A stretch of 64,000 nucleotides of DNA from Chloroflexaceae bacterium (GTDB taxonomy: Bacteria > Chloroflexota > Chloroflexia > Chloroflexales > Chloroflexaceae): NCBI GenBank assembly GCA_012031225.1, contig JAAUTZ010000009.1:1-64000 (forward strand), given 5' to 3'. Below, piece by piece: positions 1 through 64,000 of this stretch. The notes beneath the pieces are model-generated. The model did no database searches. It had not been told where the DNA came from and was given only the letters and a program-made list of their open reading frames with translations. Each line of letters starts with the position of its first letter. The stretch's first letter is position 1. The position numbers were made by a program, and so were the translations under genes.

Positions 1-1314
1 TTCGCGCTGCTCGCGGCGTGTGGAGCCGCCCCGCAAGCTCCGGCGGCTCCGGCGGCCACAGAGGCTCCGGCGGCTCCGGTGGCAACTCAGGCTCCGGCAG
101 TAGTGGAGCAGACTGGCTCGACAGTTGAGATTACCTACTGGGGGTCGTTTAGTGGCGCACTGGGCGAAGCGGAACAGGCAATGGTCAACGACTTCAACAG
201 TGCCCAGAGCGACGTGAAGTTGAACTATGAGTTTCAGGGCAGCTATGAGGAGACCGCGCAGAAGTATGCCGCCGCGCTACGGGCGGGCACAATCCCCGAT
301 GTGGTGCTGCTCTCGGACGTGTGGTGGTTTGGCTTCTACCTCGCTGAGGCAATCAGCCCGTTGGATGATCTGGCGGCCCAAGCCGGCATTGACTTCGCCG
401 ATTATGAGCCAGTGCTGCTCAACGAAGGGGTGCGGCAGGGCATTCATTACTGGATCCCCTTTGCCCGCAGCACGCCACTGTTCTACTACAACAAGGAGAT
501 GTGGGCCGAAGCCGGTTTGCCAGATCGGGCCCCGGCAACGTGGGCTGAGCTTGGCGAGTGGGCCCCCCAACTGATGGGCGACAATCGTGTAGCGTTCTCG
601 CACCCGAACGGCGCGAGCTACGTAGCGTGGCTGTTCCAAGGGGTGACGTGGCAGCACGGCGGGCAATACTCCACGCCGGAGTTCGAGATGACGATGCTTG
701 ATCCGAACACGGTGCGGGCCGCTGAGTTCTACGGCGAAACCACCAACACGCTGAAGTGGGCTAACCTCTCGGCGGACTTGAATCAGGATTTCATCGGTGG
801 GGCAACAGCGAGCATGCTCGCTTCGACGGGTGGCTTGGCCGGCATTACCAACTCAGCCCAGTTTGAGGTGGGGGTGGGCTTCCTGCCCGAAGAGACCAAC
901 TTCGGCTGCCCGACGGGTGGCGCAGGCTTGGCTATTCCGGCGGCGGCTCCTGATGAGAAGAAGCTGGCGGCGATGCAGTTCATCAAGTTTGCTACCGATG
1001 AGAATGGTTCGTCCACATGGTCGCGCAACACGGGCTACATGCCGGTCAATGTGAAGGCGGTGCAATCGGCAGATATGCAGGCGTTCTTTGCCGAGAACCC
1101 CAACTTCCGCACGGCGGTGGAGCAGCTGCCCAAGACTCGCGCCCAAGATGCGGCGCGGGTGTTTGTACCCAACGGCGACCAGATCATCGGGCGGGGCTTG
1201 GAGCGCATCCTTGTCAATGGCGAATCTGCTGAGCAGGCTTTTGCCGATGTGAACAAGGAGCTAGAGGAAGCCGCCGAGCCAGTCCTGCGTGATCTGCAAG
1301 CCCGCGAGGGGTAG
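1..1314 (+). CDS. Extracellular solute-binding lipoprotein of an ABC importer, family 1 (5' end outside window)
   Basis: The frame is open from the first base, so the start lies upstream. The visible product begins FALLAACG, a lipobox with the lipidated Cys at the seventh visible codon, followed by an Ala/Pro-rich linker of about 25 residues that would tether the domain to the membrane. The mature part has the alpha/beta look of family-1 binding proteins; the stretch IPFARSTPLFYYNKEMW is typical of the UgpB/MalE-like group that captures sugars or glycerol-3-phosphate diesters. It should hand its ligand to membrane permeases, which would lie upstream; none follows. It converges on murE. The exact substrate cannot be read from sequence. 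Confidence 0.85.
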   Translation, partial: FALLAACGAAPQAPAAPAATEAPAAPVATQAPAVVEQTGSTVEITYWGSFSGALGEAEQAMVNDFNSAQSDVKLNYEFQGSYEETAQKYAAALRAGTIPDVVLLSDVWWFGFYLAEAISPLDDLAAQAGIDFADYEPVLLNEGVRQGIHYWIPFARSTPLFYYNKEMWAEAGLPDRAPATWAELGEWAPQLMGDNRVAFSHPNGASYVAWLFQGVTWQHGGQYSTPEFEMTMLDPNTVRAAEFYGETTNTLKWANLSADLNQDFIGGATASMLASTGGLAGITNSAQFEVGVGFLPEETNFGCPTGGAGLAIPAAAPDEKKLAAMQFIKFATDENGSSTWSRNTGYMPVNVKAVQSADMQAFFAENPNFRTAVEQLPKTRAQDAARVFVPNGDQIIGRGLERILVNGESAEQAFADVNKELEEAAEPVLRDLQAREG

Positions 1315-1326
1315 GTCACGGGTCAC

Positions 1327-1354
1327 GGGGGTGGGTGCTAGACAGCCCACCCCC
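1327..1354. terminator. GC-rich hairpin between converging genes
   Basis: GGGGGTGGG and CCCACCCCC form a perfect 9-bp stem around a 10-base loop, 13 bases after the stop of the binding protein and 60 bases beyond the murE stop. No clear T-run follows on either strand, so termination is inferred from position and stem strength. Confidence 0.5.
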
Positions 1355-1413
1355 AAGCCGAAGCACAGGGGATTGTGGGTCAGCATCACCCGCGATCCCC
1401 GCCCCTCGTTCTC

Positions 1414-2997
1414 CTAGCCTTCCGTATACCCTAGCTCGGCCAGACCGGCGCGGGCCTCGGCTACCTCATCCCATGCATGCTTGCCATCGGCATACTCTAT
1501 CGAGGTTTCGTGGCCCTTGCCGAGTAGCAGCACCACATCTTCTGGGTGGGCATACGCTAGCGCGGTGCGAATGGCAGTTGGGCGATCTGCAATCAACAGG
1601 CAATCGCGGCCGATCCGTTTGCCGCGTTGCACCGCCCCCGCCGCAATCTCGGCGAGGATCTGCTGCGGATCTTCGCGGCGCGGGTCTTCATCCGTCACGA
1701 TCAGCAGATCGCAATGCTCGGCGGCAATCGCGCCCTGCATCGGGCGTTTCTCCCGATCCCGCTCACCCGCACTGCCAAACACGGCGATCAGCTTGCCCCG
1801 TGTCAGGGGGCGCAGCATCGTAAATACCTGCGCAAACGATTCAGGATTGTGCGCGTAATCAACAATCACGCTAAACGGTTGCCCCGCGTTTACGGGCTGC
1901 ATGCGCCCCCGCACGCCGCGCACTGCGCCCAGCGCGGCACACGCCTGATCGAGGGTTACGCCTTGCGAGAGGGCAACACTCAACGCGGCGAGGGCATTCT
2001 GGATATTGAACGTGCCCGGCAACTGAAGCACAAGCTCAGCATCGCCCCACGGCGTGGCAACCCGCATGCGTGAGCCAGCCGCGCTAGATACAATATCGTA
2101 GGCGCGAATGTGTGCCGGAGCCTGAATGCCATAGGTCAGCCGTTCTGCGTGGTGCGGAGCCGCCGCAAGAAAGGCGGCGTGGTGGCGATCCTCAGCATTG
2201 GCAATGGCCCACTTGCGGGCTTTCGTCGGGTGCGGCGTGGTACTCGTTGGCAATTCCTCGTCGAGTAGCGCGAACAGGCGTTGCTTGTCGCGCTGATACT
2301 GTTCAAAGCTGCCGTGATAGTCGAGATGTTCGTGCCCCAGATTGGTGAACACCGCGACATCGAAGGCACACTGATCCACGCGCCGCCAGAGCGGAGAGAG
2401 GGCGTGCGACGTTGCCTCGATCACGGCGTAGTCGCAGTTGGCGGCTACCATCTCATACAGCAGGGCCTGTACCTGCGGAGCTTCGGGCGTACTCTGGCGC
2501 GTGGTGTTGGGCCACTCGCGGGCCCCGATCTTAAAATCTACGCTGTTGATTAAGCCTGTGCTGTAGCCGCCGCCATCGAGGGTGCGCGCAATCAGCGCGG
2601 CGGTGGTGGTTTTGCCTTTCGTGCCGGTAATGCCCACCGTGCCGAGGCGTTGCGCGGGATAGTGGTAGAATGCGGCGGCGAGATCGGGCAGCACCGTGCG
2701 GCTATCCGGCACGACCACGATATGCGGGATGGGGAGCTGTTGCGTGGCAAGCGCATCGAGCATCGCCTGCCGATCCCAGTAGCGCCCATCTACCACAATC
2801 GCAACTGCCCCTTGCTGCACCGCTTGCACAATATACTCGTGCCCATCGCTATGGTAGCCCTTGATGGCAATAAACATGCTCCCCCGTTCGACGTGGCGCG
2901 AATCATACACAAGGCTCGTGATCGCGTGGGCATTCACGGTATGGCTACTGTCTACGGTGGCATACAGGACGTGCTGCAACAGATCATACAGATTCAT
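1414..2997 (-). CDS. murE: UDP-N-acetylmuramoyl-dipeptide:diamino acid ligase (MurE)
   Basis: This cytoplasmic ATP-dependent ligase adds the third stem-peptide residue during peptidoglycan precursor synthesis. The 527-residue length is usual. The P-loop GTKGKTT is at about residues 125-131, NTTRQSTPE (substrate binding) near 164 and HEHLDYHGS near 222. The position that usually reads DNPR in diaminopimelate-specific enzymes reads EDPR here (TDEDPRREDP), so the amino acid used (mDAP, Lys or Orn) is not settled. The ATG at 2997 begins MNLYDLL, the usual MurE N-terminus; an upstream in-frame extension looks non-coding. It is divergent from the phosphatase gene and its own promoter is visible. 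murF and ddl follow within 6 kb on the other strand. Confidence 0.93.
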   Translation of the reverse strand: MNLYDLLQHVLYATVDSSHTVNAHAITSLVYDSRHVERGSMFIAIKGYHSDGHEYIVQAVQQGAVAIVVDGRYWDRQAMLDALATQQLPIPHIVVVPDSRTVLPDLAAAFYHYPAQRLGTVGITGTKGKTTTAALIARTLDGGGYSTGLINSVDFKIGAREWPNTTRQSTPEAPQVQALLYEMVAANCDYAVIEATSHALSPLWRRVDQCAFDVAVFTNLGHEHLDYHGSFEQYQRDKQRLFALLDEELPTSTTPHPTKARKWAIANAEDRHHAAFLAAAPHHAERLTYGIQAPAHIRAYDIVSSAAGSRMRVATPWGDAELVLQLPGTFNIQNALAALSVALSQGVTLDQACAALGAVRGVRGRMQPVNAGQPFSVIVDYAHNPESFAQVFTMLRPLTRGKLIAVFGSAGERDREKRPMQGAIAAEHCDLLIVTDEDPRREDPQQILAEIAAGAVQRGKRIGRDCLLIADRPTAIRTALAYAHPEDVVLLLGKGHETSIEYADGKHAWDEVAEARAGLAELGYTEG

Positions 2998-3056
2998 GGG
3001 GTGATTCTTTCTACACAGGCATGCTTTCGTATCGGCGTGTTTTCGTTTAAAATAGT

Positions 3057-3084
3057 ATTGTAGCGCAGCTTGCACAGGGGTCAA
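3057..3084 (-). promoter_or_regulatory. Sigma-70-type promoter for murE
   Basis: On the minus strand TTGACC (3084-3079) is followed after 16 bases by TACAAT (3062-3057). The start codon is about 60 bases downstream. Confidence 0.55.
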
Positions 3085-3148
3085 GTTTGGGCAAGCGGCA
3101 CACCCTAACGGCATACCCTGATTGATCGGGCACACGAAGGAGAAACGG

Positions 3149-3814
3149 GTGAAAACCACGCTCTATTTGATCCGGCACGGCGAGACTGATTGGAACGCAA
3201 GCCACCGTTGGCAGGGGCACGCCGACATTCCGCTCAACCAGCGCGGGCTGCGCCAAGCCAAACTTGTCGCCCAGCAGCTTCAGGCGGAGGGGGTCCAGTT
3301 TCATGCAATCTATAGCAGCGACTTGACGCGAGCCTACCAGACGGCGTGGCAGATTGGTGCGCTGCTGCATCTGCCGGTGCAGATGTTGCCGCCCCTGCGC
3401 GAGATTGACGTAGGGGCGTGGAGTGGGCTAACCCGGAGCGAGATCGAAGCCCGCTTCCCGGATGAGATGCGCCTGATTGCGGCTGGGCACGATGTCTCAC
3501 GCGGCGGCGGCGAAACTTCAGCCGCGTTCTTCCAGCGTGTTACAAAGGCGATGGAAGCCATGCTGTCCCAGCATCTTGGGCATACGCTGGCCTTCGTCAC
3601 CCACGGTGGCGTGGTGCGAGCCATCACCAACTACGTCCAAGCCGCATCCGATCAGCCGCCGCCCCCGCGCGACCACATCGGCAATACGGCGATTACGGTG
3701 ATCGAGATCAGCGCGAGCCAGCGGCGGGTCGTGCGCTTCAATGATGTGCAGCATCTCGCCGCGCAGCTCGTCTCCGCCTACCCCGACGATGCCGAGCTAG
3801 AGGAGTCGGCGTGA
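3149..3814 (+). CDS. Histidine phosphatase family protein (phosphoglycerate mutase-like)
   Basis: The 221-residue protein carries the phosphohistidine signature LIRHGETDWN near the N-terminus, YSSDLTRAYQTA, LREIDVGAWSG with the acid-base Glu, and the second histidine in FVTHGGVVRAI. These mark a soluble cofactor-independent-of-metal phosphatase of the GpmB/CobC/PhoE type; the substrate cannot be told and it may be a broad-specificity phosphatase. The GTG at 3149 is chosen because AAGGAG lies 6 bases upstream; a frame opening at 3122 has no such site. Its stop overlaps the start of the RDD gene (GTGA), so the two are translationally coupled. Confidence 0.85.
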   Translation: MKTTLYLIRHGETDWNASHRWQGHADIPLNQRGLRQAKLVAQQLQAEGVQFHAIYSSDLTRAYQTAWQIGALLHLPVQMLPPLREIDVGAWSGLTRSEIEARFPDEMRLIAAGHDVSRGGGETSAAFFQRVTKAMEAMLSQHLGHTLAFVTHGGVVRAITNYVQAASDQPPPPRDHIGNTAITVIEISASQRRVVRFNDVQHLAAQLVSAYPDDAELEESA

Positions 3815-4617
3815 CACTTGACCATCGCTACACGGTAGATACGCCTGAGAACATCACCTTCGATTATGAACTAGCCGGCATTGGCACGCGCTTTCTCGCG
3901 GCAACGCTGGATAGCACCGTGATTATCCTGCTGCAAGGGCTGCTGTGGGTTGGCTTGGGGCTGTTGGCTGGGCTGCTTGAAGGCATCGTGCGGGTGCCAT
4001 CCAGCATCATCGTGGCGATTGGCAGCGTGTTGGGCTTTGCGTTTCTATGGGGCTACTACCTCTACTTCGAGCTGCTGTGGAATGGGCAATCGCCGGGCAA
4101 GCGGCTGCTGCGCCTGCGGGTGGTGCAGACGGGTGGTCGCCCGATTACCTTCAACGCGGCGGCGATCCGCAACCTCGTGCGGTTGATCGATTTCCTGCCG
4201 TTCTTCTATGGGGTGGGCGTACTCACGATGTTTGTAGACGGGCAAGCCCGCCGCTTGGGTGATCTGGCGGCGGGGGCACTGGTTGTCAAAGAAGCTCAGC
4301 CGATCTCGCTTCAGATGTTGTTGCTGCCCCCAACGCCTGCGCCGCCCCTAGCTCCGCCGCCCATCCCGCCCCAGTTCGCGCACATCCCCCCGCTCGCCCA
4401 GATACAGGCCGTGCAGCCGGAAGACTACGCACTGGTTCAAGCCTTTCTTCACCGCCGCCGCAAGCTCAGCCAGCACAGCCGCAATGAGTTGGCGGCCCAA
4501 CTGGCAACCACCCTCAGTGCCCGCTTGCAGCTTGCGGTGCAGCCCCAGCACTACGAACAGTTCCTTGAGCGGGTTGAGCTAGACTATCGGCGCGGGCAAG
4601 TGCAGCGCGAGGTGTGA
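3811..4617 (+). CDS. RDD-family membrane protein
   Basis: The first 165 residues form an RDD domain: GIGTRFLAATLD supplies the Arg and Asp, followed by two hydrophobic segments, NGQSPGKRLLRLRVV and a last membrane segment ending GDLAAGALVV. A Pro-rich linker and a charged cytoplasmic tail of about 85 residues follow, rich in Gln, Arg and Leu. RDD proteins are integral membrane proteins of mostly unknown function, some linked to ion transport. The GTG start overlaps the phosphatase stop by four bases. No function is assigned. Confidence 0.75.
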   Translation: MTLDHRYTVDTPENITFDYELAGIGTRFLAATLDSTVIILLQGLLWVGLGLLAGLLEGIVRVPSSIIVAIGSVLGFAFLWGYYLYFELLWNGQSPGKRLLRLRVVQTGGRPITFNAAAIRNLVRLIDFLPFFYGVGVLTMFVDGQARRLGDLAAGALVVKEAQPISLQMLLLPPTPAPPLAPPPIPPQFAHIPPLAQIQAVQPEDYALVQAFLHRRRKLSQHSRNELAAQLATTLSARLQLAVQPQHYEQFLERVELDYRRGQVQREV

Positions 4618-4675
4618 AGGGCTACCTGATGGGCGGCAGAAGCCGGGCCCCGATCCGGCTTGACGCAGAACTCAG

Positions 4676-4704
4676 TTGAAAAAAAGTGATAGGTATGCTA
4701 AGGT
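4676..4704 (+). promoter_or_regulatory. Promoter for the hydrolase-murF-ddl unit
   Basis: TTGAAA (4676-4681) is 17 bases from TAAGGT (4699-4704), which is preceded by TGC to form an extended -10. It lies in the 190-base gap before the next gene. The -10 is weak, so this is a candidate only. Confidence 0.35.
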
Positions 4705-4807
4705 ATGGCAGTTTGGGCCGCGCGCACAATCTGGCATACCCACGCCTGCGAAGCGTAAGGGTAATGGGCCTATGTTGCTGGCCAAGCCGGGCTAGCCAAG
4801 AAGACGA

Positions 4808-5644
4808 ATGCAACCAGTAGCACCACCAGAATCAACATCGCCTGCCGGGTCGGTAGGCACCGCAACCTTCACCGAAGCAACCCGTACCATCAACGGGGTG
4901 CAGTTTCACTATATCATCGGGCAGCCCGCGCAGCCCGATCCGGCATTGCCCCCGCGTCGCGCCCTGCTGTTGCACGGCTGGGGCGGTAGCATCGAGTCGT
5001 GGCGACCAATCACCGCCGATCTCCTTGAACGGGGCTTTCACGTCGTCGTCGTAGATTTCCCCGGCTTCGGGCGCAGCAGCCCACCGCCCAGCGCGTGGGG
5101 TGTGCCCGACTATACCGAAACGCTGATCGCCCTGATCGAGAGCCTCGCGTTTGCCCCTAGCAACATCATCGCCCACTCCTTCGGGGGGCGCGTTGCGCTG
5201 ATCCTCGCCGCCACCCGCCCCGATCTGGTCAAGCGGCTGGTGCTGGTCAGTGCCGCCGGCATCCGCACCGATCCGCCCTCGTTGCTGCGCCGCACCGCCA
5301 CCAAGCTCGGCAAAGCCGTCTTCAGCTTGCCCGGCTTGGCTGGCATCGGCGAGCAGATTCGCGCCCGGGTGGGATCCAAAGATTACCTCGAAGCGGGCAT
5401 CCTGCGCGAGACATTTGTCAAGGTGATCGAGCAGGACTTGCGCGAGGATGCCGCCCGGATCACCCGCCCAACGCTGCTGGTGTGGGGCGATCAGGATCCA
5501 GAAACCCCGCTTGAGCAGGCCCGCATCCTCGAAAGCCTGATCGCCGATAGCGGGCTGGTGATCCTGTATGGCTCAGGACACTTTGCCTACCTTGAACAAC
5601 TCCCCCGTTTCACGCGCATCCTCGCTGAGTTCCTGAAGGACTAA
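4808..5644 (+). CDS. Alpha/beta-fold hydrolase
   Basis: This is a soluble 278-residue single-domain hydrolase. LLLHGWGGS supplies the oxyanion loop, AHSFGGR holds the nucleophile Ser, WGDQDPETP the Asp and GSGHFAYLE the His, so the triad is complete. The N-terminal 30 residues are poorly ordered. The gene stops three bases before the murF start, so it is probably co-transcribed with the cell-wall ligases; whether it acts on envelope material is only suggested by that position. The substrate is unknown. Confidence 0.82.
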   Translation: MQPVAPPESTSPAGSVGTATFTEATRTINGVQFHYIIGQPAQPDPALPPRRALLLHGWGGSIESWRPITADLLERGFHVVVVDFPGFGRSSPPPSAWGVPDYTETLIALIESLAFAPSNIIAHSFGGRVALILAATRPDLVKRLVLVSAAGIRTDPPSLLRRTATKLGKAVFSLPGLAGIGEQIRARVGSKDYLEAGILRETFVKVIEQDLREDAARITRPTLLVWGDQDPETPLEQARILESLIADSGLVILYGSGHFAYLEQLPRFTRILAEFLKD

Positions 5645-5647
5645 CCG

Positions 5648-7330
5648 ATGCTGCTACTGCTGCTGGTGATCGGCGTGTGGGGCGCACTTGCGCTGGAGCT
5701 TGACCGCCGCCTGATGCAGTTCTTTCAGATCGAGGAGTACGACAACCGCCGCTTCTTGCGCTGGGCCCAGCAGCATGCGGGCTTCTTCCTCCGCCTCCCC
5801 ATCCTCCTCACGCTCGCCCTGTGGTTGCTCAGTTTCGCCCTCGCTCCGCTCACCGCAGGCACGGCGATAGGCAGCCTGCTGCTAGGGGGGCTGTGGCTCA
5901 CGGCGGGGGCGGTGCTGCTGGTGCTGACGCGCCGCCGCAAAACCCAGATCAAAAAGCCGCTCGTCTACACAGATCGCGTCAAACGCATCCTTGCGGTGAC
6001 GCTGGCGGTGCAGCTGCTGCTGCCCCTGCTCTATCTGCTGTGGTATCTTGGGCAGGGTGGGGCATGGCTTGTACCTGCGCCGCTCCCCACCGGCCAGCGG
6101 AGCAGCGTAGACAATCTGGGCATGGCGGTGTCGTGCGGGGTGCTGCTCACGCCGCTGGCACTGGTGCTAGCGAATCTCCTGCTTGCACCGTTCGAGGCGG
6201 CTATGCGAGCCAAGTATGCCCGCATGGCGCGAGCCGGGCTGGAGCAGCGCAAAGCTGTGGCACTGGCGATTACGGGTAGCTATGGCAAAACCAGCACCAA
6301 AGACATCCTCGCCGAGATGCTGGCGATGCGCTACAATGTGGTCAAATCGCCGCAGAGCTACAACACGCTGATGGGCATCTGCAAGATCATCAATCGCGGC
6401 GATGTGCAGCCCCACCACGATTACTTTGTGGTTGAGGCGGGCGCGTATACCACGGGCGAGATTGCCAGCATTGTGCAGCTCGTGCGCCCGCAGGTTGGCG
6501 TGATTACCGCCATAGGGCCCCAGCACCTCGAACGGTTCGGGACAGTCGAGAATGTTGCGAAAGCCAAATATGAGATTATGAGTAGCCTCCCCGCCGATGG
6601 TCTGGCTGTCTTTAATGGGGATGACGAACGGGCTTATGCCCTCGCTCACCAGACAACCCACACGCCCGTTGCGCTGTATGGCTTTCGCCAGCACCACAAC
6701 GAACTGACCACCCGTGCCGATGAGGTCCACGTTTCGGCGCAGGGTACCGGCTTCACCCTGACCTACGCCCCGACGGGTGAGTGTGTGGCGGTGCAGACGC
6801 GCCTTTTGGGGCTGCACACCGTTTCCAACATCTTGGCGGCGGCAACTGTTGCGCTGCACTGTGGCGTGCCCTTGCCAGACGTGGCGCAGGCGATTAGCCG
6901 CCTTGAGCCAACCCCGCACCGGCTCGAGCTAAAGCCGGGCGCAGGCGGCACAATCATCCTTGATGATGCCTACAACTCCAATCCGGTCGGCGCACGCAAC
7001 GCGCTTGATGTCCTGCGGATGTTCACGCAGGGGCAACGGATTCTGGTGACACCCGGCTTCGTTGAGCTAGGCTCCATCGAGGCAGCGGAGAACCGCACCT
7101 TGGGCATGGCCGCAGCGACGGCGTGTGATTACGCGATCCTTGTGGGCGGAGCAGCCCGCACCGATCCCATCCGCGATGGGCTAGTGCAGGCCGGCTTCGC
7201 GCCTGAGCGGATTTTCCAAGTTGATTCGTTGCAGGCGGGCATTGCCCATCTGCATCGCATCACCCACGCGGGCGATGCGATTCTTCTGTTGAATGACCTG
7301 CCCGACACCTATGAACTGGTGGCGGCATAA
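5648..7330 (+). CDS. murF: MurF-like Mur ligase with an N-terminal membrane domain
   Basis: The C-terminal two thirds form a Mur ligase: P-loop GSYGKTST at residues 210-217, a central domain with PQVGVITAIGPQHLERFG, and the nucleotide-site segment IILDDAYNSNP. MurF joins D-Ala-D-Ala to the UDP-MurNAc tripeptide, which fits its place directly before ddl. The first 180 residues contain about five hydrophobic segments (roughly 1-16, 50-70, 76-95, 112-133 and 157-180), whereas classical MurF is soluble. The product is 560 residues against about 450 for the soluble enzyme. It could be a membrane-bound MurF or a related ligase acting on another amide; no other murF is seen here. Confidence 0.75.
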   Translation: MLLLLLVIGVWGALALELDRRLMQFFQIEEYDNRRFLRWAQQHAGFFLRLPILLTLALWLLSFALAPLTAGTAIGSLLLGGLWLTAGAVLLVLTRRRKTQIKKPLVYTDRVKRILAVTLAVQLLLPLLYLLWYLGQGGAWLVPAPLPTGQRSSVDNLGMAVSCGVLLTPLALVLANLLLAPFEAAMRAKYARMARAGLEQRKAVALAITGSYGKTSTKDILAEMLAMRYNVVKSPQSYNTLMGICKIINRGDVQPHHDYFVVEAGAYTTGEIASIVQLVRPQVGVITAIGPQHLERFGTVENVAKAKYEIMSSLPADGLAVFNGDDERAYALAHQTTHTPVALYGFRQHHNELTTRADEVHVSAQGTGFTLTYAPTGECVAVQTRLLGLHTVSNILAAATVALHCGVPLPDVAQAISRLEPTPHRLELKPGAGGTIILDDAYNSNPVGARNALDVLRMFTQGQRILVTPGFVELGSIEAAENRTLGMAAATACDYAILVGGAARTDPIRDGLVQAGFAPERIFQVDSLQAGIAHLHRITHAGDAILLLNDLPDTYELVAA

Positions 7331-7358
7331 GGAGCATATGTAAGAGAGGCAAGGCCCA

Positions 7359-8567
7359 ATGGCAACCCAACAGCGCGTCGCGGTGATCTATGGCAGCCGC
7401 TCGGTGGAGCATGATGTCTCGATCATCACGGCGCATCAAGTGATGGCGGCCCTCGACAACCGCCACTACGAAGTAATCCCGATCTATATTACCCGCACTG
7501 GCGCGTGGTATACTAACACGCAATTGTTCACGGGCAACGCCACCGCCGATCTTGCCTTTCATCGGCGCCTGATCGAAGCGGGGACCCACGAGAGCCGGAT
7601 TGCGCTGCCGCCCGATGCAAACATCGCCGGATTGCTCAGCCCGCCCATCAGTGGGCGGCTCTCGCGGACCGAAGTCATCCCAGTGGATGTGGTTATTCCT
7701 GTGGTTCACGGAACCTATGGCGAGGATGGCACGCTGCAAGGTGTCCTCGAAATGGCGGGCATACCCTACGTTGGCTCCGGTGTGGTCGGTGCGGCGGTGG
7801 GGATGGACAAGATTATGACCAAAGCCGTGCTGAAGGCCCACGCCATCCCGACGGTGGACTCCATCTGGTGTACGCGGCGCGAGTGGGAACGCCAGCCGGA
7901 GCAGGTGCTGGAGCGGGTGCAGGCCACGCTGGGGCTACCGGTCTTCGTCAAGCCCGCCAATCTCGGTTCGAGCATCGGCATTAGCAAAGCCACCACGCCC
8001 GCCCAGCTCCGCGAGGCGATTGAGGTAGCCCAAGCCTATGATAGCCGCATTCTGGTGGAGCAAGCGGTGCAACAGGCGATGGAGATCAACTGCGCGATTA
8101 TGGGCAACGATGAGCCAATCGCATCGGTGTGCGAGCAGCCCGTCTCGTGGAATGAGTTTCTCAACTTCGACGACAAATACCTCAGTGCGGGCGGCGGACT
8201 GATCGGTACAAAAAGTGCCGAGCGCCGGATTCCTGCGCCCATCTCCGCTGAACTGACGCAGCAGATCCAGCAGATGGGCATCGCCGCGTTCCGTGCCCTG
8301 AACTGTCGGGGCCTCGCACGGGTAGATTTTCTGATTGACCCGCAGACCAACACGGTCTACCTGAATGAGTTCAACACGATCCCCGGCTCCTTCTCGTTCT
8401 ACCTCTGGGCCGCCAGTGGGATGACCCCGACACAGGTGATGAATCGCCTGATCGAGCTTGCCTTTGAAGTGCATGCCGAGAAGCGCAAAACAACCTTCGC
8501 CTTCAAGAGCAACGTGCTGAGTGGCACGACCCTGACGCTGGGGGGCAAAGGCGGCGTGAAGAAGTAG
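7359..8567 (+). CDS. ddl: D-alanine--D-alanine ligase
   Basis: This ATP-grasp enzyme makes the D-Ala-D-Ala dipeptide used by MurF. The N-terminus VAVIYGSRSVEHDVS is the first conserved motif, FVKPANLGSSIGISK lies in the central domain, and RVDFLIDPQ...LNEFNTIPG is the metal/ATP site. The omega-loop reads FDDKYLS; the Lys-Tyr pair is the hallmark of D-Ala-D-Ala rather than D-Ala-D-lactate ligases. The 402 residues are longer than the usual 310-370, with extra sequence in the second quarter. It starts 28 bases after murF with AAGG upstream, so it is in the same operon. Confidence 0.92.
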   Translation: MATQQRVAVIYGSRSVEHDVSIITAHQVMAALDNRHYEVIPIYITRTGAWYTNTQLFTGNATADLAFHRRLIEAGTHESRIALPPDANIAGLLSPPISGRLSRTEVIPVDVVIPVVHGTYGEDGTLQGVLEMAGIPYVGSGVVGAAVGMDKIMTKAVLKAHAIPTVDSIWCTRREWERQPEQVLERVQATLGLPVFVKPANLGSSIGISKATTPAQLREAIEVAQAYDSRILVEQAVQQAMEINCAIMGNDEPIASVCEQPVSWNEFLNFDDKYLSAGGGLIGTKSAERRIPAPISAELTQQIQQMGIAAFRALNCRGLARVDFLIDPQTNTVYLNEFNTIPGSFSFYLWAASGMTPTQVMNRLIELAFEVHAEKRKTTFAFKSNVLSGTTLTLGGKGGVKK

Positions 8568-8659
8568 CGGGGGCAGCGCGGTGGCAGGGCAACGTGGCGG
8601 CGCAGCGACTGACCCCACCTTCGGCCTAGCTCGTATGGCCGGCGTGAGACAGGCGGGTG

Positions 8660-8668
8660 TGGTATCAT
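8660..8668 (+). promoter_or_regulatory. Extended -10 promoter, leaderless start for the nucleotidyltransferase
   Basis: TGGTATCAT is an extended -10. Transcription from about 8675-8677 would begin at or next to the ATG at 8677. No -35 or ribosome-binding site is visible. Confidence 0.45.
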
Positions 8669-8676
8669 GCATGCCG

Positions 8677-10188
8677 ATGGCTACGCATACCCACACCACC
8701 CTAACCCAGATCTACCACGCCTGCACCGCACAGGCTACACCCGTGTGGTTGGTGGGGGGAGCCGCCCGCGATCTGGCTCGCGGCGCACTGCCCGCCGATC
8801 TTGACCTCGCCGTGCCCACCGATGGCGTGCGGCTTGCCCGCGAATTGGCAAACCTGCTCGGCGGCGCATTCGTCCTGCTCGATGCAGAGCGCGGGGTTGG
8901 GCGGGTCGTGCTGCCCCTCGTATCCGACCAACCCGCGCTCACCATAGATATTGTGCAGTTGCGGGCAGCTACGCTTGAAGCTGACCTGCGCCTGCGCGAC
9001 TTCACGATCAATGCCCTCGCCCTGCCGCTCGCGCGGGTGCTTGCGGCGTTGCCGCTCACCCCTGCCGACTTCATTGACCCGTGCGGCGGTCTCGCTGATC
9101 TTGCCGCCCGCACCCTGCGCCTGTGTTATCCCGCGAGCCTCAGCGATGACCCGCTCCGCATGCTGCGTGCAGTTCGGCTGGCGGCATGGCTGGATCTGCA
9201 CCTGCCGCCCGAACTGCACCACGCCATCCAGATGACTGCCCCCCAGATTAGCACCGTTGCCGCCGAGCGCGTGCGCGATGAACTGCTGCGCCTGCTAGAA
9301 TATCCCGCCTGTGCGCCACACCTGATAGCAATGGATCAACTGGGCTTGCTCACCCAGATCTTCCCCGAACTGGAGCCGTCGCGCCACTGCGAGCAGCCGA
9401 TCATTCACTTCCTGCCAGTCCTAGCGCACACGTTTGAGGCGGTGGTCAGCTTCGAGTGGCTCCTCGCGGGGCTAACCGAGCCGCCCTTGAGCGGGCCCCA
9501 ACTGCCCGTTGCCGTGCAGCACTACCCCGATCTGCCGCGCCACTTTGAGCTTGCCGCCCAGTTGCAGCAGCACTTCGCGGCACCGCTGCAAGGTGGCGCA
9601 CGGGGGGCACTGGTGAAGCTAGCGGTGCTGCTGCACGACAACGCCAAGCCGCAAACCAAGCAGCCCAAACCCGGCGGCGGCGTGACCTTCTATGGGCATC
9701 AGGGCATCGGCGCAGAGGTTGCGGCCCGGATTGCCCGCCGCCTGAAACTGAGCCGGAGTGCCACCGCACTTGTGGCGGGCATCGTGCGTGAACACATGCG
9801 CCCCGGCCAATTGCGCGATGCGGAGGGAGCCTCGGCTCGGGCCTATGCGCGCTTCTACCGCGACGCAGGCGAAGCAACGCCGGATATATTGCTGCACGCG
9901 CTCGCCGACCATATGGCCGTGCGCGGGCCCATGATTAGCCCGCCCGATTGGGCGTATCATCTGGCGTGGACGAATACCCGCCTGCGCGAATATCTGCTGC
10001 CGCCGCCCGAACGCACTCAGCCGATCATCACGGGGCGCATCCTGATGCACGAGCTAGGGCTAACGCAGGGTGCCCTCATCGGCGAGCTACTCCGCGAGCT
10101 ACACGAGGCCCAAGCCGCCGGCGAGATCAGCACCACCGCCGAAGCCCTGCTCCTTGCCCGCACCCGCCTGCACGAACGTGAGCCGTAA
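8677..10188 (+). CDS. CCA-adding enzyme / poly(A) polymerase family nucleotidyltransferase with HD domain
   Basis: VWLVGGAARDLARG and the metal-binding DLDLAVP form the class II nucleotidyltransferase head; LRDFTINALAL and SDDPLRMLRAVRLAAWL are the following family motifs. An HD-type domain with LLHDNAKP lies in the C-terminal third and ends in a helical tail, giving 503 residues. These enzymes repair or add the tRNA 3' CCA or make poly(A) tails; the HD domain may give phosphatase activity. Which activity it has cannot be read directly. The ATG at 8677 (MATHTHTT) is preferred because an extended -10 sits just before it; a longer frame upstream looks non-coding. Confidence 0.85.
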   Translation: MATHTHTTLTQIYHACTAQATPVWLVGGAARDLARGALPADLDLAVPTDGVRLARELANLLGGAFVLLDAERGVGRVVLPLVSDQPALTIDIVQLRAATLEADLRLRDFTINALALPLARVLAALPLTPADFIDPCGGLADLAARTLRLCYPASLSDDPLRMLRAVRLAAWLDLHLPPELHHAIQMTAPQISTVAAERVRDELLRLLEYPACAPHLIAMDQLGLLTQIFPELEPSRHCEQPIIHFLPVLAHTFEAVVSFEWLLAGLTEPPLSGPQLPVAVQHYPDLPRHFELAAQLQQHFAAPLQGGARGALVKLAVLLHDNAKPQTKQPKPGGGVTFYGHQGIGAEVAARIARRLKLSRSATALVAGIVREHMRPGQLRDAEGASARAYARFYRDAGEATPDILLHALADHMAVRGPMISPPDWAYHLAWTNTRLREYLLPPPERTQPIITGRILMHELGLTQGALIGELLRELHEAQAAGEISTTAEALLLARTRLHEREP

Positions 10189-10290
10189 GCAAACGGCACA
10201 GCGAGCCGCAGCGGATAGAGCGCAGGGGCGGCAGGGGCCCTCCCCGTGCTGTCCGCATCGTTTGCCATAGCTGCCCATGGGCTACCACAT

Positions 10291-10319
10291 TTGACGGATC
10301 CAAGCCAGTTGGTTATTAT
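10291..10319 (+). promoter_or_regulatory. Sigma-70-type promoter of the glucan cluster
   Basis: TTGACG (10291-10296) and TATTAT (10314-10319) are spaced by 17 bases, about 70 bases before the glgE ATG. It is the only strong promoter seen ahead of glgE, treS-mak and glgB. Confidence 0.6.
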
Positions 10320-10388
10320 TACAGGCAGAAGGGCAAGCCCCACTCGTTTCCGCATCGTGATCTGCATCTGAATGAAGAAAGGACAGCA

Positions 10389-12350
10389 ATGCTCCCTGAA
10401 ATCGGACAGCAGCGAGTGATTATTGAAGGTGTGTCGCCAGAAGTAGACGCTGGCCGCTATGCAATCAAGCGGGTCATTGGCGAGCCAGTGATCGTCGAAG
10501 CCGACATTTTTGTGGATGGGCACGATGCGCTGACATGCATGTTGCTGTATCAGCGCAGTGGCGACAAAACATGGCAAACAACGGAGATGGAGCCGCTTGG
10601 CAATGATCGCTGGCGCGGCACGTTTTGCCCTAGTGCGATGGGCACGATGCTGTACACGATTCAGGCGCGAGTGGATCATTTCCGTACATGGCAGCGTAAT
10701 CTGCATAAGCGGATTGCGGCTGAACAGGATGTATCGGTAGACCTGCTGATTGGCGCAGATCTGGTTGAGCAGGCATTGCAACGTGCCACTGATGCGGGCG
10801 CGAAGGGCGATGCCCGCCGCTTGAGCAGCATCGTGCGCCATCTGCGCGATGCCCGTAGCCCAGCCAAAGCCGTGCAAGCCGCGCTCAACCCCGACCTGCT
10901 TGAGCTGTCCAATCGGTTCCCCGATCTGCGCTATGCCGTCACCTACGCCAAAGAGTTGCCCGTAACGGTAGATCGGGAGCGGGCGCGGTTTAGTGCGTGG
11001 TACGAGCTGTTCCCGCGCTCGACGGCGACTACCCCCGATACGCACGGCACGTTTGCCGATCTCGAAGCCCGCCTGCCCTACATTGCCAGCATGGGCTTTG
11101 ATATTGTCTACCTGCCGCCGATCCACCCGATTGGCGTGCAGTTCCGCAAGGGCAAAAACAACCGCGTGCAAGCCGAGCCGGGTGATGTTGGTAGCCCGTG
11201 GGCGATTGGCGGCGCGGGCGGTGGGCACACGGCGATCCTCCCGCAGCTCGGCACGCTCGATGACTTCCGGCGGGTGGTGCAACGAGCCAAAGCGTTGGAT
11301 CTGGAGATCGCGCTCGATATTGCCTTCCAATGCTCCCCCGATCACCCGTGGCTCAAGAAGCACCCCGATTGGTTTCGCCAACGCCCCGATGGGACGATCC
11401 AGTATGCCGAGAACCCGCCCAAGAAGTATCAGGATATTTACCCGATCAACTTTGAGAATGACGATTGGGAGAACCTGTGGAAAGAGCTACGCGACGTAAT
11501 GCTGTACTGGGTTAAGCAGGGGGTGAAGGTGTTCCGCGTGGACAACCCGCACACCAAGTCGTTCCGCTTCTGGGAGTGGGCGATTGCCGAGATCCGCGCC
11601 AAGCACCCCGACGTGATCTTTCTCTCGGAAGCCTTCAGCCGCCCGCGCATTATGTATAATCTGGCCAAGCTCGGCTTCACCCAATCCTATACCTACTTTA
11701 CGTGGCGCAACAGCAAGTATGAACTGACCGAGTACCTGACGGAACTGACCCAAACCGAAGTCAAAGAGTATTTTCGCCCCAACTTCTGGCCCAACACCCC
11801 CGATATTCTGCACGCCTTCTTGCAGCACGGCGGCCTCCCCGCCTGCAAGATCCGCCTGATCCTTGCCGCCATGATGACGGCCAGCTATGGCATGTATGGG
11901 CCTGTCCTTGAATTGGGCATCGTCACCCCGCGTGAGCCGGGCAGTGAGGAGTACCTTGACTCCGAGAAGTACCAGTTGCGGTATTGGGAGCTTGACCAGC
12001 CGCACAGTCTCCATGATCTGATCGCCCGTGTGAACCAGATCCGGCGCACCAACGTGGCTTTGCAGAGCAACCATAACGTGATCTTCCATCCCACCGACAA
12101 CGAGCAGATTATCTGCTTTAGCAAGCACACCGACGATCACAGCAACCGCATCGTGGTGGTGGCGAGCCTCGATCCGATCAACGCTCAATCGGGGTGGGTC
12201 GGGCTGGATTTAGCCGCACTCGGCATTGACTCGCACCCCTACCACGTCCACGATCTGCTTGCCGATGCGACCTACCTGTGGAACGCGAATAGCTGGAACT
12301 ATGTGGAGCTGAACCCGCAGCACCTACCAGCGCACATCTTCCGGATCTAA
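10389..12350 (+). CDS. glgE: Alpha-1,4-glucan:maltose-1-phosphate maltosyltransferase
   Basis: GlgE extends alpha-1,4-glucans with maltosyl units from maltose-1-phosphate (GH13 subfamily 3). The protein has an N-terminal sandwich domain and helical insert (1-190), then the catalytic barrel. The nucleophile is Asp385 in FRVDNPHTKSFRFWEW and the acid-base is Glu414 in IFLSEAF; the 29-residue spacing equals that of characterised GlgE. The 653-residue length is typical. AAGAAAGGA precedes the ATG. The maltokinase that makes its substrate is fused to TreS in the next gene, and glgB follows, so trehalose can feed a branched glucan. It is the first gene of the unit. Confidence 0.95.
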   Translation: MLPEIGQQRVIIEGVSPEVDAGRYAIKRVIGEPVIVEADIFVDGHDALTCMLLYQRSGDKTWQTTEMEPLGNDRWRGTFCPSAMGTMLYTIQARVDHFRTWQRNLHKRIAAEQDVSVDLLIGADLVEQALQRATDAGAKGDARRLSSIVRHLRDARSPAKAVQAALNPDLLELSNRFPDLRYAVTYAKELPVTVDRERARFSAWYELFPRSTATTPDTHGTFADLEARLPYIASMGFDIVYLPPIHPIGVQFRKGKNNRVQAEPGDVGSPWAIGGAGGGHTAILPQLGTLDDFRRVVQRAKALDLEIALDIAFQCSPDHPWLKKHPDWFRQRPDGTIQYAENPPKKYQDIYPINFENDDWENLWKELRDVMLYWVKQGVKVFRVDNPHTKSFRFWEWAIAEIRAKHPDVIFLSEAFSRPRIMYNLAKLGFTQSYTYFTWRNSKYELTEYLTELTQTEVKEYFRPNFWPNTPDILHAFLQHGGLPACKIRLILAAMMTASYGMYGPVLELGIVTPREPGSEEYLDSEKYQLRYWELDQPHSLHDLIARVNQIRRTNVALQSNHNVIFHPTDNEQIICFSKHTDDHSNRIVVVASLDPINAQSGWVGLDLAALGIDSHPYHVHDLLADATYLWNANSWNYVELNPQHLPAHIFRI

Positions 12351-12428
12351 CCCGCCGGAACCCCGCCCTGCCCCGCTGTGGCTACTGCTTGGGGGGTGGG
12401 GCGGTTGAGCCGAGAGAGGAACGTAGCA

Positions 12429-15913
<3,485 letters not shown>

Positions 15914-15917
<4 letters not shown>

Positions 15918-17881
15918 CGACTAAAATGACGAAAGACGGAAATGCACCAATGACGTTAGCTAAAGCACCGGAAACCGTCCTAAATGGAGTGAGCCGCCTC
16001 TCCGAAGATGACTTGTACTTGTTCAATGGGGGCAAGCACCAGCGTATGTATGAGAAACTCGGCGCACATCCTGTTAGCCTTGATGGTGTTGTAGGCACGT
16101 ACTTCGCGGTGTGGGCCCCGAATGCTGAGCGGGTCTCGGTGATTGGCGAGTTTAACCAGTGGGTCCCCGGCACACATACCCTGCTGCCGCGTGGCTCATC
16201 GGGGATTTGGGAAGGCTTCATCCCCGACATGGGGCAGGGCACGCTCTACAAGTATCACATCGCCTCGCGCTTCAATGGCTACGCCTCTGAACGCGCCGAC
16301 CCGTATGGCTTCTTTCATGAAAACCCGCCGCGCACTGCGTCGGTGGTGTGGGACATAGACTACACATGGGGCGATCAGGAGTGGATGCAGAGCCGCCGCC
16401 GCTACAATAGCCAGAGCGCACCGATGTCTGTCTACGAAGTGCATATCGGCTCGTGGATGCGCCTGCCCGAAGAAGACAACCGCGCCTTGACCTACCGCGA
16501 GCTTGCCGTGCGCCTTGCCGAATACGTCAGCCGCATGAACTTCACCCACGTCGAGTTCTTGCCAATTATGGAACACCCCTTCTACGGCTCGTGGGGCTAC
16601 CAAACGACTGGCTACTTTGCCCCAACGAGTCGCTTTGGCACCCCCCAAGATTTTATGTATCTCGTAGATTACCTGCACCAGCACGGGATCGGCGTGATCC
16701 TCGATTGGGTTCCGTCGCACTTCCCCAGCGATGGGCACAGCTTGGGCTACTTCGATGGCACCCACCTCTACGAACACGCCTCCCGCGAGAAGGGCTGGCA
16801 TCCCGATTGGAATAGCTACATCTTCAACTACGGGCGGCACGAAGTACGGAGCTTCTTGATTAGCAGTGCCATGTTCTGGCTGGACAAATATCACATTGAC
16901 GGGCTGCGGGTAGATGCCGTCGCTTCGATGCTCTACCTCGACTACTCGCGCCAGCCGGGTGAGTGGATCCCCAATGAATACGGTGGCAACGAGAACCTAG
17001 AGGCGATCAGCTTCCTGCGCGAATTCAACGAAGCGGTATACAAGAGCTTCCCCGATACTCAGACTATCGCCGAAGAATCAACCTCGTGGGGGATGGTTTC
17101 GCGCCCAACCTATCTCGGCGGGCTAGGCTTCGGCATGAAGTGGGATATGGGCTGGATGCACGACACGCTCAGCTATATGAGCCGCGATCCGCTCTACCGC
17201 CGCTATCACCACAATGAACTGACCTTCCGTATGCTGTATGCCTATCACGAGAACTTTATGCTGCCGCTCTCGCACGACGAAGTGGTGCATGGCAAAGGCT
17301 CCCTGCTCGGCAAAATGCCCGGCGATCTGTGGCAGAAATTTGCCAACCTGCGCCTCCTGTTTGCGTATATGTATGCCCAGACGGGCAAGAAGCTGTTCTT
17401 CATGGGCGGCGAGCTTGCCCAGTGGAGCGAATGGTATCACGAGGTTTCGCTCGATTGGAACCTGCTCGATTTCCCCTTGCATCGCGGGGTGCAGCTGTGG
17501 GTCGAAGACTTGAACCGCTTCTACAAGTACGAGCCAGCAATGCACGAGCTAGACAACGATTCGCAGAGCTTTGAGTGGATTGACTGCAACGATGCCGATA
17601 GCAGCATCATCACCCTGCTGCGGCGCGGCAAAACCACCAACACGATTGTCGTTGGCGCATTCAACTTCACGCCGGTGCCGCGTGATGAGTACCTGATCGG
17701 CGTGCCGTGTGGCGGCTACTGGCGCGAGGTGTTGAACAGCGACGGCGGCGAGTATGGCGGCAGCGGGATGGGCAATGCGGGCGGCACAAACGCCGAACAC
17801 ATTGAGCATCACGGGCGGCCCTTCCGGCTCAACATTGTGCTACCGCCACTGGCAGGCGTGTTCTTCGTGAATGGGTGCTAG
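15914..17881 (+). CDS. glgB: 1,4-alpha-glucan branching enzyme
   Basis: GlgB adds alpha-1,6 branches to the glucan made by GlgE (GH13 subfamily 9). An N-terminal CBM48 domain contains [10 protein letters not shown]; the barrel has EVHIGSW, nucleophile Asp334 ([14 protein letters not shown]) and acid-base Glu387 (IAEESTSW), the 53-residue spacing of the E. coli enzyme. [10 protein letters not shown] carries the third acid. The 655-residue product lacks the extra N1 domain of long GlgB forms. Its start overlaps the treS-mak stop by four bases, implying coupled translation. Confidence 0.95.
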
Positions 17882-17906
17882 GGCGTAGGTGTGAGGTGGT
17901 ACGGCA

Positions 17907-17927
17907 AGCGGGGCGACAAGCCCCGCT
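17907..17927 (+). terminator. Hairpin after glgB
   Basis: AGCGGGGC and GCCCCGCT form a perfect 8-bp stem around GACAA, 26 bases after the glgB stop. No T-run follows, so it may attenuate rather than end transcription before treY. Confidence 0.45.
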
Positions 17928-18045
17928 CAGCAAACCAAGTAGCCCTGCTTCTCCTCGTGCCCTGCGGGGTATGCCCGCTCGGCCCACCCCACCCCCTCAC
18001 ACCTAACATCCGCCACCTGATCCATCCGCCCCATAAGGAAACCAT

Positions 18046-21000
18046 ATGCCATTTCACCACCCTGATTATCACCAGCTAGCTGAAGCAATCTTGGCTCGGC
18101 GGCAGATTCCGCGTGCCACCTACCGCCTGCAATTGCACGCGGGCTTCACCCTGAGAGATGCCCTTCAGGTTATCCCGTACCTTGTGCGGCTCGGCGTGAG
18201 TCACGTCTATGCCTCACCGATCCTGATGCCGCGCAAAGGCAGCACGCACGGCTATGATGTGGCCGATCACGGGCAGCTCAACCCCGATCTCGGCACCGAT
18301 GCCGATTTCGCCGCCTTCACCGCCGCCCTGAACGAACGCGGTATGAGCCTGATCCTCGACATTGTGCCCAACCATATGGGCATCTTCGATACCCGCAACC
18401 AGTGGTGGATGGATGTCCTAGAGAATGGGCAAGCATCGTTCTACGCGCATTACTTCGACATTGACTGGATGCCCCAGAAACCCGAACTGCACAACCGCGT
18501 GCTGCTGCCCGTGCTCGGCGATCTGTATGGCAATGTGCTGGAGCGCGGTGAGTTGCGCCTGCATTATGCCGATGGAGCCTTTGCGATCAACTACTACGAG
18601 CATACCTTTCCGCTTGAGCCGCGCACCTACGAGCTGATCCTGCGGCTCGTGCTAGAGCAGCTCAGTGCCGCGTGGGGTGAAGATGACCCGCATGTGCAGG
18701 AGTTGCTCAGCATTCTCACCGCGATCAGCTATCTGCCGGAAGCGACGGATCTGCCGCCCGATAAGATGACTGAACGGAGCCGCGAGAAAGAAGTAATCAA
18801 ACGTCGCCTTGATCTGCTCGGCCAAGATAGTCCCACCGTGCAAGCGACGCTCGCTCAGGTGCTCGTGCGCCTGAATGGTGAAAATGGTGAAAATGGTGAT
18901 GGGTTAGGCTTAGAACGCTTCGACCTGCTTGATGAACTGATTGCCGCGCAGCCCTACCGCTTGGCCTTCTGGCGCGTCTCGGCCGAGGAGATCAACTACC
19001 GCCGCTTCTTCGACATCAACGATCTTGCGGCGATCCGCGTTGAAGACCCGCAGGTGTTCACTGCTACGCACGATCTGACCTTCGCGTGGCTCAGCAACCA
19101 GCAAGCCAGCGGGCTACGCATAGATCACCCCGACGGCTTGTGGAACCCGCCGCACTACTTCCAGCAGTTGCAGATCACCTACCTCACCCGCTACATCCTC
19201 GCCACGCTTGCCAGCCAGCACAGCGAGCTGCCGGATGATCTGGAGCAGACGGTGCAAGCCGCCATCACTGAGTGGCTCTTGCAGCACCTCGAACGCTACG
19301 GAACCCATGCCCGCCTGCCGCTGTATGTGGTAGCCGAGAAAATCCTCTCCGAGAACGAACCGCTCCCGCAGGACTGGACGGTACACGGCACGACAGGCTA
19401 CGATTTCCTCAATGAAGCTCTCGGCATCTTGATTGACCAGCAGAGCGAACGCGCCTTTGATCGGCTCTACCAGCAATTCACCGAACAGCAGCACAACTTT
19501 GCCAATCTTGTCAATCGCACCAAGAAGCAGATCATGAATGTCGCGCTAGCCAGCGAAATCTACGAACTGAGCTACCAGCTCGAACGGATTGCCGAAACGC
19601 ACCGCCGCTACCGCGACTTCACCCTGAATACGCTGACCCTCGCCCTGCGCGAGGTGATCGCCTGCTTGCCCGTCTATCGCACCTACGTCACGGAAGATGG
19701 GGTGATGCAAGCCCGCGATCAGGACTTCGTGCAGGATGCAGTGCAAGAAGCACGGCGGCGCAACCCGATTATTGCCGATGCGCTGTTTGATTTCTTGGAG
19801 ACCGCGCTCACACTTCAGAACTTGCACGAGTTCCACCCCGATGTGCAGCAACGCCTGATCCATCTGGTGATGAAGTTCCAGCAGATCACCAGCCCCGTTA
19901 TGGCGAAGGGGCTAGAGGATACCGCCTTCTACCTGTACAACCGCTTGGCGGCTCTGAACGAAGTCGGGGGCCACCCTGAACACTTCGGCACGGCGGTAGC
20001 AACTTTCCATCGGCGCAATACGGCCCGCGCCGAGAATTGGCGGCACGCGATGCTGACCCTCTCGACCCACGACACCAAACGCAGCGAAGATGTACGGGCG
20101 CGGCTCGCGGTGCTGTCGGAGCTACCGGAACAGTGGCGCACGGCGATCAACCGGTGGGCCCGCATGAATGTGGGCCACAAGCAGCAACGGCATGGGCAAG
20201 CTCTGCCAGATCGCAACGACGAGTATCTGCTCTATCAGACGTTGGTGGGCACATGGGATATGGAGCAGCCGGGCACGCCCGCTTTTGCTGAGTATCGCAC
20301 CCGCATCGCCAACTATATGGAGAAAGCCACCCGTGAAGCCAAGCTACACACCAGCTGGGTCAATCCGAATGCGGCCTACGATACTGCGATGCGCCACTTT
20401 GTTGAAGCGATTCTTGATGACCGCCAGCGCAATCGGTTCCTCGTTGATCTGGATCGCTTCCGCCAGAAGGTGGCATTCTACGGCAAACTGAATGCCCTGA
20501 CCCAGAAGCTGCTGTTGCTGACGGTGCCGGGCGTGCCTGACATCTATCAGGGTACGGAGGTGTGGGACTTCAGCCTTGTTGATCCAGACAACCGCCGCCC
20601 GGTGGATTTTGTGCGGCGCGAGGTGATTCTTGCCCAATTCGCCGCCTACGCTGAGCAGACGGGGGAACAGCTCCTACCGCTCGCCCGCGAGGTCCTTGAT
20701 GATTGGCAGGATGGGCGCGTGAAGCTATTCCTTGTCGCCAAGCTGTTGCAGCTGCGCCAAGCCCAGCCCGATCTGTTCCGCTATGGGGGCTACACCCCGC
20801 TCGATGCCGAAGGCTCCCACGCGGCCCATGTGGTTGCCTTTCAACGCCACAATACCGCTACTCACATCACGGTGGTTGCACCGCGCCTGATCGTCAACTT
20901 GACGGATGCGCCGGAGCATCCCGTGTTGCCGTTGGGCGAGCGGGTGTGGGGCGATACGTTGCTGCGCCTGCCGCAGGCCCAAGATTACCCCCTGACGAAC

Positions 21001-21117
21001 CTGTTTACGGGGGAACAGATCAGCCCGAACGTGACGGGCGAATTATCCCTAGCGCGGGTGCTGCGCCACTTTCCCGTGGCGGTGTTGGTGATGGGTGAGG
21101 CAGACACTGGTGGGTAG
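18046..21117 (+). CDS. treY: Malto-oligosyltrehalose synthase
   Basis: TreY turns the reducing-end bond of maltodextrins into a trehalose bond (GH13 subfamily 26), normally followed by release of trehalose by TreZ. The N-terminus IPRATYRLQLHAGFT and SHVYASPILMPRKGSTHGYD are family signatures; the nucleophile is Asp360 (LRIDHPDGLWNP) and the acid-base Glu431 (VVAEKILSENE). At 1023 residues it is longer than the common 750-950. A 9-base tandem repeat near residues 277-285 encodes NGE-NGE-NGD in a loop. AAGGA precedes the ATG. No treZ is present in the window. Confidence 0.94.
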   Translation: MPFHHPDYHQLAEAILARRQIPRATYRLQLHAGFTLRDALQVIPYLVRLGVSHVYASPILMPRKGSTHGYDVADHGQLNPDLGTDADFAAFTAALNERGMSLILDIVPNHMGIFDTRNQWWMDVLENGQASFYAHYFDIDWMPQKPELHNRVLLPVLGDLYGNVLERGELRLHYADGAFAINYYEHTFPLEPRTYELILRLVLEQLSAAWGEDDPHVQELLSILTAISYLPEATDLPPDKMTERSREKEVIKRRLDLLGQDSPTVQATLAQVLVRLNGENGENGDGLGLERFDLLDELIAAQPYRLAFWRVSAEEINYRRFFDINDLAAIRVEDPQVFTATHDLTFAWLSNQQASGLRIDHPDGLWNPPHYFQQLQITYLTRYILATLASQHSELPDDLEQTVQAAITEWLLQHLERYGTHARLPLYVVAEKILSENEPLPQDWTVHGTTGYDFLNEALGILIDQQSERAFDRLYQQFTEQQHNFANLVNRTKKQIMNVALASEIYELSYQLERIAETHRRYRDFTLNTLTLALREVIACLPVYRTYVTEDGVMQARDQDFVQDAVQEARRRNPIIADALFDFLETALTLQNLHEFHPDVQQRLIHLVMKFQQITSPVMAKGLEDTAFYLYNRLAALNEVGGHPEHFGTAVATFHRRNTARAENWRHAMLTLSTHDTKRSEDVRARLAVLSELPEQWRTAINRWARMNVGHKQQRHGQALPDRNDEYLLYQTLVGTWDMEQPGTPAFAEYRTRIANYMEKATREAKLHTSWVNPNAAYDTAMRHFVEAILDDRQRNRFLVDLDRFRQKVAFYGKLNALTQKLLLLTVPGVPDIYQGTEVWDFSLVDPDNRRPVDFVRREVILAQFAAYAEQTGEQLLPLAREVLDDWQDGRVKLFLVAKLLQLRQAQPDLFRYGGYTPLDAEGSHAAHVVAFQRHNTATHITVVAPRLIVNLTDAPEHPVLPLGERVWGDTLLRLPQAQDYPLTNLFTGEQISPNVTGELSLARVLRHFPVAVLVMGEADTGG

Positions 21118-21142
21118 AGCCGGATCGGTGAAGCAGAGCAAA

Positions 21143-21168
21143 AGCCGTGTCTGCGCTGCGACACGGCT
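21143..21168 (-). terminator. Intrinsic terminator after the HU gene
   Basis: AGCCGTGTC and GACACGGCT form a perfect 9-bp stem with an 8-base loop between converging treY and HU genes. On the minus strand the stem is followed by TTTTGCT, so it best serves the HU gene and may also stop treY transcripts. Confidence 0.65.
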
Positions 21169-21187
21169 CTGCGCGTATGCTGTGGGT

Positions 21188-21508
21188 CTAGGCTGCGTCC
21201 GAGCTATTGCCGTTCCGCACGCGATCTTTCAGGGTACTACTCGCACTGAAGCCGGGTGTGCGCGTAGCCGGGATTGTGATCTTCTCACTCGTCTGCGGGT
21301 TCACACCTTCGCGCTGCTGCCGTTGGCGCACCTCAAACGTGCCGAAGCCAGTCAGTGTGACCCGATGCCCTTGCGCCAGTACATCGGCGATCACATCCAA
21401 TGCTGCATCAACGATCTGCTTCGCATCCTTCTGCGAAACCTCTGCCTTTGCAGCTACCGCCTTGATAAAGTCGGTCTTCTGCATTGCGGGCACTTTCTCT
21501 GTAGTCAC
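21188..21508 (-). CDS. hup: HU-family DNA-binding protein
   Basis: This is a histone-like dimeric protein that bends and compacts DNA. MQKTDFIKAVAAKAEVSQKDAK gives the helical dimerisation part; VTLTGFGTFEVRQR and the beta arm with NPQTSEKITIPA are diagnostic of HU. The 106 residues are slightly longer than the usual 90, with eight extra at the N-terminus and a short Ser/Asp tail. I chose the GTG at 21508 because AAGGAGG lies just upstream; the ATG eight codons later would give the canonical length but has no such site. Confidence 0.92.
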   Translation of the reverse strand: MTTEKVPAMQKTDFIKAVAAKAEVSQKDAKQIVDAALDVIADVLAQGHRVTLTGFGTFEVRQRQQREGVNPQTSEKITIPATRTPGFSASSTLKDRVRNGNSSDAA

Positions 21509-21625
21509 GGAGCCTCCTTATCCATATCCTTCAGATGCTAGACTTACCGATGGGTTTAGAATGCAGTATACCGCATCTGTCAAGTCGAATCAATGATACC
21601 GGTGCGCTAGAGACGCATTGAACTA

Positions 21626-22849
21626 TTACACTGTGTCGGCCTGCGCCAGAAATTCGTGCATGAATGGCTGCTGCTCGGCGGCATCCACCAGAAACGCATC
21701 GTGCCCAGCGGACGAGTGCAGATCAAGGTGGGTCACCTCCCGCCGCAAGCGGCGCAAGGCGTTTGCAATGCGTTCCGACTCGGCGGTGGGATAAAGCCAA
21801 TCGCTGTCGAAGGAGATCAGCAGAAAACGGGCGGTGCTGCGCCGCAGGGCATTTTCGAGCGTGCCATACCGCCCCGGTAAATCCCAATAATCCATCGCTT
21901 TGGTGATGTAGAGATACGAATTGGCATCAAAGCGTTCGTTGAATTTCTCGCCCTGATAGGTCAAATAACTTTCGACGGCAAACTCCTGCGCCAGCGTGAA
22001 ACGCGGCGTAGCCTGCGTTTGCAGCCGCCGCCCAAACTTCTGCTCCAGCGAATCCTCACTCAAGTAGGTGATGTGCCCAATCTGGCGGGCAACCGCTAGC
22101 CCATCGGTGGGCGGCTCGCTGGCGTAGTAGTTGCCCGCACACCAGCGCGGGTCGCTCATAATCGCCCGCCGCCCGATGCTATTCCACGCAATCGTTTGCG
22201 GCGAGGAGCGGGCGGCGGTTGCCAGTAGGATCACGTTGCGGACCCGTTCGGGGTAGCTTGCGGCCCATTCGAGGGCTTGGAAGCCGCCCATCGAGCCGCC
22301 CGCCACCGTATGCAGTGTGGCAATCCCTAGATGATCGAGCAGGCGCACCTGTGCCCGCACCATATCGCCAATCGTCAGCACCGGAAAGTCGAGCGCATAG
22401 GGCTTGCCGGTTTGGGGATTAAGGCTGCTAGGTCCGGTGCTGCCTTGGCAGCCGCCAAGCACGTTGGAGCAGAGCACGTAGTAGCGGGTCGTATCAAAGG
22501 GCTTCCCGGGTCCAATCATAGCATCCCACCAGCCCGGCTTCGGATCGTGGGGGCTGAGATAGCCCGCCGCGTGGGCATCGCCAGAGAGCGCGTGCAGCAA
22601 GAGAATAGCATTGTCGCGGCGGGCATTGAGCTGCCCATAGGCTTGGTAGGCGAGCGTGACCGGCGCAAGCACGGCTCCACTTTCGAGCGGCAGCGGGGTA
22701 TCCCATGTGGCATAGTGCGTCTGCACCAGCCCCACCCCATGCGGGGCAACATGGGGCAAGTGCAGCAGCGTGCCATTGCTGGGATCGTCCGGCTCCGGGT
22801 GCGGCGTTGGGGCCGATGGGTAGCCTGTTTGGGTGCGGAACAATGCCAT
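21626..22849 (-). CDS. metX: Homoserine O-acyltransferase
   Basis: MetX is an alpha/beta-hydrolase-fold acyltransferase that activates homoserine with an acetyl (or succinyl) group for methionine synthesis. The nucleophile is in [12 protein letters not shown], the Asp in DSDWLYPT and the His in [22 protein letters not shown] and the [13 protein letters not shown] stretch are typical. The 407 residues include about 35 Pro-rich N-terminal residues. It follows metY by 33 bases on the minus strand, so both are under the SAM riboswitch. Acetyl rather than succinyl transfer is presumed from the metY partner. Confidence 0.93.
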
Positions 22850-22882
22850 AGCTGGGCCTCTTTTCTCTGCAAACTGGCGGCG

Positions 22883-24178
<1,296 letters not shown>

Positions 24179-24202
24179 CTACTCCTTTGGATTCGTGATA
24201 CG

Positions 24203-24231
24203 AAAAAAGCCCTCATCGGTAGGATGAGAGC
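24203..24231 (-). terminator. Riboswitch-controlled intrinsic terminator
   Basis: On the minus strand GCTCTCATC, a 5-base loop and GATGAGGGC form a 9-bp stem (one G-U) followed by six T residues. The 5' arm can instead pair with GATGAGGGG at the 3' end of the aptamer, which is the antiterminator choice expected of a transcriptional SAM switch. Confidence 0.92.
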
Positions 24232-24295
24232 CGTGTATTTGCAGAGTAGCTACAGATAATACCTGTACGCTAGAATGGTACTGCTAGGTGCCACG

Positions 24296-24411
24296 CCCCT
24301 CATCTTCCAGATATGATCTGTCGAAATTGGCACCTTCCGGCGATACGCTCACGTATCTGCGGGGTTGCCGAGGTTTCATCGGGTCGGTCCCTCCACCTCT
24401 CTGGATAAGAG
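24296..24411 (-). promoter_or_regulatory. SAM-I (S-box) riboswitch aptamer
   Basis: Read on the minus strand the leader contains CTTATCCAGAGAGGTGGAGG, then GACCGACCCGATGAAACC, CGGCAACC and AAGGTGCCAATTTC, all in the order of the SAM-I consensus. The helix P1 is closed by CTCTTATC with GATGAGGG. Binding of S-adenosylmethionine stabilises P1, freeing the downstream terminator and stopping metY-metX transcription. Confidence 0.95.
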
Positions 24412-24439
24412 CTGCGCTATTCACTTGTATTCTTGACAT

Positions 24440-24467
24440 ATCATACCACGCCGCTCCGAATTGTCAA
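24440..24467 (-). promoter_or_regulatory. Promoter of the metY-metX leader
   Basis: TTGACA (24467-24462) and TATGAT (24445-24440) are spaced by 16 bases, with TGG before the -10. Transcription would start about 20 bases before the riboswitch. The -35 is also half of a CTTGACA/TGTCAAG inverted repeat (24432-24468). Confidence 0.8.
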
Positions 24468-24484
24468 GAGGTTGTTTTGTTGAG

Positions 24485-25573
24485 TCAGGAATATTCGCTG
24501 GGCGTGGTGGGGTGCAGTTTGAGCGTGAGCCATGCCCCGACCAGCCGGAGCGTGCGCGGATCAATCATCGTCGAGAGGTGCGTGCCGCGCTTCAGGCGAT
24601 ACAGCACTGCCCACGCAGGCTTGGCGGCATCCACCTGATCTACGGCGGCGGGCGGCACGAAGGCATCTTCCGTGCCATAGATCAGCAGCACGGGCAGGCG
24701 GGTAGGGCTGTGCCCGATGTGGTGCAAGCTGCCACACAGATCAAGGCGGGCGATCAAGTCTTCGGTAGCGATCAGGGTGCGCTGCTTGGGAGTCGTTGTC
24801 CACGCCCGCCCCAATTGCACCACGCTGCCGTAGCGTAGCTGGCGCAGGATCGCATAGCGGAGCAGGCCGCGGGCCTCGCGCCGCACCTGTGCGCGGGAGA
24901 GCTGCAACGCAGGCGGCGAGCCAATCACGACTAACGCATCCAGCGATGCGCCGTGGGCGGCGGCGTGCGTCGCAACGCAGCCACCGAGACTCTTGCCGAT
25001 CACCCCGACGCGGGCATAGCGGCTGCGGAGCCACAGCAGCACGTCGCTCAGGCTCTCGGCGGTGTGCGGGTAGGCTTGCGGGCGATCACTTGCGCCGTGC
25101 CCATCGAGGTCTATCAGCAGCACGGCAAAGCCGTGGTCCAATAGCATGGCACTTGTTTCCCATGTGTAGAAGTATTTATCGCTGCCGGAGCCGTGCGCCA
25201 CACATACCACTGCCTGCGCCCCCTGCGGCGGGACAAGGTGCAGCGCGGGGGTGGTGCCGTGCCGCACGGGGATCTCTACGCGGGTGAGCGTGCGGGTTGC
25301 CGTTGTCCCTTCTGCCAGCAGGTCACGCGGATTCAGGTGGCGGTTGCGGAGCGTAGCCAGCGCAAGCTGGAGGATAAGAGCCAGCGGGAAGGTGAGCAGC
25401 AGAAGCCCCAGCCCCGCCCCGCCCGCCTGTGCCAGCCCCACCGCAGCCCAGATCCCCACCAGTCCACCGAGTCCTCGCAGCTGGGTGGGGAGCCAGCGTG
25501 CGCCGCGCCAATCGTGCAGCAGATCGAACAGGGCAAACCAAACCAGCAGGGCGGTTCCGATGCGTTGGAGCAT
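24485..25573 (-). CDS. Membrane-anchored alpha/beta hydrolase
   Basis: Three hydrophobic segments occupy the first 85 residues (ALLVWFALFDLL, GIWAAVGLA and GLLLLTFPLALILQLALA). The hydrolase domain follows with VVCVAHGSGSDK as oxyanion loop, the nucleophile in GKSLGGC, Asp in YGTEDAFVPP and His in KRGTHLST, so the triad is complete. This looks like a lipase/acylaminopeptidase-type enzyme facing one side of the membrane; the substrate is unknown. The ATG at 25573 is preferred over a TTG six codons earlier because GGGAG lies upstream of it. It ends 18 bases before the metY promoter. Confidence 0.75.
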   Translation of the reverse strand: MLQRIGTALLVWFALFDLLHDWRGARWLPTQLRGLGGLVGIWAAVGLAQAGGAGLGLLLLTFPLALILQLALATLRNRHLNPRDLLAEGTTATRTLTRVEIPVRHGTTPALHLVPPQGAQAVVCVAHGSGSDKYFYTWETSAMLLDHGFAVLLIDLDGHGASDRPQAYPHTAESLSDVLLWLRSRYARVGVIGKSLGGCVATHAAAHGASLDALVVIGSPPALQLSRAQVRREARGLLRYAILRQLRYGSVVQLGRAWTTTPKQRTLIATEDLIARLDLCGSLHHIGHSPTRLPVLLIYGTEDAFVPPAAVDQVDAAKPAWAVLYRLKRGTHLSTMIDPRTLRLVGAWLTLKLHPTTPSEYS

Positions 25574-25875
25574 AGGCGGTTGTTCTCCCAAGCGTGCTTG
25601 CTCGCGGTTGAGCGATGCTACTAGCAGGCATTATACCGCGTGTGGCCGAGCCGGTGTGTTGCGGGATCGGGTGGGCCGAGCGACGAACCGAACGCGCATG
25701 CTCGCCCCACCCGCCCAAGTTCTAACACAAATCTAACACCATTCTTGCGGCATACTAGTACCCTTTTGATACACTACTCACAGTGTTATGTGCAAGCCAC
25801 GCGCACCCATCGTACCTATTGCGTTGGTGCGTGATCAGGCTTGCCTAGATTACGGTAAAAGGAGAGCAGATTCCT
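25574..25875. other. Divergent intergenic region before dnaK
   Basis: This 302-base gap holds the hydrolase promoter and the dnaK leader. No CIRCE element (TTAGCACTC-N9-GAGTGCTAA) is visible. TCTAACAC occurs twice within 20 bases near 25720-25740, of unknown meaning. I could not settle a dnaK promoter. Confidence 0.5.
25630..25635 (-). promoter_or_regulatory. -10 box of the membrane hydrolase gene
   Basis: A perfect TATAAT on the minus strand lies about 57 bases before the start. No convincing -35 is visible. Confidence 0.4.
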
Positions 25876-27777
<1,902 letters not shown>

Positions 27778-27838
27778 GTGTAATTGCGTGGTCGGTAGCA
27801 GCGCATAGACAATATACCGGATAGGAACGAACAGCACG

Positions 27839-27866
27839 AACGCGAGGCATCCACCTCGCGTTTGTG
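27839..27866 (+). terminator. Intrinsic terminator after dnaK
   Basis: AACGCGAGG and CCTCGCGTT pair (9 bp, 6-base loop) and are followed by TGTGTTT. It sits between dnaK and the converging phosphatase gene. Confidence 0.7.
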
Positions 27867-27912
27867 TTTATGTTGATTAGTAAATAGGCAGATAGAAGCT
27901 AGGGCGGCTGGA

Positions 27913-30468
27913 TCACTGCATCGCAACGGCAGGTAGGGCGGCGCGGGTTGGGTGGTGAGGGCTGGTATGGATTAGCGTCTCTGGCACGATCTGCACTACC
28001 ACAATCGCAATATCGTCGCTCTGTGGGGCGGTTCCTGTCCAATCCGCGACCACCGCCAAAAGGTGATCGAGCATGTGCTGGGCAGTTTGGCCATTGGTTG
28101 CCGCGTATGCCTGCTCAATCGCCGCCGTGAGCCGCTCGAAGCCGAGTAGCTCGCGCTGCTGGCTATGCGCCTCGACTAGCCCATCGGTGTAGAAGATGAT
28201 CGTATCGCCGACTTGCAGCGGAATGCGTTGGCTTTGGTAAACGGGATTGTAGATGATACCGAGCGGCAGGTGGCTGCCACTCCCTTCTAGCTCTTGCACC
28301 CCCCCTTCGCGGAGCAGCAACGGGGTGGGCTGGGCGGCATTGATCAGGTTCAGGACAAGCTCATCCCGATCAAACAGGGCATACGTCGCGGCAACAAAGC
28401 TGCCTTTCGGCAACTCCCCGACGAGCGTCGCATTCGAGAGTTCCATCACGCCTTCCATATGGTGCGGCATGGCGCGGGCTGCCGAACGGATGGCCGTGCG
28501 GGCCATCGCCATCAGCAGGGCGGCGGGCAAGCTCTTGCCGGAGACATCGCCCAAGACGACGACCATTTCGCTGGGCCCCAGATCAAGCGTGGCATACGCC
28601 GATAGCGCACCGTTCTGGGCAATCACATTGCCATTCTTGTAGGGATCAACATTGCTGATAAATTCGTAGAAATCGCCAGTGGTTTCGCGGGCGGGGCGGA
28701 AATAGGCTGCAACCTGCAAGCCGCTAATCTGCGGCGGCTGCGGAAAGAGGTGCTGCTGAATCTGCTCCGCCTCGCGCAGTTCACGCTCCACGCGCTGCAC
28801 CGAATCCTCATACAGGCGGGCGTGCGCGAGCATCACCGCGACGTGGGAGGCCAGCGCAGTGAGCAGATTGGCGTGTTCGTGGGTGTAGAAGTTGGCTTCT
28901 TGTTTGAGCAGGGCAATCACGCCAATCGCATGATCTTGCACGACCAACGGTGCACCGAGCCAACTCAAGGCATAATCGCCGGTATCGCGCCAAAGTGGTT
29001 CAAGGCGCGTATCCCGCACGAGCACGGGGGCTTTGCGCTCAAGCACCAACACGTTGAGCGGGTATCGATCCACCGCAATGCGGGTTGCTCGCGGCTGCTG
29101 CTGGACGAGATCGGCGGCGGCAAAGAAATCCAATGCCGTGCCGGTGCTATCGAGCAACAGGATCACCGCCGAGTCGTATTCAACGAGTCGCTCAATCTGT
29201 TGCAGCAACGTCTGCATCACATCAGCTTGGCGCAGCGAAGCCCCACTCAGGCGGGCAATATCCAGCACGGTATGCAGCTCGGCGGTGCGCTCCTCGACGC
29301 GGTGTTCGAGTTGCTCGTTCCATTGCAGCAGGTCTTCTTGGGCAGTTTGGAGACTGCCGACCATGCTATCAAATGACATTGCCAGCGTACCAATCTCAGT
29401 TGCACCACCGTGCGCGACAATCTCGCGGGTGCGGGCAAGCGACTCATCACTCAGGTCGCCGCTGGAGGCAATGCGGGAGGAGATTTCACTCAGCTCCTCG
29501 ACTGGGCGCAGGCTCATACGGACGAGGCTCGACACAATCGCAGCTACACACAGCGCACTCAAGATCGTGGCGGTAATGGCAACCAGTGCAGTTGTCCGCA
29601 CCGGCGCAAAGGCGACGCTACTGCGCTGCTCAACCAGTACCGCCCAATCCACCACGCTGCTGATCGGCGAGAAGGCAACAATATACTCCTCGCCGTCGCG
29701 TTCATACGTGGTGTTGCCCTCAAAGCCTTGAAACACCGGACTGATGTTGGTGGTGTCGATCATCTTGCCGACCCGTTGGCGGTCTGGATGGGCAAGGATA
29801 ATCCCGCGTGAATCGATGATAAAGGCTTCGCTGCCCTCAATATCAAGGCTATCTACGCGGCTCCAGAATGTCCGCAGGTCAATCTCCGAGACCAACGCGC
29901 CACCGGTGCGGGCCAGCGGCGTAGCGAGCGGCAGCGTGACGGTGATGTAGGGCCAGTTGGTGATGGGGCGGAAATCAGCTTGCGATACGGTAATCCGATT
30001 CGACTCCAGCCCGCGCATCACACTCGGCTCCAACGGGATCGGGCGGGGCGGATCGTAGCGATCTACGTCAAATGTCTGGCGTGGCTCATTGCTGTCTTGC
30101 ATCGAAAGAATCAGATTGCCTTCGCGGTCAAGCAGGCGCAGCTTGGTATAGGTGCCGGGAAAGACGCGCCGCAGGGCCTGCATGGCGCGCACCTGTTCGG
30201 CGGGCTTCGTTTGATCGAGCAGCTGTGATTCTTGCAGGCGGGTGATGTCCAGCGTAATCTGGAAGAAGCGGTTCACATCACCTGCAATCAGGCGCGAGAC
30301 TTCGAGGTTGCGGACATTGACTTGTTCTTCAATCGTATTCTGCCCGACGCGAAACGCAACAAAGCCAAGCGCCGCCAGAAACACCATTGTGGTGAAGGCG
30401 GTAGGAAGGATAATCTGCCGACTGAGGCGTTGCTGCCACCAGTCGAAAATGTAGTAGCGCAGTTTCAC
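27913..30468 (-). CDS. Cache-HAMP-GAF-SpoIIE sensor phosphatase (PP2C type)
   Basis: The order is: membrane segment 18-40, an extracytoplasmic Cache-like sensor 45-290, membrane segment 292-316, HAMP 316-370, coiled coil, GAF domain about 408-552, another coil, and a SpoIIE/RsbU-type PP2C phosphatase 585-835. Metal-binding Asp residues are in TTGDFYEF (599), VLGDVSGKS (641) and the final DDIAIVVV. Such proteins dephosphorylate anti-sigma-factor antagonists in partner-switching pathways; no such antagonist or anti-sigma kinase is in the window. It starts two bases after the BMP gene stop, so the two are one unit and the binding protein may deliver the signal. Confidence 0.88.
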   Translation of the reverse strand: MKLRYYIFDWWQQRLSRQIILPTAFTTMVFLAALGFVAFRVGQNTIEEQVNVRNLEVSRLIAGDVNRFFQITLDITRLQESQLLDQTKPAEQVRAMQALRRVFPGTYTKLRLLDREGNLILSMQDSNEPRQTFDVDRYDPPRPIPLEPSVMRGLESNRITVSQADFRPITNWPYITVTLPLATPLARTGGALVSEIDLRTFWSRVDSLDIEGSEAFIIDSRGIILAHPDRQRVGKMIDTTNISPVFQGFEGNTTYERDGEEYIVAFSPISSVVDWAVLVEQRSSVAFAPVRTTALVAITATILSALCVAAIVSSLVRMSLRPVEELSEISSRIASSGDLSDESLARTREIVAHGGATEIGTLAMSFDSMVGSLQTAQEDLLQWNEQLEHRVEERTAELHTVLDIARLSGASLRQADVMQTLLQQIERLVEYDSAVILLLDSTGTALDFFAAADLVQQQPRATRIAVDRYPLNVLVLERKAPVLVRDTRLEPLWRDTGDYALSWLGAPLVVQDHAIGVIALLKQEANFYTHEHANLLTALASHVAVMLAHARLYEDSVQRVERELREAEQIQQHLFPQPPQISGLQVAAYFRPARETTGDFYEFISNVDPYKNGNVIAQNGALSAYATLDLGPSEMVVVLGDVSGKSLPAALLMAMARTAIRSAARAMPHHMEGVMELSNATLVGELPKGSFVAATYALFDRDELVLNLINAAQPTPLLLREGGVQELEGSGSHLPLGIIYNPVYQSQRIPLQVGDTIIFYTDGLVEAHSQQRELLGFERLTAAIEQAYAATNGQTAQHMLDHLLAVVADWTGTAPQSDDIAIVVVQIVPETLIHTSPHHPTRAALPAVAMQ

Positions 30469-30470
30469 AT

Positions 30471-31499
30471 CTAGTTGAATGCCAACTCGTCCACGGTGAT
30501 CGTTCCGTCTTGAAGTTGGCGGCGGATCTGTTCAATCTGTTCAATAATCTCAGCCGATACAAGCGGCTCGCCGAGCGGGGCTAGCCCGACCCCATTCGTT
30601 TTAATATCGAGCACCCGCGTGCCCGGTTCCAGTGTGTCCTCGCGTAGCTCTTTGAGCACGGTGAACACGGCAACATCCATGTTCTTGGTGCGGCTCGTTG
30701 CCACGGCATCGGGACTGAGGAAGCGTTGGTCGGAGCCAGTCGTAATCACGATTTTGCCATTCAGGTTAGCTGCTTCGATTGCGCCGAGAGCGGTGCGCCC
30801 TGCCGCTGCATAAATGACATCTGCGCCCTGCTGGTACATGCGGTTGCTCAGTTCTAGCCCTAGCTCCGGTTTGGCAAAGCCACTGAAGTCACCCTCATCG
30901 CCCGCGAAATCACGCACGATGCGAGCATCTGGGTTGATGTACAGCACGCCTTGCTTCCAGCCGTGTTCAATGCGCTGGATGATCGGAATGCTAGCTCCAC
31001 CCAAGAAGCCGACGGTGCCCGTCTCGCTCAGCAATGCGCTGAGTGCGCCCGCGAGGAAATCACCCTCTAATTCGCGGAAGGTGACGGAGGTGATATTGGG
31101 CGCATCCACCTCTGCATCAATGATCGCAAAACGCTGGTTGGGAAACTCTTGCGCTATCGTTTTGAGTGGCTCAACGTATTCCTGCCCTAACGCGATAATC
31201 AAATTGTGCCCTTCGCCGGATAGGGTGCGGAGATTGGCCTCTTGCTGATCGCGTTCTAGTTCGAGCAGACGCGAACGAATATTAAACTCCTGCTGGGCTT
31301 TGATCAAGCCCTCATTGGCACTATCGTTGAACGAACGATCACCCAAGCCGCCGCGCCCAATCGCTACGCCAACTGAGATGACCTGCTGCTGGGCGGGCGG
31401 AGTACGCCCCCCTAATTGTAAGCCCACAAATACCACCAAACCCACCCCGAACAGGGTGAGTAGAATGGCAAGCCAACCACGCCGACCAAGCTGTTGCAT
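30471..31499 (-). CDS. BMP-family substrate-binding protein with N-terminal anchor
   Basis: The 342-residue product belongs to the basic membrane protein (PnrA/Med) family, whose members bind nucleosides and other ligands: GVAIGRGGLGDRSFNDSANEGL, NLIIALGQEY, FLGGASIPIIQRIEHGW and VIYAAAGRTALGAIEA. It lacks a lipobox Cys; residues 10-29 are a hydrophobic stretch without an evident cleavage site, suggesting an uncleaved anchor. No ABC ATPase or permease is adjacent. Instead the gene is directly followed by a sensor phosphatase, so a sensory role is more likely than transport. AAGGAG lies 12 bases before the ATG. Confidence 0.85.
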   Translation of the reverse strand: MQQLGRRGWLAILLTLFGVGLVVFVGLQLGGRTPPAQQQVISVGVAIGRGGLGDRSFNDSANEGLIKAQQEFNIRSRLLELERDQQEANLRTLSGEGHNLIIALGQEYVEPLKTIAQEFPNQRFAIIDAEVDAPNITSVTFRELEGDFLAGALSALLSETGTVGFLGGASIPIIQRIEHGWKQGVLYINPDARIVRDFAGDEGDFSGFAKPELGLELSNRMYQQGADVIYAAAGRTALGAIEAANLNGKIVITTGSDQRFLSPDAVATSRTKNMDVAVFTVLKELREDTLEPGTRVLDIKTNGVGLAPLGEPLVSAEIIEQIEQIRRQLQDGTITVDELAFN

Positions 31500-31846
31500 A
31501 GGTATCTGCTACTCCTTAGAATACGTCTGCGTTTATCATCGGTACGTAACCCGTGTCGCATCTATTCGCACTAAACAACGCACGAGGCTACGTATTCTGC
31601 ATATCGTAGTGAGTCACTGTGGCGGATGTCCGTGTTCCGAGCAGGCGGTATGGATGCTATGTGTAGGATGGATTGGTTGTAATGATAGTTGTATGGGTCT
31701 GGTTTAATCCACCACGAATCGCTCTGCTCAAAGCGATTATTTCTCACGTTATTTACCTGCTCTATGATGTTCAAGTATACCACGAAATAGCGTGGTTCTA
31801 TTGCATCGCTGGATGGACATGGCCGTGCTGTAGGCGGTGGATCTGG
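31500..31846. other. 347-base AT-richer intergenic region
   Basis: It lies between the BMP gene and the TPR gene, both minus strand. It holds two hairpins: AATCGCT/AGCGATT (31717-31738) and ACCACG/CGTGGT (31779-31796). A minus-strand extended -10, TGGTATACT (31782-31774), could drive the BMP gene with a leader of about 270 bases. A 9-base inverted repeat AGAATACGT/ACGTATTCT (31518-31526, 31590-31598) may be chance. No gene is seen. Confidence 0.45.
31774..31782 (-). promoter_or_regulatory. Candidate extended -10 for the BMP-phosphatase unit
   Basis: TGGTATACT on the minus strand, about 275 bases before the BMP ATG, overlaps the ACCACG/CGTGGT hairpin. No -35 is evident. Confidence 0.3.
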
Positions 31847-33340
31847 CTAGCGCAGGAGTTGCTCGGCCCGTTCGCGCCATACGCTCGCAGGCGCAAGATC
31901 GGCGGCGGTGGTGAGGGCATGGCGGGCGGCGGTGGTATGGCCCTGCCGGAGCTGCGCCGCGCCAAGATAGAGCCACGCTTCGGCGGGCGGGCTGAGGGCG
32001 GGCAGTGCTTGATCGTGGGCGATGGCTAGCTGGGCAGCATGCTGTGCGCCAACATCATCGCCGCACTGGAACAATACGCCAGCTAGCACCGTCCACGCCG
32101 CACTGACATCGGGCAGGCTTTGCACGGCTAGCTCGGCGGCGGTCCGCCCTTCGGTACACACGGCATAGGCCCGGTCAAGGTGAAAGCGAGCCACCCAGAG
32201 CGCGTAGTACCCCCGCTGGATGCCACTGCTGCGGGCAAGCATCTGCTGCATGTGCATGCTCGCGGTGGTGTAATCCCGCTCGAATAGATGCCACGTTGCC
32301 TCTAGCACGGCACGTTCGGGCGTACCATTGGGTAGTTGGGCAAGGGTCGTGGTGGGCACGCTGCTTTGGCTGAGGGCGGCGGTGGTCATCGTTGAGAGCA
32401 GCAGCAGCGTGGTGGCGGCGGGGTCGTTGGGGGTCGTTTGCTGGAAGGTATCCAGTTCGCCAAGATCGGCGTAAGCGGGGCTGGTACGCCACGTCAGGTA
32501 GGCGCGGTAGGCGGCTGCCGAGCGTGCGTGCGGGCTTGTGGCGGGAACCTGTGCGAAGGTGCTGAGGGCGAGCGCATCGTAGCCGTAGCGGGTGTAGAGC
32601 TGCCCTAGCAGCTGCGCGTGATCGGCAGGGTTAGCGTGCAGGATGCTGTGCAGGAGCTGCTGTTCTTGGGCGATCCGGGGGGGCACGAGCGGCGCGGTGA
32701 ATGGTACGGGACGCGGGTGGGCTGGGGTGCGCTCTAGCACGGCTTGCGCGGCGTGCGGATCATCGGCGGCGAGCAGCAGGGCGTAACGGGTACGAGCGAT
32801 CTGGTACCACGCCCGATCAAGCGGCAAATCAAGGGCGGCAGCGTAAGCAGTGCGGGCGGCGGCGTATTCATGCTGGGCAAGCAGCGCATCGCCGATCAAG
32901 GTCTGGCGCACCCCCGCGTAGGGGCAAGTGGCCGCCTTGCAGAGCGGGTACTCCTGCCAGATGGTGAGGGCCAGTGCGAGGTTATCGCTGCGGGCACTGC
33001 TCACGCCGAGATAGAGCAACGCGAGGTCGTGCTGGGCGGGTGGTAACCCTTGCCCTAGCGCCTGCCAGAGCGTGTGGCTGGCAGAGCCATACGCGCCGCG
33101 CACGGTATGCAGCATGCCGATCCGCAGTAGCAGTTCGGCGGATGGTGTGGGCGTAGAGTCTGCGTGGCTACGGTAGGCGTGGTGGGCGGCGGTGTAGTGC
33201 CCCTGCACGAAAAGCCGATCTGCCTGCTGCATGGGTGTGGGTGCAAGCCAGAGCCGGTAAACGAGCAGCAAGCCGAGCCATAGCCCACCAATGATGAGGA
33301 TCGGGGCTAGCCCACGCGGTGGCGTATGGCGGGTGTGCAT
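31847..33340 (-). CDS. Membrane-anchored TPR-repeat protein
   Basis: One hydrophobic segment near residues 12-30 (ILIIGGLWLGLLLVYRLWLA) is followed by about 460 residues of Ala/Leu-rich helical repeats with the TPR pattern, for example RLFVQGHYTAAHHAYRSHA and the last repeat AWLYLGAAQLRQGHTTAARH. TPR arrays mediate protein contacts; no partner can be named. The start is 15 bases after the UbiB-like gene stop, so the two are co-transcribed. A DUF-type envelope-assembly role is possible but not shown. Confidence 0.72.
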   Translation of the reverse strand: MHTRHTPPRGLAPILIIGGLWLGLLLVYRLWLAPTPMQQADRLFVQGHYTAAHHAYRSHADSTPTPSAELLLRIGMLHTVRGAYGSASHTLWQALGQGLPPAQHDLALLYLGVSSARSDNLALALTIWQEYPLCKAATCPYAGVRQTLIGDALLAQHEYAAARTAYAAALDLPLDRAWYQIARTRYALLLAADDPHAAQAVLERTPAHPRPVPFTAPLVPPRIAQEQQLLHSILHANPADHAQLLGQLYTRYGYDALALSTFAQVPATSPHARSAAAYRAYLTWRTSPAYADLGELDTFQQTTPNDPAATTLLLLSTMTTAALSQSSVPTTTLAQLPNGTPERAVLEATWHLFERDYTTASMHMQQMLARSSGIQRGYYALWVARFHLDRAYAVCTEGRTAAELAVQSLPDVSAAWTVLAGVLFQCGDDVGAQHAAQLAIAHDQALPALSPPAEAWLYLGAAQLRQGHTTAARHALTTAADLAPASVWRERAEQLLR

Positions 33341-33354
33341 TGCCGCACTGCCGC

Positions 33355-35265
33355 CTAGCGGCGGTCAAGATTGCGGGGCCAGAGGGCCCACAGCAGGGCA
33401 AAGGCGGCAGCCCACCACGCCCGCTCGGCCTCGTCGTCGCGCCCTTGCCCACGGAGCTGCACCCCACCGAGAAACAGCCCAGTGGCAACCAAGCCCCCGG
33501 TCAAGCGGTCATTGGAACGCTCGACACGGCGCATGCTGCGTTCAAGGCGCGACATGTCGGTGCGGGTTTGCAGGTCGCCCCGATTGGCAGATTTGTAGTA
33601 GGCATCCATCTGGCGCGGCAGGGTGATCATGATCTGGGCTAGCTCGGAGATCTCCTTCTGCGCCTGATTGACCCACTCGCCGTTGCGCCGCTCGCGGTTG
33701 ATCATCTCGCGCACGAAGGGGCGCAGCGACTCAAACAGGTTGATCTCTGGTTCGAGGGCAACTGCCAAGCCGCCCACCATGCTCATCGCCCGCCCCAAGT
33801 AGAGCAGGTCTTGCGGAAGCTGGAAGGGCAATTCATAGACGATCTCTTTGGTCTCATCGAAGATCGCTTCAACATCCACATTGTTGATCTCACGCACCGT
33901 GCGGTCATAGGAGTAGCGCAGCATCACCTGCACCGCCTGCGTAATCGGGCGCAGATCAGCACCGGGCAGGATCATGTTGTTCTTGAGCATCGCCTGCACA
34001 ATCCGCTCGGCATCGTTGGTAGCCAAGCCAATCACACCCTCGCGCAGGCTCTCCATCGTTTTGGGGGTGAGGTAGCCAACCATCCCGAAGTCAATGAAGA
34101 TCAGCGTAAATGGGGTTCCCAGTTGGCGGGCTTGATCGCTGTTTTCGCTATGCCTATTCCCATTTGTGCCGCTAAAATCGCCCCACGCCGCAAATGGGCT
34201 GTCGTCCTGTTCAGGAAAGAGCGAGCCAATCTTGGGGATCGGCAGGCGCGATCTGCGCCCGTTGCCAGTGCCATTCACGCGCATGGCACTGTAGCCGAGC
34301 GTTGGTGGGATACCCGTTTCCACCCGCACGAATAGATTGCCGGGGTGCGGGTCGGCGTGAAAGAAGCCATCGAGAAAAAACTGCTTGAGGTACGTCGAGT
34401 TGATCCGCTCGGCCAGTTCGTGGCGGCTAATGCCCGCCGCATCCACTGCCGCCATGTTGCTGAGCTTGATGCCGTAGATGCGCTCCATCACCATCAGGCG
34501 GCGCGTCGTCAATTCGGGGATTGGCTCCGGCACGTACACGCCGGGCACGTCGGCGAAGTTGGCCCGGAACAGTTCGGCACTGCGGGCTTCTTGGGTGTAG
34601 TCCAGTTCGATCCGGAGGACGCGCCCAAACTCATCGAGCAGGGCTTGCAAATCGGCGCGGCGGCGGACTGCCCTGATGTCTTTGATCAGCCGAATGACCC
34701 AATTCAGGGCACTCAAGTCCACCTCAATAATCTCATCTATGTGCAGGCGTTGCACCTTGATCGCAACTTCACGCCCATTGTAGAGTTGCCCAAAGTAGAC
34801 CTGCCCCAACGAGGCGGCGGCAACAGCTTGCGGATCGAAGTGGGCAAACACCTCTTCAATCGGGCGGCCTAGCTCAGCCACGATCCGTTCGCGCACCTCT
34901 TTAAACGGTGCGGCGGGCACTTCGTCCTGCAAGCCGGCTAGCTCTTTGCGGACAGCATCGGGCACAATATCGGCGCGGGCACTGAGGAATTGACCGAGCT
35001 TGATGTGGATGCCGCCCAGATCCAGTGCCAGCAGGCGGAACTGCGCCGCAAGGCGCGACCAGCGTTTGGTGGCGGTGCGTTGGGCATACCAGCGCAGCAG
35101 CCCGAACCGCGTGACCAACACATCCCAGAAGTAGATATGCAGAATAACCTTCAGGAAAAACGTCGTTACCTGAAAGAAACGTTGGCGCGGGTTGAACTCG
35201 GCTTGCGAGGCGATGCGCGGTACGTCGTCGTGCTGCGCGAGATCTGGCGAACTCAGGGTCTTCAC
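33355..35265 (-). CDS. ABC1/UbiB/AarF atypical kinase
   Basis: The family marks are the KxGQ motif IKLGQFLSARADI (about 89-98), the Ala-rich loop AAASLGQVY (about 150), the Lys in EVAIKVQR, catalytic HADPHPGN (303-310) and the metal-binding DFG (392-394). UbiB proteins are ATPases/kinases that support isoprenoid-quinone or lipid metabolism. Between the catalytic loop and DFG lie about 75 residues instead of the usual 10-20, a hydrophilic insertion rich in Gly, Asn, Ser and Arg. C-terminal helices end in two hydrophobic stretches. The GTG start is weakly supported by AAGAG upstream. Confidence 0.85.
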   Translation of the reverse strand: MKTLSSPDLAQHDDVPRIASQAEFNPRQRFFQVTTFFLKVILHIYFWDVLVTRFGLLRWYAQRTATKRWSRLAAQFRLLALDLGGIHIKLGQFLSARADIVPDAVRKELAGLQDEVPAAPFKEVRERIVAELGRPIEEVFAHFDPQAVAAASLGQVYFGQLYNGREVAIKVQRLHIDEIIEVDLSALNWVIRLIKDIRAVRRRADLQALLDEFGRVLRIELDYTQEARSAELFRANFADVPGVYVPEPIPELTTRRLMVMERIYGIKLSNMAAVDAAGISRHELAERINSTYLKQFFLDGFFHADPHPGNLFVRVETGIPPTLGYSAMRVNGTGNGRRSRLPIPKIGSLFPEQDDSPFAAWGDFSGTNGNRHSENSDQARQLGTPFTLIFIDFGMVGYLTPKTMESLREGVIGLATNDAERIVQAMLKNNMILPGADLRPITQAVQVMLRYSYDRTVREINNVDVEAIFDETKEIVYELPFQLPQDLLYLGRAMSMVGGLAVALEPEINLFESLRPFVREMINRERRNGEWVNQAQKEISELAQIMITLPRQMDAYYKSANRGDLQTRTDMSRLERSMRRVERSNDRLTGGLVATGLFLGGVQLRGQGRDDEAERAWWAAAFALLWALWPRNLDRR

Positions 35266-35316
35266 TCGCTCTTATCTCTTGCTCTGGTTGATTGCCAGTA
35301 ATTCCATTCCTTTTGG

Positions 35317-35345
35317 ATTATACCACGCATCATGCGTCTTGTTCA
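35317..35345 (-). promoter_or_regulatory. Extended -10 promoter for the UbiB-TPR unit
   Basis: TGGTATAAT (35325-35317) is a perfect extended -10; TGAACA (35345-35340) is 17 bases before the hexamer. The start is about 50 bases downstream. Confidence 0.65.
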
Positions 35346-35500
35346 GGGGAGATTGAGGGGATGTGATCGGTGACAGGGGCAGGTGCTAGGCGCGGTTTGC
35401 AACGATCCGCGGCGATGCTGGCCGAGTACCTATCGCCCACCCGATGCGCGGCGTTCTGCGTGTTCTGCGTGGTTTGTCGCGCCTGACCCTCAATCCCGTG

Positions 35501-37138
35501 TCACCGGATGCGCTCCGCCAAGTAGGTGGGCAGTTCGCTGATGAGGACCCGCTCCTGCTGCATCGTGTCGCGCTCGCGCACCGTCACGGTATCCTTCATG
35601 CGGGTGTCGTCGCCGCGCCCCAAGCTATCGAAATCTACGGTGATGCAGAAGGGCGTGCCGATCTCATCTTGGCGGCGGTAGAGCTTGCCAATCGAGCCGG
35701 TATCATCATACACGGCGCGGAGATTGCTGCCGCGCTGCAACTGGGTGCGGATCTGCTGGGCAAGGGCGACAATCTCTGCTTGGTTGCGCTTCAGGGGGAG
35801 CACGGCAACTTTGATTGGCGCGAGGGCGGGCTTCAGGTGCAGCACGGTGCGAAAGGCTTCATCGAGCGCAGGCTCGGCTTGCCCGCGCAGCTTCTTGCCG
35901 ACGGGGATGCTCTCCGCGCCCGGTAGATCGAGCAAGCCTGCTACTTGCGGCACGCTGTCCGGCAGGGCGGCGATGACCTCACTGGCGCGAGCCAGCAGGC
36001 GATCCCGTTGCTCAGCGGGCAGCTTGTCGTTGCGGTCTACGCTCTTGCGGAAGGTTTCTAGGGCATCGAGGATGGCTTGCTGGCGTTCATCGCTGAGGGC
36101 TTTGACTTGCTGCTCGGCGTAGGCTTCGGTCAGCAGGGCTAGTACGCCGCGATCCACCCCCGCCGATGGTTCGATCACGAATGGGACAATATGTTCGCGC
36201 CGCTCCTGATCGTAGTAGCTCAGTCGCTCGACGCTGTGCTGATTCGGCGCAACCCGCGCCTGAATGTTCAGATTGGCTTGATCCTTCGTGTGCGAGCCGA
36301 GATCGTAATCGGTGCGGCTCGCAATCCCTTCTAGCTCCTCAAAGCCGATGGGGTAACGATACATCACGTCATAGGTGGCTTTGGAGTAGTGCGCCAATTC
36401 GTCACGCGGCACCGTATAGATTTGAATATTGTCACGGCTCAGCCCGACGGACTCCCACCACGCGAGGCGATCCTGCAACCAGCGTTCGTGCCACGCATCT
36501 TCTTCGCCGGGGTGCACGAAGTATTCGATCTCCATCTGCTCAAATTCGCGCACGCGGAAGATGAAGTTGCGCGGGGTGATCTCGTTACGAAAGGCTTTGC
36601 CAATCTGGGCAATGCCAAAGGGTAGCTTGCGGCTGGCCGTTGTCAGCACATTGGCAAAGTTGACGAAGATGCCTTGTGCCGTTTCGGGGCGCAGGTAGGC
36701 ATACGAGTCATCATCAGCGAGCGGCCCCACTTGGGTGCGGAACATCAGGTTGAAGGGGCGCGGCGCGGTGAGCTGCCCCGCGCACTGGCCCGGCTGCAAG
36801 GTGCGGTGCAGCAGGCATGTGCCATCGCGCAGCCGATCAGCGCGGAAGCGGCCTTTGCAGGTCAAGCAATCTACCATCTCATCTACAAAGGTTTCTTCGT
36901 GGCCAGAATAGTGCCAGACGGTGCGGTTCATCAAGATCGAGGAGTCCAAGCCTTCCATATCGTCACGCTCATAGACGTTTGCCCGCCACCACGCCTGCTT
37001 GAGGTTGTTCTTTAGCTCCACGCCAAGCGGCCCATAATCAAACGTGCCTTGCAAGCCACCGTAGATTTCGCTTCCGGCAAAGATAAAGCCGCGTCGTTTG
37101 GCAAGCGACACGAGTTGATCGAGGGTTGTGGCAGGCAT
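35501..37138 (-). CDS. glyS: Glycyl-tRNA synthetase, single-chain dimeric type
   Basis: This class II synthetase charges tRNA-Gly. The N-terminus [28 protein letters not shown] is diagnostic; [18 protein letters not shown] leads into a Zn-ribbon-like insert with CLTCKGRFR; class II motif 2 is [19 protein letters not shown], and the anticodon-binding domain occupies the last 110 residues. At 545 residues it is the eukaryotic/archaeal-like alpha2 form rather than the alpha2beta2 GlyQS form. It lies five bases after the recombinase stop, in one transcript. Confidence 0.95.
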
Positions 37139-37143
37139 TGGGC

Positions 37144-38124
37144 TTACTCCTGTGGCTCTGCTGCTTCTGGGGGACGGTCGGATGGCATGGGGAACACGGT
37201 GTCGGCTGGATCCGCGTGGTTGCCGTTCATCCGGGTCGGCGGGTCGGGTGGCGCAGCGTTGACAGTAGCCTTGTAGATTTGGGTGGTTGAGATGGATGCG
37301 TGGCCAAGCAACCGCTGCACATCTTTGATATGCTCGCCCTTGCGTAGTTTGTGAACGGCAAATGAGTGGCGCAGCGTGTGCGGGGTCAGGTCGGGCAACG
37401 CAATCTCACGGGCATAGTTGGTCAGGATCAGCCAGAAGCCCTGCCGCGTGAGGCGTTTGCCGCGATGATTAAGAAAGATTGCCGCTTCCGGTGAGGTGGC
37501 GTTGCGGCAGAGTTGCGGGCGGGCAATGTCGAAGTATTCTTCGAGCGCGGTGAGGGTACTCTCACAGTCGTCAAGCGGCAAGATGCGCTGGCGTTCGCGG
37601 GAGCCGATGCAACGCACCTGCTTGCTGGGCAGGTCGAGATCATCCAGATTCAGCGCAACGAGTTCGCTCACGCGCATCCCTGTCGCATAGAGCAGTTCGA
37701 GCATGGCTCGATCCCGCATCCCTTCCGGCGACACGGAGCCTTTGCTTGAGCGCATCGGCAGCTCGAGCAGGGCATCCACTTGGGTCGGGGTGATGGACTG
37801 AGGCGAGCGGCGGGCGACACGCAGCACATCAAGCTGATCAGACGGATCGTACTGGATGTAACCGCCCTGCTTGAGGAAGGTATAGAACGAACGCACCGCA
37901 GCCGTGCGGCGAGCAATCGTCGAGTGGGCATAGCTGCGCTCCCGCAGGTATAGGCTAAATGCCTGCATATCATCCGCCCCAACATCAGTCCATGCAGTGA
38001 TCCCGCGCTCGACCATAAACTCACGGCATTGGGCGAGGTCGTTGCGATAGGCGGCCATCGTGTTGTCGCTGATGCTGCGTTCGTTCTGCATATAGGCAAG
38101 AAATAGTTCAAGCTGATGATCCAT
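37144..38124 (-). CDS. Tyrosine recombinase, XerC/XerD type
   Basis: The N-terminal SAM-like domain ([26 protein letters not shown]) is followed by the catalytic domain with Arg in [33 protein letters not shown] (His-x-x-Arg), [14 protein letters not shown] with the second His and the nucleophile Tyr. This suits a chromosome-dimer resolvase acting at dif, but a phage-type integrase role is not excluded. A Pro/Asn-rich tail of about 40 residues follows the Tyr, beyond the usual Xer end. The ATG at 38124 has GAGAGAGAG upstream; an earlier in-frame start adds an unlikely leader. Confidence 0.87.
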
Positions 38125-38615
38125 AGTTGCTCTCTCTCGCACTGCCCTAGCCAATGGGGTGACCCAACGGTGGTCCGGCATGGCACACGGCAGATGTTCG
38201 GCTCCACGCGCTCAGGTGGCTGTGCAACGGGTAACAATAATGCTGATTAGGTAGGCTCCGGCGATTCCCCGCGATGCTGCATTATGTCTGGTTTCAATGT
38301 GCGTGTATGGTACAGCAAAGGCATTGTGCTGTCAAACGCGGTGGGGGGTCTATTTGAAATGATGATCGCATCGGCAGGGATGGGCGGGTGTGATTGCCAA
38401 GTGCCTTCACGTTCACGTTGGTGAGCAATGCGATTGCGGGCTTGCGCTGCCCGATGCGGGCGATCTTTCAGGCTGGGGTGCGGATGGCGACGCTGCGGGC
38501 AATGCTGGCGGCGGGTGCATCAGGCGCAGTGTAAGTCTCCCCACTGCGGATAGCCCCGCCGCACGGCTCAATTGGATAAGCAACGAACAGTTACGGGTAC
38601 GCCCTGCGCCCGCAG
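38125..38615. other. 491-base intergenic region
   Basis: The left part is the roughly 170-base leader of the recombinase transcript; I recognise no riboswitch in it. The right part (38340-38615) has weak coding bias on the plus strand with several Cys codons, but no ribosome-binding site or recognisable product. No RNA gene is seen. Confidence 0.4.
38307..38335 (-). promoter_or_regulatory. Promoter for the recombinase-glyS unit
   Basis: TTGACA (38335-38330) is 17 bases from TACCAT (38312-38307) on the minus strand. Confidence 0.6.
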
Positions 38616-39116
38616 TTACCAACCCTGTGAGCGGCGCACCTGATCCACGACACGCGCTAGCATCACCCGCCCAGTATTCAGGTAGGTGGTGTAGACGGTG
38701 GCTCGTCCGATGGCAAGCGGCACTGCCACGCCGAGAAGCACTACTGCCGGTAGCCACAGCACTGCGCCGAAAATTTGCGATGCCCACGCACTAAGCAAGG
38801 CCGCTCCGATCAGCACATTGAGCAGGGCGGTGCTGTTGTGGCGGGTGTGGGCGTGGCCCATCAGTTCACGCACATTCGCAAGCAGCAGCAGGATGCCTGC
38901 GGCAAGGCTAAAGTGCATCAGCAGTGCGGCGTTGAGCATCTGGAATACAATGAAGGCAACGATGAGTAGGGCGAGGAGGGCAACAATACCGAGATGGAGC
39001 GGCTTGACGTAGAAACCGCCGATCTTCACCATGCGCGATGCGGGGCGACGGGCTGAAGCCGAAGGCGACGAGTAGGGATCGTAGTCTTTGGTGGGGCGCG
39101 GGTTTCCGTTATACAT
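38616..39116 (-). CDS. Small multi-pass membrane protein of unknown function
   Basis: The 166-residue product has a polar N-terminus rich in Pro, Ser and Tyr (about 38 residues) and then three or four hydrophobic segments: LGIVALLALLIVAFIVFQML, LAAGILLLLANV, LLNVLIGAALLSAWASQIFG and LPAVVLLGVAVPLAI. It ends in a basic tail, VVDQVRRSQGW. I do not recognise the family. It stands alone between the recombinase promoter region and gatC. Confidence 0.6.
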   Translation of the reverse strand: MYNGNPRPTKDYDPYSSPSASARRPASRMVKIGGFYVKPLHLGIVALLALLIVAFIVFQMLNAALLMHFSLAAGILLLLANVRELMGHAHTRHNSTALLNVLIGAALLSAWASQIFGAVLWLPAVVLLGVAVPLAIGRATVYTTYLNTGRVMLARVVDQVRRSQGW

Positions 39117-39243
39117 AGTTGGTGTACATCCTTATACGTGCGTAGTAAGCAACGTGATTAACGATTGAATGTTGCATCGCCAAACTGATCGGTTGGGCAG
39201 TGCAGCAGTAGGACGCACACCCCACGTAGAATGTTGCAGCGGC

Positions 39244-39534
39244 TTAATCGTCAAAGACAGCCCGCACGCGGAACATCCCATCGCGTTGATCGGGCGCATT
39301 GCGGAGCGCGGCTTCACGCGGGAGCGCGGCTTCGACGTGATCGGCGCGGGTGACAGTCGTCTGCCCCGTAATCTGCGCTGTCGGCTCAACCCCTTCCACA
39401 TCCAGTTTTTGCAGCAACGCAACGTAATCAAGAATTGCCGAAAGCTGAACGCGCATGTGCTCAAGTTCTTCATCAGACATATGCATACGGGCAAGCCGTG
39501 CAACGTGTTGGACATTGTTAAGTGATAGCGACAT
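39244..39534 (-). CDS. gatC: Aspartyl/glutamyl-tRNA amidotransferase subunit C
   Basis: GatC is the small subunit that helps GatA and GatB convert Glu-tRNA(Gln) or Asp-tRNA(Asn) to the amides. MSLSLNNVQHVARLARMHMSDEELEHM and LDYVALLQKLDVEGVEPTAQ are the family motifs, and the end RDGMFRVRAVFDD matches the usual C-terminus. From the ATG at 39534 the protein has 96 residues, the normal size; an earlier in-frame ATG at 39600 would add 22 residues. gatA and gatB are not in the window. Confidence 0.92.
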   Translation of the reverse strand: MSLSLNNVQHVARLARMHMSDEELEHMRVQLSAILDYVALLQKLDVEGVEPTAQITGQTTVTRADHVEAALPREAALRNAPDQRDGMFRVRAVFDD

Positions 39535-39853
39535 GGTTTCGTGTGTGTAACATCCCAGCAGGCGACTACTGAGTAGGTACAGACTCCTTTCTGCATTCAT
39601 GCGCCAACATCAAAAGGGGATAACTTCTGCGTGGCTTCGACAGTATGAGCAGACTACTTCTGAACTCTATGATAGCAGGCTTTGCGGCTCGTGGCAACGG
39701 CTAACAGTGGTACATTCTGGCAGACTTCTTGATCAGGATGGGTGAACAAGGACACGGACTAGCGTACTACAAAATCTACGTAGATAGATCGTAGGATGGG
39801 TGGCGGGCGTTGCCGACGTTCGCCCGCTTTGGGTTGCCCGGGCCTAAGGATAG
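39535..39853. other. Intergenic region between the DUF429 gene and gatC
   Basis: It contains the gatC promoter and a hairpin GCGGGCG/CGCCCGC (39803-39827, 11-base loop) that may end DUF429 transcripts, though the T-run is on the opposite strand. AGATAGATC-like short repeats lie near 39780. No gene is seen. Confidence 0.4.
39669..39677 (-). promoter_or_regulatory. Extended -10 for gatC
   Basis: TGCTATCAT on the minus strand lies about 135 bases before the preferred gatC ATG and 69 before the longer start. No clear -35 is visible. Confidence 0.4.
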
Positions 39854-40642
39854 TCACCCCTTTGCATCGCCTGCCCAAGCATGCGCTGGCATCGGCACAA
39901 TGAGCGCACCGGTTGCCAATGTGCCAAAGGTGCGGCATCGTTGTTGTCCCCACGTATAAGTATACAGCCCGATGTAGGCACACAGTAGCGCATCCACCTG
40001 ATCTTCATAAGCCTTGCGCCGCCGCCCCCGCAGATCCGCCACATCCTGTTCTAGCAACCCGTTCGGCACATGCAGCGCAGGTGTGGCATGGCCCAGATCG
40101 CGCAGGTAGGCTTGATAGCGGGCCCACTCTGCCAGCCGGAATTCCGCGCTGGAGTGGGGCTTGACTTTGTACTTCAGGGTGCGCTCCAGCCCAAACAGCG
40201 CAACCATTGCGGCGTGCGGGTAGACCTCGATGATCGGGCGGTGCGTTGCGCTGCATGCCGCCAGATCGTGCCCGTCGCTCTCGTGGAAGCCGTGCGCAGC
40301 GAGCCGTTGCACCAACTGCTCACCGCGCACCACCCCATCGAAGCTGAGCCGTTGCCGATTGGCGGGGTGTGCGCCTGCTTGATAGCGGGCAAAGATGCGC
40401 CCTAGCTCCGCTTCGGCTGGGCGGCGACCCTGCTCATTCGGCACACGCAAGGGCGCGTCCACTGCCACGATAGCGGGCTGATCGGCGGCGTGCTGCACAA
40501 CATAGGCGATGATCGCTTCCATCGGCTGCACCAGCTGCGTCTCGCGCAGGGTGCCCACCTGCCCGGCTGGATCAGCAACTAGCACCGCCACGCCGCTCGG
40601 ATTGCGCGGCGACCACGCCAGATCAAGGCCAATGCAGATCAT
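39854..40642 (-). CDS. DUF429 family protein (predicted RNase H-like fold)
   Basis: The N-terminus MICIGLDLAWSPRNPSGVAVL and the later IVAVDAPLRVPNEQGRRPAE carry the acidic residues expected of the RNase H-like fold proposed for DUF429; PIIEVYPHAAMVALFG and LKYK are family motifs. The biological role of DUF429 is unknown. The gene begins 12 bases after the luciferase-like gene ends and is probably in the same transcript. The C-terminal 60 residues contain Tyr-rich GLYTYTWGQQ. Confidence 0.8.
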   Translation of the reverse strand: MICIGLDLAWSPRNPSGVAVLVADPAGQVGTLRETQLVQPMEAIIAYVVQHAADQPAIVAVDAPLRVPNEQGRRPAEAELGRIFARYQAGAHPANRQRLSFDGVVRGEQLVQRLAAHGFHESDGHDLAACSATHRPIIEVYPHAAMVALFGLERTLKYKVKPHSSAEFRLAEWARYQAYLRDLGHATPALHVPNGLLEQDVADLRGRRRKAYEDQVDALLCAYIGLYTYTWGQQRCRTFGTLATGALIVPMPAHAWAGDAKG

Positions 40643-40654
40643 CGCGGCTGGGCC

Positions 40655-41431
40655 CTAGCCTGCCTGCTGCTGATCGCGCCACGCAAGCAATTGGGCCAGT
40701 GCATCGAAGTTCCACGGCTCACCCAAGCCCAAGATAAAGTGCGTTGCGCCCGCCGCGAGGAACGCATCCGCCTGCGCGACCTCAGTAGCCTGCATCGCCA
40801 CCGAACGCTCGATCTCGGCTGGATTGCGCCCCACGTCAGTGCACCAGTTGTTCAGCACGGCATTCTTGTGCTGGTAGCTTTCGGGGGGGCCAAAGCCATT
40901 CCAGATTGTGGCGTGCATCGCCGTCAGCTTCAGCGTCACCTTTTCGCCCCCCCCGCCGATGCAGATGGGCAGAGGATCACGCACTGGACGCGGCACGTCT
41001 TGGCTCCAGCGTTGCTTGATGACCGGCAAGGCATCACGTAAGGCGCGGAGCCGATCTGGAGCCGTGCCAAATTCATAGCCAAACTCCGTGTAATCACGCT
41101 CGAACCAGCCCGCGCCAATGCCCAGAATCAGCCGCCCGTTGCTGATGTGATCTACTGTTTTGGCCATCACGGCCAGCAACGCCGGATTGCGGTAGCTGTT
41201 GCACGTCACCAGACAGCCGATCTCGGCGCGGCTCGTGATGGCCGCCATTGCACTCAGCAGCGTCCAACCTTCAAAGTGATTGCCCTGCGGATCGCCGTAG
41301 AGCGGGAAGAAGTGATCCCAATTCCAGATCGTATCTACGCCCATCGCTTCAGCCCGTTGCACTGCCGCCGCATACGATGCCCATGTGGTATGTTGGGGAT
41401 GTAACTGCACCCCTACCCGAATTGCTGCCAT
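40655..41431 (-). CDS. Luciferase-like monooxygenase (LLM class, probably F420- or FMN-dependent)
   Basis: The 258-residue barrel protein has IRVGVQLHPQHTTW at the start, DTIWNWDHFFPLYGD, GCLVTCNSYRNPALLA and LGIGAGWFERDYTEFGYEFG, which are typical of F420-dependent LLM oxidoreductases (TIGR03560-like groups). The cofactor and substrate cannot be decided. The ATG at 41431 is supported by AGGAGG 8 bases upstream; a longer frame upstream is rejected. It heads a two-gene unit with the DUF429 gene and is divergent from the Hpt gene. Confidence 0.85.
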   Translation of the reverse strand: MAAIRVGVQLHPQHTTWASYAAAVQRAEAMGVDTIWNWDHFFPLYGDPQGNHFEGWTLLSAMAAITSRAEIGCLVTCNSYRNPALLAVMAKTVDHISNGRLILGIGAGWFERDYTEFGYEFGTAPDRLRALRDALPVIKQRWSQDVPRPVRDPLPICIGGGGEKVTLKLTAMHATIWNGFGPPESYQHKNAVLNNWCTDVGRNPAEIERSVAMQATEVAQADAFLAAGATHFILGLGEPWNFDALAQLLAWRDQQQAG

Positions 41432-41574
41432 TGCGTTGCCCTCCTGTCGTTTCCCGTCAATCAATGTGTACACCCATAGGGTATTGTACTCTACATTCAG
41501 CACGGATGCGGGGTACGGCTTGCGGAGGCTGCCGAGCATCGCGCCGGTGCAATACGATCATAACCTCTTTTCTA

Positions 41575-41603
41575 TTGACAATTCCCGTGCAGATGCGTAT
41601 GCT
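41575..41603 (+). promoter_or_regulatory. Promoter for the Hpt gene
   Basis: TTGACA (41575-41580) is 17 bases from TATGCT (41598-41603), about 80 bases before the start codon. Confidence 0.6.
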
Positions 41604-41684
41604 ATACAACATAATCAGATGTAAGTTCAATTGCTATACCAACCGACTCGCTAAAATGCACCCGTCTGCATCGGAGATGTGCGT

Positions 41685-42107
41685 ATGTTGACTGATGAAC
41701 CCGGCCACCTGCAAAGTCAAGCTGACCCTAGTGTACCCATCGTGATGATTGATTGGCAGGTTATTCTTGGTTATCTCGATGCGTTTGAGCCAGAATATCG
41801 AGCTGAAGAGATAGAGCATCTGATCAGCTTATTCACGCACTATACGCCCGATCTGCTGGAAAACCTGCATGAGGCGGTGGTTGCCGCCGATGCCGTACTT
41901 GTGCGTCGTTACGCCCACAATCTCGTAGCGAATAGCGGCACTGTGGGCGCAAAGCCGATGGCTCAAGCCGCCCGCGAACTCGAACGCCACGCGATCAACG
42001 GCACACTGGAGACGGCTCCTGAACAAGTGGTTCGCCTGCGCCAGATGTTTGCGGAAGTTGCCGCCGCGCTTCCCGCATGGCGGACGGCTCTGCACCTTGC
42101 CCCTTGA
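41685..42107 (+). CDS. Orphan histidine phosphotransfer (Hpt) protein
   Basis: The 140-residue all-helical protein has the Hpt phosphorylation site AHNLVANSGTVGA, where the first His would be phosphorylated, preceded by LLENLHEAVVAADAVLVRRY and followed by ARELERHA. Hpt modules relay phosphate between receiver domains and kinases. No kinase or receiver is next to it, so partners must be elsewhere. The canonical Lys after the His (HxLKG) is Val here (HNLVA), a mild deviation. The ATG at 41685 has GGAG 8 bases upstream. Confidence 0.8.
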   Translation: MLTDEPGHLQSQADPSVPIVMIDWQVILGYLDAFEPEYRAEEIEHLISLFTHYTPDLLENLHEAVVAADAVLVRRYAHNLVANSGTVGAKPMAQAARELERHAINGTLETAPEQVVRLRQMFAEVAAALPAWRTALHLAP

Positions 42108-42148
42108 GCTGCCCGGCGGATGGGCACCTCCGCACAATCTCTAGAGGG

Positions 42149-42177
42149 TTGCATCTTGCGCGGTTCTCGTGCATAAT
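42149..42177 (+). promoter_or_regulatory. Promoter for the subtilisin gene
   Basis: TTGCAT (42149-42154) is 17 bases from CATAAT (42172-42177); the leader is about 90 bases. Confidence 0.5.
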
Positions 42178-42272
42178 GATAGACAGAGACATTATGTCGG
42201 GGAACAGAGGACGACGTTCACATCAACTGCCAGCACATTGCCGAAGCAGTTGCCATTCCAGAAGGTGTCGGC

Positions 42273-45017
42273 ATGCGACACGGCTTGTTTGTTGGGGTCA
42301 GCCTGCTGCTGCTGGTGTTGACCAACCTGTTGTATACACCCCTCCATGCGGCGCAACATCCTGCGTCTCCGCAGATTCGTTTGCGCTACGCCAGCTTCGA
42401 TCCCCTGACTGAGCCACCCACGCCACCCACCCTGCACACACCCGCGCTTGCCGCTTGGCAGCCGCGCCTGTGGATCGTCCAGTTTCATCAGCCCGTGCAG
42501 GCGGCATGGCAAGATCACCTACACGCCACCACTACCGCCCAGATCTTCGGCGCACTGCCCGATTACGCCCTGCTTGTCCGCATGGATGCGGCCACTGCTG
42601 CGCTGCTGCGCCAGTCTCCGCCGGTGCGGTGGGTTGGTGAGTTTCTGCCCGTCTATCGCATTGATCCACTTTTTTTTGAACGCCCAATAGACCCGACCAC
42701 GCCGCTCGATCTGACGATCTCGGCTCTGCCGGATGCCAAGCTCGGCGCACTGCTCAGCCAGTTGGCGGAGTGGCGCGGCGCGGTTCACGACACGGCTGCC
42801 ACCAGTTTTGCCCGCTACATCAGTGTGCGCCTGCCGGTGGCGTATGTGCCGCACCTTGCCGCGCTGGATGATGTTGTCTGGGTCGAAGCGGCCGACGAAC
42901 TCGCGCTGCACACCCAGCGCACTGGGTCTATTATCCGCGCCGATGTGGTCCGCAGTGGCTTGCGCCTGACAGGAGCAAACCAGATTGTTGCGGTTGCCGA
43001 CTCCGGCTTGGATACCGGCAACACCGCCACCCTGCACCCCGATCTGCGCGGGCGCATCGTGCGGACGTTTGCACTAGGGCGCATGAACGATTGGTCTGAT
43101 CCGACCGGGCACGGCACGCATATGCTCGGCACGGTGGCAGGCAGTGGGATGCTCTCCGGCAGCGACCCTGCGACTGGCCGCTACACCGGAACCTACACCG
43201 GCGTGGCTCCTGCCGCCAGCGTGATCGTGCAGAGCATTGGCGACGCATACGGCGGGATCGGCGGAGTACCGCTTGATCGCGGCGCACTGATGCGCCAAGC
43301 CTACCAATTTGGCGCACGTATCCACAGCAATTCGTGGGGGGGGCACACCGGCGGTCTCGGCAATCCGCCCGACTTTGGCCGCTACACCATCTCTAGCCGC
43401 CAAGTGGATGCCGTTGCGTGGGAGTTTCCCGATCTGCTCATCCTCTACTCGGCAGGCAACGAAGGGCGTGATGACAACCGCGACGGCATTATTGATGCAG
43501 ATGGCATCACCCAACCCGGCACGGCTAAGAATGCGCTCACGGTGGGAGCCGCCGAGAATGAACACCCCACGATTGGGCGAACGTATGGGAACGCTTTCGG
43601 TAGCCCGATTGCGCGGGATTTGTATGCCGATAACCGCAACGGCATGGCGGCCTTCTCTAGCCGTGGACCTATTGATGATGGGCGCATCAAGCCCGATCTG
43701 GTGGCCCCGGGCACGTTTATCGCAGCTGCCCGCACCCAAGCCATGCTGTTCGATGATAACCTTGAACGCAGCCTGCAAGCCTATCAAACGTGGCAACGGG
43801 GCAATGGCGCCGGGCTGTGGCAAGCCGCGCCGCAGCAGGGCCGCAACAACAGCACCGCATGGGCCTATGCCGCAGATGGAACCTTCCCGACTGGCACCGC
43901 CACCTATCTCCTCTCGCCGCCCTTCAGCGCAGCCCAGACCACCTTCTTTGACATTATCTTTTGGCATCGGTATCAGTTTGGGGCAAACAATCGGGGCGAG
44001 GTGTTGCTCTTTAGCCGCCATCCGAGCGACCCCAACCGGATCGCCTCATCGGTAATCCCGTTGCCGATGAGCGGGAACCGCACGGATTACTCACAGGTTG
44101 TCCTTGAAAATATCTCAGTTAGTGCTTTGCGCCGCAGCGGGATTGATCCAACGCGGCTTCAGATTGGGTTCGCGGTGACAAGCACCGCCGATACGATCAA
44201 CAGCCAGTGGTGGCTTGATGATCTGCGGGTAGATGCCGCCGATTGGGGGACGCTGGGTAAGTACCGCATGACCGCTCGTGGCAGCGATGTGGATGAAGCC
44301 TATGTGATGCTGGGCGGCACAAGCTCGGCCACGGCCCTGACGGCGGGAGCCGCCGCGCTCGCCCGTGAATGGCTGACGACGACCCGCAACGTTGCCAATC
44401 CAAGCGCGGCCCTGCTCAAAGCCCTGCTGATCAACGGAGCCGCCGATATGAGTCCGGGCCAGTACAGTGATCTGATCGAGGTTCCTGCTCAACGCCCCAA
44501 CGGTGTCAGCGGCTGGGGCCGGATTGATCTCGCGGCGGCCCTGCAAACATCGGAAAGCCGCCGCGTCTGGTTTACGGATCAGACGGACGGGATCAGCACC
44601 TCGATGGCTTATACCTACACCTTCGAGGTGGGCGCATCGAGTAGCCTCGATGTGACCCTCGCGTGGACGGACTTTCCGGGCTACGAAACAGCCAGCAAAG
44701 CTCTCGTGAATGATCTTGACTTACTGGTGTTAGCCCCCGATGGGCGGCGCAGTGTCGGCAATCAAGGCCTCTACACGGGCGGGCAATGCCTACGTGGGGG
44801 GCAGTGGGATGCCTGTAACAATGTCGAGGGGGTGCGCCTGAGCAATGCCCCCGCCGGAACCTACCGCGTGGTGGTGCGCGGCATAGATGTTACACAGGGG
44901 CGACGACAGCCCTTTGCGCTGGTGGTAGCCGGTACGGGTGTCACCTTCGCGGATCCGCGGGCTCCAAGCCAGAGCCAACCGAATACCGTCTTCCTGCCCT
45001 TTATTCAGCGTCAGTAG
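42273..45017 (+). CDS. Secreted subtilisin-like serine protease (S8) with inserted domain
   Basis: A signal peptide (GLFVGVSLLLLVLTNLLY, cleavage after about residue 27) leads to an N-terminal region of about 200 residues that resembles a pro-domain. The triad is Asp243 (AVADSGLD), His280 (GHGTHMLG) and Ser684 (GGTSSAT), so the enzyme should be active outside the cell. The His-Ser distance of 404 residues is more than twice that of subtilisin: a beta-rich block at about 485-672 (AYAADGTFPTGTATYLLSPP ... QWWLDDLRVD), MAM- or immune-inhibitor-A-like, is inserted between VAPGTFI and the nucleophile. A C-terminal beta domain with DVTLAWTDFPG follows. A lipoprotein gene follows after 49 bases. Confidence 0.92.
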   Translation: MRHGLFVGVSLLLLVLTNLLYTPLHAAQHPASPQIRLRYASFDPLTEPPTPPTLHTPALAAWQPRLWIVQFHQPVQAAWQDHLHATTTAQIFGALPDYALLVRMDAATAALLRQSPPVRWVGEFLPVYRIDPLFFERPIDPTTPLDLTISALPDAKLGALLSQLAEWRGAVHDTAATSFARYISVRLPVAYVPHLAALDDVVWVEAADELALHTQRTGSIIRADVVRSGLRLTGANQIVAVADSGLDTGNTATLHPDLRGRIVRTFALGRMNDWSDPTGHGTHMLGTVAGSGMLSGSDPATGRYTGTYTGVAPAASVIVQSIGDAYGGIGGVPLDRGALMRQAYQFGARIHSNSWGGHTGGLGNPPDFGRYTISSRQVDAVAWEFPDLLILYSAGNEGRDDNRDGIIDADGITQPGTAKNALTVGAAENEHPTIGRTYGNAFGSPIARDLYADNRNGMAAFSSRGPIDDGRIKPDLVAPGTFIAAARTQAMLFDDNLERSLQAYQTWQRGNGAGLWQAAPQQGRNNSTAWAYAADGTFPTGTATYLLSPPFSAAQTTFFDIIFWHRYQFGANNRGEVLLFSRHPSDPNRIASSVIPLPMSGNRTDYSQVVLENISVSALRRSGIDPTRLQIGFAVTSTADTINSQWWLDDLRVDAADWGTLGKYRMTARGSDVDEAYVMLGGTSSATALTAGAAALAREWLTTTRNVANPSAALLKALLINGAADMSPGQYSDLIEVPAQRPNGVSGWGRIDLAAALQTSESRRVWFTDQTDGISTSMAYTYTFEVGASSSLDVTLAWTDFPGYETASKALVNDLDLLVLAPDGRRSVGNQGLYTGGQCLRGGQWDACNNVEGVRLSNAPAGTYRVVVRGIDVTQGRRQPFALVVAGTGVTFADPRAPSQSQPNTVFLPFIQRQ

Positions 45018-45066
45018 GGCAATTTTCGCACATGCATTGCAACCTCAGCATGGGAAAGGAGTACGT

Positions 45067-45603
45067 ATGGCTCTTGGGCCCGGTTTGCTCTGGCTCTTGG
45101 CAAGTGGAACAGTGCTGCTGCTTTCGGCGTGCAGCATGGTGACGCTTGAGCAGGTATCGCCCACCCCCGCCGGATCGCCCGTGCGCCTCACTGAGCGTGG
45201 CGCGGACACCTTCACCGCTGCTGTAACGAGTGGCGGCTTGCCTGTTTTTCCGGCGGCGGTGCCGCTTGAATCCGACAGCCCACTGGCAATGCTGGTGAGC
45301 AATGCCCGCCAGCAAGCGAGCAGGCCTCAGCCCGATCTGCACCTTGCGATAGATGGGTATGCGTTGCCGGAGTCGGTCTCGTTTGGCGAAGTGCGCGAAT
45401 TCTATCACCACTACCTCGCCGGTGCAGGCTGGCAAGTCGCCACCGATCAGCACGATCTGCGTGTGCCGGGCATGCATGCGGCGGGCTTTGCCGCGTGGGT
45501 GCGCCCGAATCGGGCTTTCGTCACCGTGACCCAACTGCGGAGTGTACAGGGCACGGGCGAGGTGGTGCTCGTGATCCAGCACGGCATGCCAAGCACGCCG
45601 TAG
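45067..45603 (+). CDS. Small lipoprotein of unknown function
   Basis: The first 22 residues are a lipoprotein signal with the lipobox LLSAC. The mature part of about 155 residues is soluble and contains LPVFPAAVPLESDSP and EFYHHYLAGAGWQVATDQH, a pattern shared with small surface proteins in which a helix-strand unit compares two states; I do not recognise a defined family. AAAGGAG is five bases before the ATG. It lies 49 bases after the protease and its stop is three bases from the stop of the converging MocR gene. Confidence 0.72.
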   Translation: MALGPGLLWLLASGTVLLLSACSMVTLEQVSPTPAGSPVRLTERGADTFTAAVTSGGLPVFPAAVPLESDSPLAMLVSNARQQASRPQPDLHLAIDGYALPESVSFGEVREFYHHYLAGAGWQVATDQHDLRVPGMHAAGFAAWVRPNRAFVTVTQLRSVQGTGEVVLVIQHGMPSTP

Positions 45604-45606
45604 GGC

Positions 45607-47124
45607 CTAGCCCGCCTGCAACGCGGGGCAGGCCGCAAGCACCTCGCGCATGCGCTGCACGCCAGCCCAAATCTGCTCTGGCGTGAGCGCGGCATAGCCG
45701 AGCAGCAGCCCGCCGCGGGGGATTGGTTCAAGGCAATCGGAGGAGAGCGCACGGGTGTAGATGCCGTGCAGGAGCAGGTGTTCGCACACGGCCTGATCGC
45801 TGACCCCAGCGGGTAGCCACGCCACCACATGCATACCGGTCTCGTTGTGGTTGATCGTAAGTACCCCATCCAACGCTTGCCGCGCCGCTTCAAGCAGCAC
45901 TCTTTGTCGCTCGGCATAGAGGGTCCGCATGCGCCGCAGGTGGTGGCTGAAATGCCCTTCATTGATGAAGTCGGTAAGGACAGCTTGATCCACGAGCGGT
46001 GAATGGATGTCGGCGATTTTGCGGGCATTGGCAAAGGCTCCCGCCATATCGGGCGGCACAATCAGGTAGCCGAGCCGCAAGGTGGGCAACAAGACTTTGC
46101 TAAACGTGCCGATGTAGATCACGCGCTCACTCCGATCCAGCCCCTGCAACGCCGAGATCGGCCGGCCGGAGTAGCGGTATTCGCTATCGTAATCATCCTC
46201 TAGCACCCACGCATCGGCTTGGTCGGCCCACTCCAGCAACTGCAAGCGGCGCGGCAGGCTCATCACTGCGCCGGTGGGGTATTGGTGCGAGGGCGAAACA
46301 TACGCTAGCCGCGCATACGGTTCGCGCTGCTGGCCAACCTCCACGACTAAACCTTGCTCATCTACGGGCACCGGGATCGGGCGTGCGCCTGCACCTTGTA
46401 AGGCGGCGCGTGCGCCGCGATAGCCGGGCGTTTCGACCCACACCGAGTCGCCCGGATCAAGCAGCAGCCGCGCCGCCAGATCAACGCCTTGCTGCGAGCC
46501 GGAGACGATAATCACCTGTTGCGGGGTACAGCGCACCCCGCGTGCAGGTCCTACGTAGCTGGCGATAGCCTCGCGGAGCGGGTAGTAGCCTGCCGAGCTA
46601 CCGTAACTGAGCAGTTCGGCGGGCGATTGCCGCCAGTAGCGGGCAACGAGGCGGCTCCACAGGGCAATCGGGAATTCGCTGACGGCGGGCACACCAAGCC
46701 GAAAGGCGGACGGAGGTCCGTGGTCGTGCGGTTCGCAGATGTAGGCACTGGCAACCATCCGCCCGCGCCGCGAGAGGTTGCGCCCGTGCGGGTCGTTCAG
46801 CTTGGGTGGGTCCGTGACATTGCCGACTTGCAGCAGGGTATCGGGCAGTTTGCAGGCGACATACGTACCGGAGCCGATTTTGCCGGTGACGTAGCCTTCA
46901 GCGAGAAGCTGCTCAAAGGCATTCACCACCGTATTGCGCGAGATGCCTAGCTCGGTGGCGAGGGTGCGGGTTCCGGGTAGGCGCGTGCCGGCTCGCAGGG
47001 TGCCGCTGAGGATTGCCTCGCGCAGGCGATCACAGAGCTGGCGGTGCAGCGGCGTGTCGTCCTCTGGATTGAGCGTCAAGCCCGATAGCGGGATCGCTCG
47101 CGGCTTCGAGCGCGGTAGAGCCAT
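45607..47124 (-). CDS. MocR-type regulator: GntR winged helix fused to aminotransferase-like domain
   Basis: Residues 20-90 form a GntR winged helix (LHRQLCDRLREAILSGTLRAGTRLPGTR, HTH TLATELGISRNTVVNAFEQL). Residues about 120-505 are a fold-type I PLP domain, with the PLP lysine in YIGTFSKVLLPTLRLGY and NP...DDYDSEYRYSGRP. MocR proteins (PdxR, GabR, TauR types) sense PLP or an amino compound and control vitamin B6, GABA or taurine genes; which applies is unknown. The ATG at 47124 has GGAAGGA upstream. Operator-like repeats fill the divergent region, and a site just after its own -10 suggests autoregulation. Confidence 0.92.
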   Translation of the reverse strand: MALPRSKPRAIPLSGLTLNPEDDTPLHRQLCDRLREAILSGTLRAGTRLPGTRTLATELGISRNTVVNAFEQLLAEGYVTGKIGSGTYVACKLPDTLLQVGNVTDPPKLNDPHGRNLSRRGRMVASAYICEPHDHGPPSAFRLGVPAVSEFPIALWSRLVARYWRQSPAELLSYGSSAGYYPLREAIASYVGPARGVRCTPQQVIIVSGSQQGVDLAARLLLDPGDSVWVETPGYRGARAALQGAGARPIPVPVDEQGLVVEVGQQREPYARLAYVSPSHQYPTGAVMSLPRRLQLLEWADQADAWVLEDDYDSEYRYSGRPISALQGLDRSERVIYIGTFSKVLLPTLRLGYLIVPPDMAGAFANARKIADIHSPLVDQAVLTDFINEGHFSHHLRRMRTLYAERQRVLLEAARQALDGVLTINHNETGMHVVAWLPAGVSDQAVCEHLLLHGIYTRALSSDCLEPIPRGGLLLGYAALTPEQIWAGVQRMREVLAACPALQAG

Positions 47125-47158
47125 CGTGAAGGTTCCTTCCTGTAGCACGCTAGGCTAT

Positions 47159-47348
47159 CTGCAAGTGGCCTGATAACCATGCATCAATCTGGCCCTAATG
47201 ATACACCACTTGCAGTATAGCATAGATCACAAGGGGGGTGTGATTTGATCTACTAGGTATCAGGCATCAGCTTTTTGTTATCGCTCAAGTGGACTGGTGC
47301 AAATTGTTCTAGCTGGCACTTGCAAACAGTCCACTCAGCCGCTATCAT
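47159..47348. promoter_or_regulatory. MocR-type operator cluster with divergent promoters
   Basis: The core CAAGTG(G) occurs four times: CTGCAAGTGG (47159-47168), its exact inverse CCACTTGCAG (47206-47215), CAAGTGGACTG (47286-47296) and CACTTGCA (47317-47324). AGTGGACTG (47288-47296) is also the inverse of CAGTCCACT (47327-47335). The plus promoter TTGCAA-17-TATCAT (47320-47348) contains two of these; the minus extended -10 TGCTATACT (47222-47214) abuts another. PLP-linked MocR regulators are known to bind AGTGG-type half-sites. Confidence 0.7.
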
Positions 47349-47415
47349 GAGCGTAGGTGATATATTGCACCGCACTTACGTACAACTGATCATGCTGCAT
47401 CAGAAGGAGACTACG

Positions 47416-47601
47416 ATGCGTAAGGATTACTTTGAACAGCTTCATCGGGAAGAACAACGACGGCATGAATGGTATGTCCTCGATATGGCTCTGTACACAG
47501 CCCACCCACGCGGCCCTGCCCCTATGCGTGCGATCCGTGCCACGCTCGGCCAGTGGTTGATCCAAGCAGGGACTGCACTGGCGGGTAAGCCAGCGGTCTA
47601 A
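47416..47601 (+). CDS. 61-residue protein of unknown function, candidate MocR target
   Basis: GAAGGAG lies six bases before the ATG, and the promoter TTGCAA-17-TATCAT is 70 bases upstream. The product starts MRKDYFEQLHREEQRRHEWY, a charged helix, and continues with a Pro-rich turn and a hydrophobic helix, LGQWLIQAGTALAG. I do not recognise it. Its only regulator-like neighbour is the divergent MocR gene, and the shared operators suggest it is the target. A strong hairpin follows the stop. Confidence 0.7.
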   Translation: MRKDYFEQLHREEQRRHEWYVLDMALYTAHPRGPAPMRAIRATLGQWLIQAGTALAGKPAV

Positions 47602-47644
47602 CATTGAGCGTTATTGAGCGTTGATGCTAGGCGCGGATGCGCGA

Positions 47645-47690
47645 CGAGAATCAGGGACAAGCACGCTGCTGCTTGTCTTTTCGATTCTCG
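47645..47690 (+). terminator. Nested double hairpin after the 61-residue gene
   Basis: The inner stem GACAAGCA/TGCTTGTC (8 bp, 47656-47677) is followed by TTTT and enclosed by an outer stem CGAGAATC/GATTCTCG (47645-47652, 47683-47690). The inner part is an intrinsic terminator; the outer pairing may serve another purpose. Confidence 0.75.
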
Positions 47691-47704
47691 CAGCGTGGGT
47701 GCGC

Positions 47705-47733
47705 TTGACAACATTTCAAAAGCTGTGTATAGT
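47705..47733 (+). promoter_or_regulatory. Strong promoter of the micro-ORF unit
   Basis: TTGACA (47705-47710) and TATAGT (47728-47733) are spaced by 17 bases, the closest consensus match in the window. Transcription would start near 47740, about 48 bases before the ATG. Confidence 0.8.
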
Positions 47734-47787
47734 TTTAATACAAAATCAAATTCGACCTGCCGTCTAGGCACGAAGGAGGTGATGCCC

Positions 47788-47835
47788 ATGAGTGACAATC
47801 AGCGTATGGGCATTGCCACCGGAGCAAGCAACTAA
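47788..47835 (+). CDS. 15-residue peptide gene with near-perfect Shine-Dalgarno
   Basis: AAGGAGGTGAT, an 11-base match to the 16S rRNA 3' end, lies at 47773-47783, and the ATG at 47788 is eight bases after AGGAGG. The peptide is MSDNQRMGIATGASN; an in-frame ATG at 47782 inside the ribosome site would add Met-Pro. A strong promoter and a 13-bp terminator flank it, so the transcript would be about 160 bases. The peptide has no signal sequence, no Cys and little hydrophobicity. It could be a secreted-signal precursor, a leader peptide, or a decoy on a regulatory RNA; I do not recognise it. Confidence 0.6.
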   Translation: MSDNQRMGIATGASN

Positions 47836-47864
47836 GGCTCTGGTAGCAATGTCCTTTACCAATA

Positions 47865-47900
47865 GAAACGCTGGCCCTGCGGGGTCGGCGTTTCGCTTTG
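47865..47900 (+). terminator. Strong intrinsic terminator after the micro-ORF
   Basis: GAAACGCTGGCCC (47865-47877) pairs along all 13 bases, with two G-U pairs, with GGGTCGGCGTTTC (47882-47894) around TGCG, followed by GCTTTGCTT. Confidence 0.8.
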
Positions 47901-47970
47901 CTTAGGTGCTCTTGGTGTTACTGGGTGCGATGATGGTGCGCTGCGGGGCGGGGCTTGCCTGTCGTTACGG

Positions 47971-49878
47971 TTACGCCGCTAGCTCTTCCCAATCAGCGTA
48001 GCGTTGTGCGAGCAGGGTCTCCAGTTCGGTGTAGCGCGTACCGAGCGCGGCGATCCGGGCGACATCTTGGGCGGTGCTGGCTTGCTCTAGCTCGTGCTGC
48101 ACCTGTGCCAATTGCTGCTCCAGTGCGGCGACTTCGGCTTCGAGCGCGGCAAGGCGTTTGCGGCGTTGCCGTTCGGCGGCATCGGGCTTGGCGGGCGGGC
48201 TAGCTGGGCTGGCTTTGCCACGCGGCACAGTGGCTGGTTCGGGCAGGGTCTGCTGCTGTTCGAGATGGGCGCGGTAGTCGCTGTAGTTGCCCAAGAATTG
48301 GCGCATCCGCCCATCCTGTACGATCCACAACTTATCTGCTAGGGCATCAATGAAATAGCGGTCGTGCGAAACAAAGAGCAAGCTGCCCGGATATTGCTTG
48401 AGCATGCCTTCCAGTGCTTCGCGGGCTTGGATGTCGAGGTGGTTGGTCGGCTCATCCATAATCAGCAGATTGCCCGGCATCTGGGTCAGTTGGGCGAGGG
48501 CAACCCGGCTGCGCTGGCCCCCGCTCAATTGATTGATGCGCTTGAACACGTCATCGCCACTGAAGAGGAAATTGCCGAGCAGGGTACGGGCCCGCTCCAC
48601 GCCAAGCTGCGGATTGACCCGTAGCACCTCATCCAGCACCGTCGCATCCATCTGGAGCATGTCGTGCCCCTGCGCGTAGTAGCTCACGAGAACATTGTGC
48701 CCCAAACGGAAGCTGCCTTTGAGTGGGCGTTGGGTGCCGAGCAGGGTGCGGAGCAGGGACGTTTTGCCGCAGCCATTCGGGCCGAGCAGGGCTACCCGCT
48801 CGCCGCGCAGCAGTTCGCGCTCGCCCGTTTGCAGCAGGATGCGCGGAGTCGGCTGATCCGGCTCGGCGTAGCCCACCACTAGATTGGTACATTCCAGCAC
48901 GAGATCGCCACTGCGGAGCTTGCTATCCAGAAAGAGGCGCAACTGTTCGGGTTGTTCGGGGCGGGCAATCAACTGCGTCTCTTTGAGGCGGTTCAAGCGT
49001 TTCTCGCGCCCGCGGGCCTCTTTGCTGCGCTGGCCCGCCTTGTAGCGGCGGATAAACTCCTCCGTGCGGGCGATCTGTTCTTGTTGCTGCGCATATTCTT
49101 TCATGCGCCGTTCGAGCCGCTCGGCTTTCAGTTCGAGGTAGCCTATGTAACTGGCGGGGTAATCTTCGAGGGTGCGATTGACAATCTCGATGGTGCGTTG
49201 GGTGACTTTCTCAAGGAAGTAGCGATCATGCGATACAACGATCAATGTGCCGTGCCATTCGCGCAGAAATTGCTCAAGCCACTCCAGCGTCTCTAAGTCA
49301 AGGTGGTTGGTTGGTTCATCCAGCAGCAGCAGATCGGGATCAGCAAGTAGCGTCGCCGCGAGGCCGGCGCGGGTCTTTTGCCCGCCACTGAATTGGTCAA
49401 GCGGCTGGTGGTAGTGGACGGGGTGGAACGCCAAGCCCTCCAAAATTCGCTCAATGCGCTGCTCTTTGTGGTAGCCGCCGGCATGCTCAAAGCGGTGCTG
49501 CAACTCGCCGTAGTGTTCCATCGTGGCTTCCCAATCGGGTGCGTTGGGATCGGCAAGGCGGGCTTCAAGCTGTTCCATCGCGGCTTGCAGGTGGGCAAGG
49601 TCAGCCAGTGCGGTCTCCATCGCCTGCCAGAGCGTCTGTCCGGCGGGGAAGGTGACTTCTTGGCTGAGGTAGGCGAGGCGTGTGCCGCGGGCCAGTTGCA
49701 CGGTGCCGCTATCGGGGTGGTGGATGCCCGCAATGATTTTGAGCAGGGTGCTTTTGCCCGCGCCATTGGGCCCGACAATCGCCACCTTTTCGCCCGCCAC
49801 CACCTGAAAGGTGAGGTTGGCGAAGATCAGCTCTGCGCCGAAGTATTTGGTTAGGTCTGCAATCGTTACCAGAATCAT
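47971..49878 (-). CDS. ABC-F family ATPase (ribosome-associated type)
   Basis: Two ABC domains lie in one chain without membrane segments: Walker A GPNGAGKST in the first and GPNGCGKTS in the second, signatures QFSGGQKTR and QLSGGQRSR, Walker B LLLLDEPTNHLD and LLIMDEPTNHLD. The linker between them is the charged P-site-tRNA-interaction motif region (AERLERRMKEYAQQ). The last 60 residues form a coiled coil (LAALEAEVAALEQQLAQVQHEL), as in Uup. ABC-F proteins act on stalled ribosomes; some give antibiotic resistance, which cannot be judged here. The ATG at 49878 begins MILVTIADLTKYFG and has no clear ribosome site. Confidence 0.93.
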   Translation of the reverse strand: MILVTIADLTKYFGAELIFANLTFQVVAGEKVAIVGPNGAGKSTLLKIIAGIHHPDSGTVQLARGTRLAYLSQEVTFPAGQTLWQAMETALADLAHLQAAMEQLEARLADPNAPDWEATMEHYGELQHRFEHAGGYHKEQRIERILEGLAFHPVHYHQPLDQFSGGQKTRAGLAATLLADPDLLLLDEPTNHLDLETLEWLEQFLREWHGTLIVVSHDRYFLEKVTQRTIEIVNRTLEDYPASYIGYLELKAERLERRMKEYAQQQEQIARTEEFIRRYKAGQRSKEARGREKRLNRLKETQLIARPEQPEQLRLFLDSKLRSGDLVLECTNLVVGYAEPDQPTPRILLQTGERELLRGERVALLGPNGCGKTSLLRTLLGTQRPLKGSFRLGHNVLVSYYAQGHDMLQMDATVLDEVLRVNPQLGVERARTLLGNFLFSGDDVFKRINQLSGGQRSRVALAQLTQMPGNLLIMDEPTNHLDIQAREALEGMLKQYPGSLLFVSHDRYFIDALADKLWIVQDGRMRQFLGNYSDYRAHLEQQQTLPEPATVPRGKASPASPPAKPDAAERQRRKRLAALEAEVAALEQQLAQVQHELEQASTAQDVARIAALGTRYTELETLLAQRYADWEELAA

Positions 49879-49909
49879 GGTGGTTGTCGTCGTTTCGTCG
49901 TATGCGCGG

Positions 49910-49934
49910 ATTTTATCACGGCTATAGCATACCA
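49910..49934 (-). promoter_or_regulatory. Candidate extended -10 elements for the ABC-F gene
   Basis: Two overlapping candidates occur on the minus strand, TGGTATGCT (49934-49926) and TGATAAAAT (49918-49910), 30-50 bases before the start codon. Confidence 0.35.
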
Positions 49935-49997
49935 CATACGCCGCGCTTGCGTCATGCTGAAATGAACCTGCGCTGTCGGCCCCCTGTCTGCTTTGCC

Positions 49998-50026
49998 TCG
50001 ACACTGTAGGCATTCTTTGTTACAAT
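49998..50026 (+). promoter_or_regulatory. Promoter for mrp
   Basis: TCGACA (49998-50003) is 17 bases from TACAAT (50021-50026), which is preceded by TGT as an extended -10. A second TGATACAAT at 50081-50089 could be an additional start. Confidence 0.6.
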
Positions 50027-50151
50027 AATATAGACAGATAAACCTGTAAAAAATGATTTTATTCGCCAGCAGCATAAGAATGATACAATATGATCTATCT
50101 CGGATTGCCGCACCCAACGGGGGTGCGTGCGACGAGCCAGAGGAGTACAAC

Positions 50152-51249
50152 ATGGGTTTCTTCCCCTCCCGTGATCGCGTACCGAGCATCACCACCGAGC
50201 AGGTGATTGCCGCCCTCAGTACGGTGCAAGAGCCGGAACTTGGTGGCGATCTCGTGTCGCGCAAGATGATTAAAGATGTCACCATCGAAGGGTCGCGGGT
50301 TGCTTTTACGGTTGAATTGACAACCCCCGCCTGCCCCTTGAAAGATCAAATCCAAGCCGAGTGTGAAGCGGCGGTGCGGACGATTGCGGGCGTGACAGAA
50401 GTTGCGATTGAATTTACGGCCAATGTGCGCCGCAATGCAGGCATCCCCGAACAGGAAGCCATCTCTGGGGTTGCCCATGTGCTGGCTGTAGCGGCGGGCA
50501 AAGGCGGCGTGGGCAAATCCACCGTCGCCGCCAATCTTGCGATTGCGCTGGCGCAGGAGGGCGCACGGGTGGGCCTGCTCGATGCTGATATTTATGGGCC
50601 TTCGGTGCCGATTATGTTCGGCTTGCGCGATAAAGGGCAGCCGCCCGTGTATCAGACGGAAGCGGGCGAGCCGATGATTATTCCCTTTGAGCAGCACGGC
50701 ATCAAGCTGATCTCGGTGGGCTTTCTGGTAGACGAAAGCCAGCCTGTGATCTGGCGCGGGCCAATGGTCTCCCAGATGTTGCGCCAGTTCATCCGCAATG
50801 TGGCGTGGGAACCGCTCGACTATCTGGTGGTGGATATGCCGCCGGGCACGGGCGACGTTGCGCTGACGCTCGCCCAATCCTTGCCACTGGCGGGCGCGTT
50901 GATTGTCACTACGCCGCAGACGGTTGCTACGGCGGATGTGGTCAAGGCGATCCAGATGTTCAATCGGGTGAATGTGCCCGTACTCGGTATCGTCGAGAAT
51001 ATGGCGTATTTTGTTGCGCCTGATACCGGAACCCGCTATAACATCTTTGGCACGGGCGGGGCGGCCCACCTCGCCGTTAGCCACGATCTGCCCGTGCTGG
51101 GTGAGATTCCGCTTGGGATGATGATCCGCGAGGGCGGTGATAGCGGCATGCCGGCGGTGCTGAGCGATATGCCCGATGCCTACGCGGAGTCATTCCGCCA
51201 GCTAGCGCGGCAGGTTGCGGCGCGGATCAGTGTGCTGGCGTTCGTCTAA
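50152..51249 (+). CDS. mrp: Mrp/NBP35-type P-loop ATPase, iron-sulfur carrier family
   Basis: An N-terminal MIP18-like domain (TTEQVIAALSTVQEPELGGDLV; TTPACPLKDQI) is followed by the deviant P-loop AAGKGGVGKST at 114-124, LLDADIYGPSVP, and DYLVVDMPPGTGD. Mrp proteins help load or carry Fe-S clusters. The usual CxxC of the cluster site, expected in ENMAYFVxPxTG, is missing: the sequence reads ENMAYFVAPDTG. The ATG at 50152 with AGAGGAG upstream is preferred; the frame upstream is likely leader. Confidence 0.9.
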   Translation: MGFFPSRDRVPSITTEQVIAALSTVQEPELGGDLVSRKMIKDVTIEGSRVAFTVELTTPACPLKDQIQAECEAAVRTIAGVTEVAIEFTANVRRNAGIPEQEAISGVAHVLAVAAGKGGVGKSTVAANLAIALAQEGARVGLLDADIYGPSVPIMFGLRDKGQPPVYQTEAGEPMIIPFEQHGIKLISVGFLVDESQPVIWRGPMVSQMLRQFIRNVAWEPLDYLVVDMPPGTGDVALTLAQSLPLAGALIVTTPQTVATADVVKAIQMFNRVNVPVLGIVENMAYFVAPDTGTRYNIFGTGGAAHLAVSHDLPVLGEIPLGMMIREGGDSGMPAVLSDMPDAYAESFRQLARQVAARISVLAFV

Positions 51250-51380
51250 TGTGACCGGTCGGCATCACCCGCCTAGCACTGACGATAGAACGATATGATG
51301 TTGATAGATGTTACTGAGGGAAATCATGGTGTTGGTGCTGCAACTTCAGCAGCCTTGTTAATGGAGTCTAGGGAACGTGC

Positions 51381-52487
51381 ATGAATGAACACGCGATAGG
51401 AACCCAACCGGCATCATCCGCCGCATCAATTGCCTTTTTCGAGCGGGTCAATCACATAACCGCCGAGACGACGCATGCGCCAATCCCAACCTATGCCACC
51501 GACGCGCCGGCCCACGACTCGTTTGGGCGGCGCATAGATTATCTGCGGATCTCGCTCACAGATCGCTGCAATATGCGCTGTGTCTACTGTATGCCGGAGC
51601 AAGGCATGCAGTTTATGCCGCGCCCAGAGCTACTCACCACCGATGAGTTGCTGCGGATTCTGCATGCCGCTGCCCGCGCTGGCTTTCGCAAGATCCGCCT
51701 GACGGGGGGCGAGCCGATGTTGCGCCGCGATATTGTTGAGCTAATCGGGGCGGTCAAAGCGATTCCGGGCATTGAGCATATCGCTATGACGACCAATGGG
51801 CTGCGCCTTAAGAGCGCGGCAGGCGCACTCAAAGCTGCCGGACTGGATCGCGTGAATGTGAGCATTGACAGCCTCGATCCGGTGCGCTTCCGCTTTATGA
51901 CGCGGGGCGGCAAGCTCGATGATGTGTGGTCCGGGATCCAAGCCGCGCAAGCTGTCGGACTGACTCCGCTCAAGCTGAATGCGGTGGTGGTGCGTGGACT
52001 GAACGATCACGAAGTTGTCAACCTTGCCGCGCTCACGCTGCACAACAACTGGGAGTTCCGCTTTATCGAGGTGATGCCCCTGACCGGCGTGGCGGGCGTG
52101 GCCCAAGATGGGGTCGTCAGCACAGCGGAGCTGATCGAGCGGCTCGAAGCCGCCTACGGTCCGCTTGCGTCGCTGGGGCAATCGCACAGCGATCCAGCGC
52201 GGCGCTATCGCATTGCGGGCGCGGCGGGCACGCTCGGCTTCATCAGCAGCGTCACCGATCCGTTCTGCTCCACCTGCAACCGCATGCGCCTGACGGCCGA
52301 TGGGCGGCTGCACTTGTGCCTGCTGCGCGACAACGAGGTGGATTTGCGTGGGCTACTGCGGAGGGGCGCGAGCGATGCCGATCTGGAGCAGCTGATCCGC
52401 CACGCCGTCATGATTAAGCCGTGGGGGCACGGCTTGCCGGATGGGGTGCTGCCGACGTTGCGCGGCATGTCGCAGCTAGGCGGGTGA
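51381..52487 (+). CDS. moaA: GTP 3',8-cyclase, molybdenum cofactor synthesis
   Basis: This radical SAM enzyme performs the first step of molybdopterin synthesis. The radical SAM cluster is DRCNMRCVYC (Cys63, 67, 70); the C-terminal cluster uses CSTCNRMRLTADGRLHLC; the SAM motif is RLTGGEPMLR and the chain ends in the double Gly needed for activity (SQLGG). About 45 N-terminal residues are extra compared with E. coli MoaA. No other moa gene is adjacent and I see no Moco riboswitch in the 130 bases upstream. Confidence 0.95.
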   Translation: MNEHAIGTQPASSAASIAFFERVNHITAETTHAPIPTYATDAPAHDSFGRRIDYLRISLTDRCNMRCVYCMPEQGMQFMPRPELLTTDELLRILHAAARAGFRKIRLTGGEPMLRRDIVELIGAVKAIPGIEHIAMTTNGLRLKSAAGALKAAGLDRVNVSIDSLDPVRFRFMTRGGKLDDVWSGIQAAQAVGLTPLKLNAVVVRGLNDHEVVNLAALTLHNNWEFRFIEVMPLTGVAGVAQDGVVSTAELIERLEAAYGPLASLGQSHSDPARRYRIAGAAGTLGFISSVTDPFCSTCNRMRLTADGRLHLCLLRDNEVDLRGLLRRGASDADLEQLIRHAVMIKPWGHGLPDGVLPTLRGMSQLGG

Positions 52488-52520
52488 GCGGCGGGCCTAC
52501 GTGCAGGAGGAGATGGCCAT

Positions 52521-52682
52521 ATGCCACCTGAACAACAACATATTACGCTGAGTGTCGCTGAACTGGAAGGCTTGCTCGAAAGGCTAGTGCGTAGTATTGT
52601 GCGCGAGGAGTTGCAAGCGTATCTGCCTGAGTTACAAATGGGCATATTCGGCGGCAAAGATTGCGGCGCGGGCCTGCCGTAG
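52521..52682 (+). CDS. 53-residue protein, antitoxin-like coiled segment
   Basis: AGGAGGAG lies seven bases before the ATG. The product begins MPPEQQHITLSVAELEGLLE and continues with RLVRSIVREELQAYL, an amphipathic helix pattern common in small antitoxin-like proteins of Chloroflexota and cyanobacteria. The last 14 residues (MGIFGGKDCGAGLP) lie within the coding part of the opposite gene and look like run-on, suggesting the original end was lost. No toxin follows. It starts 33 bases after moaA and may be co-transcribed with it. Confidence 0.5.
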   Translation: MPPEQQHITLSVAELEGLLERLVRSIVREELQAYLPELQMGIFGGKDCGAGLP

Positions 52683-52916
52683 GTCTTCGACTAACGTCTC
52701 ATCGTCACGGCTAATTGGCAGTCCACCAGATGCACGAATGAGCGTTTGTAGCGCATTGAGGGTGGTATTCCACTGAGACTGCTGCTCGCGTGCAGCAATC
52801 AGCTGCTCTAGTAAGCTGGACAGTTCACGTTGTTCTGCCACAGCGAGTGCATGCATCCGCTGGTAGAGTTCTTCAGAATGGTAATCGTTGTCATTGCTTA
52901 CCCCTTTCTCAGTCAT
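52632..52916 (-). CDS. 94-residue VapB/antitoxin-like protein, orphan
   Basis: The sequence YHSEELYQRMHALAVAEQRELSSLLEQLI resembles a ribbon-helix-helix-type antitoxin head, and the end DLRQARAAIFAAEYAHL resembles the toxin-binding tail of VapB-like antitoxins. No PIN or other toxin follows on the minus strand; its 3' end overlaps the 53-residue gene by 51 bases. The ATG at 52916 follows a -10 by only six bases, so the mRNA is probably leaderless. The assignment rests on pattern only. Confidence 0.55.
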   Translation of the reverse strand: MTEKGVSNDNDYHSEELYQRMHALAVAEQRELSSLLEQLIAAREQQSQWNTTLNALQTLIRASGGLPISRDDETLVEDLRQARAAIFAAEYAHL

Positions 52917-52922
52917 AACCCT

Positions 52923-52951
52923 AGTATACGCTGGGGCGGTGCCAATGGCAA
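52923..52951 (-). promoter_or_regulatory. Leaderless promoter of the antitoxin-like gene
   Basis: TTGCCA (52951-52946) is 17 bases from TATACT (52928-52923). The ATG at 52916 is six bases downstream of the -10, at the expected transcription start. Confidence 0.65.
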
Positions 52952-53022
52952 CACCAGCGTGCCATGCAGTGCAGAGTGGCCCGTCCCCCTGTGCTAGCGG
53001 GCCACTTGCCCCTACACCGCCG

Positions 53023-53889
53023 CTAGCCTAGCCCCTGCACAAATGCTGCCACCTCGCGGTTGAAGTGCGCTGGCTCCTCCAAGAAGGGGCAGTGGCTACT
53101 CTGCTCAAACACCACCAGCCGCGCTTGGGGCAGCTCCTGCGCGAGATGCTCGCCAGCCGCCACCGGAATCAGCTTCTCGTCGCGCCCAAAGCAGAGCAGC
53201 GTCGGCACGTCCACTTGGGCGAGAACGGGGCGGTAATCTTGCAGGGTCTGATCGAACAAGATGGCGGTGGCGATGCTCTCTGGTAGGCGCGTGATCTCAT
53301 CAAACATCCAGCGGTGCGCGGTGGCATCCGGCGCATCCTTGAACATCAAGCCGATCAGCGCATTCACGAAATCGGGGCGGGCGGTCTGCACGGTTGCAAA
53401 GATGTGGATCAGAGTGGGCATGTCGGCAGAGCCGTAGCTCCAATCGGGCCATTTGAAATCCGAAGCCGACTCGTCAATCACAATCGTGCCTTTGATGCCG
53501 GCGGTGCCAAACTGTTTCACATAATCCCAGATTACAAACGCTCCCATAGACCAGCCCGCCAAGATCACATCGCCCAATGCTAGCCCCTGAATGAAGGCCC
53601 GCAGGTCTTGGGCGTAGGTTGGCACGGTATGTCCGGCGGGGGTGTGCGTCGAACGCCCGTGCCCGCGCAGATCGAGGGCGATCACGCGGAAGCGATCACT
53701 GAGCGCAGTGTATTGCGGCTCGAAGAAGCGGCTACTCATCCAAACCCCGTGAATGAAAATGATCGGCTGGCCAGTGCCATGATCTTCGTAGTAGAGCTGA
53801 GCCGCCGAGCCAAGATTGAAATACGGCGTGGTGCGTCGTCCTTTCGTGCTACTAGGCTTATTCGGATCAAGCAGGTGGGATGCGTGCAT
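53023..53889 (-). CDS. Alpha/beta hydrolase (haloperoxidase/esterase-like)
   Basis: The 288-residue enzyme has IIFIHGVWMSSRFF as oxyanion loop, LDLRGHGRS, nucleophile in AGWSMGAF, Asp in FGRDEKLIP and His in SSHCPFLEEP. The Trp before Ser and overall layout fit non-heme chloroperoxidase-like or esterase enzymes; the substrate is unknown. The start at 53889 follows a TGGTACAAT box by 11 bases and lacks a ribosome site. A frame with a 5' extension is not needed. Confidence 0.82.
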   Translation of the reverse strand: MHASHLLDPNKPSSTKGRRTTPYFNLGSAAQLYYEDHGTGQPIIFIHGVWMSSRFFEPQYTALSDRFRVIALDLRGHGRSTHTPAGHTVPTYAQDLRAFIQGLALGDVILAGWSMGAFVIWDYVKQFGTAGIKGTIVIDESASDFKWPDWSYGSADMPTLIHIFATVQTARPDFVNALIGLMFKDAPDATAHRWMFDEITRLPESIATAILFDQTLQDYRPVLAQVDVPTLLCFGRDEKLIPVAAGEHLAQELPQARLVVFEQSSHCPFLEEPAHFNREVAAFVQGLG

Positions 53890-53900
53890 GAATTAGGCGT

Positions 53901-53909
53901 ATTGTACCA
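53901..53909 (-). promoter_or_regulatory. Extended -10 of the hydrolase gene
   Basis: TGGTACAAT on the minus strand ends 11 bases before the ATG, leaving a leader of about four bases. It is back to back with the promoter of the giant gene. Confidence 0.55.
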
Positions 53910-53920
53910 CGCCACCCCAT

Positions 53921-53949
53921 TTGCCCGCTACCGATGTGCCCGTTATAAT
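53921..53949 (+). promoter_or_regulatory. Promoter of the giant membrane-protein gene
   Basis: TTGCCC (53921-53926) and a perfect TATAAT (53944-53949) are spaced by 17 bases. Transcription would begin near 53956, almost at the first micro-ORF. Confidence 0.75.
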
Positions 53950-53958
53950 GACAAGGGT

Positions 53959-54006
53959 ATGATCGCCATCAAACCCATGCAGGAAACGGAGCGGGGATAC
54001 CCATGA
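53959..54006 (+). CDS. Candidate micro-ORF 1 (15 residues), probably leaderless
   Basis: The ATG is nine bases after the -10. The peptide is MIAIKPMQETERGYP. Its stop TGA overlaps the next ATG in ATGA. It may be a leader that sets translation of the genes behind it; chance cannot be excluded at this length. Confidence 0.3.
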   Translation: MIAIKPMQETERGYP

Positions 54007-54086
54007 TCGAGAGCAGGCATAGCGCAGATCGGAGCCACCCGCAGCTACCTGAACGAGAGCATACAGGAGAGCAAACCAGCGCATGA
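54003..54086 (+). CDS. Candidate micro-ORF 2 (27 residues), coupled to both neighbours
   Basis: It starts MIESRHSADRSH, is rich in charged residues and ends EQTSA. A GGAGCGGGG run lies just upstream. Its ATG overlaps the stop of micro-ORF 1 and its TGA overlaps the ATG of the giant gene (ATGA in both cases). Confidence 0.3.
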   Translation: MIESRHSADRSHPQLPEREHTGEQTSA

Positions 54087-57000
54087 CACTACCCTCAGAG
54101 CCGCTTGCATCAAATCCCGTGCCGCCACCGCCGCCTGTTGCTGATGCGGTGCAAGCCGGACAGCCGAGCATCCCCGCTACCGCCCCTGAGCCAACCTACC
54201 CGCGTAGCAGTGCCGCCGCCCTAACACGGGCATGGTGGCAGACGGCATGGGCGGCGCGAGCCGCGCTGCTGCTGATCTTGCTGCTAGCGGCGTACTTCCG
54301 CTTTTTGGGGCTAACGACATGGGACAAAGGCACGGGCCAGCACCCTGACGAACGCTTCTTCCAAGATGTCACCGCATCGGTGCGCCTACCAACCAGCTTC
54401 GCCGATTACTTTGATGCGACCCAGACCCAAGCCAACCCGCGCAATGTGGGCAAGGGCTTCTTTGTCTATGGCACATCGCCGATCTTGCTGACCCGTGCGG
54501 TGGCGATCAGCCTAACCCCGCAATCCTTCTTTGAGGAGACCATCCCCAACCCGCGAGCCGGGCAGCCGAGCCAGCCGGATACCCTGCCCAACCCGGAGTA
54601 TCACCTGCCCCGCCTGACCATGCTGCAAGCGTGGCTCAACCCGAAGGGCGAGAATCTGGCGTGGTATGGCGGCGTGGTGAATGTTGGGCGGGTGCTGGTA
54701 GTGCTGTTCGATCTGGCTTCGATTGGCATGGTCTACCTGATTGGGGTGCGCCTGTATGATCGGCGCGTCGGCTTGCTGGCCGCCCTGCTCTCGGCTCTAG
54801 CGGTCATGTCCATCCAGCAATCGCACTTCTATGTAGACCCCAACTTCTCAACTCTGTTTGGCTTAATGGCCCTCTACTACGCCGTGCGCGTGGCGCAAGG
54901 CGCAGGCTGGCCCGCCTATATCCTGATGGGTATTGGCATTGGGGGGGGCATGGCCAATCGGATTACGCTGGCGGCAATGGGCTTGATCGGCATGGTAGCG
55001 GCGGTGCAGGCGGCTCTCGTCTGGAGCAACCGCCAGCGCGAACTCGGCACGCCGTTTCAGCTGGGGCCATTCCTCAGCACATTCTTCGGGCGGGCATTTC
55101 CGCTGCTGTGTCTGGCGGGCTTCATCACCCTGCTCACCTTCCGCATCTTGCAGCCGTATGCCTTCATCGGCTCAGCCCCCACTACGCCGCCCCTGCCGAC
55201 GGGCGAGCCGTCGCGCCTTGATGGATTGCACGGCATGGGCTTCTTCGATATTCGCCCAGAGCCGCGCTACCTCGATAACATGAAAGCCGTCGCCCGCCTT
55301 GTCAGTGGCGAAGATGATTTCAACCCCTCGCAGCAGTGGGTGGGGCAGCCCTCCTACATCTACCCCATGCGGAATATGGTGCTGTGGGGCATGGGTCTCC
55401 CGCTCGGCATTGCAGCATGGGTGGGCTGGGCGGTGGCGGGCGGGGTACTCCTGCGCCACATGCGTCGTCTGCTCAATCTGGGCGGCGATGCGCGGGTGCT
55501 TGCGCCGCTCGTGCTGTGGGTATGGGTGGGCTTCTACTTCGTGTGGCAAGGCAACCAATTCGCCATGAACATGCGCTACATGTTACCAATCTATGGCGCA
55601 CTCACGATCTTTGCGGCGTGGTTGCTCGTTGGCTTGTGGCAGTGGGGGCGCAACCCGCACCTGCCCGCCACGCTCACCGGTGTGCAGTGGCTCACGCGCC
55701 CGCCCTTCCCGCTGCTGGCGCGGCTTGCGCTGGTCGTGGTGGTGCTGGGCACGCTCGCGTGGGCGTATGCCTTCTCGCGCATCTACACGCGCCCGCACGC
55801 CCGGATTGCGGCCGCCCAGTGGGTAATGGAGAACATCCCGCCCGGCGCACGCATCACCTTTGAGGAGTGGGATGACCCGCTCCCGCTGAACATCTTCCCC
55901 AACGATCCGTGGGGCACGCTGTATCAGGGCATCAAGACCCGCCCGTATGCGATAGATGAGCCGCAGAAATACTACGGCAATGGCGTAGAGTTTGGCTTGC
56001 TCGATCAGCTTGACGATGCCGATTACATTACCCTGACCAGCAACCGCGTGTACGCCTCGACCAAGAACCTGCCCATGCGCTACCCTGCGCTGCAACACTA
56101 CTATGCCGGCTTGTTCGATGGCTCACTCGGCTTTGAGTTGGTAGCCGACATTACCTCCTATCCAACCCTGTTGGGCATCCCGATCCCGACCCAGAGCGCA
56201 GATGAGTCCTTCACCGTGTATGATCACCCACGGGTGCTGATCTTCCGCAAAACGCCGCAATACTCGCGGGAGCGGGCTGAGCAGGTGATCGTACAGGGTG
56301 TGAACTGGAGCGAGGTGATGAACTCTGGCGTGAAGTATGCCGAACGCTCGCACACCGGCTTGCGCTTCACCCCTGAGCAGTGGCAACGCTACCGCGCTGG
56401 GGGTACATGGGCGGCGGCCTTCGATCCGGCTAGCCCGCTCAACAGCGATCTGGTTGCGCCGCTGGTGTGGCTGCTCACGCTCGAACTGCTCGGCTTGGCG
56501 GCGTTTGCGCTGCTGTTCCGGTGGCTGCATTGGCTCCCAGATCGGGGGCTAACACTGGCGCGGGTGCTTGGGCTGCTGTGGGTGGCGTGGCTGGCGTGGC
56601 TCTTGGGCAGCTTTCGGCTGCTGCCCTTCAGCACCCAGACCGTCTGGCTAGCAGCTACACCGTTGCTAGCGGGCGGGGCATGGGCCGCGTGGCGCAGCCG
56701 CAGCGAACTCCGCGCATTCTGGCACGAGCGGCGCAACGCCGTACTGACGGCCCAAGCCCTATACCTGCTGGCATTTGGGGCACTGTTGCTGCTGCGCTGG
56801 CAAAACCCCGATTTGTGGCATCCGGCACGCGGCGGCGAAAAGCCGATGGATTTTGGCTACCTCAATGCGGTGCTGCGGAGTGCCGCCTTCCCGCCCGTTG
56901 ATCCGTGGTTTGCAGGCGGCCATATCAATTACTACTACTTCGGCTTCGTGATTGTCGGCACGCTGATCCACCTGACCACGATTGTGCCGGATGTTGCCTA

Positions 57001-59737
57001 CAACCTCGCCATCCCAACGTTGTTTGCACTGGTAGCGGTGGGAGCGTGGGGCATCGTCTACAACCTGATCGCCCCGCGTAGCTACCGCCTGCGCCGCTTG
57101 CACGAATCCGCCCCACTCGCCTATAATACGGCGGGCGTGGCGTATACGATACAAGCGGATGCCCAGCCAAATGCAGCCGATCCTGTAGCCGCCCCGCCTG
57201 CGGCACCCACGCCGCCCACCGCTCCCCCGCCAAGCCCATCGCCGCGTTGGTGGTTGCGCCTCGAACGCAACGCCATCACGACGGCCCTGCTAGCACCAAT
57301 CTTCATCCTGCTGCTTGGCAATCTGGTGCAGGCGTTGTGGTTCCTGAATGGCTACGCCGCAGCCAATACGCATCGCCCCGAATGGGCCTTCTGGGATGCG
57401 ACACGGATTGTGCGCGGCACAATCAATGAGTTCCCCTTCTTCACCTTCCTGTTTGCCGATCTGCACGCGCACATGATCGTGATGCCCTTTGCGTTGGCCG
57501 TGGTGGCCGTGCTCGTGGCCCTAGTACGCCGCCCGTTGGGGTTGCCCGTCGGGGCCGGCGTGGGCATGCTGGTGCTACTCGGCTGGCTGATTGGCACATT
57601 GCGGGTGACCAATACGTGGGACTTCCCGACCTTTGCCGCCCTCACGCTAGCGACCTTGCTGCTGCTGACGTGGGCTGCATTGCGGCGCACGCTTGCCCTG
57701 CCTAGCCCGGATAGTGCGGTGTGGCAGGTGCTACGGGCGGGCAGCCTATGGCTAGGGCAGGTGGTGCTGGTGCTAGGGCTGAGTACGCTGCTGTTCCAGC
57801 CGTTCTTCGCATCCTTCGCCACCGAATCGAGCGGGGTTGAGCTGCTCAAGGAGGGCGGGCGCAGTTCGCTGGCCGAGCAGGTCATCTTCGCCGAGCGCAC
57901 CAATCTGTGGGACAGCCTGCGCCTGTATGGGCTGTGGTACTTCATCTTCATCAGTGGCGGGGTGGTGTTGGCGTGGCGCACCCTGCGCGGCACAAACATA
58001 GCGGCCCACCTGCGCGAGAGCCGCGTGCTACCCTTTGTGATAGGTATTGCCAGTGGCATTGGGCTGTGGCTAGGGTGGCTCTGGCTGAGTAGCGCAGGCT
58101 CCACCCCGCCCGCACCAGCCCCCGATCAGCTAGGCGGGATCGGCGGCTGGCCCGCATTGGTGCTGCTATTGCCCCTGCTCGGTGCAGCCCTCACCCTGCT
58201 GTGGCTACTGCGCGATCAGCACCCGCGCAAGCTGATGCCCGTGCTGTGGGGCACGCTGGCACTTGGCATTATTGCCGGGGTGGAGATCGTGCGCGTGCAG
58301 GGCGATGTAGGGCGCATGAACACGGTGTTTAAGTTCGGCTTGCATGCGTGGCTGCTTGCCGGTCTCACTGCCGCCATCGCTGTGGCGTGGCTGTGGCGGC
58401 TCGGCACGGCATCGCGCACAGCTGCCGCAGGTATGGCAGATACACCCGCGCGGCCCAAGCGGGATAACCTGCTCGCGGCGGCGTGGATTTGGCGTGGGGC
58501 GTTGGTGGTGCTGGTGCTTGCGTCGCTGGTCTATCCATTGACAGCAACCCCCGCCCGCCTCGCGGATCGCTATACCGACGGGTTGCCGCAGACATTGCAC
58601 GGCAGCCGCTTTATGGAAGACCCCAACGTGCGCTTCGGCGAGAATGGGCGCGACTTCCTGCTTGCCGATGATTGGGCCGCGATCCAGTGGCTCCGCGCCA
58701 ATATTCAGGGCACACCGATCATCCTCGAAGCGCACCTGCCATCCTATCGCTGGGCCGGGCGGGTGGCGGTGTATACCGGCTTGCCGACGCTGCTCGGCTG
58801 GGAGTGGCATCAGGTGCAGCAGCGCATGGCCGTGAATACGGGGCAGGTGATTAGCAACCGCCAGAGTGCGATCCAGCAGATCTACGGCAACCCCGATCCG
58901 GCGGCAACGCTGCAACTGCTTGATCTCTACGGGATCGAGTATGTGTATGTCGGTGGGGTCGAGCAAGCCCTCTACAGCCCAGAGAGCCTGAACAAATTTG
59001 AGGCACTGACTGCACAGGGCGCATTGGAGAAGGTGTACGACGCGGGGACAACGCGCATCTACCGCAAGGTGGTGCCCGGCGATCCGACGGTCTTTACGTT
59101 CGATCTGGCCGCCGCCCCACCGAGCATGCGGACCCCCCCACCGCTGCTGCTCGCTACCCCCGTGAATGAGCTACCGGCTGTTGCCGGCTATGCGTGGAAC
59201 CAGAGCGCAAGCAGCAACGATTGGCTGGCGGCGGGGCTGTGGTTGTTGGCGTTTGCGGCATTGGCGGTGCTAGGGCTACCGTTGGCGGTGAGCCTGTTTG
59301 CGGCGTGGCGCGGCGATCTGTTGGTGTGGGCCCGCCTGCTCGGTCTGATCCTGTTCAGCTACGCCGTCTGGCTGCCGACGAGCTACGGCGTGTGGCGGTA
59401 TGATCTGGTTGGTGTGCTGGGCGGGCTAGGGCTGTTGCTGCTGTTCAATCTAGGGCTACTGCACTGGCTCGGTAGCCGCGCTGCCCCCGCCCTGATGATA
59501 CGCTGGTTGCCCCTGCTGCGCCCGCCCGCCCGCCGCTGCTACGCGGTGTGGCCCACATCTGGCAGGTGGTGCGGGCGCGGCGGCACAGCCTGTTGGCAGG
59601 CGAGGCAATCTTTCTGGTGGGCTTCGGCTGGTTTGCGCTGGTGCGGGCGTTCAATCCCGATCTGTGGCATCCGGTGTGGGGCGGCGAGAAGCCGATGGAG
59701 TTTGGCTTCCTCAATGCGGTGCTACGCAGTCCGGTGA
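54083..59737 (+). CDS. GT-C glycosyltransferase plus DUF2298 membrane protein, first segment of a frameshifted giant gene
   Basis: The N-terminal 80 residues are Pro/Ala-rich. From about 60 to 720 lies a GT-C (family 39/PMT-like) module: membrane helices, acidic HPDERFF in the first loop, then [34 protein letters not shown]; it would transfer a sugar from a lipid carrier at the membrane. From about 760 to 1700 comes a DUF2298 module with [31 protein letters not shown] and [19 protein letters not shown]. The frame leaves the homologous path at about 59530, inside a GCCC tandem; the last 70 residues are out-of-frame. No function of DUF2298 is known; sugar or lipid-linked roles are inferred from the fused GT-C module. 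Confidence 0.8.
   Translation: [1884 protein letters not shown]
59520..59531 (+). repeat. (GCCC)3 tandem at the first frameshift
   Basis: Three GCCC units are followed by GCCG. Adding one unit, or one base, joins the upstream frame ...[10 protein letters not shown] to the downstream PPLLRGVAHIW without a stop. Confidence 0.7.
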
Positions 59738-61125
59738 TGCCGCCTTACGATCCATTCTTTAGCGATGGCTACATCAACTACTACTACTACGGCTACATGC
59801 TCTTCTCGATCCCGATCAAGCTCACGGGCATCGCTCCCGCCATCGCCTACAACCTCGCGCTGGCGACGCTGTTTGGCTTGGTGTTGGCGGGGGCAAGCAG
59901 CCTTGTGGCCCACCTGACCGGACGGCTGCGCTATGGGCTACTAGCGGCGGTGCTGGTGGGCGTGGTCGGCAATCTGGGGGGCGTGCTTGCGGTGGGTTGG
60001 TCACGCGGGCTGAACTCCGTGCTACAGGCGTGGCGCAGTGGCGATCCGGCGGGCTTTGGCGGGCGGCTCGGCGATTGGTTCATTGGGCCAAGCCGGATCG
60101 TGGATGGCACAATCAACGAGTTCCCCTACTTCAGCTTCCTCTACGCCGATCTGCACCCGCACCTGATCGCCCTGCCGCTCACGCTGCTGGCGATTGCGCT
60201 GGCCCTGCTGCTGTATGAACAGCACCGCCGCGTGCCGCTGGTGTTCGATGGGCCCGCCTATCTGCTGTATGGCACAGCCGCCCTTGTACTGGGCACGCTC
60301 GCCGTCACCAATTCGTGGGACTTCCCGACCTACACCCTGCTCACCGGTGCGGCAATGCTTGGGGCGGCGTGGCGGGCGCAGCGCACGGGGCCGGCATGGG
60401 GCGGATTGGCGGCGGCGGGCGTGTTGGCGGCGGTGCTGGCAATCGGCGGGATGGTGTTATATACGCCCTTCTTCGATCACTTCTACGCGATGGTCTCAGG
60501 CATTGGGGTGCAGTTGGGCGGCACGACCTTGCCCGAATATCTCGTGCTGTATGGCATCTTCCTCGCGTTCGTGCTGCCCTTCGTAATCGGCGTGGTGGTG
60601 CGCCTGCTGTGGGGCTTCTGGCTGCGCCCCACGCCAACCCTGCGCACGGTGGGGGTATTTAGCGTGGCGGGCCTGCTGCTCCTGATCGGCATCGCGGGCT
60701 TCACCCGTCCCGTGCTGGGCTTGCAACTGCTGCTCCTCGCCCTGATCGGTATCGGCGCGATCCTGTTCTTCAATCGTCGCTTGGCGAGCAGCACATGGTT
60801 CCTGCTGCTGCTGGTGGCCACGGCGGCGAGTGTCTCGCTCGGCATCGAATATGTGTACATCCGCGATCACTTGGTGGGCAGCGACTTCTACCGGATGAAT
60901 ACGGTCTTTAAGTTTGGCTTGCAGATCTGGGTTCTGCTAGCACTAGTTGCCGCGGCGCCCTGCCGCTCCTGCTACGTGGTGTGGGGCGCATCGGACAGCG
61001 CACGGGGCTTGGTACGGCAACCGCGCAGGCGGGTCTGCTGGTGCTGCTGGCAGTGCCGCTCCTCGCCGGCTTGGTCTACCCATTGGCGGGCACGCCTAGC
61101 AAAGCCAGCAACCGCTTTGCGGTAG
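59548..61125 (+). CDS. Second DUF2298 module, middle segment of the frameshifted giant gene
   Basis: The reading frame, from the GTG at 59548, encodes a paralogue of the preceding DUF2298: [54 protein letters not shown] and [14 protein letters not shown]. The GTG has no ribosome-binding site and the frame extends open to 59521 with PARPPLLRGVAHIW, so this is a continuation, not an independent gene. Homology is lost near 60955, where the frame must shift by -1 again; the final 55 residues are out-of-frame. Confidence 0.75.
   Translation: [525 protein letters not shown]
60946..60966 (+). other. Second -1 frameshift site
   Basis: The frame changes within GCCGCGGCGCCCTGCCG. One added base would join LLALVAAA to ALPLLLRGVGRIGQRTG, which matches the same position in the first DUF2298 module. 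Confidence 0.65.
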
Positions 61126-62282
61126 CACCGTTGCCGACACTGGATGGGCTAGCGTTTCTCGAAACGGCCACGTTCGAGTATCCGTGTGATTCGTTTCCGG
61201 GCTGCCCGCCCAACATTGCTACCCTGAATATCAACCTTGAGCCGGATGCCCAAGCGACGGCGTGGCTGAATGCCAATATTGAAGGCACCCCGATCATCGT
61301 GCAATCGCCGCTCTGGTTCTACCGCGCCTACGGCATTCGTATGGCCGCCAACACCGGCTTGCCCACCGTGATTAGTGCGCTGCATGTGAATGAGCAGCGT
61401 GATCCGGTGCTTGCTGGCCTGCGTGACCGCGAGATAGACACCTTCTTCCGCACAACGGATGTTGAAATGAAGCTCCGCACGATTGCCAAATATCGCATCA
61501 ACTACATCTACATTGGAGCGATAGAGCAGGCTTTCTATGAAGCGGCTGGGCTGGACAAGTTCCAAGCGATGACCGAGAACTACCTCGACGTGGTCTACAA
61601 TACGCCGGGCGTGGTGATCTACCGCGTGCGCGACGTGCCCTCGAACTATGCCGTGCCGCCGCCCTTCGATTTCAGCGCGACAGCGCGACAGCCGGGTACA
61701 CCGCCCGCGAATGTGCTAGAAGGGCCTGTGCTGCGGAATGAAGGTGAGGGCGGTGGGGCTGCGCCTGTCGCCGCCGAACCTGCCGCCGATCTGGTGCAGC
61801 TTGAGCAGCAGGTGCAAGCCGACCCAACCAATGGGCCGTTGGTATTTGGCTTGGCGGTGCGCTACCGCGATCTGGGGCGGCTGAATGATGCCGCCGCAGT
61901 CTTGGCCGTGGCGGCGCAGGCAAACCCGGATGACATTGGCGTGCAGCATTTGTGGGGCGATATTCTCGCACAGGCGGGCCGCTTCGAGGAAGCCGAAGCC
62001 GCGTATCGGCGGGCGGCTGAGCGCAAGCCGGATGTGAACAACTGGAATAAGCTGGCTACTGGGCTACTCGCGTGGGGCGAGCTAGACAAAGCCGAAGCCG
62101 TGCTAGACCTTGCCCAAGCCGCCGACCCGAATGCCCCTGAGCCGTACTTCCGGCGCGGCGAGCTGCTACTCCAGCGCAACCGCCCCGCAGAAGCGCGGGC
62201 GGCGTTGCAACGCTTCCTCGAACTCGACCCGCAGCATTATTTGGCGGGGCGGGCGCAGGAGTTGCTCGCGCAGGCGGAGTGA
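60981..62282 (+). CDS. End of DUF2298 module plus TPR domain, last segment of the frameshifted giant gene
   Basis: The first 60 residues finish the second DUF2298 membrane part (LLVLLAVPLLAGLVYPLAGTP). The next 200 form a soluble domain found after DUF2298 in this gene as well (WLNANIEGTPIIVQSPLW, YRINYIYIGAIEQAFY). After a Pro/Glu-rich linker come four TPR repeats (FGLAVRYRDLGRLNDAAAVL ... LELDPQHYLAGRAQELLAQAE). The GTG has no ribosome site. It overlaps the DUF488 gene on the other strand by 227 bases. Confidence 0.75.
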   Translation: MGRIGQRTGLGTATAQAGLLVLLAVPLLAGLVYPLAGTPSKASNRFAVAPLPTLDGLAFLETATFEYPCDSFPGCPPNIATLNINLEPDAQATAWLNANIEGTPIIVQSPLWFYRAYGIRMAANTGLPTVISALHVNEQRDPVLAGLRDREIDTFFRTTDVEMKLRTIAKYRINYIYIGAIEQAFYEAAGLDKFQAMTENYLDVVYNTPGVVIYRVRDVPSNYAVPPPFDFSATARQPGTPPANVLEGPVLRNEGEGGGAAPVAAEPAADLVQLEQQVQADPTNGPLVFGLAVRYRDLGRLNDAAAVLAVAAQANPDDIGVQHLWGDILAQAGRFEEAEAAYRRAAERKPDVNNWNKLATGLLAWGELDKAEAVLDLAQAADPNAPEPYFRRGELLLQRNRPAEARAALQRFLELDPQHYLAGRAQELLAQAE

Positions 62283-62742
62283 GGCAGGGGTAGGGTAGCC
62301 CCATCTCAATGGTAAGGTGCTGCACCTGTAGCGCGGGGATGCGTGCGCGAAGGGCATCTGCGACAAACATACGGTGGCAGCGACGGTAATCTGCCTCGAA
62401 ACACATCAGGCAGCAGCGTTCCTGCTGCACCTGCTGGGCTACCGCGTGCAACACCGACTGCTGTGTTGCGAGATAGGCACAATACTGCTCCGTGTAGTGA
62501 TGCCAATCGTTGTCTTGGCGGTAGGCTGTGCGGATCGGGCGTGGGCAGCCTAGCGCAACAAGATGGACATAGGCAATCTGATGGTCTGCCGCCGCCGCCC
62601 GCAAAGCCGACTTCGAGAAGCCTGCCTTGCGGCTCAACGGCAGCTGCCGCACATCCACGAGCGTTTCGATCCGATGGGCGTGCAGGATTGCAAAAAACTG
62701 GGTTGGGTTGAGGCCTTCGTAGCCAAGTGTTGCGAGGTTCAT
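62056..62742 (-). CDS. DUF488 family protein
   Basis: NLATLGYEGLNPTQFFAILHAHRIETLVDVRQLPLSRKAGFSK and the Cys-rich LMCFEADYRRCHRMFVAD are the family signatures; DUF488 proteins of unknown role recur near DNA-repair and stress genes. Homology should end near residue 155 (GLPYPCL); the remaining 70 residues are Ala/Arg/Gly-rich and antisense to the TPR gene, so they may be chance run-on. The ATG at 62742 is seven bases after a TATACT, pointing to a leaderless mRNA. Confidence 0.8.
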   Translation of the reverse strand: MNLATLGYEGLNPTQFFAILHAHRIETLVDVRQLPLSRKAGFSKSALRAAAADHQIAYVHLVALGCPRPIRTAYRQDNDWHHYTEQYCAYLATQQSVLHAVAQQVQQERCCLMCFEADYRRCHRMFVADALRARIPALQVQHLTIEMGLPYPCLTPPARATPAPAPPNNAAGRVRGSVATPPALLRGGCAGVAARRAGSTAQGHSGRRLGQGLARLRLCLARPTRVAQ

Positions 62743-62749
62743 AGCATAC

Positions 62750-62778
62750 AGTATACGCTCGTTTGTCCCGTGCGCCAA
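62750..62778 (-). promoter_or_regulatory. Leaderless promoter of the DUF488 gene
   Basis: TATACT (62755-62750) lies seven bases before the ATG; a weak -35, TTGGCG (62778-62773), is 17 bases upstream. Confidence 0.5.
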
Positions 62779-62802
62779 GCGGCTTGGGTTAGGGCGGCGC
62801 GT

Positions 62803-62830
62803 TTGACATCCCCTTCAATCATAGTATAGT
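62803..62830 (+). promoter_or_regulatory. Promoter of the Trm112-like gene
   Basis: TTGACA (62803-62808) is 16 bases from TATAGT (62825-62830); the leader is about 70 bases. Confidence 0.7.
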
Positions 62831-62904
62831 ATGCAGTGGAATGATTGTGTAGCTGTTGCTTGCAGGTTGAATGAATCGCACCAGAGCAAAACAGGAGGAT
62901 TTCT

Positions 62905-63243
62905 ATGTGGAAGAAAATCGCAGGTATCTTGGCCGTCGTCGCCGTTGGGTTCCTGATTGTGCGGGCAGTGCGCCAGTATCGTCAAGATAACGTGTTTGAT
63001 ACGGCTCCGGCGGGTGGCGGCGAGGGCACACCCCCAGCCAAGCGTAGCATCAGCCCGGAACTGTTGGAGATTCTGGCTGACCCGGCGGACAAGGGTCCCG
63101 TCAAGCTGATCAGCGACAACGGGGGCAAAGAGTGGTTACTGAATCCGCGCAATGGCTTCCGCTATCCGGTGGAAGATGGCATCCCGATTATGCTGATTGA
63201 AGAAGGCGAGAAGCACCGCGACGAGAGCCTGATCGAGAAGTAA
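62905..63243 (+). CDS. Membrane-anchored Trm112/UPF0434-like protein without zinc cysteines
   Basis: Residues 5-24 are a membrane segment, followed by a flexible linker and a UPF0434-like domain: ISPELLEILADPADKGPVKLIS and GFRYPVEDGIPIMLIEEGE. In family members the stretch LLEILACPxCKGPL binds zinc; here ADPADKGPV has no Cys, so the metal is lost. The 112 residues are about 50 longer than the soluble YcaR type because of the anchor. AGGAGG is well placed before the ATG. The role is unknown; a structural or scaffold function at the membrane is possible. Confidence 0.72.
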   Translation: MWKKIAGILAVVAVGFLIVRAVRQYRQDNVFDTAPAGGGEGTPPAKRSISPELLEILADPADKGPVKLISDNGGKEWLLNPRNGFRYPVEDGIPIMLIEEGEKHRDESLIEK

Positions 63244-63272
63244 GCCGCAGGCCTGACCAATACCCCCACCCT

Positions 63273-63309
63273 AGCGCGGGTAGGCAGAGCTAGCTTTGCT
63301 GCCCGCGTT
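63273..63309 (+). terminator. Long hairpin after the Trm112-like gene
   Basis: AGCGCGGGTAG pairs with the complementary CTGCCCGCGTT, and the arms continue through GCAGAG/CTTTGC with one bulged G, around a TAGC loop. A TTGGTGTTT stretch follows. Confidence 0.6.
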
Positions 63310-63433
63310 GGTGTTTGCAGCCCATGCACCCAGAGCTAGACACCCCCTGAGTATCGCCCACATGGGCTACCTCGCCCGCGTAGGCTACGTGGGTTGCCCG
63401 CTTCCTGACCCCTAACACCTCGCACCTGACCCA

Positions 63434-63442
63434 TGCTACAAT
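63434..63442 (+). promoter_or_regulatory. Extended -10 for ald
   Basis: TGCTACAAT is an extended -10 about 50 bases before the start codon; no -35 is evident. It follows a run of CACC/CTGACC-type repeats. Confidence 0.55.
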
Positions 63443-63490
63443 AGAGGGTAAAGTAAATCAAGCGCATAGAGGTTGAGAGGAGTTGGTGTG

Positions 63491-64000
63491 ATGGTGATCG
63501 GCTTACCCAAAGAGATCAAGGATCGGGAGAACCGCGTCGCGGCTACGCCTTCTGGCGTGCGCGAACTCGCTAGCAACGGGCATCAAGTGCTGGTGGAGAG
63601 CGGCGCAGGCGTGGGCAGTGGCTTTGCTGATCCGCAGTATGTGGCGGCGGGCGCACAGATTGTCCCGACAGCGGCGGATGCATGGGCGGCGGATATGGTG
63701 ATTAAGGTCAAGGAGCCGCAGCCGAGCGAGTATGAATACCTGCGCCCCAACCTGCTGCTCTTCACCTACCTGCACCTTGCCGCCGCCGAGAGCCTGACCC
63801 ACGAACTGGTGCGCCGCCAAGTGACCGGCATTGCCTACGAGACGGTGGAGCTACCCAATGGCACGCTGCCCCTGCTGACCCCGATGAGCGAAGTGGCTGG
63901 GCGCATGGCGACCCAAATGGCTGCTTACTACCTGATGCAGCCGCACGGTGGGCTGGGCAAGCTGCCCGGCGGGGTGCCCGGCGTACTCCCGGCCCGCTTC
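63491..64000 (+). CDS. ald: Alanine dehydrogenase, N-terminal part (3' end outside window)
   Basis: [26 protein letters not shown] is the start of alanine dehydrogenase; [28 protein letters not shown] and [19 protein letters not shown] are family motifs with catalytic Lys and His. It interconverts alanine and pyruvate with NAD. GAGAGGAG is eight bases before the ATG. The frame is open to the window edge at about 170 residues of an expected 370. Confidence 0.93.

Follow-up and report, generated by a model that had tools for sequence, protein, structure and literature searches.

The closest described mechanism to the one proposed here is that of aapA3, a type I toxin mRNA of Helicobacter pylori, which has metastable hairpins that hide the Shine-Dalgarno sequence (SD), one of them by means of an anti-SD within the short frame, and for which co-transcriptional control of translation has been proposed (PMC6733600). 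The Chloroflexota RNA described here resembles it in its competing SD-hiding hairpins and its in-frame anti-SD. It differs in that its peptide is not hydrophobic, an antisense RNA promoter was not seen opposite the frame, and the fold that would free the SD uses a segment located after the stop codon.

The Downstream-peptide motif, or yfr6, of cyanobacteria is likewise a structured RNA with a short conserved frame of an otherwise unknown family, showing codon-sized insertions and deletions; it is a riboswitch-candidate motif located in a 5′ UTR, with synonymous changes reported (PMC2864571). In the Chloroflexota RNA, by contrast, the structure spans the frame and passes beyond it, with neither a recognised aptamer nor an excess of synonymous changes.

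Dual-function small RNAs are usually of narrow range and base-pair with targets. Those of the SgrS/SgrT, SR1 and RyhB/RyhP type are likewise small independent transcripts with their own promoter, terminator and short translated frame (PMC5521070, PMC5331693). The Chloroflexota RNA is unlike them in being phylum-wide and in possessing a putative built-in switch over its SD; comparison across genomes supports an independent small transcript whose short frame is kept, as in that group. In translational riboswitches, the output usually goes through pairing among SD, anti-SD and anti-anti-SD. This pairing is also present here and follows the same three-segment logic as their expression platform, but with the anti-SD downstream within the frame and the anti-anti-SD after the stop codon, and with no larger gene controlled. 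No known aptamer was matched in Rfam scans of the window (the whole 64,000-nucleotide stretch of Chloroflexaceae DNA that was analysed) and of the loci of 20 relatives, only a small 5′ hairpin being present.

Comparison with relatives indicates that the window RNA represents a new RNA family, which is conserved in Chloroflexota and has a putative switch over its mini-frame. The reading that we favour, with moderate confidence, is that the gene is autonomous and makes a small mRNA, plausibly one with a dual function, and that a fold-back SD/anti-SD/anti-anti-SD switch gates its translation. The unit, both helices, the frame, the position of its stop codon and the distribution are well supported by comparison; the transcription, the switching, the self-closing, the trigger and the role we infer.

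Organization of the RNA gene

The gene has a length of approximately 150 nt with its own start and stop signals, and the following features were identified in the window.

47705-47733 (+): sigma-70-type promoter TTGACA-17-TATAGT, score 11/12 (TTGACA 47705-47710, 17 nt, TATAGT 47728-47733)
47758-47770 (+): 5′ hairpin TGCC-GTCTA-GGCA, directly upstream of the SD, its CCG..AGG core kept in the class
47773-47783 (+): extended SD AAGGAGGTGAT, an 11-nt match, near-invariant across the phylum, complementary to almost all of the free 16S 3′ tail
47778-47789 (+): segment 1 (GGTGATGCCCAT), the 5′ strand of helix A, overlapping part of the SD and the start codon
47788-47835 (+): 15-codon frame MSDNQRMGIATGASN, with ATG at 47788 and TAA at 47833-47835
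47806-47817 (+): segment 2 (ATGGGCATTGCC), the anti-SD within the frame, serving as 3′ strand of helix A and, with its last 10 nt, as 5′ strand of helix B
47818-47844 (+): inner stem of helix B, ACCGGAGC (47818-47825) with GCTCTGGT (47837-47844), the stop codon in its loop
47845-47854 (+): segment 3 (AGCAATGTCC), the anti-anti-SD and 3′ strand of helix B, pairing with segment 2
47865-47902 (+): intrinsic terminator, a 13-pair stem (47865-47894) followed by a T-rich tail

An alignment of 20 loci shows a common order of TTGACA and TATA boxes, GCC/GGC hairpin, the block AAGGAGGTGATGCCCATGA, short frame and terminator, with the two promoter boxes of the window RNA aligned in its relatives. A promoter score of at least 9/12 was found upstream in 73 of 100 members, compared to 5.5% of shuffles. 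The three modelled pairs of the 5′ hairpin are formed in 94% of cells, each with a two-sided change, and the terminator stem is paired in 98% of cells among 93 members. The 16S tail GGATCACCTCCTTT is present in four relatives from the class; in the draft assembly of the window's own genome, no 16S gene was detected. Taken between its predicted start site and its terminator, the RNA has a more stable fold than all 200 dinucleotide shuffles (z -6.1).

The initial annotation had described the promoter, the 11-nt SD match, the 15-codon frame and the terminator as a compact, complete transcription unit unlikely to have arisen by chance. All four are indeed present as one autonomous unit, which is conserved as a whole in relatives, and its retention there places it far beyond chance. 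The refuting case named in the initial annotation, with relatives keeping the structure and losing the frame, did not arise, as both are kept. What the comparison adds to that account are two competing helices, the 5′ hairpin, a phylum-wide distribution and a putative switch over the SD and frame.

Distribution of the RNA

With blastn against 60 relatives, a conserved core (approximately 47758-47817) was identified in most genomes of the family and in several of the order. A covariance model (R1) matched in 136 of the 158 genomes of the window's class, including 89 of the 93 high-quality ones, nearly always with one copy per genome. The second-round model (R2), built from 93 members, has matches in 176 of a phylum-wide set of 400 Chloroflexota genomes, and named records carrying the RNA include Roseiflexus, Kouleothrix, Herpetosiphonaceae, Chloroheliaceae, Ardenticatenaceae, Caldilineaceae and Sphaerobacter. 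Three genomes (G045, G069, G043) each have two copies encoding different peptides (L018/L075, L071/L072 and L062/L063, respectively).

A pattern scan of 84,980 genomes returned 20 Chloroflexota loci and three others. Spread beyond the phylum was considered for loci in Ectobacillus (L136), Coprenecus (L139) and Acidaminococcus (L140) and rejected, these being devoid of the architecture and giving no R1 match.

Rfam 15 gave no match at the window element (best 16.3 bits for rnk_pseudo, gathering score 55) or at the loci of 20 relatives, and the same applies to the Rfam model of the Chloroflexi-1 RNA (RF01698, PMC2864571). No description of the RNA was found in the literature within search coverage, which excludes subscription journals. 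A single-copy gene found in nearly all high-quality genomes of a class, recognisable across a phylum and with no Rfam entry, is likely to be important to these bacteria.

Two competing helices

In helix A, segment 1 (GGTGATGCCC) pairs with the in-frame segment 2 (GGGCATCACC and variants), while in helix B segment 2 pairs with segment 3, past the stop codon. By comparison both helices are conserved. For the B-plus-terminator structure, 92.4% of cells are paired among 93 sequences and the covariation score is 0.625, where shuffles give 0.206 and slid pairings no more than 0.172, although this alignment was fitted to that structure and its counts therefore lean towards it; an unfitted MAFFT alignment of 20 sequences agrees. 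Helix B covaries strongly, with two-sided changes in all 10 of its pairs.

Helix A is paired in 92.5% of cells and has 11 two-sided cells compared to 1.8 in shuffles, while its number of pairs with a two-sided change was equalled by 57 of 500 shuffles. It covaries weakly, mostly through G-U changes in segment 2, because the SD, which makes up the 5′ strand, is fixed. In distant lineages it has been rewritten on both sides, to GCTA/TAGC (L068, L069) and GTGCAG/CTGCAC (L122, L126). Tested genome by genome (p ≤ 0.005), helix A was detected against shuffled frames in 73 of 93 genomes, and helix B, in an ungapped test against shuffles, in just 46 of 93.

The two states are predicted to be nearly equal in energy, the difference between A and B having a median of -0.6 kcal/mol (interquartile range -4.5 to +2.9, n = 71). 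In the window genome, A is predicted to be more stable than B by 5.5 kcal/mol and thus the RNA there may be mostly closed.

Outside the class, helix B is rebuilt from unrelated sequence (e.g., GCGCTGCGGC/GCCGCAGCGC) and its strands still flank the stop codon in most of these members. The anti-SD of Anaerolineae-type members falls mostly within the loop of B, so that the overlap of the two helices is only partial and both could be present at once, as a pseudoknot.

The short frame and its peptide

The frame is 13-17 codons long in 93 of 98 members, although these are related and neither this nor the following counts represent independent events. Where segment 2 is clear, it lies 17, 20 or 23 nt from the ATG (80 of 83 members); in several lineages the start codon is 3-4 nt further from segment 1 and the distance to segment 2 is still 20. 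A further 8 codons lead from segment 2 to the end of the frame in 65 of 80, the stop codon has its first base 16 nt past segment 2 in 58 of 71 members, with segment 3 starting a median of 14 nt after it. TGA stops are avoided (4/83 against 260/545 in the background). With start, length and stop position kept in this manner, the short frame proposed initially is, by comparison, genuine. In three members the usual stop has been lost (L008, L020, L117), with two of the frames extending by 6-9 codons and one running through the terminator.

Across the class, the peptide follows the pattern M-S-[SD]...G-[IV]-[TA]-x-E-[VA], with variable loop residues. Retention of frame, start and stop in nearly all members, insertions and deletions of whole codons and this class-wide pattern could indicate that a functional cytoplasmic peptide of 13-17 residues is the product, with the RNA structure merely setting its dose. 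Pairing of segment 2, however, imposes the G-[IV]-[TA] core, and in members outside the class the anti-SD often falls in a different reading frame, giving A-S-P in place of G-I/V-T/A. Third positions of the loop codons are no freer than the first and second (mean entropies 1.11, 1.17 and 1.02), and loop serine is encoded by AGT in 121 of 133 codons (91%) compared to 917 of 9653 (9.5%) in flanking frames, a constraint on nucleotides or codons and not on the residue. We regard such a micropeptide as rather unlikely to be the product. For the signalling peptide suggested initially, support is weak, given the variation of loop residues and the lack of any greater freedom at third positions. The drift of the peptide and the reading of the anti-SD in another frame outside the class make the act of translation look more conserved than the peptide.

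The likeness to aapA3, in which an in-frame anti-SD and competing SD-hiding hairpins have been described (PMC6733600), also brings into consideration a type I toxin mRNA of the hok or aapA kind with metastable SD-hiding hairpins. Yet the peptides have a median GRAVY of -0.1, with a 9-residue stretch above 1.6 in only 4 of 98, antisense promoters opposite the frame are not enriched (7/100 compared to 10.6% of shuffles) and the RNA is near-universal in the class. On hydropathy and the lack of antisense promoter enrichment, this explanation was rejected as highly improbable.

Proposed switch mechanism

Returning to the favoured reading of a gated small mRNA, the in-frame anti-SD would, in state A, sequester the SD together with the start codon by pairing and so block ribosome loading; in state B the segment beyond the stop codon would capture the anti-SD, thereby freeing the SD. 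State A would presumably form first during transcription. Once segment 3 has been transcribed, the RNAs would be split between the two states, and those in state B would load a ribosome, which would read the 13-17 codons. A terminating bacterial ribosome covers approximately 15 nt on either side of its P site and, with the measured position of the stop codon, this footprint would therefore place it between segments 2 and 3.

In the Chloroflexia-type members, segment 2 would then emerge behind the terminating ribosome, whereby A could re-form and the message close, while the ribosome itself would hinder helix B. The outcome would be limited translation, potentially reporting initiation capacity (free 30S) or another trigger. 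If this is true, the stop codon is positioned for the terminating ribosome to come to rest between the very strands that decide which state the RNA adopts next.

As stated, the self-closing model does not extend to the Anaerolineae-type members, because their anti-SD is mostly in the loop of B. The common denominator of both types is only the in-frame anti-SD hiding the SD and the closing of B around the stop codon. That the conserved function is being translated, and not a given peptide, with the RNA acting as a phylum-wide, nearly universal, self-closing and ribosome-sized switch that senses or buffers initiation capacity, is a tentative proposal to which we attach a fairly low likelihood.

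The same features may be viewed as a trans-acting sponge or sensor of 30S subunits or ribosomes, in which a ribosome loaded through the extended SD would be slow to terminate or would be retained between the B strands. A near-invariant SD complementary to almost the whole free 16S tail fits this, as it also fits the ribosome-titrating small RNA put forward in the initial annotation, and so do B strands bordering, on either side, a ribosome halted at the stop codon, the preference for TAG and TAA stops and the lack of a conserved downstream target gene. Titration from one chromosomal copy would nevertheless demand very high expression, the SD is hidden in state A, and the architecture is without known precedent; such a sponge is therefore considered unlikely.

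The RNA also represents a compact natural system of approximately 150 nt in which the SD, anti-SD, 15-codon frame and anti-anti-SD can be mutated separately and which may serve for studying the interplay of translation and folding.

Genomic context

Of 91 loci, 48 have their closest downstream ORF on the opposite strand and 43 on the same one, and the next gene differs by lineage, which speaks against the leader peptide suggested initially. A cis-acting leader or riboswitch for a downstream gene would agree with the terminator that follows and with the SD/anti-SD/anti-anti-SD module of the RNA. This is, however, very improbable given these variable and often oppositely oriented neighbours, a terminator stem which in the consensus is separate from B and does not compete with it, and the absence of an Rfam aptamer match in the window and at the loci of 20 relatives. 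An attenuator leader was likewise rejected because of the variable downstream genes, and competition of a terminator strand with an antiterminator is not seen in the consensus.

Directly upstream of the RNA promoter, a gene for a LysM-domain lipoprotein ends in 24 of the 92 loci with enough upstream sequence (examples being L012, L051, L066 and L092). A functional tie to this gene was considered and dismissed, as it is absent at the other loci including the window, and the arrangement was taken as inherited gene order. In family f33, outside the class (L119, L122, L126), the RNA lies near the tmRNA gene, and the frame that starts 44 nt downstream of the RNA in L119 is smpB-like on visual inspection. 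This vicinity possibly reflects a connection with ribosome rescue or else an inherited order of genes.

In the window, a possible 61-codon gene (MRKDYFEQLHREEQ...) with no Pfam family sits just upstream of the RNA (47417-47602, +), and a gene for an ABC-F-like duplicated ATPase with ABC_tran, ABC_tran_Xtn and ABC_tran_CTD domains (47971-50013, -) is convergent with it. The window also has a SAM riboswitch (RF00162, 87.3 bits) at 24297-24411 on the minus strand.
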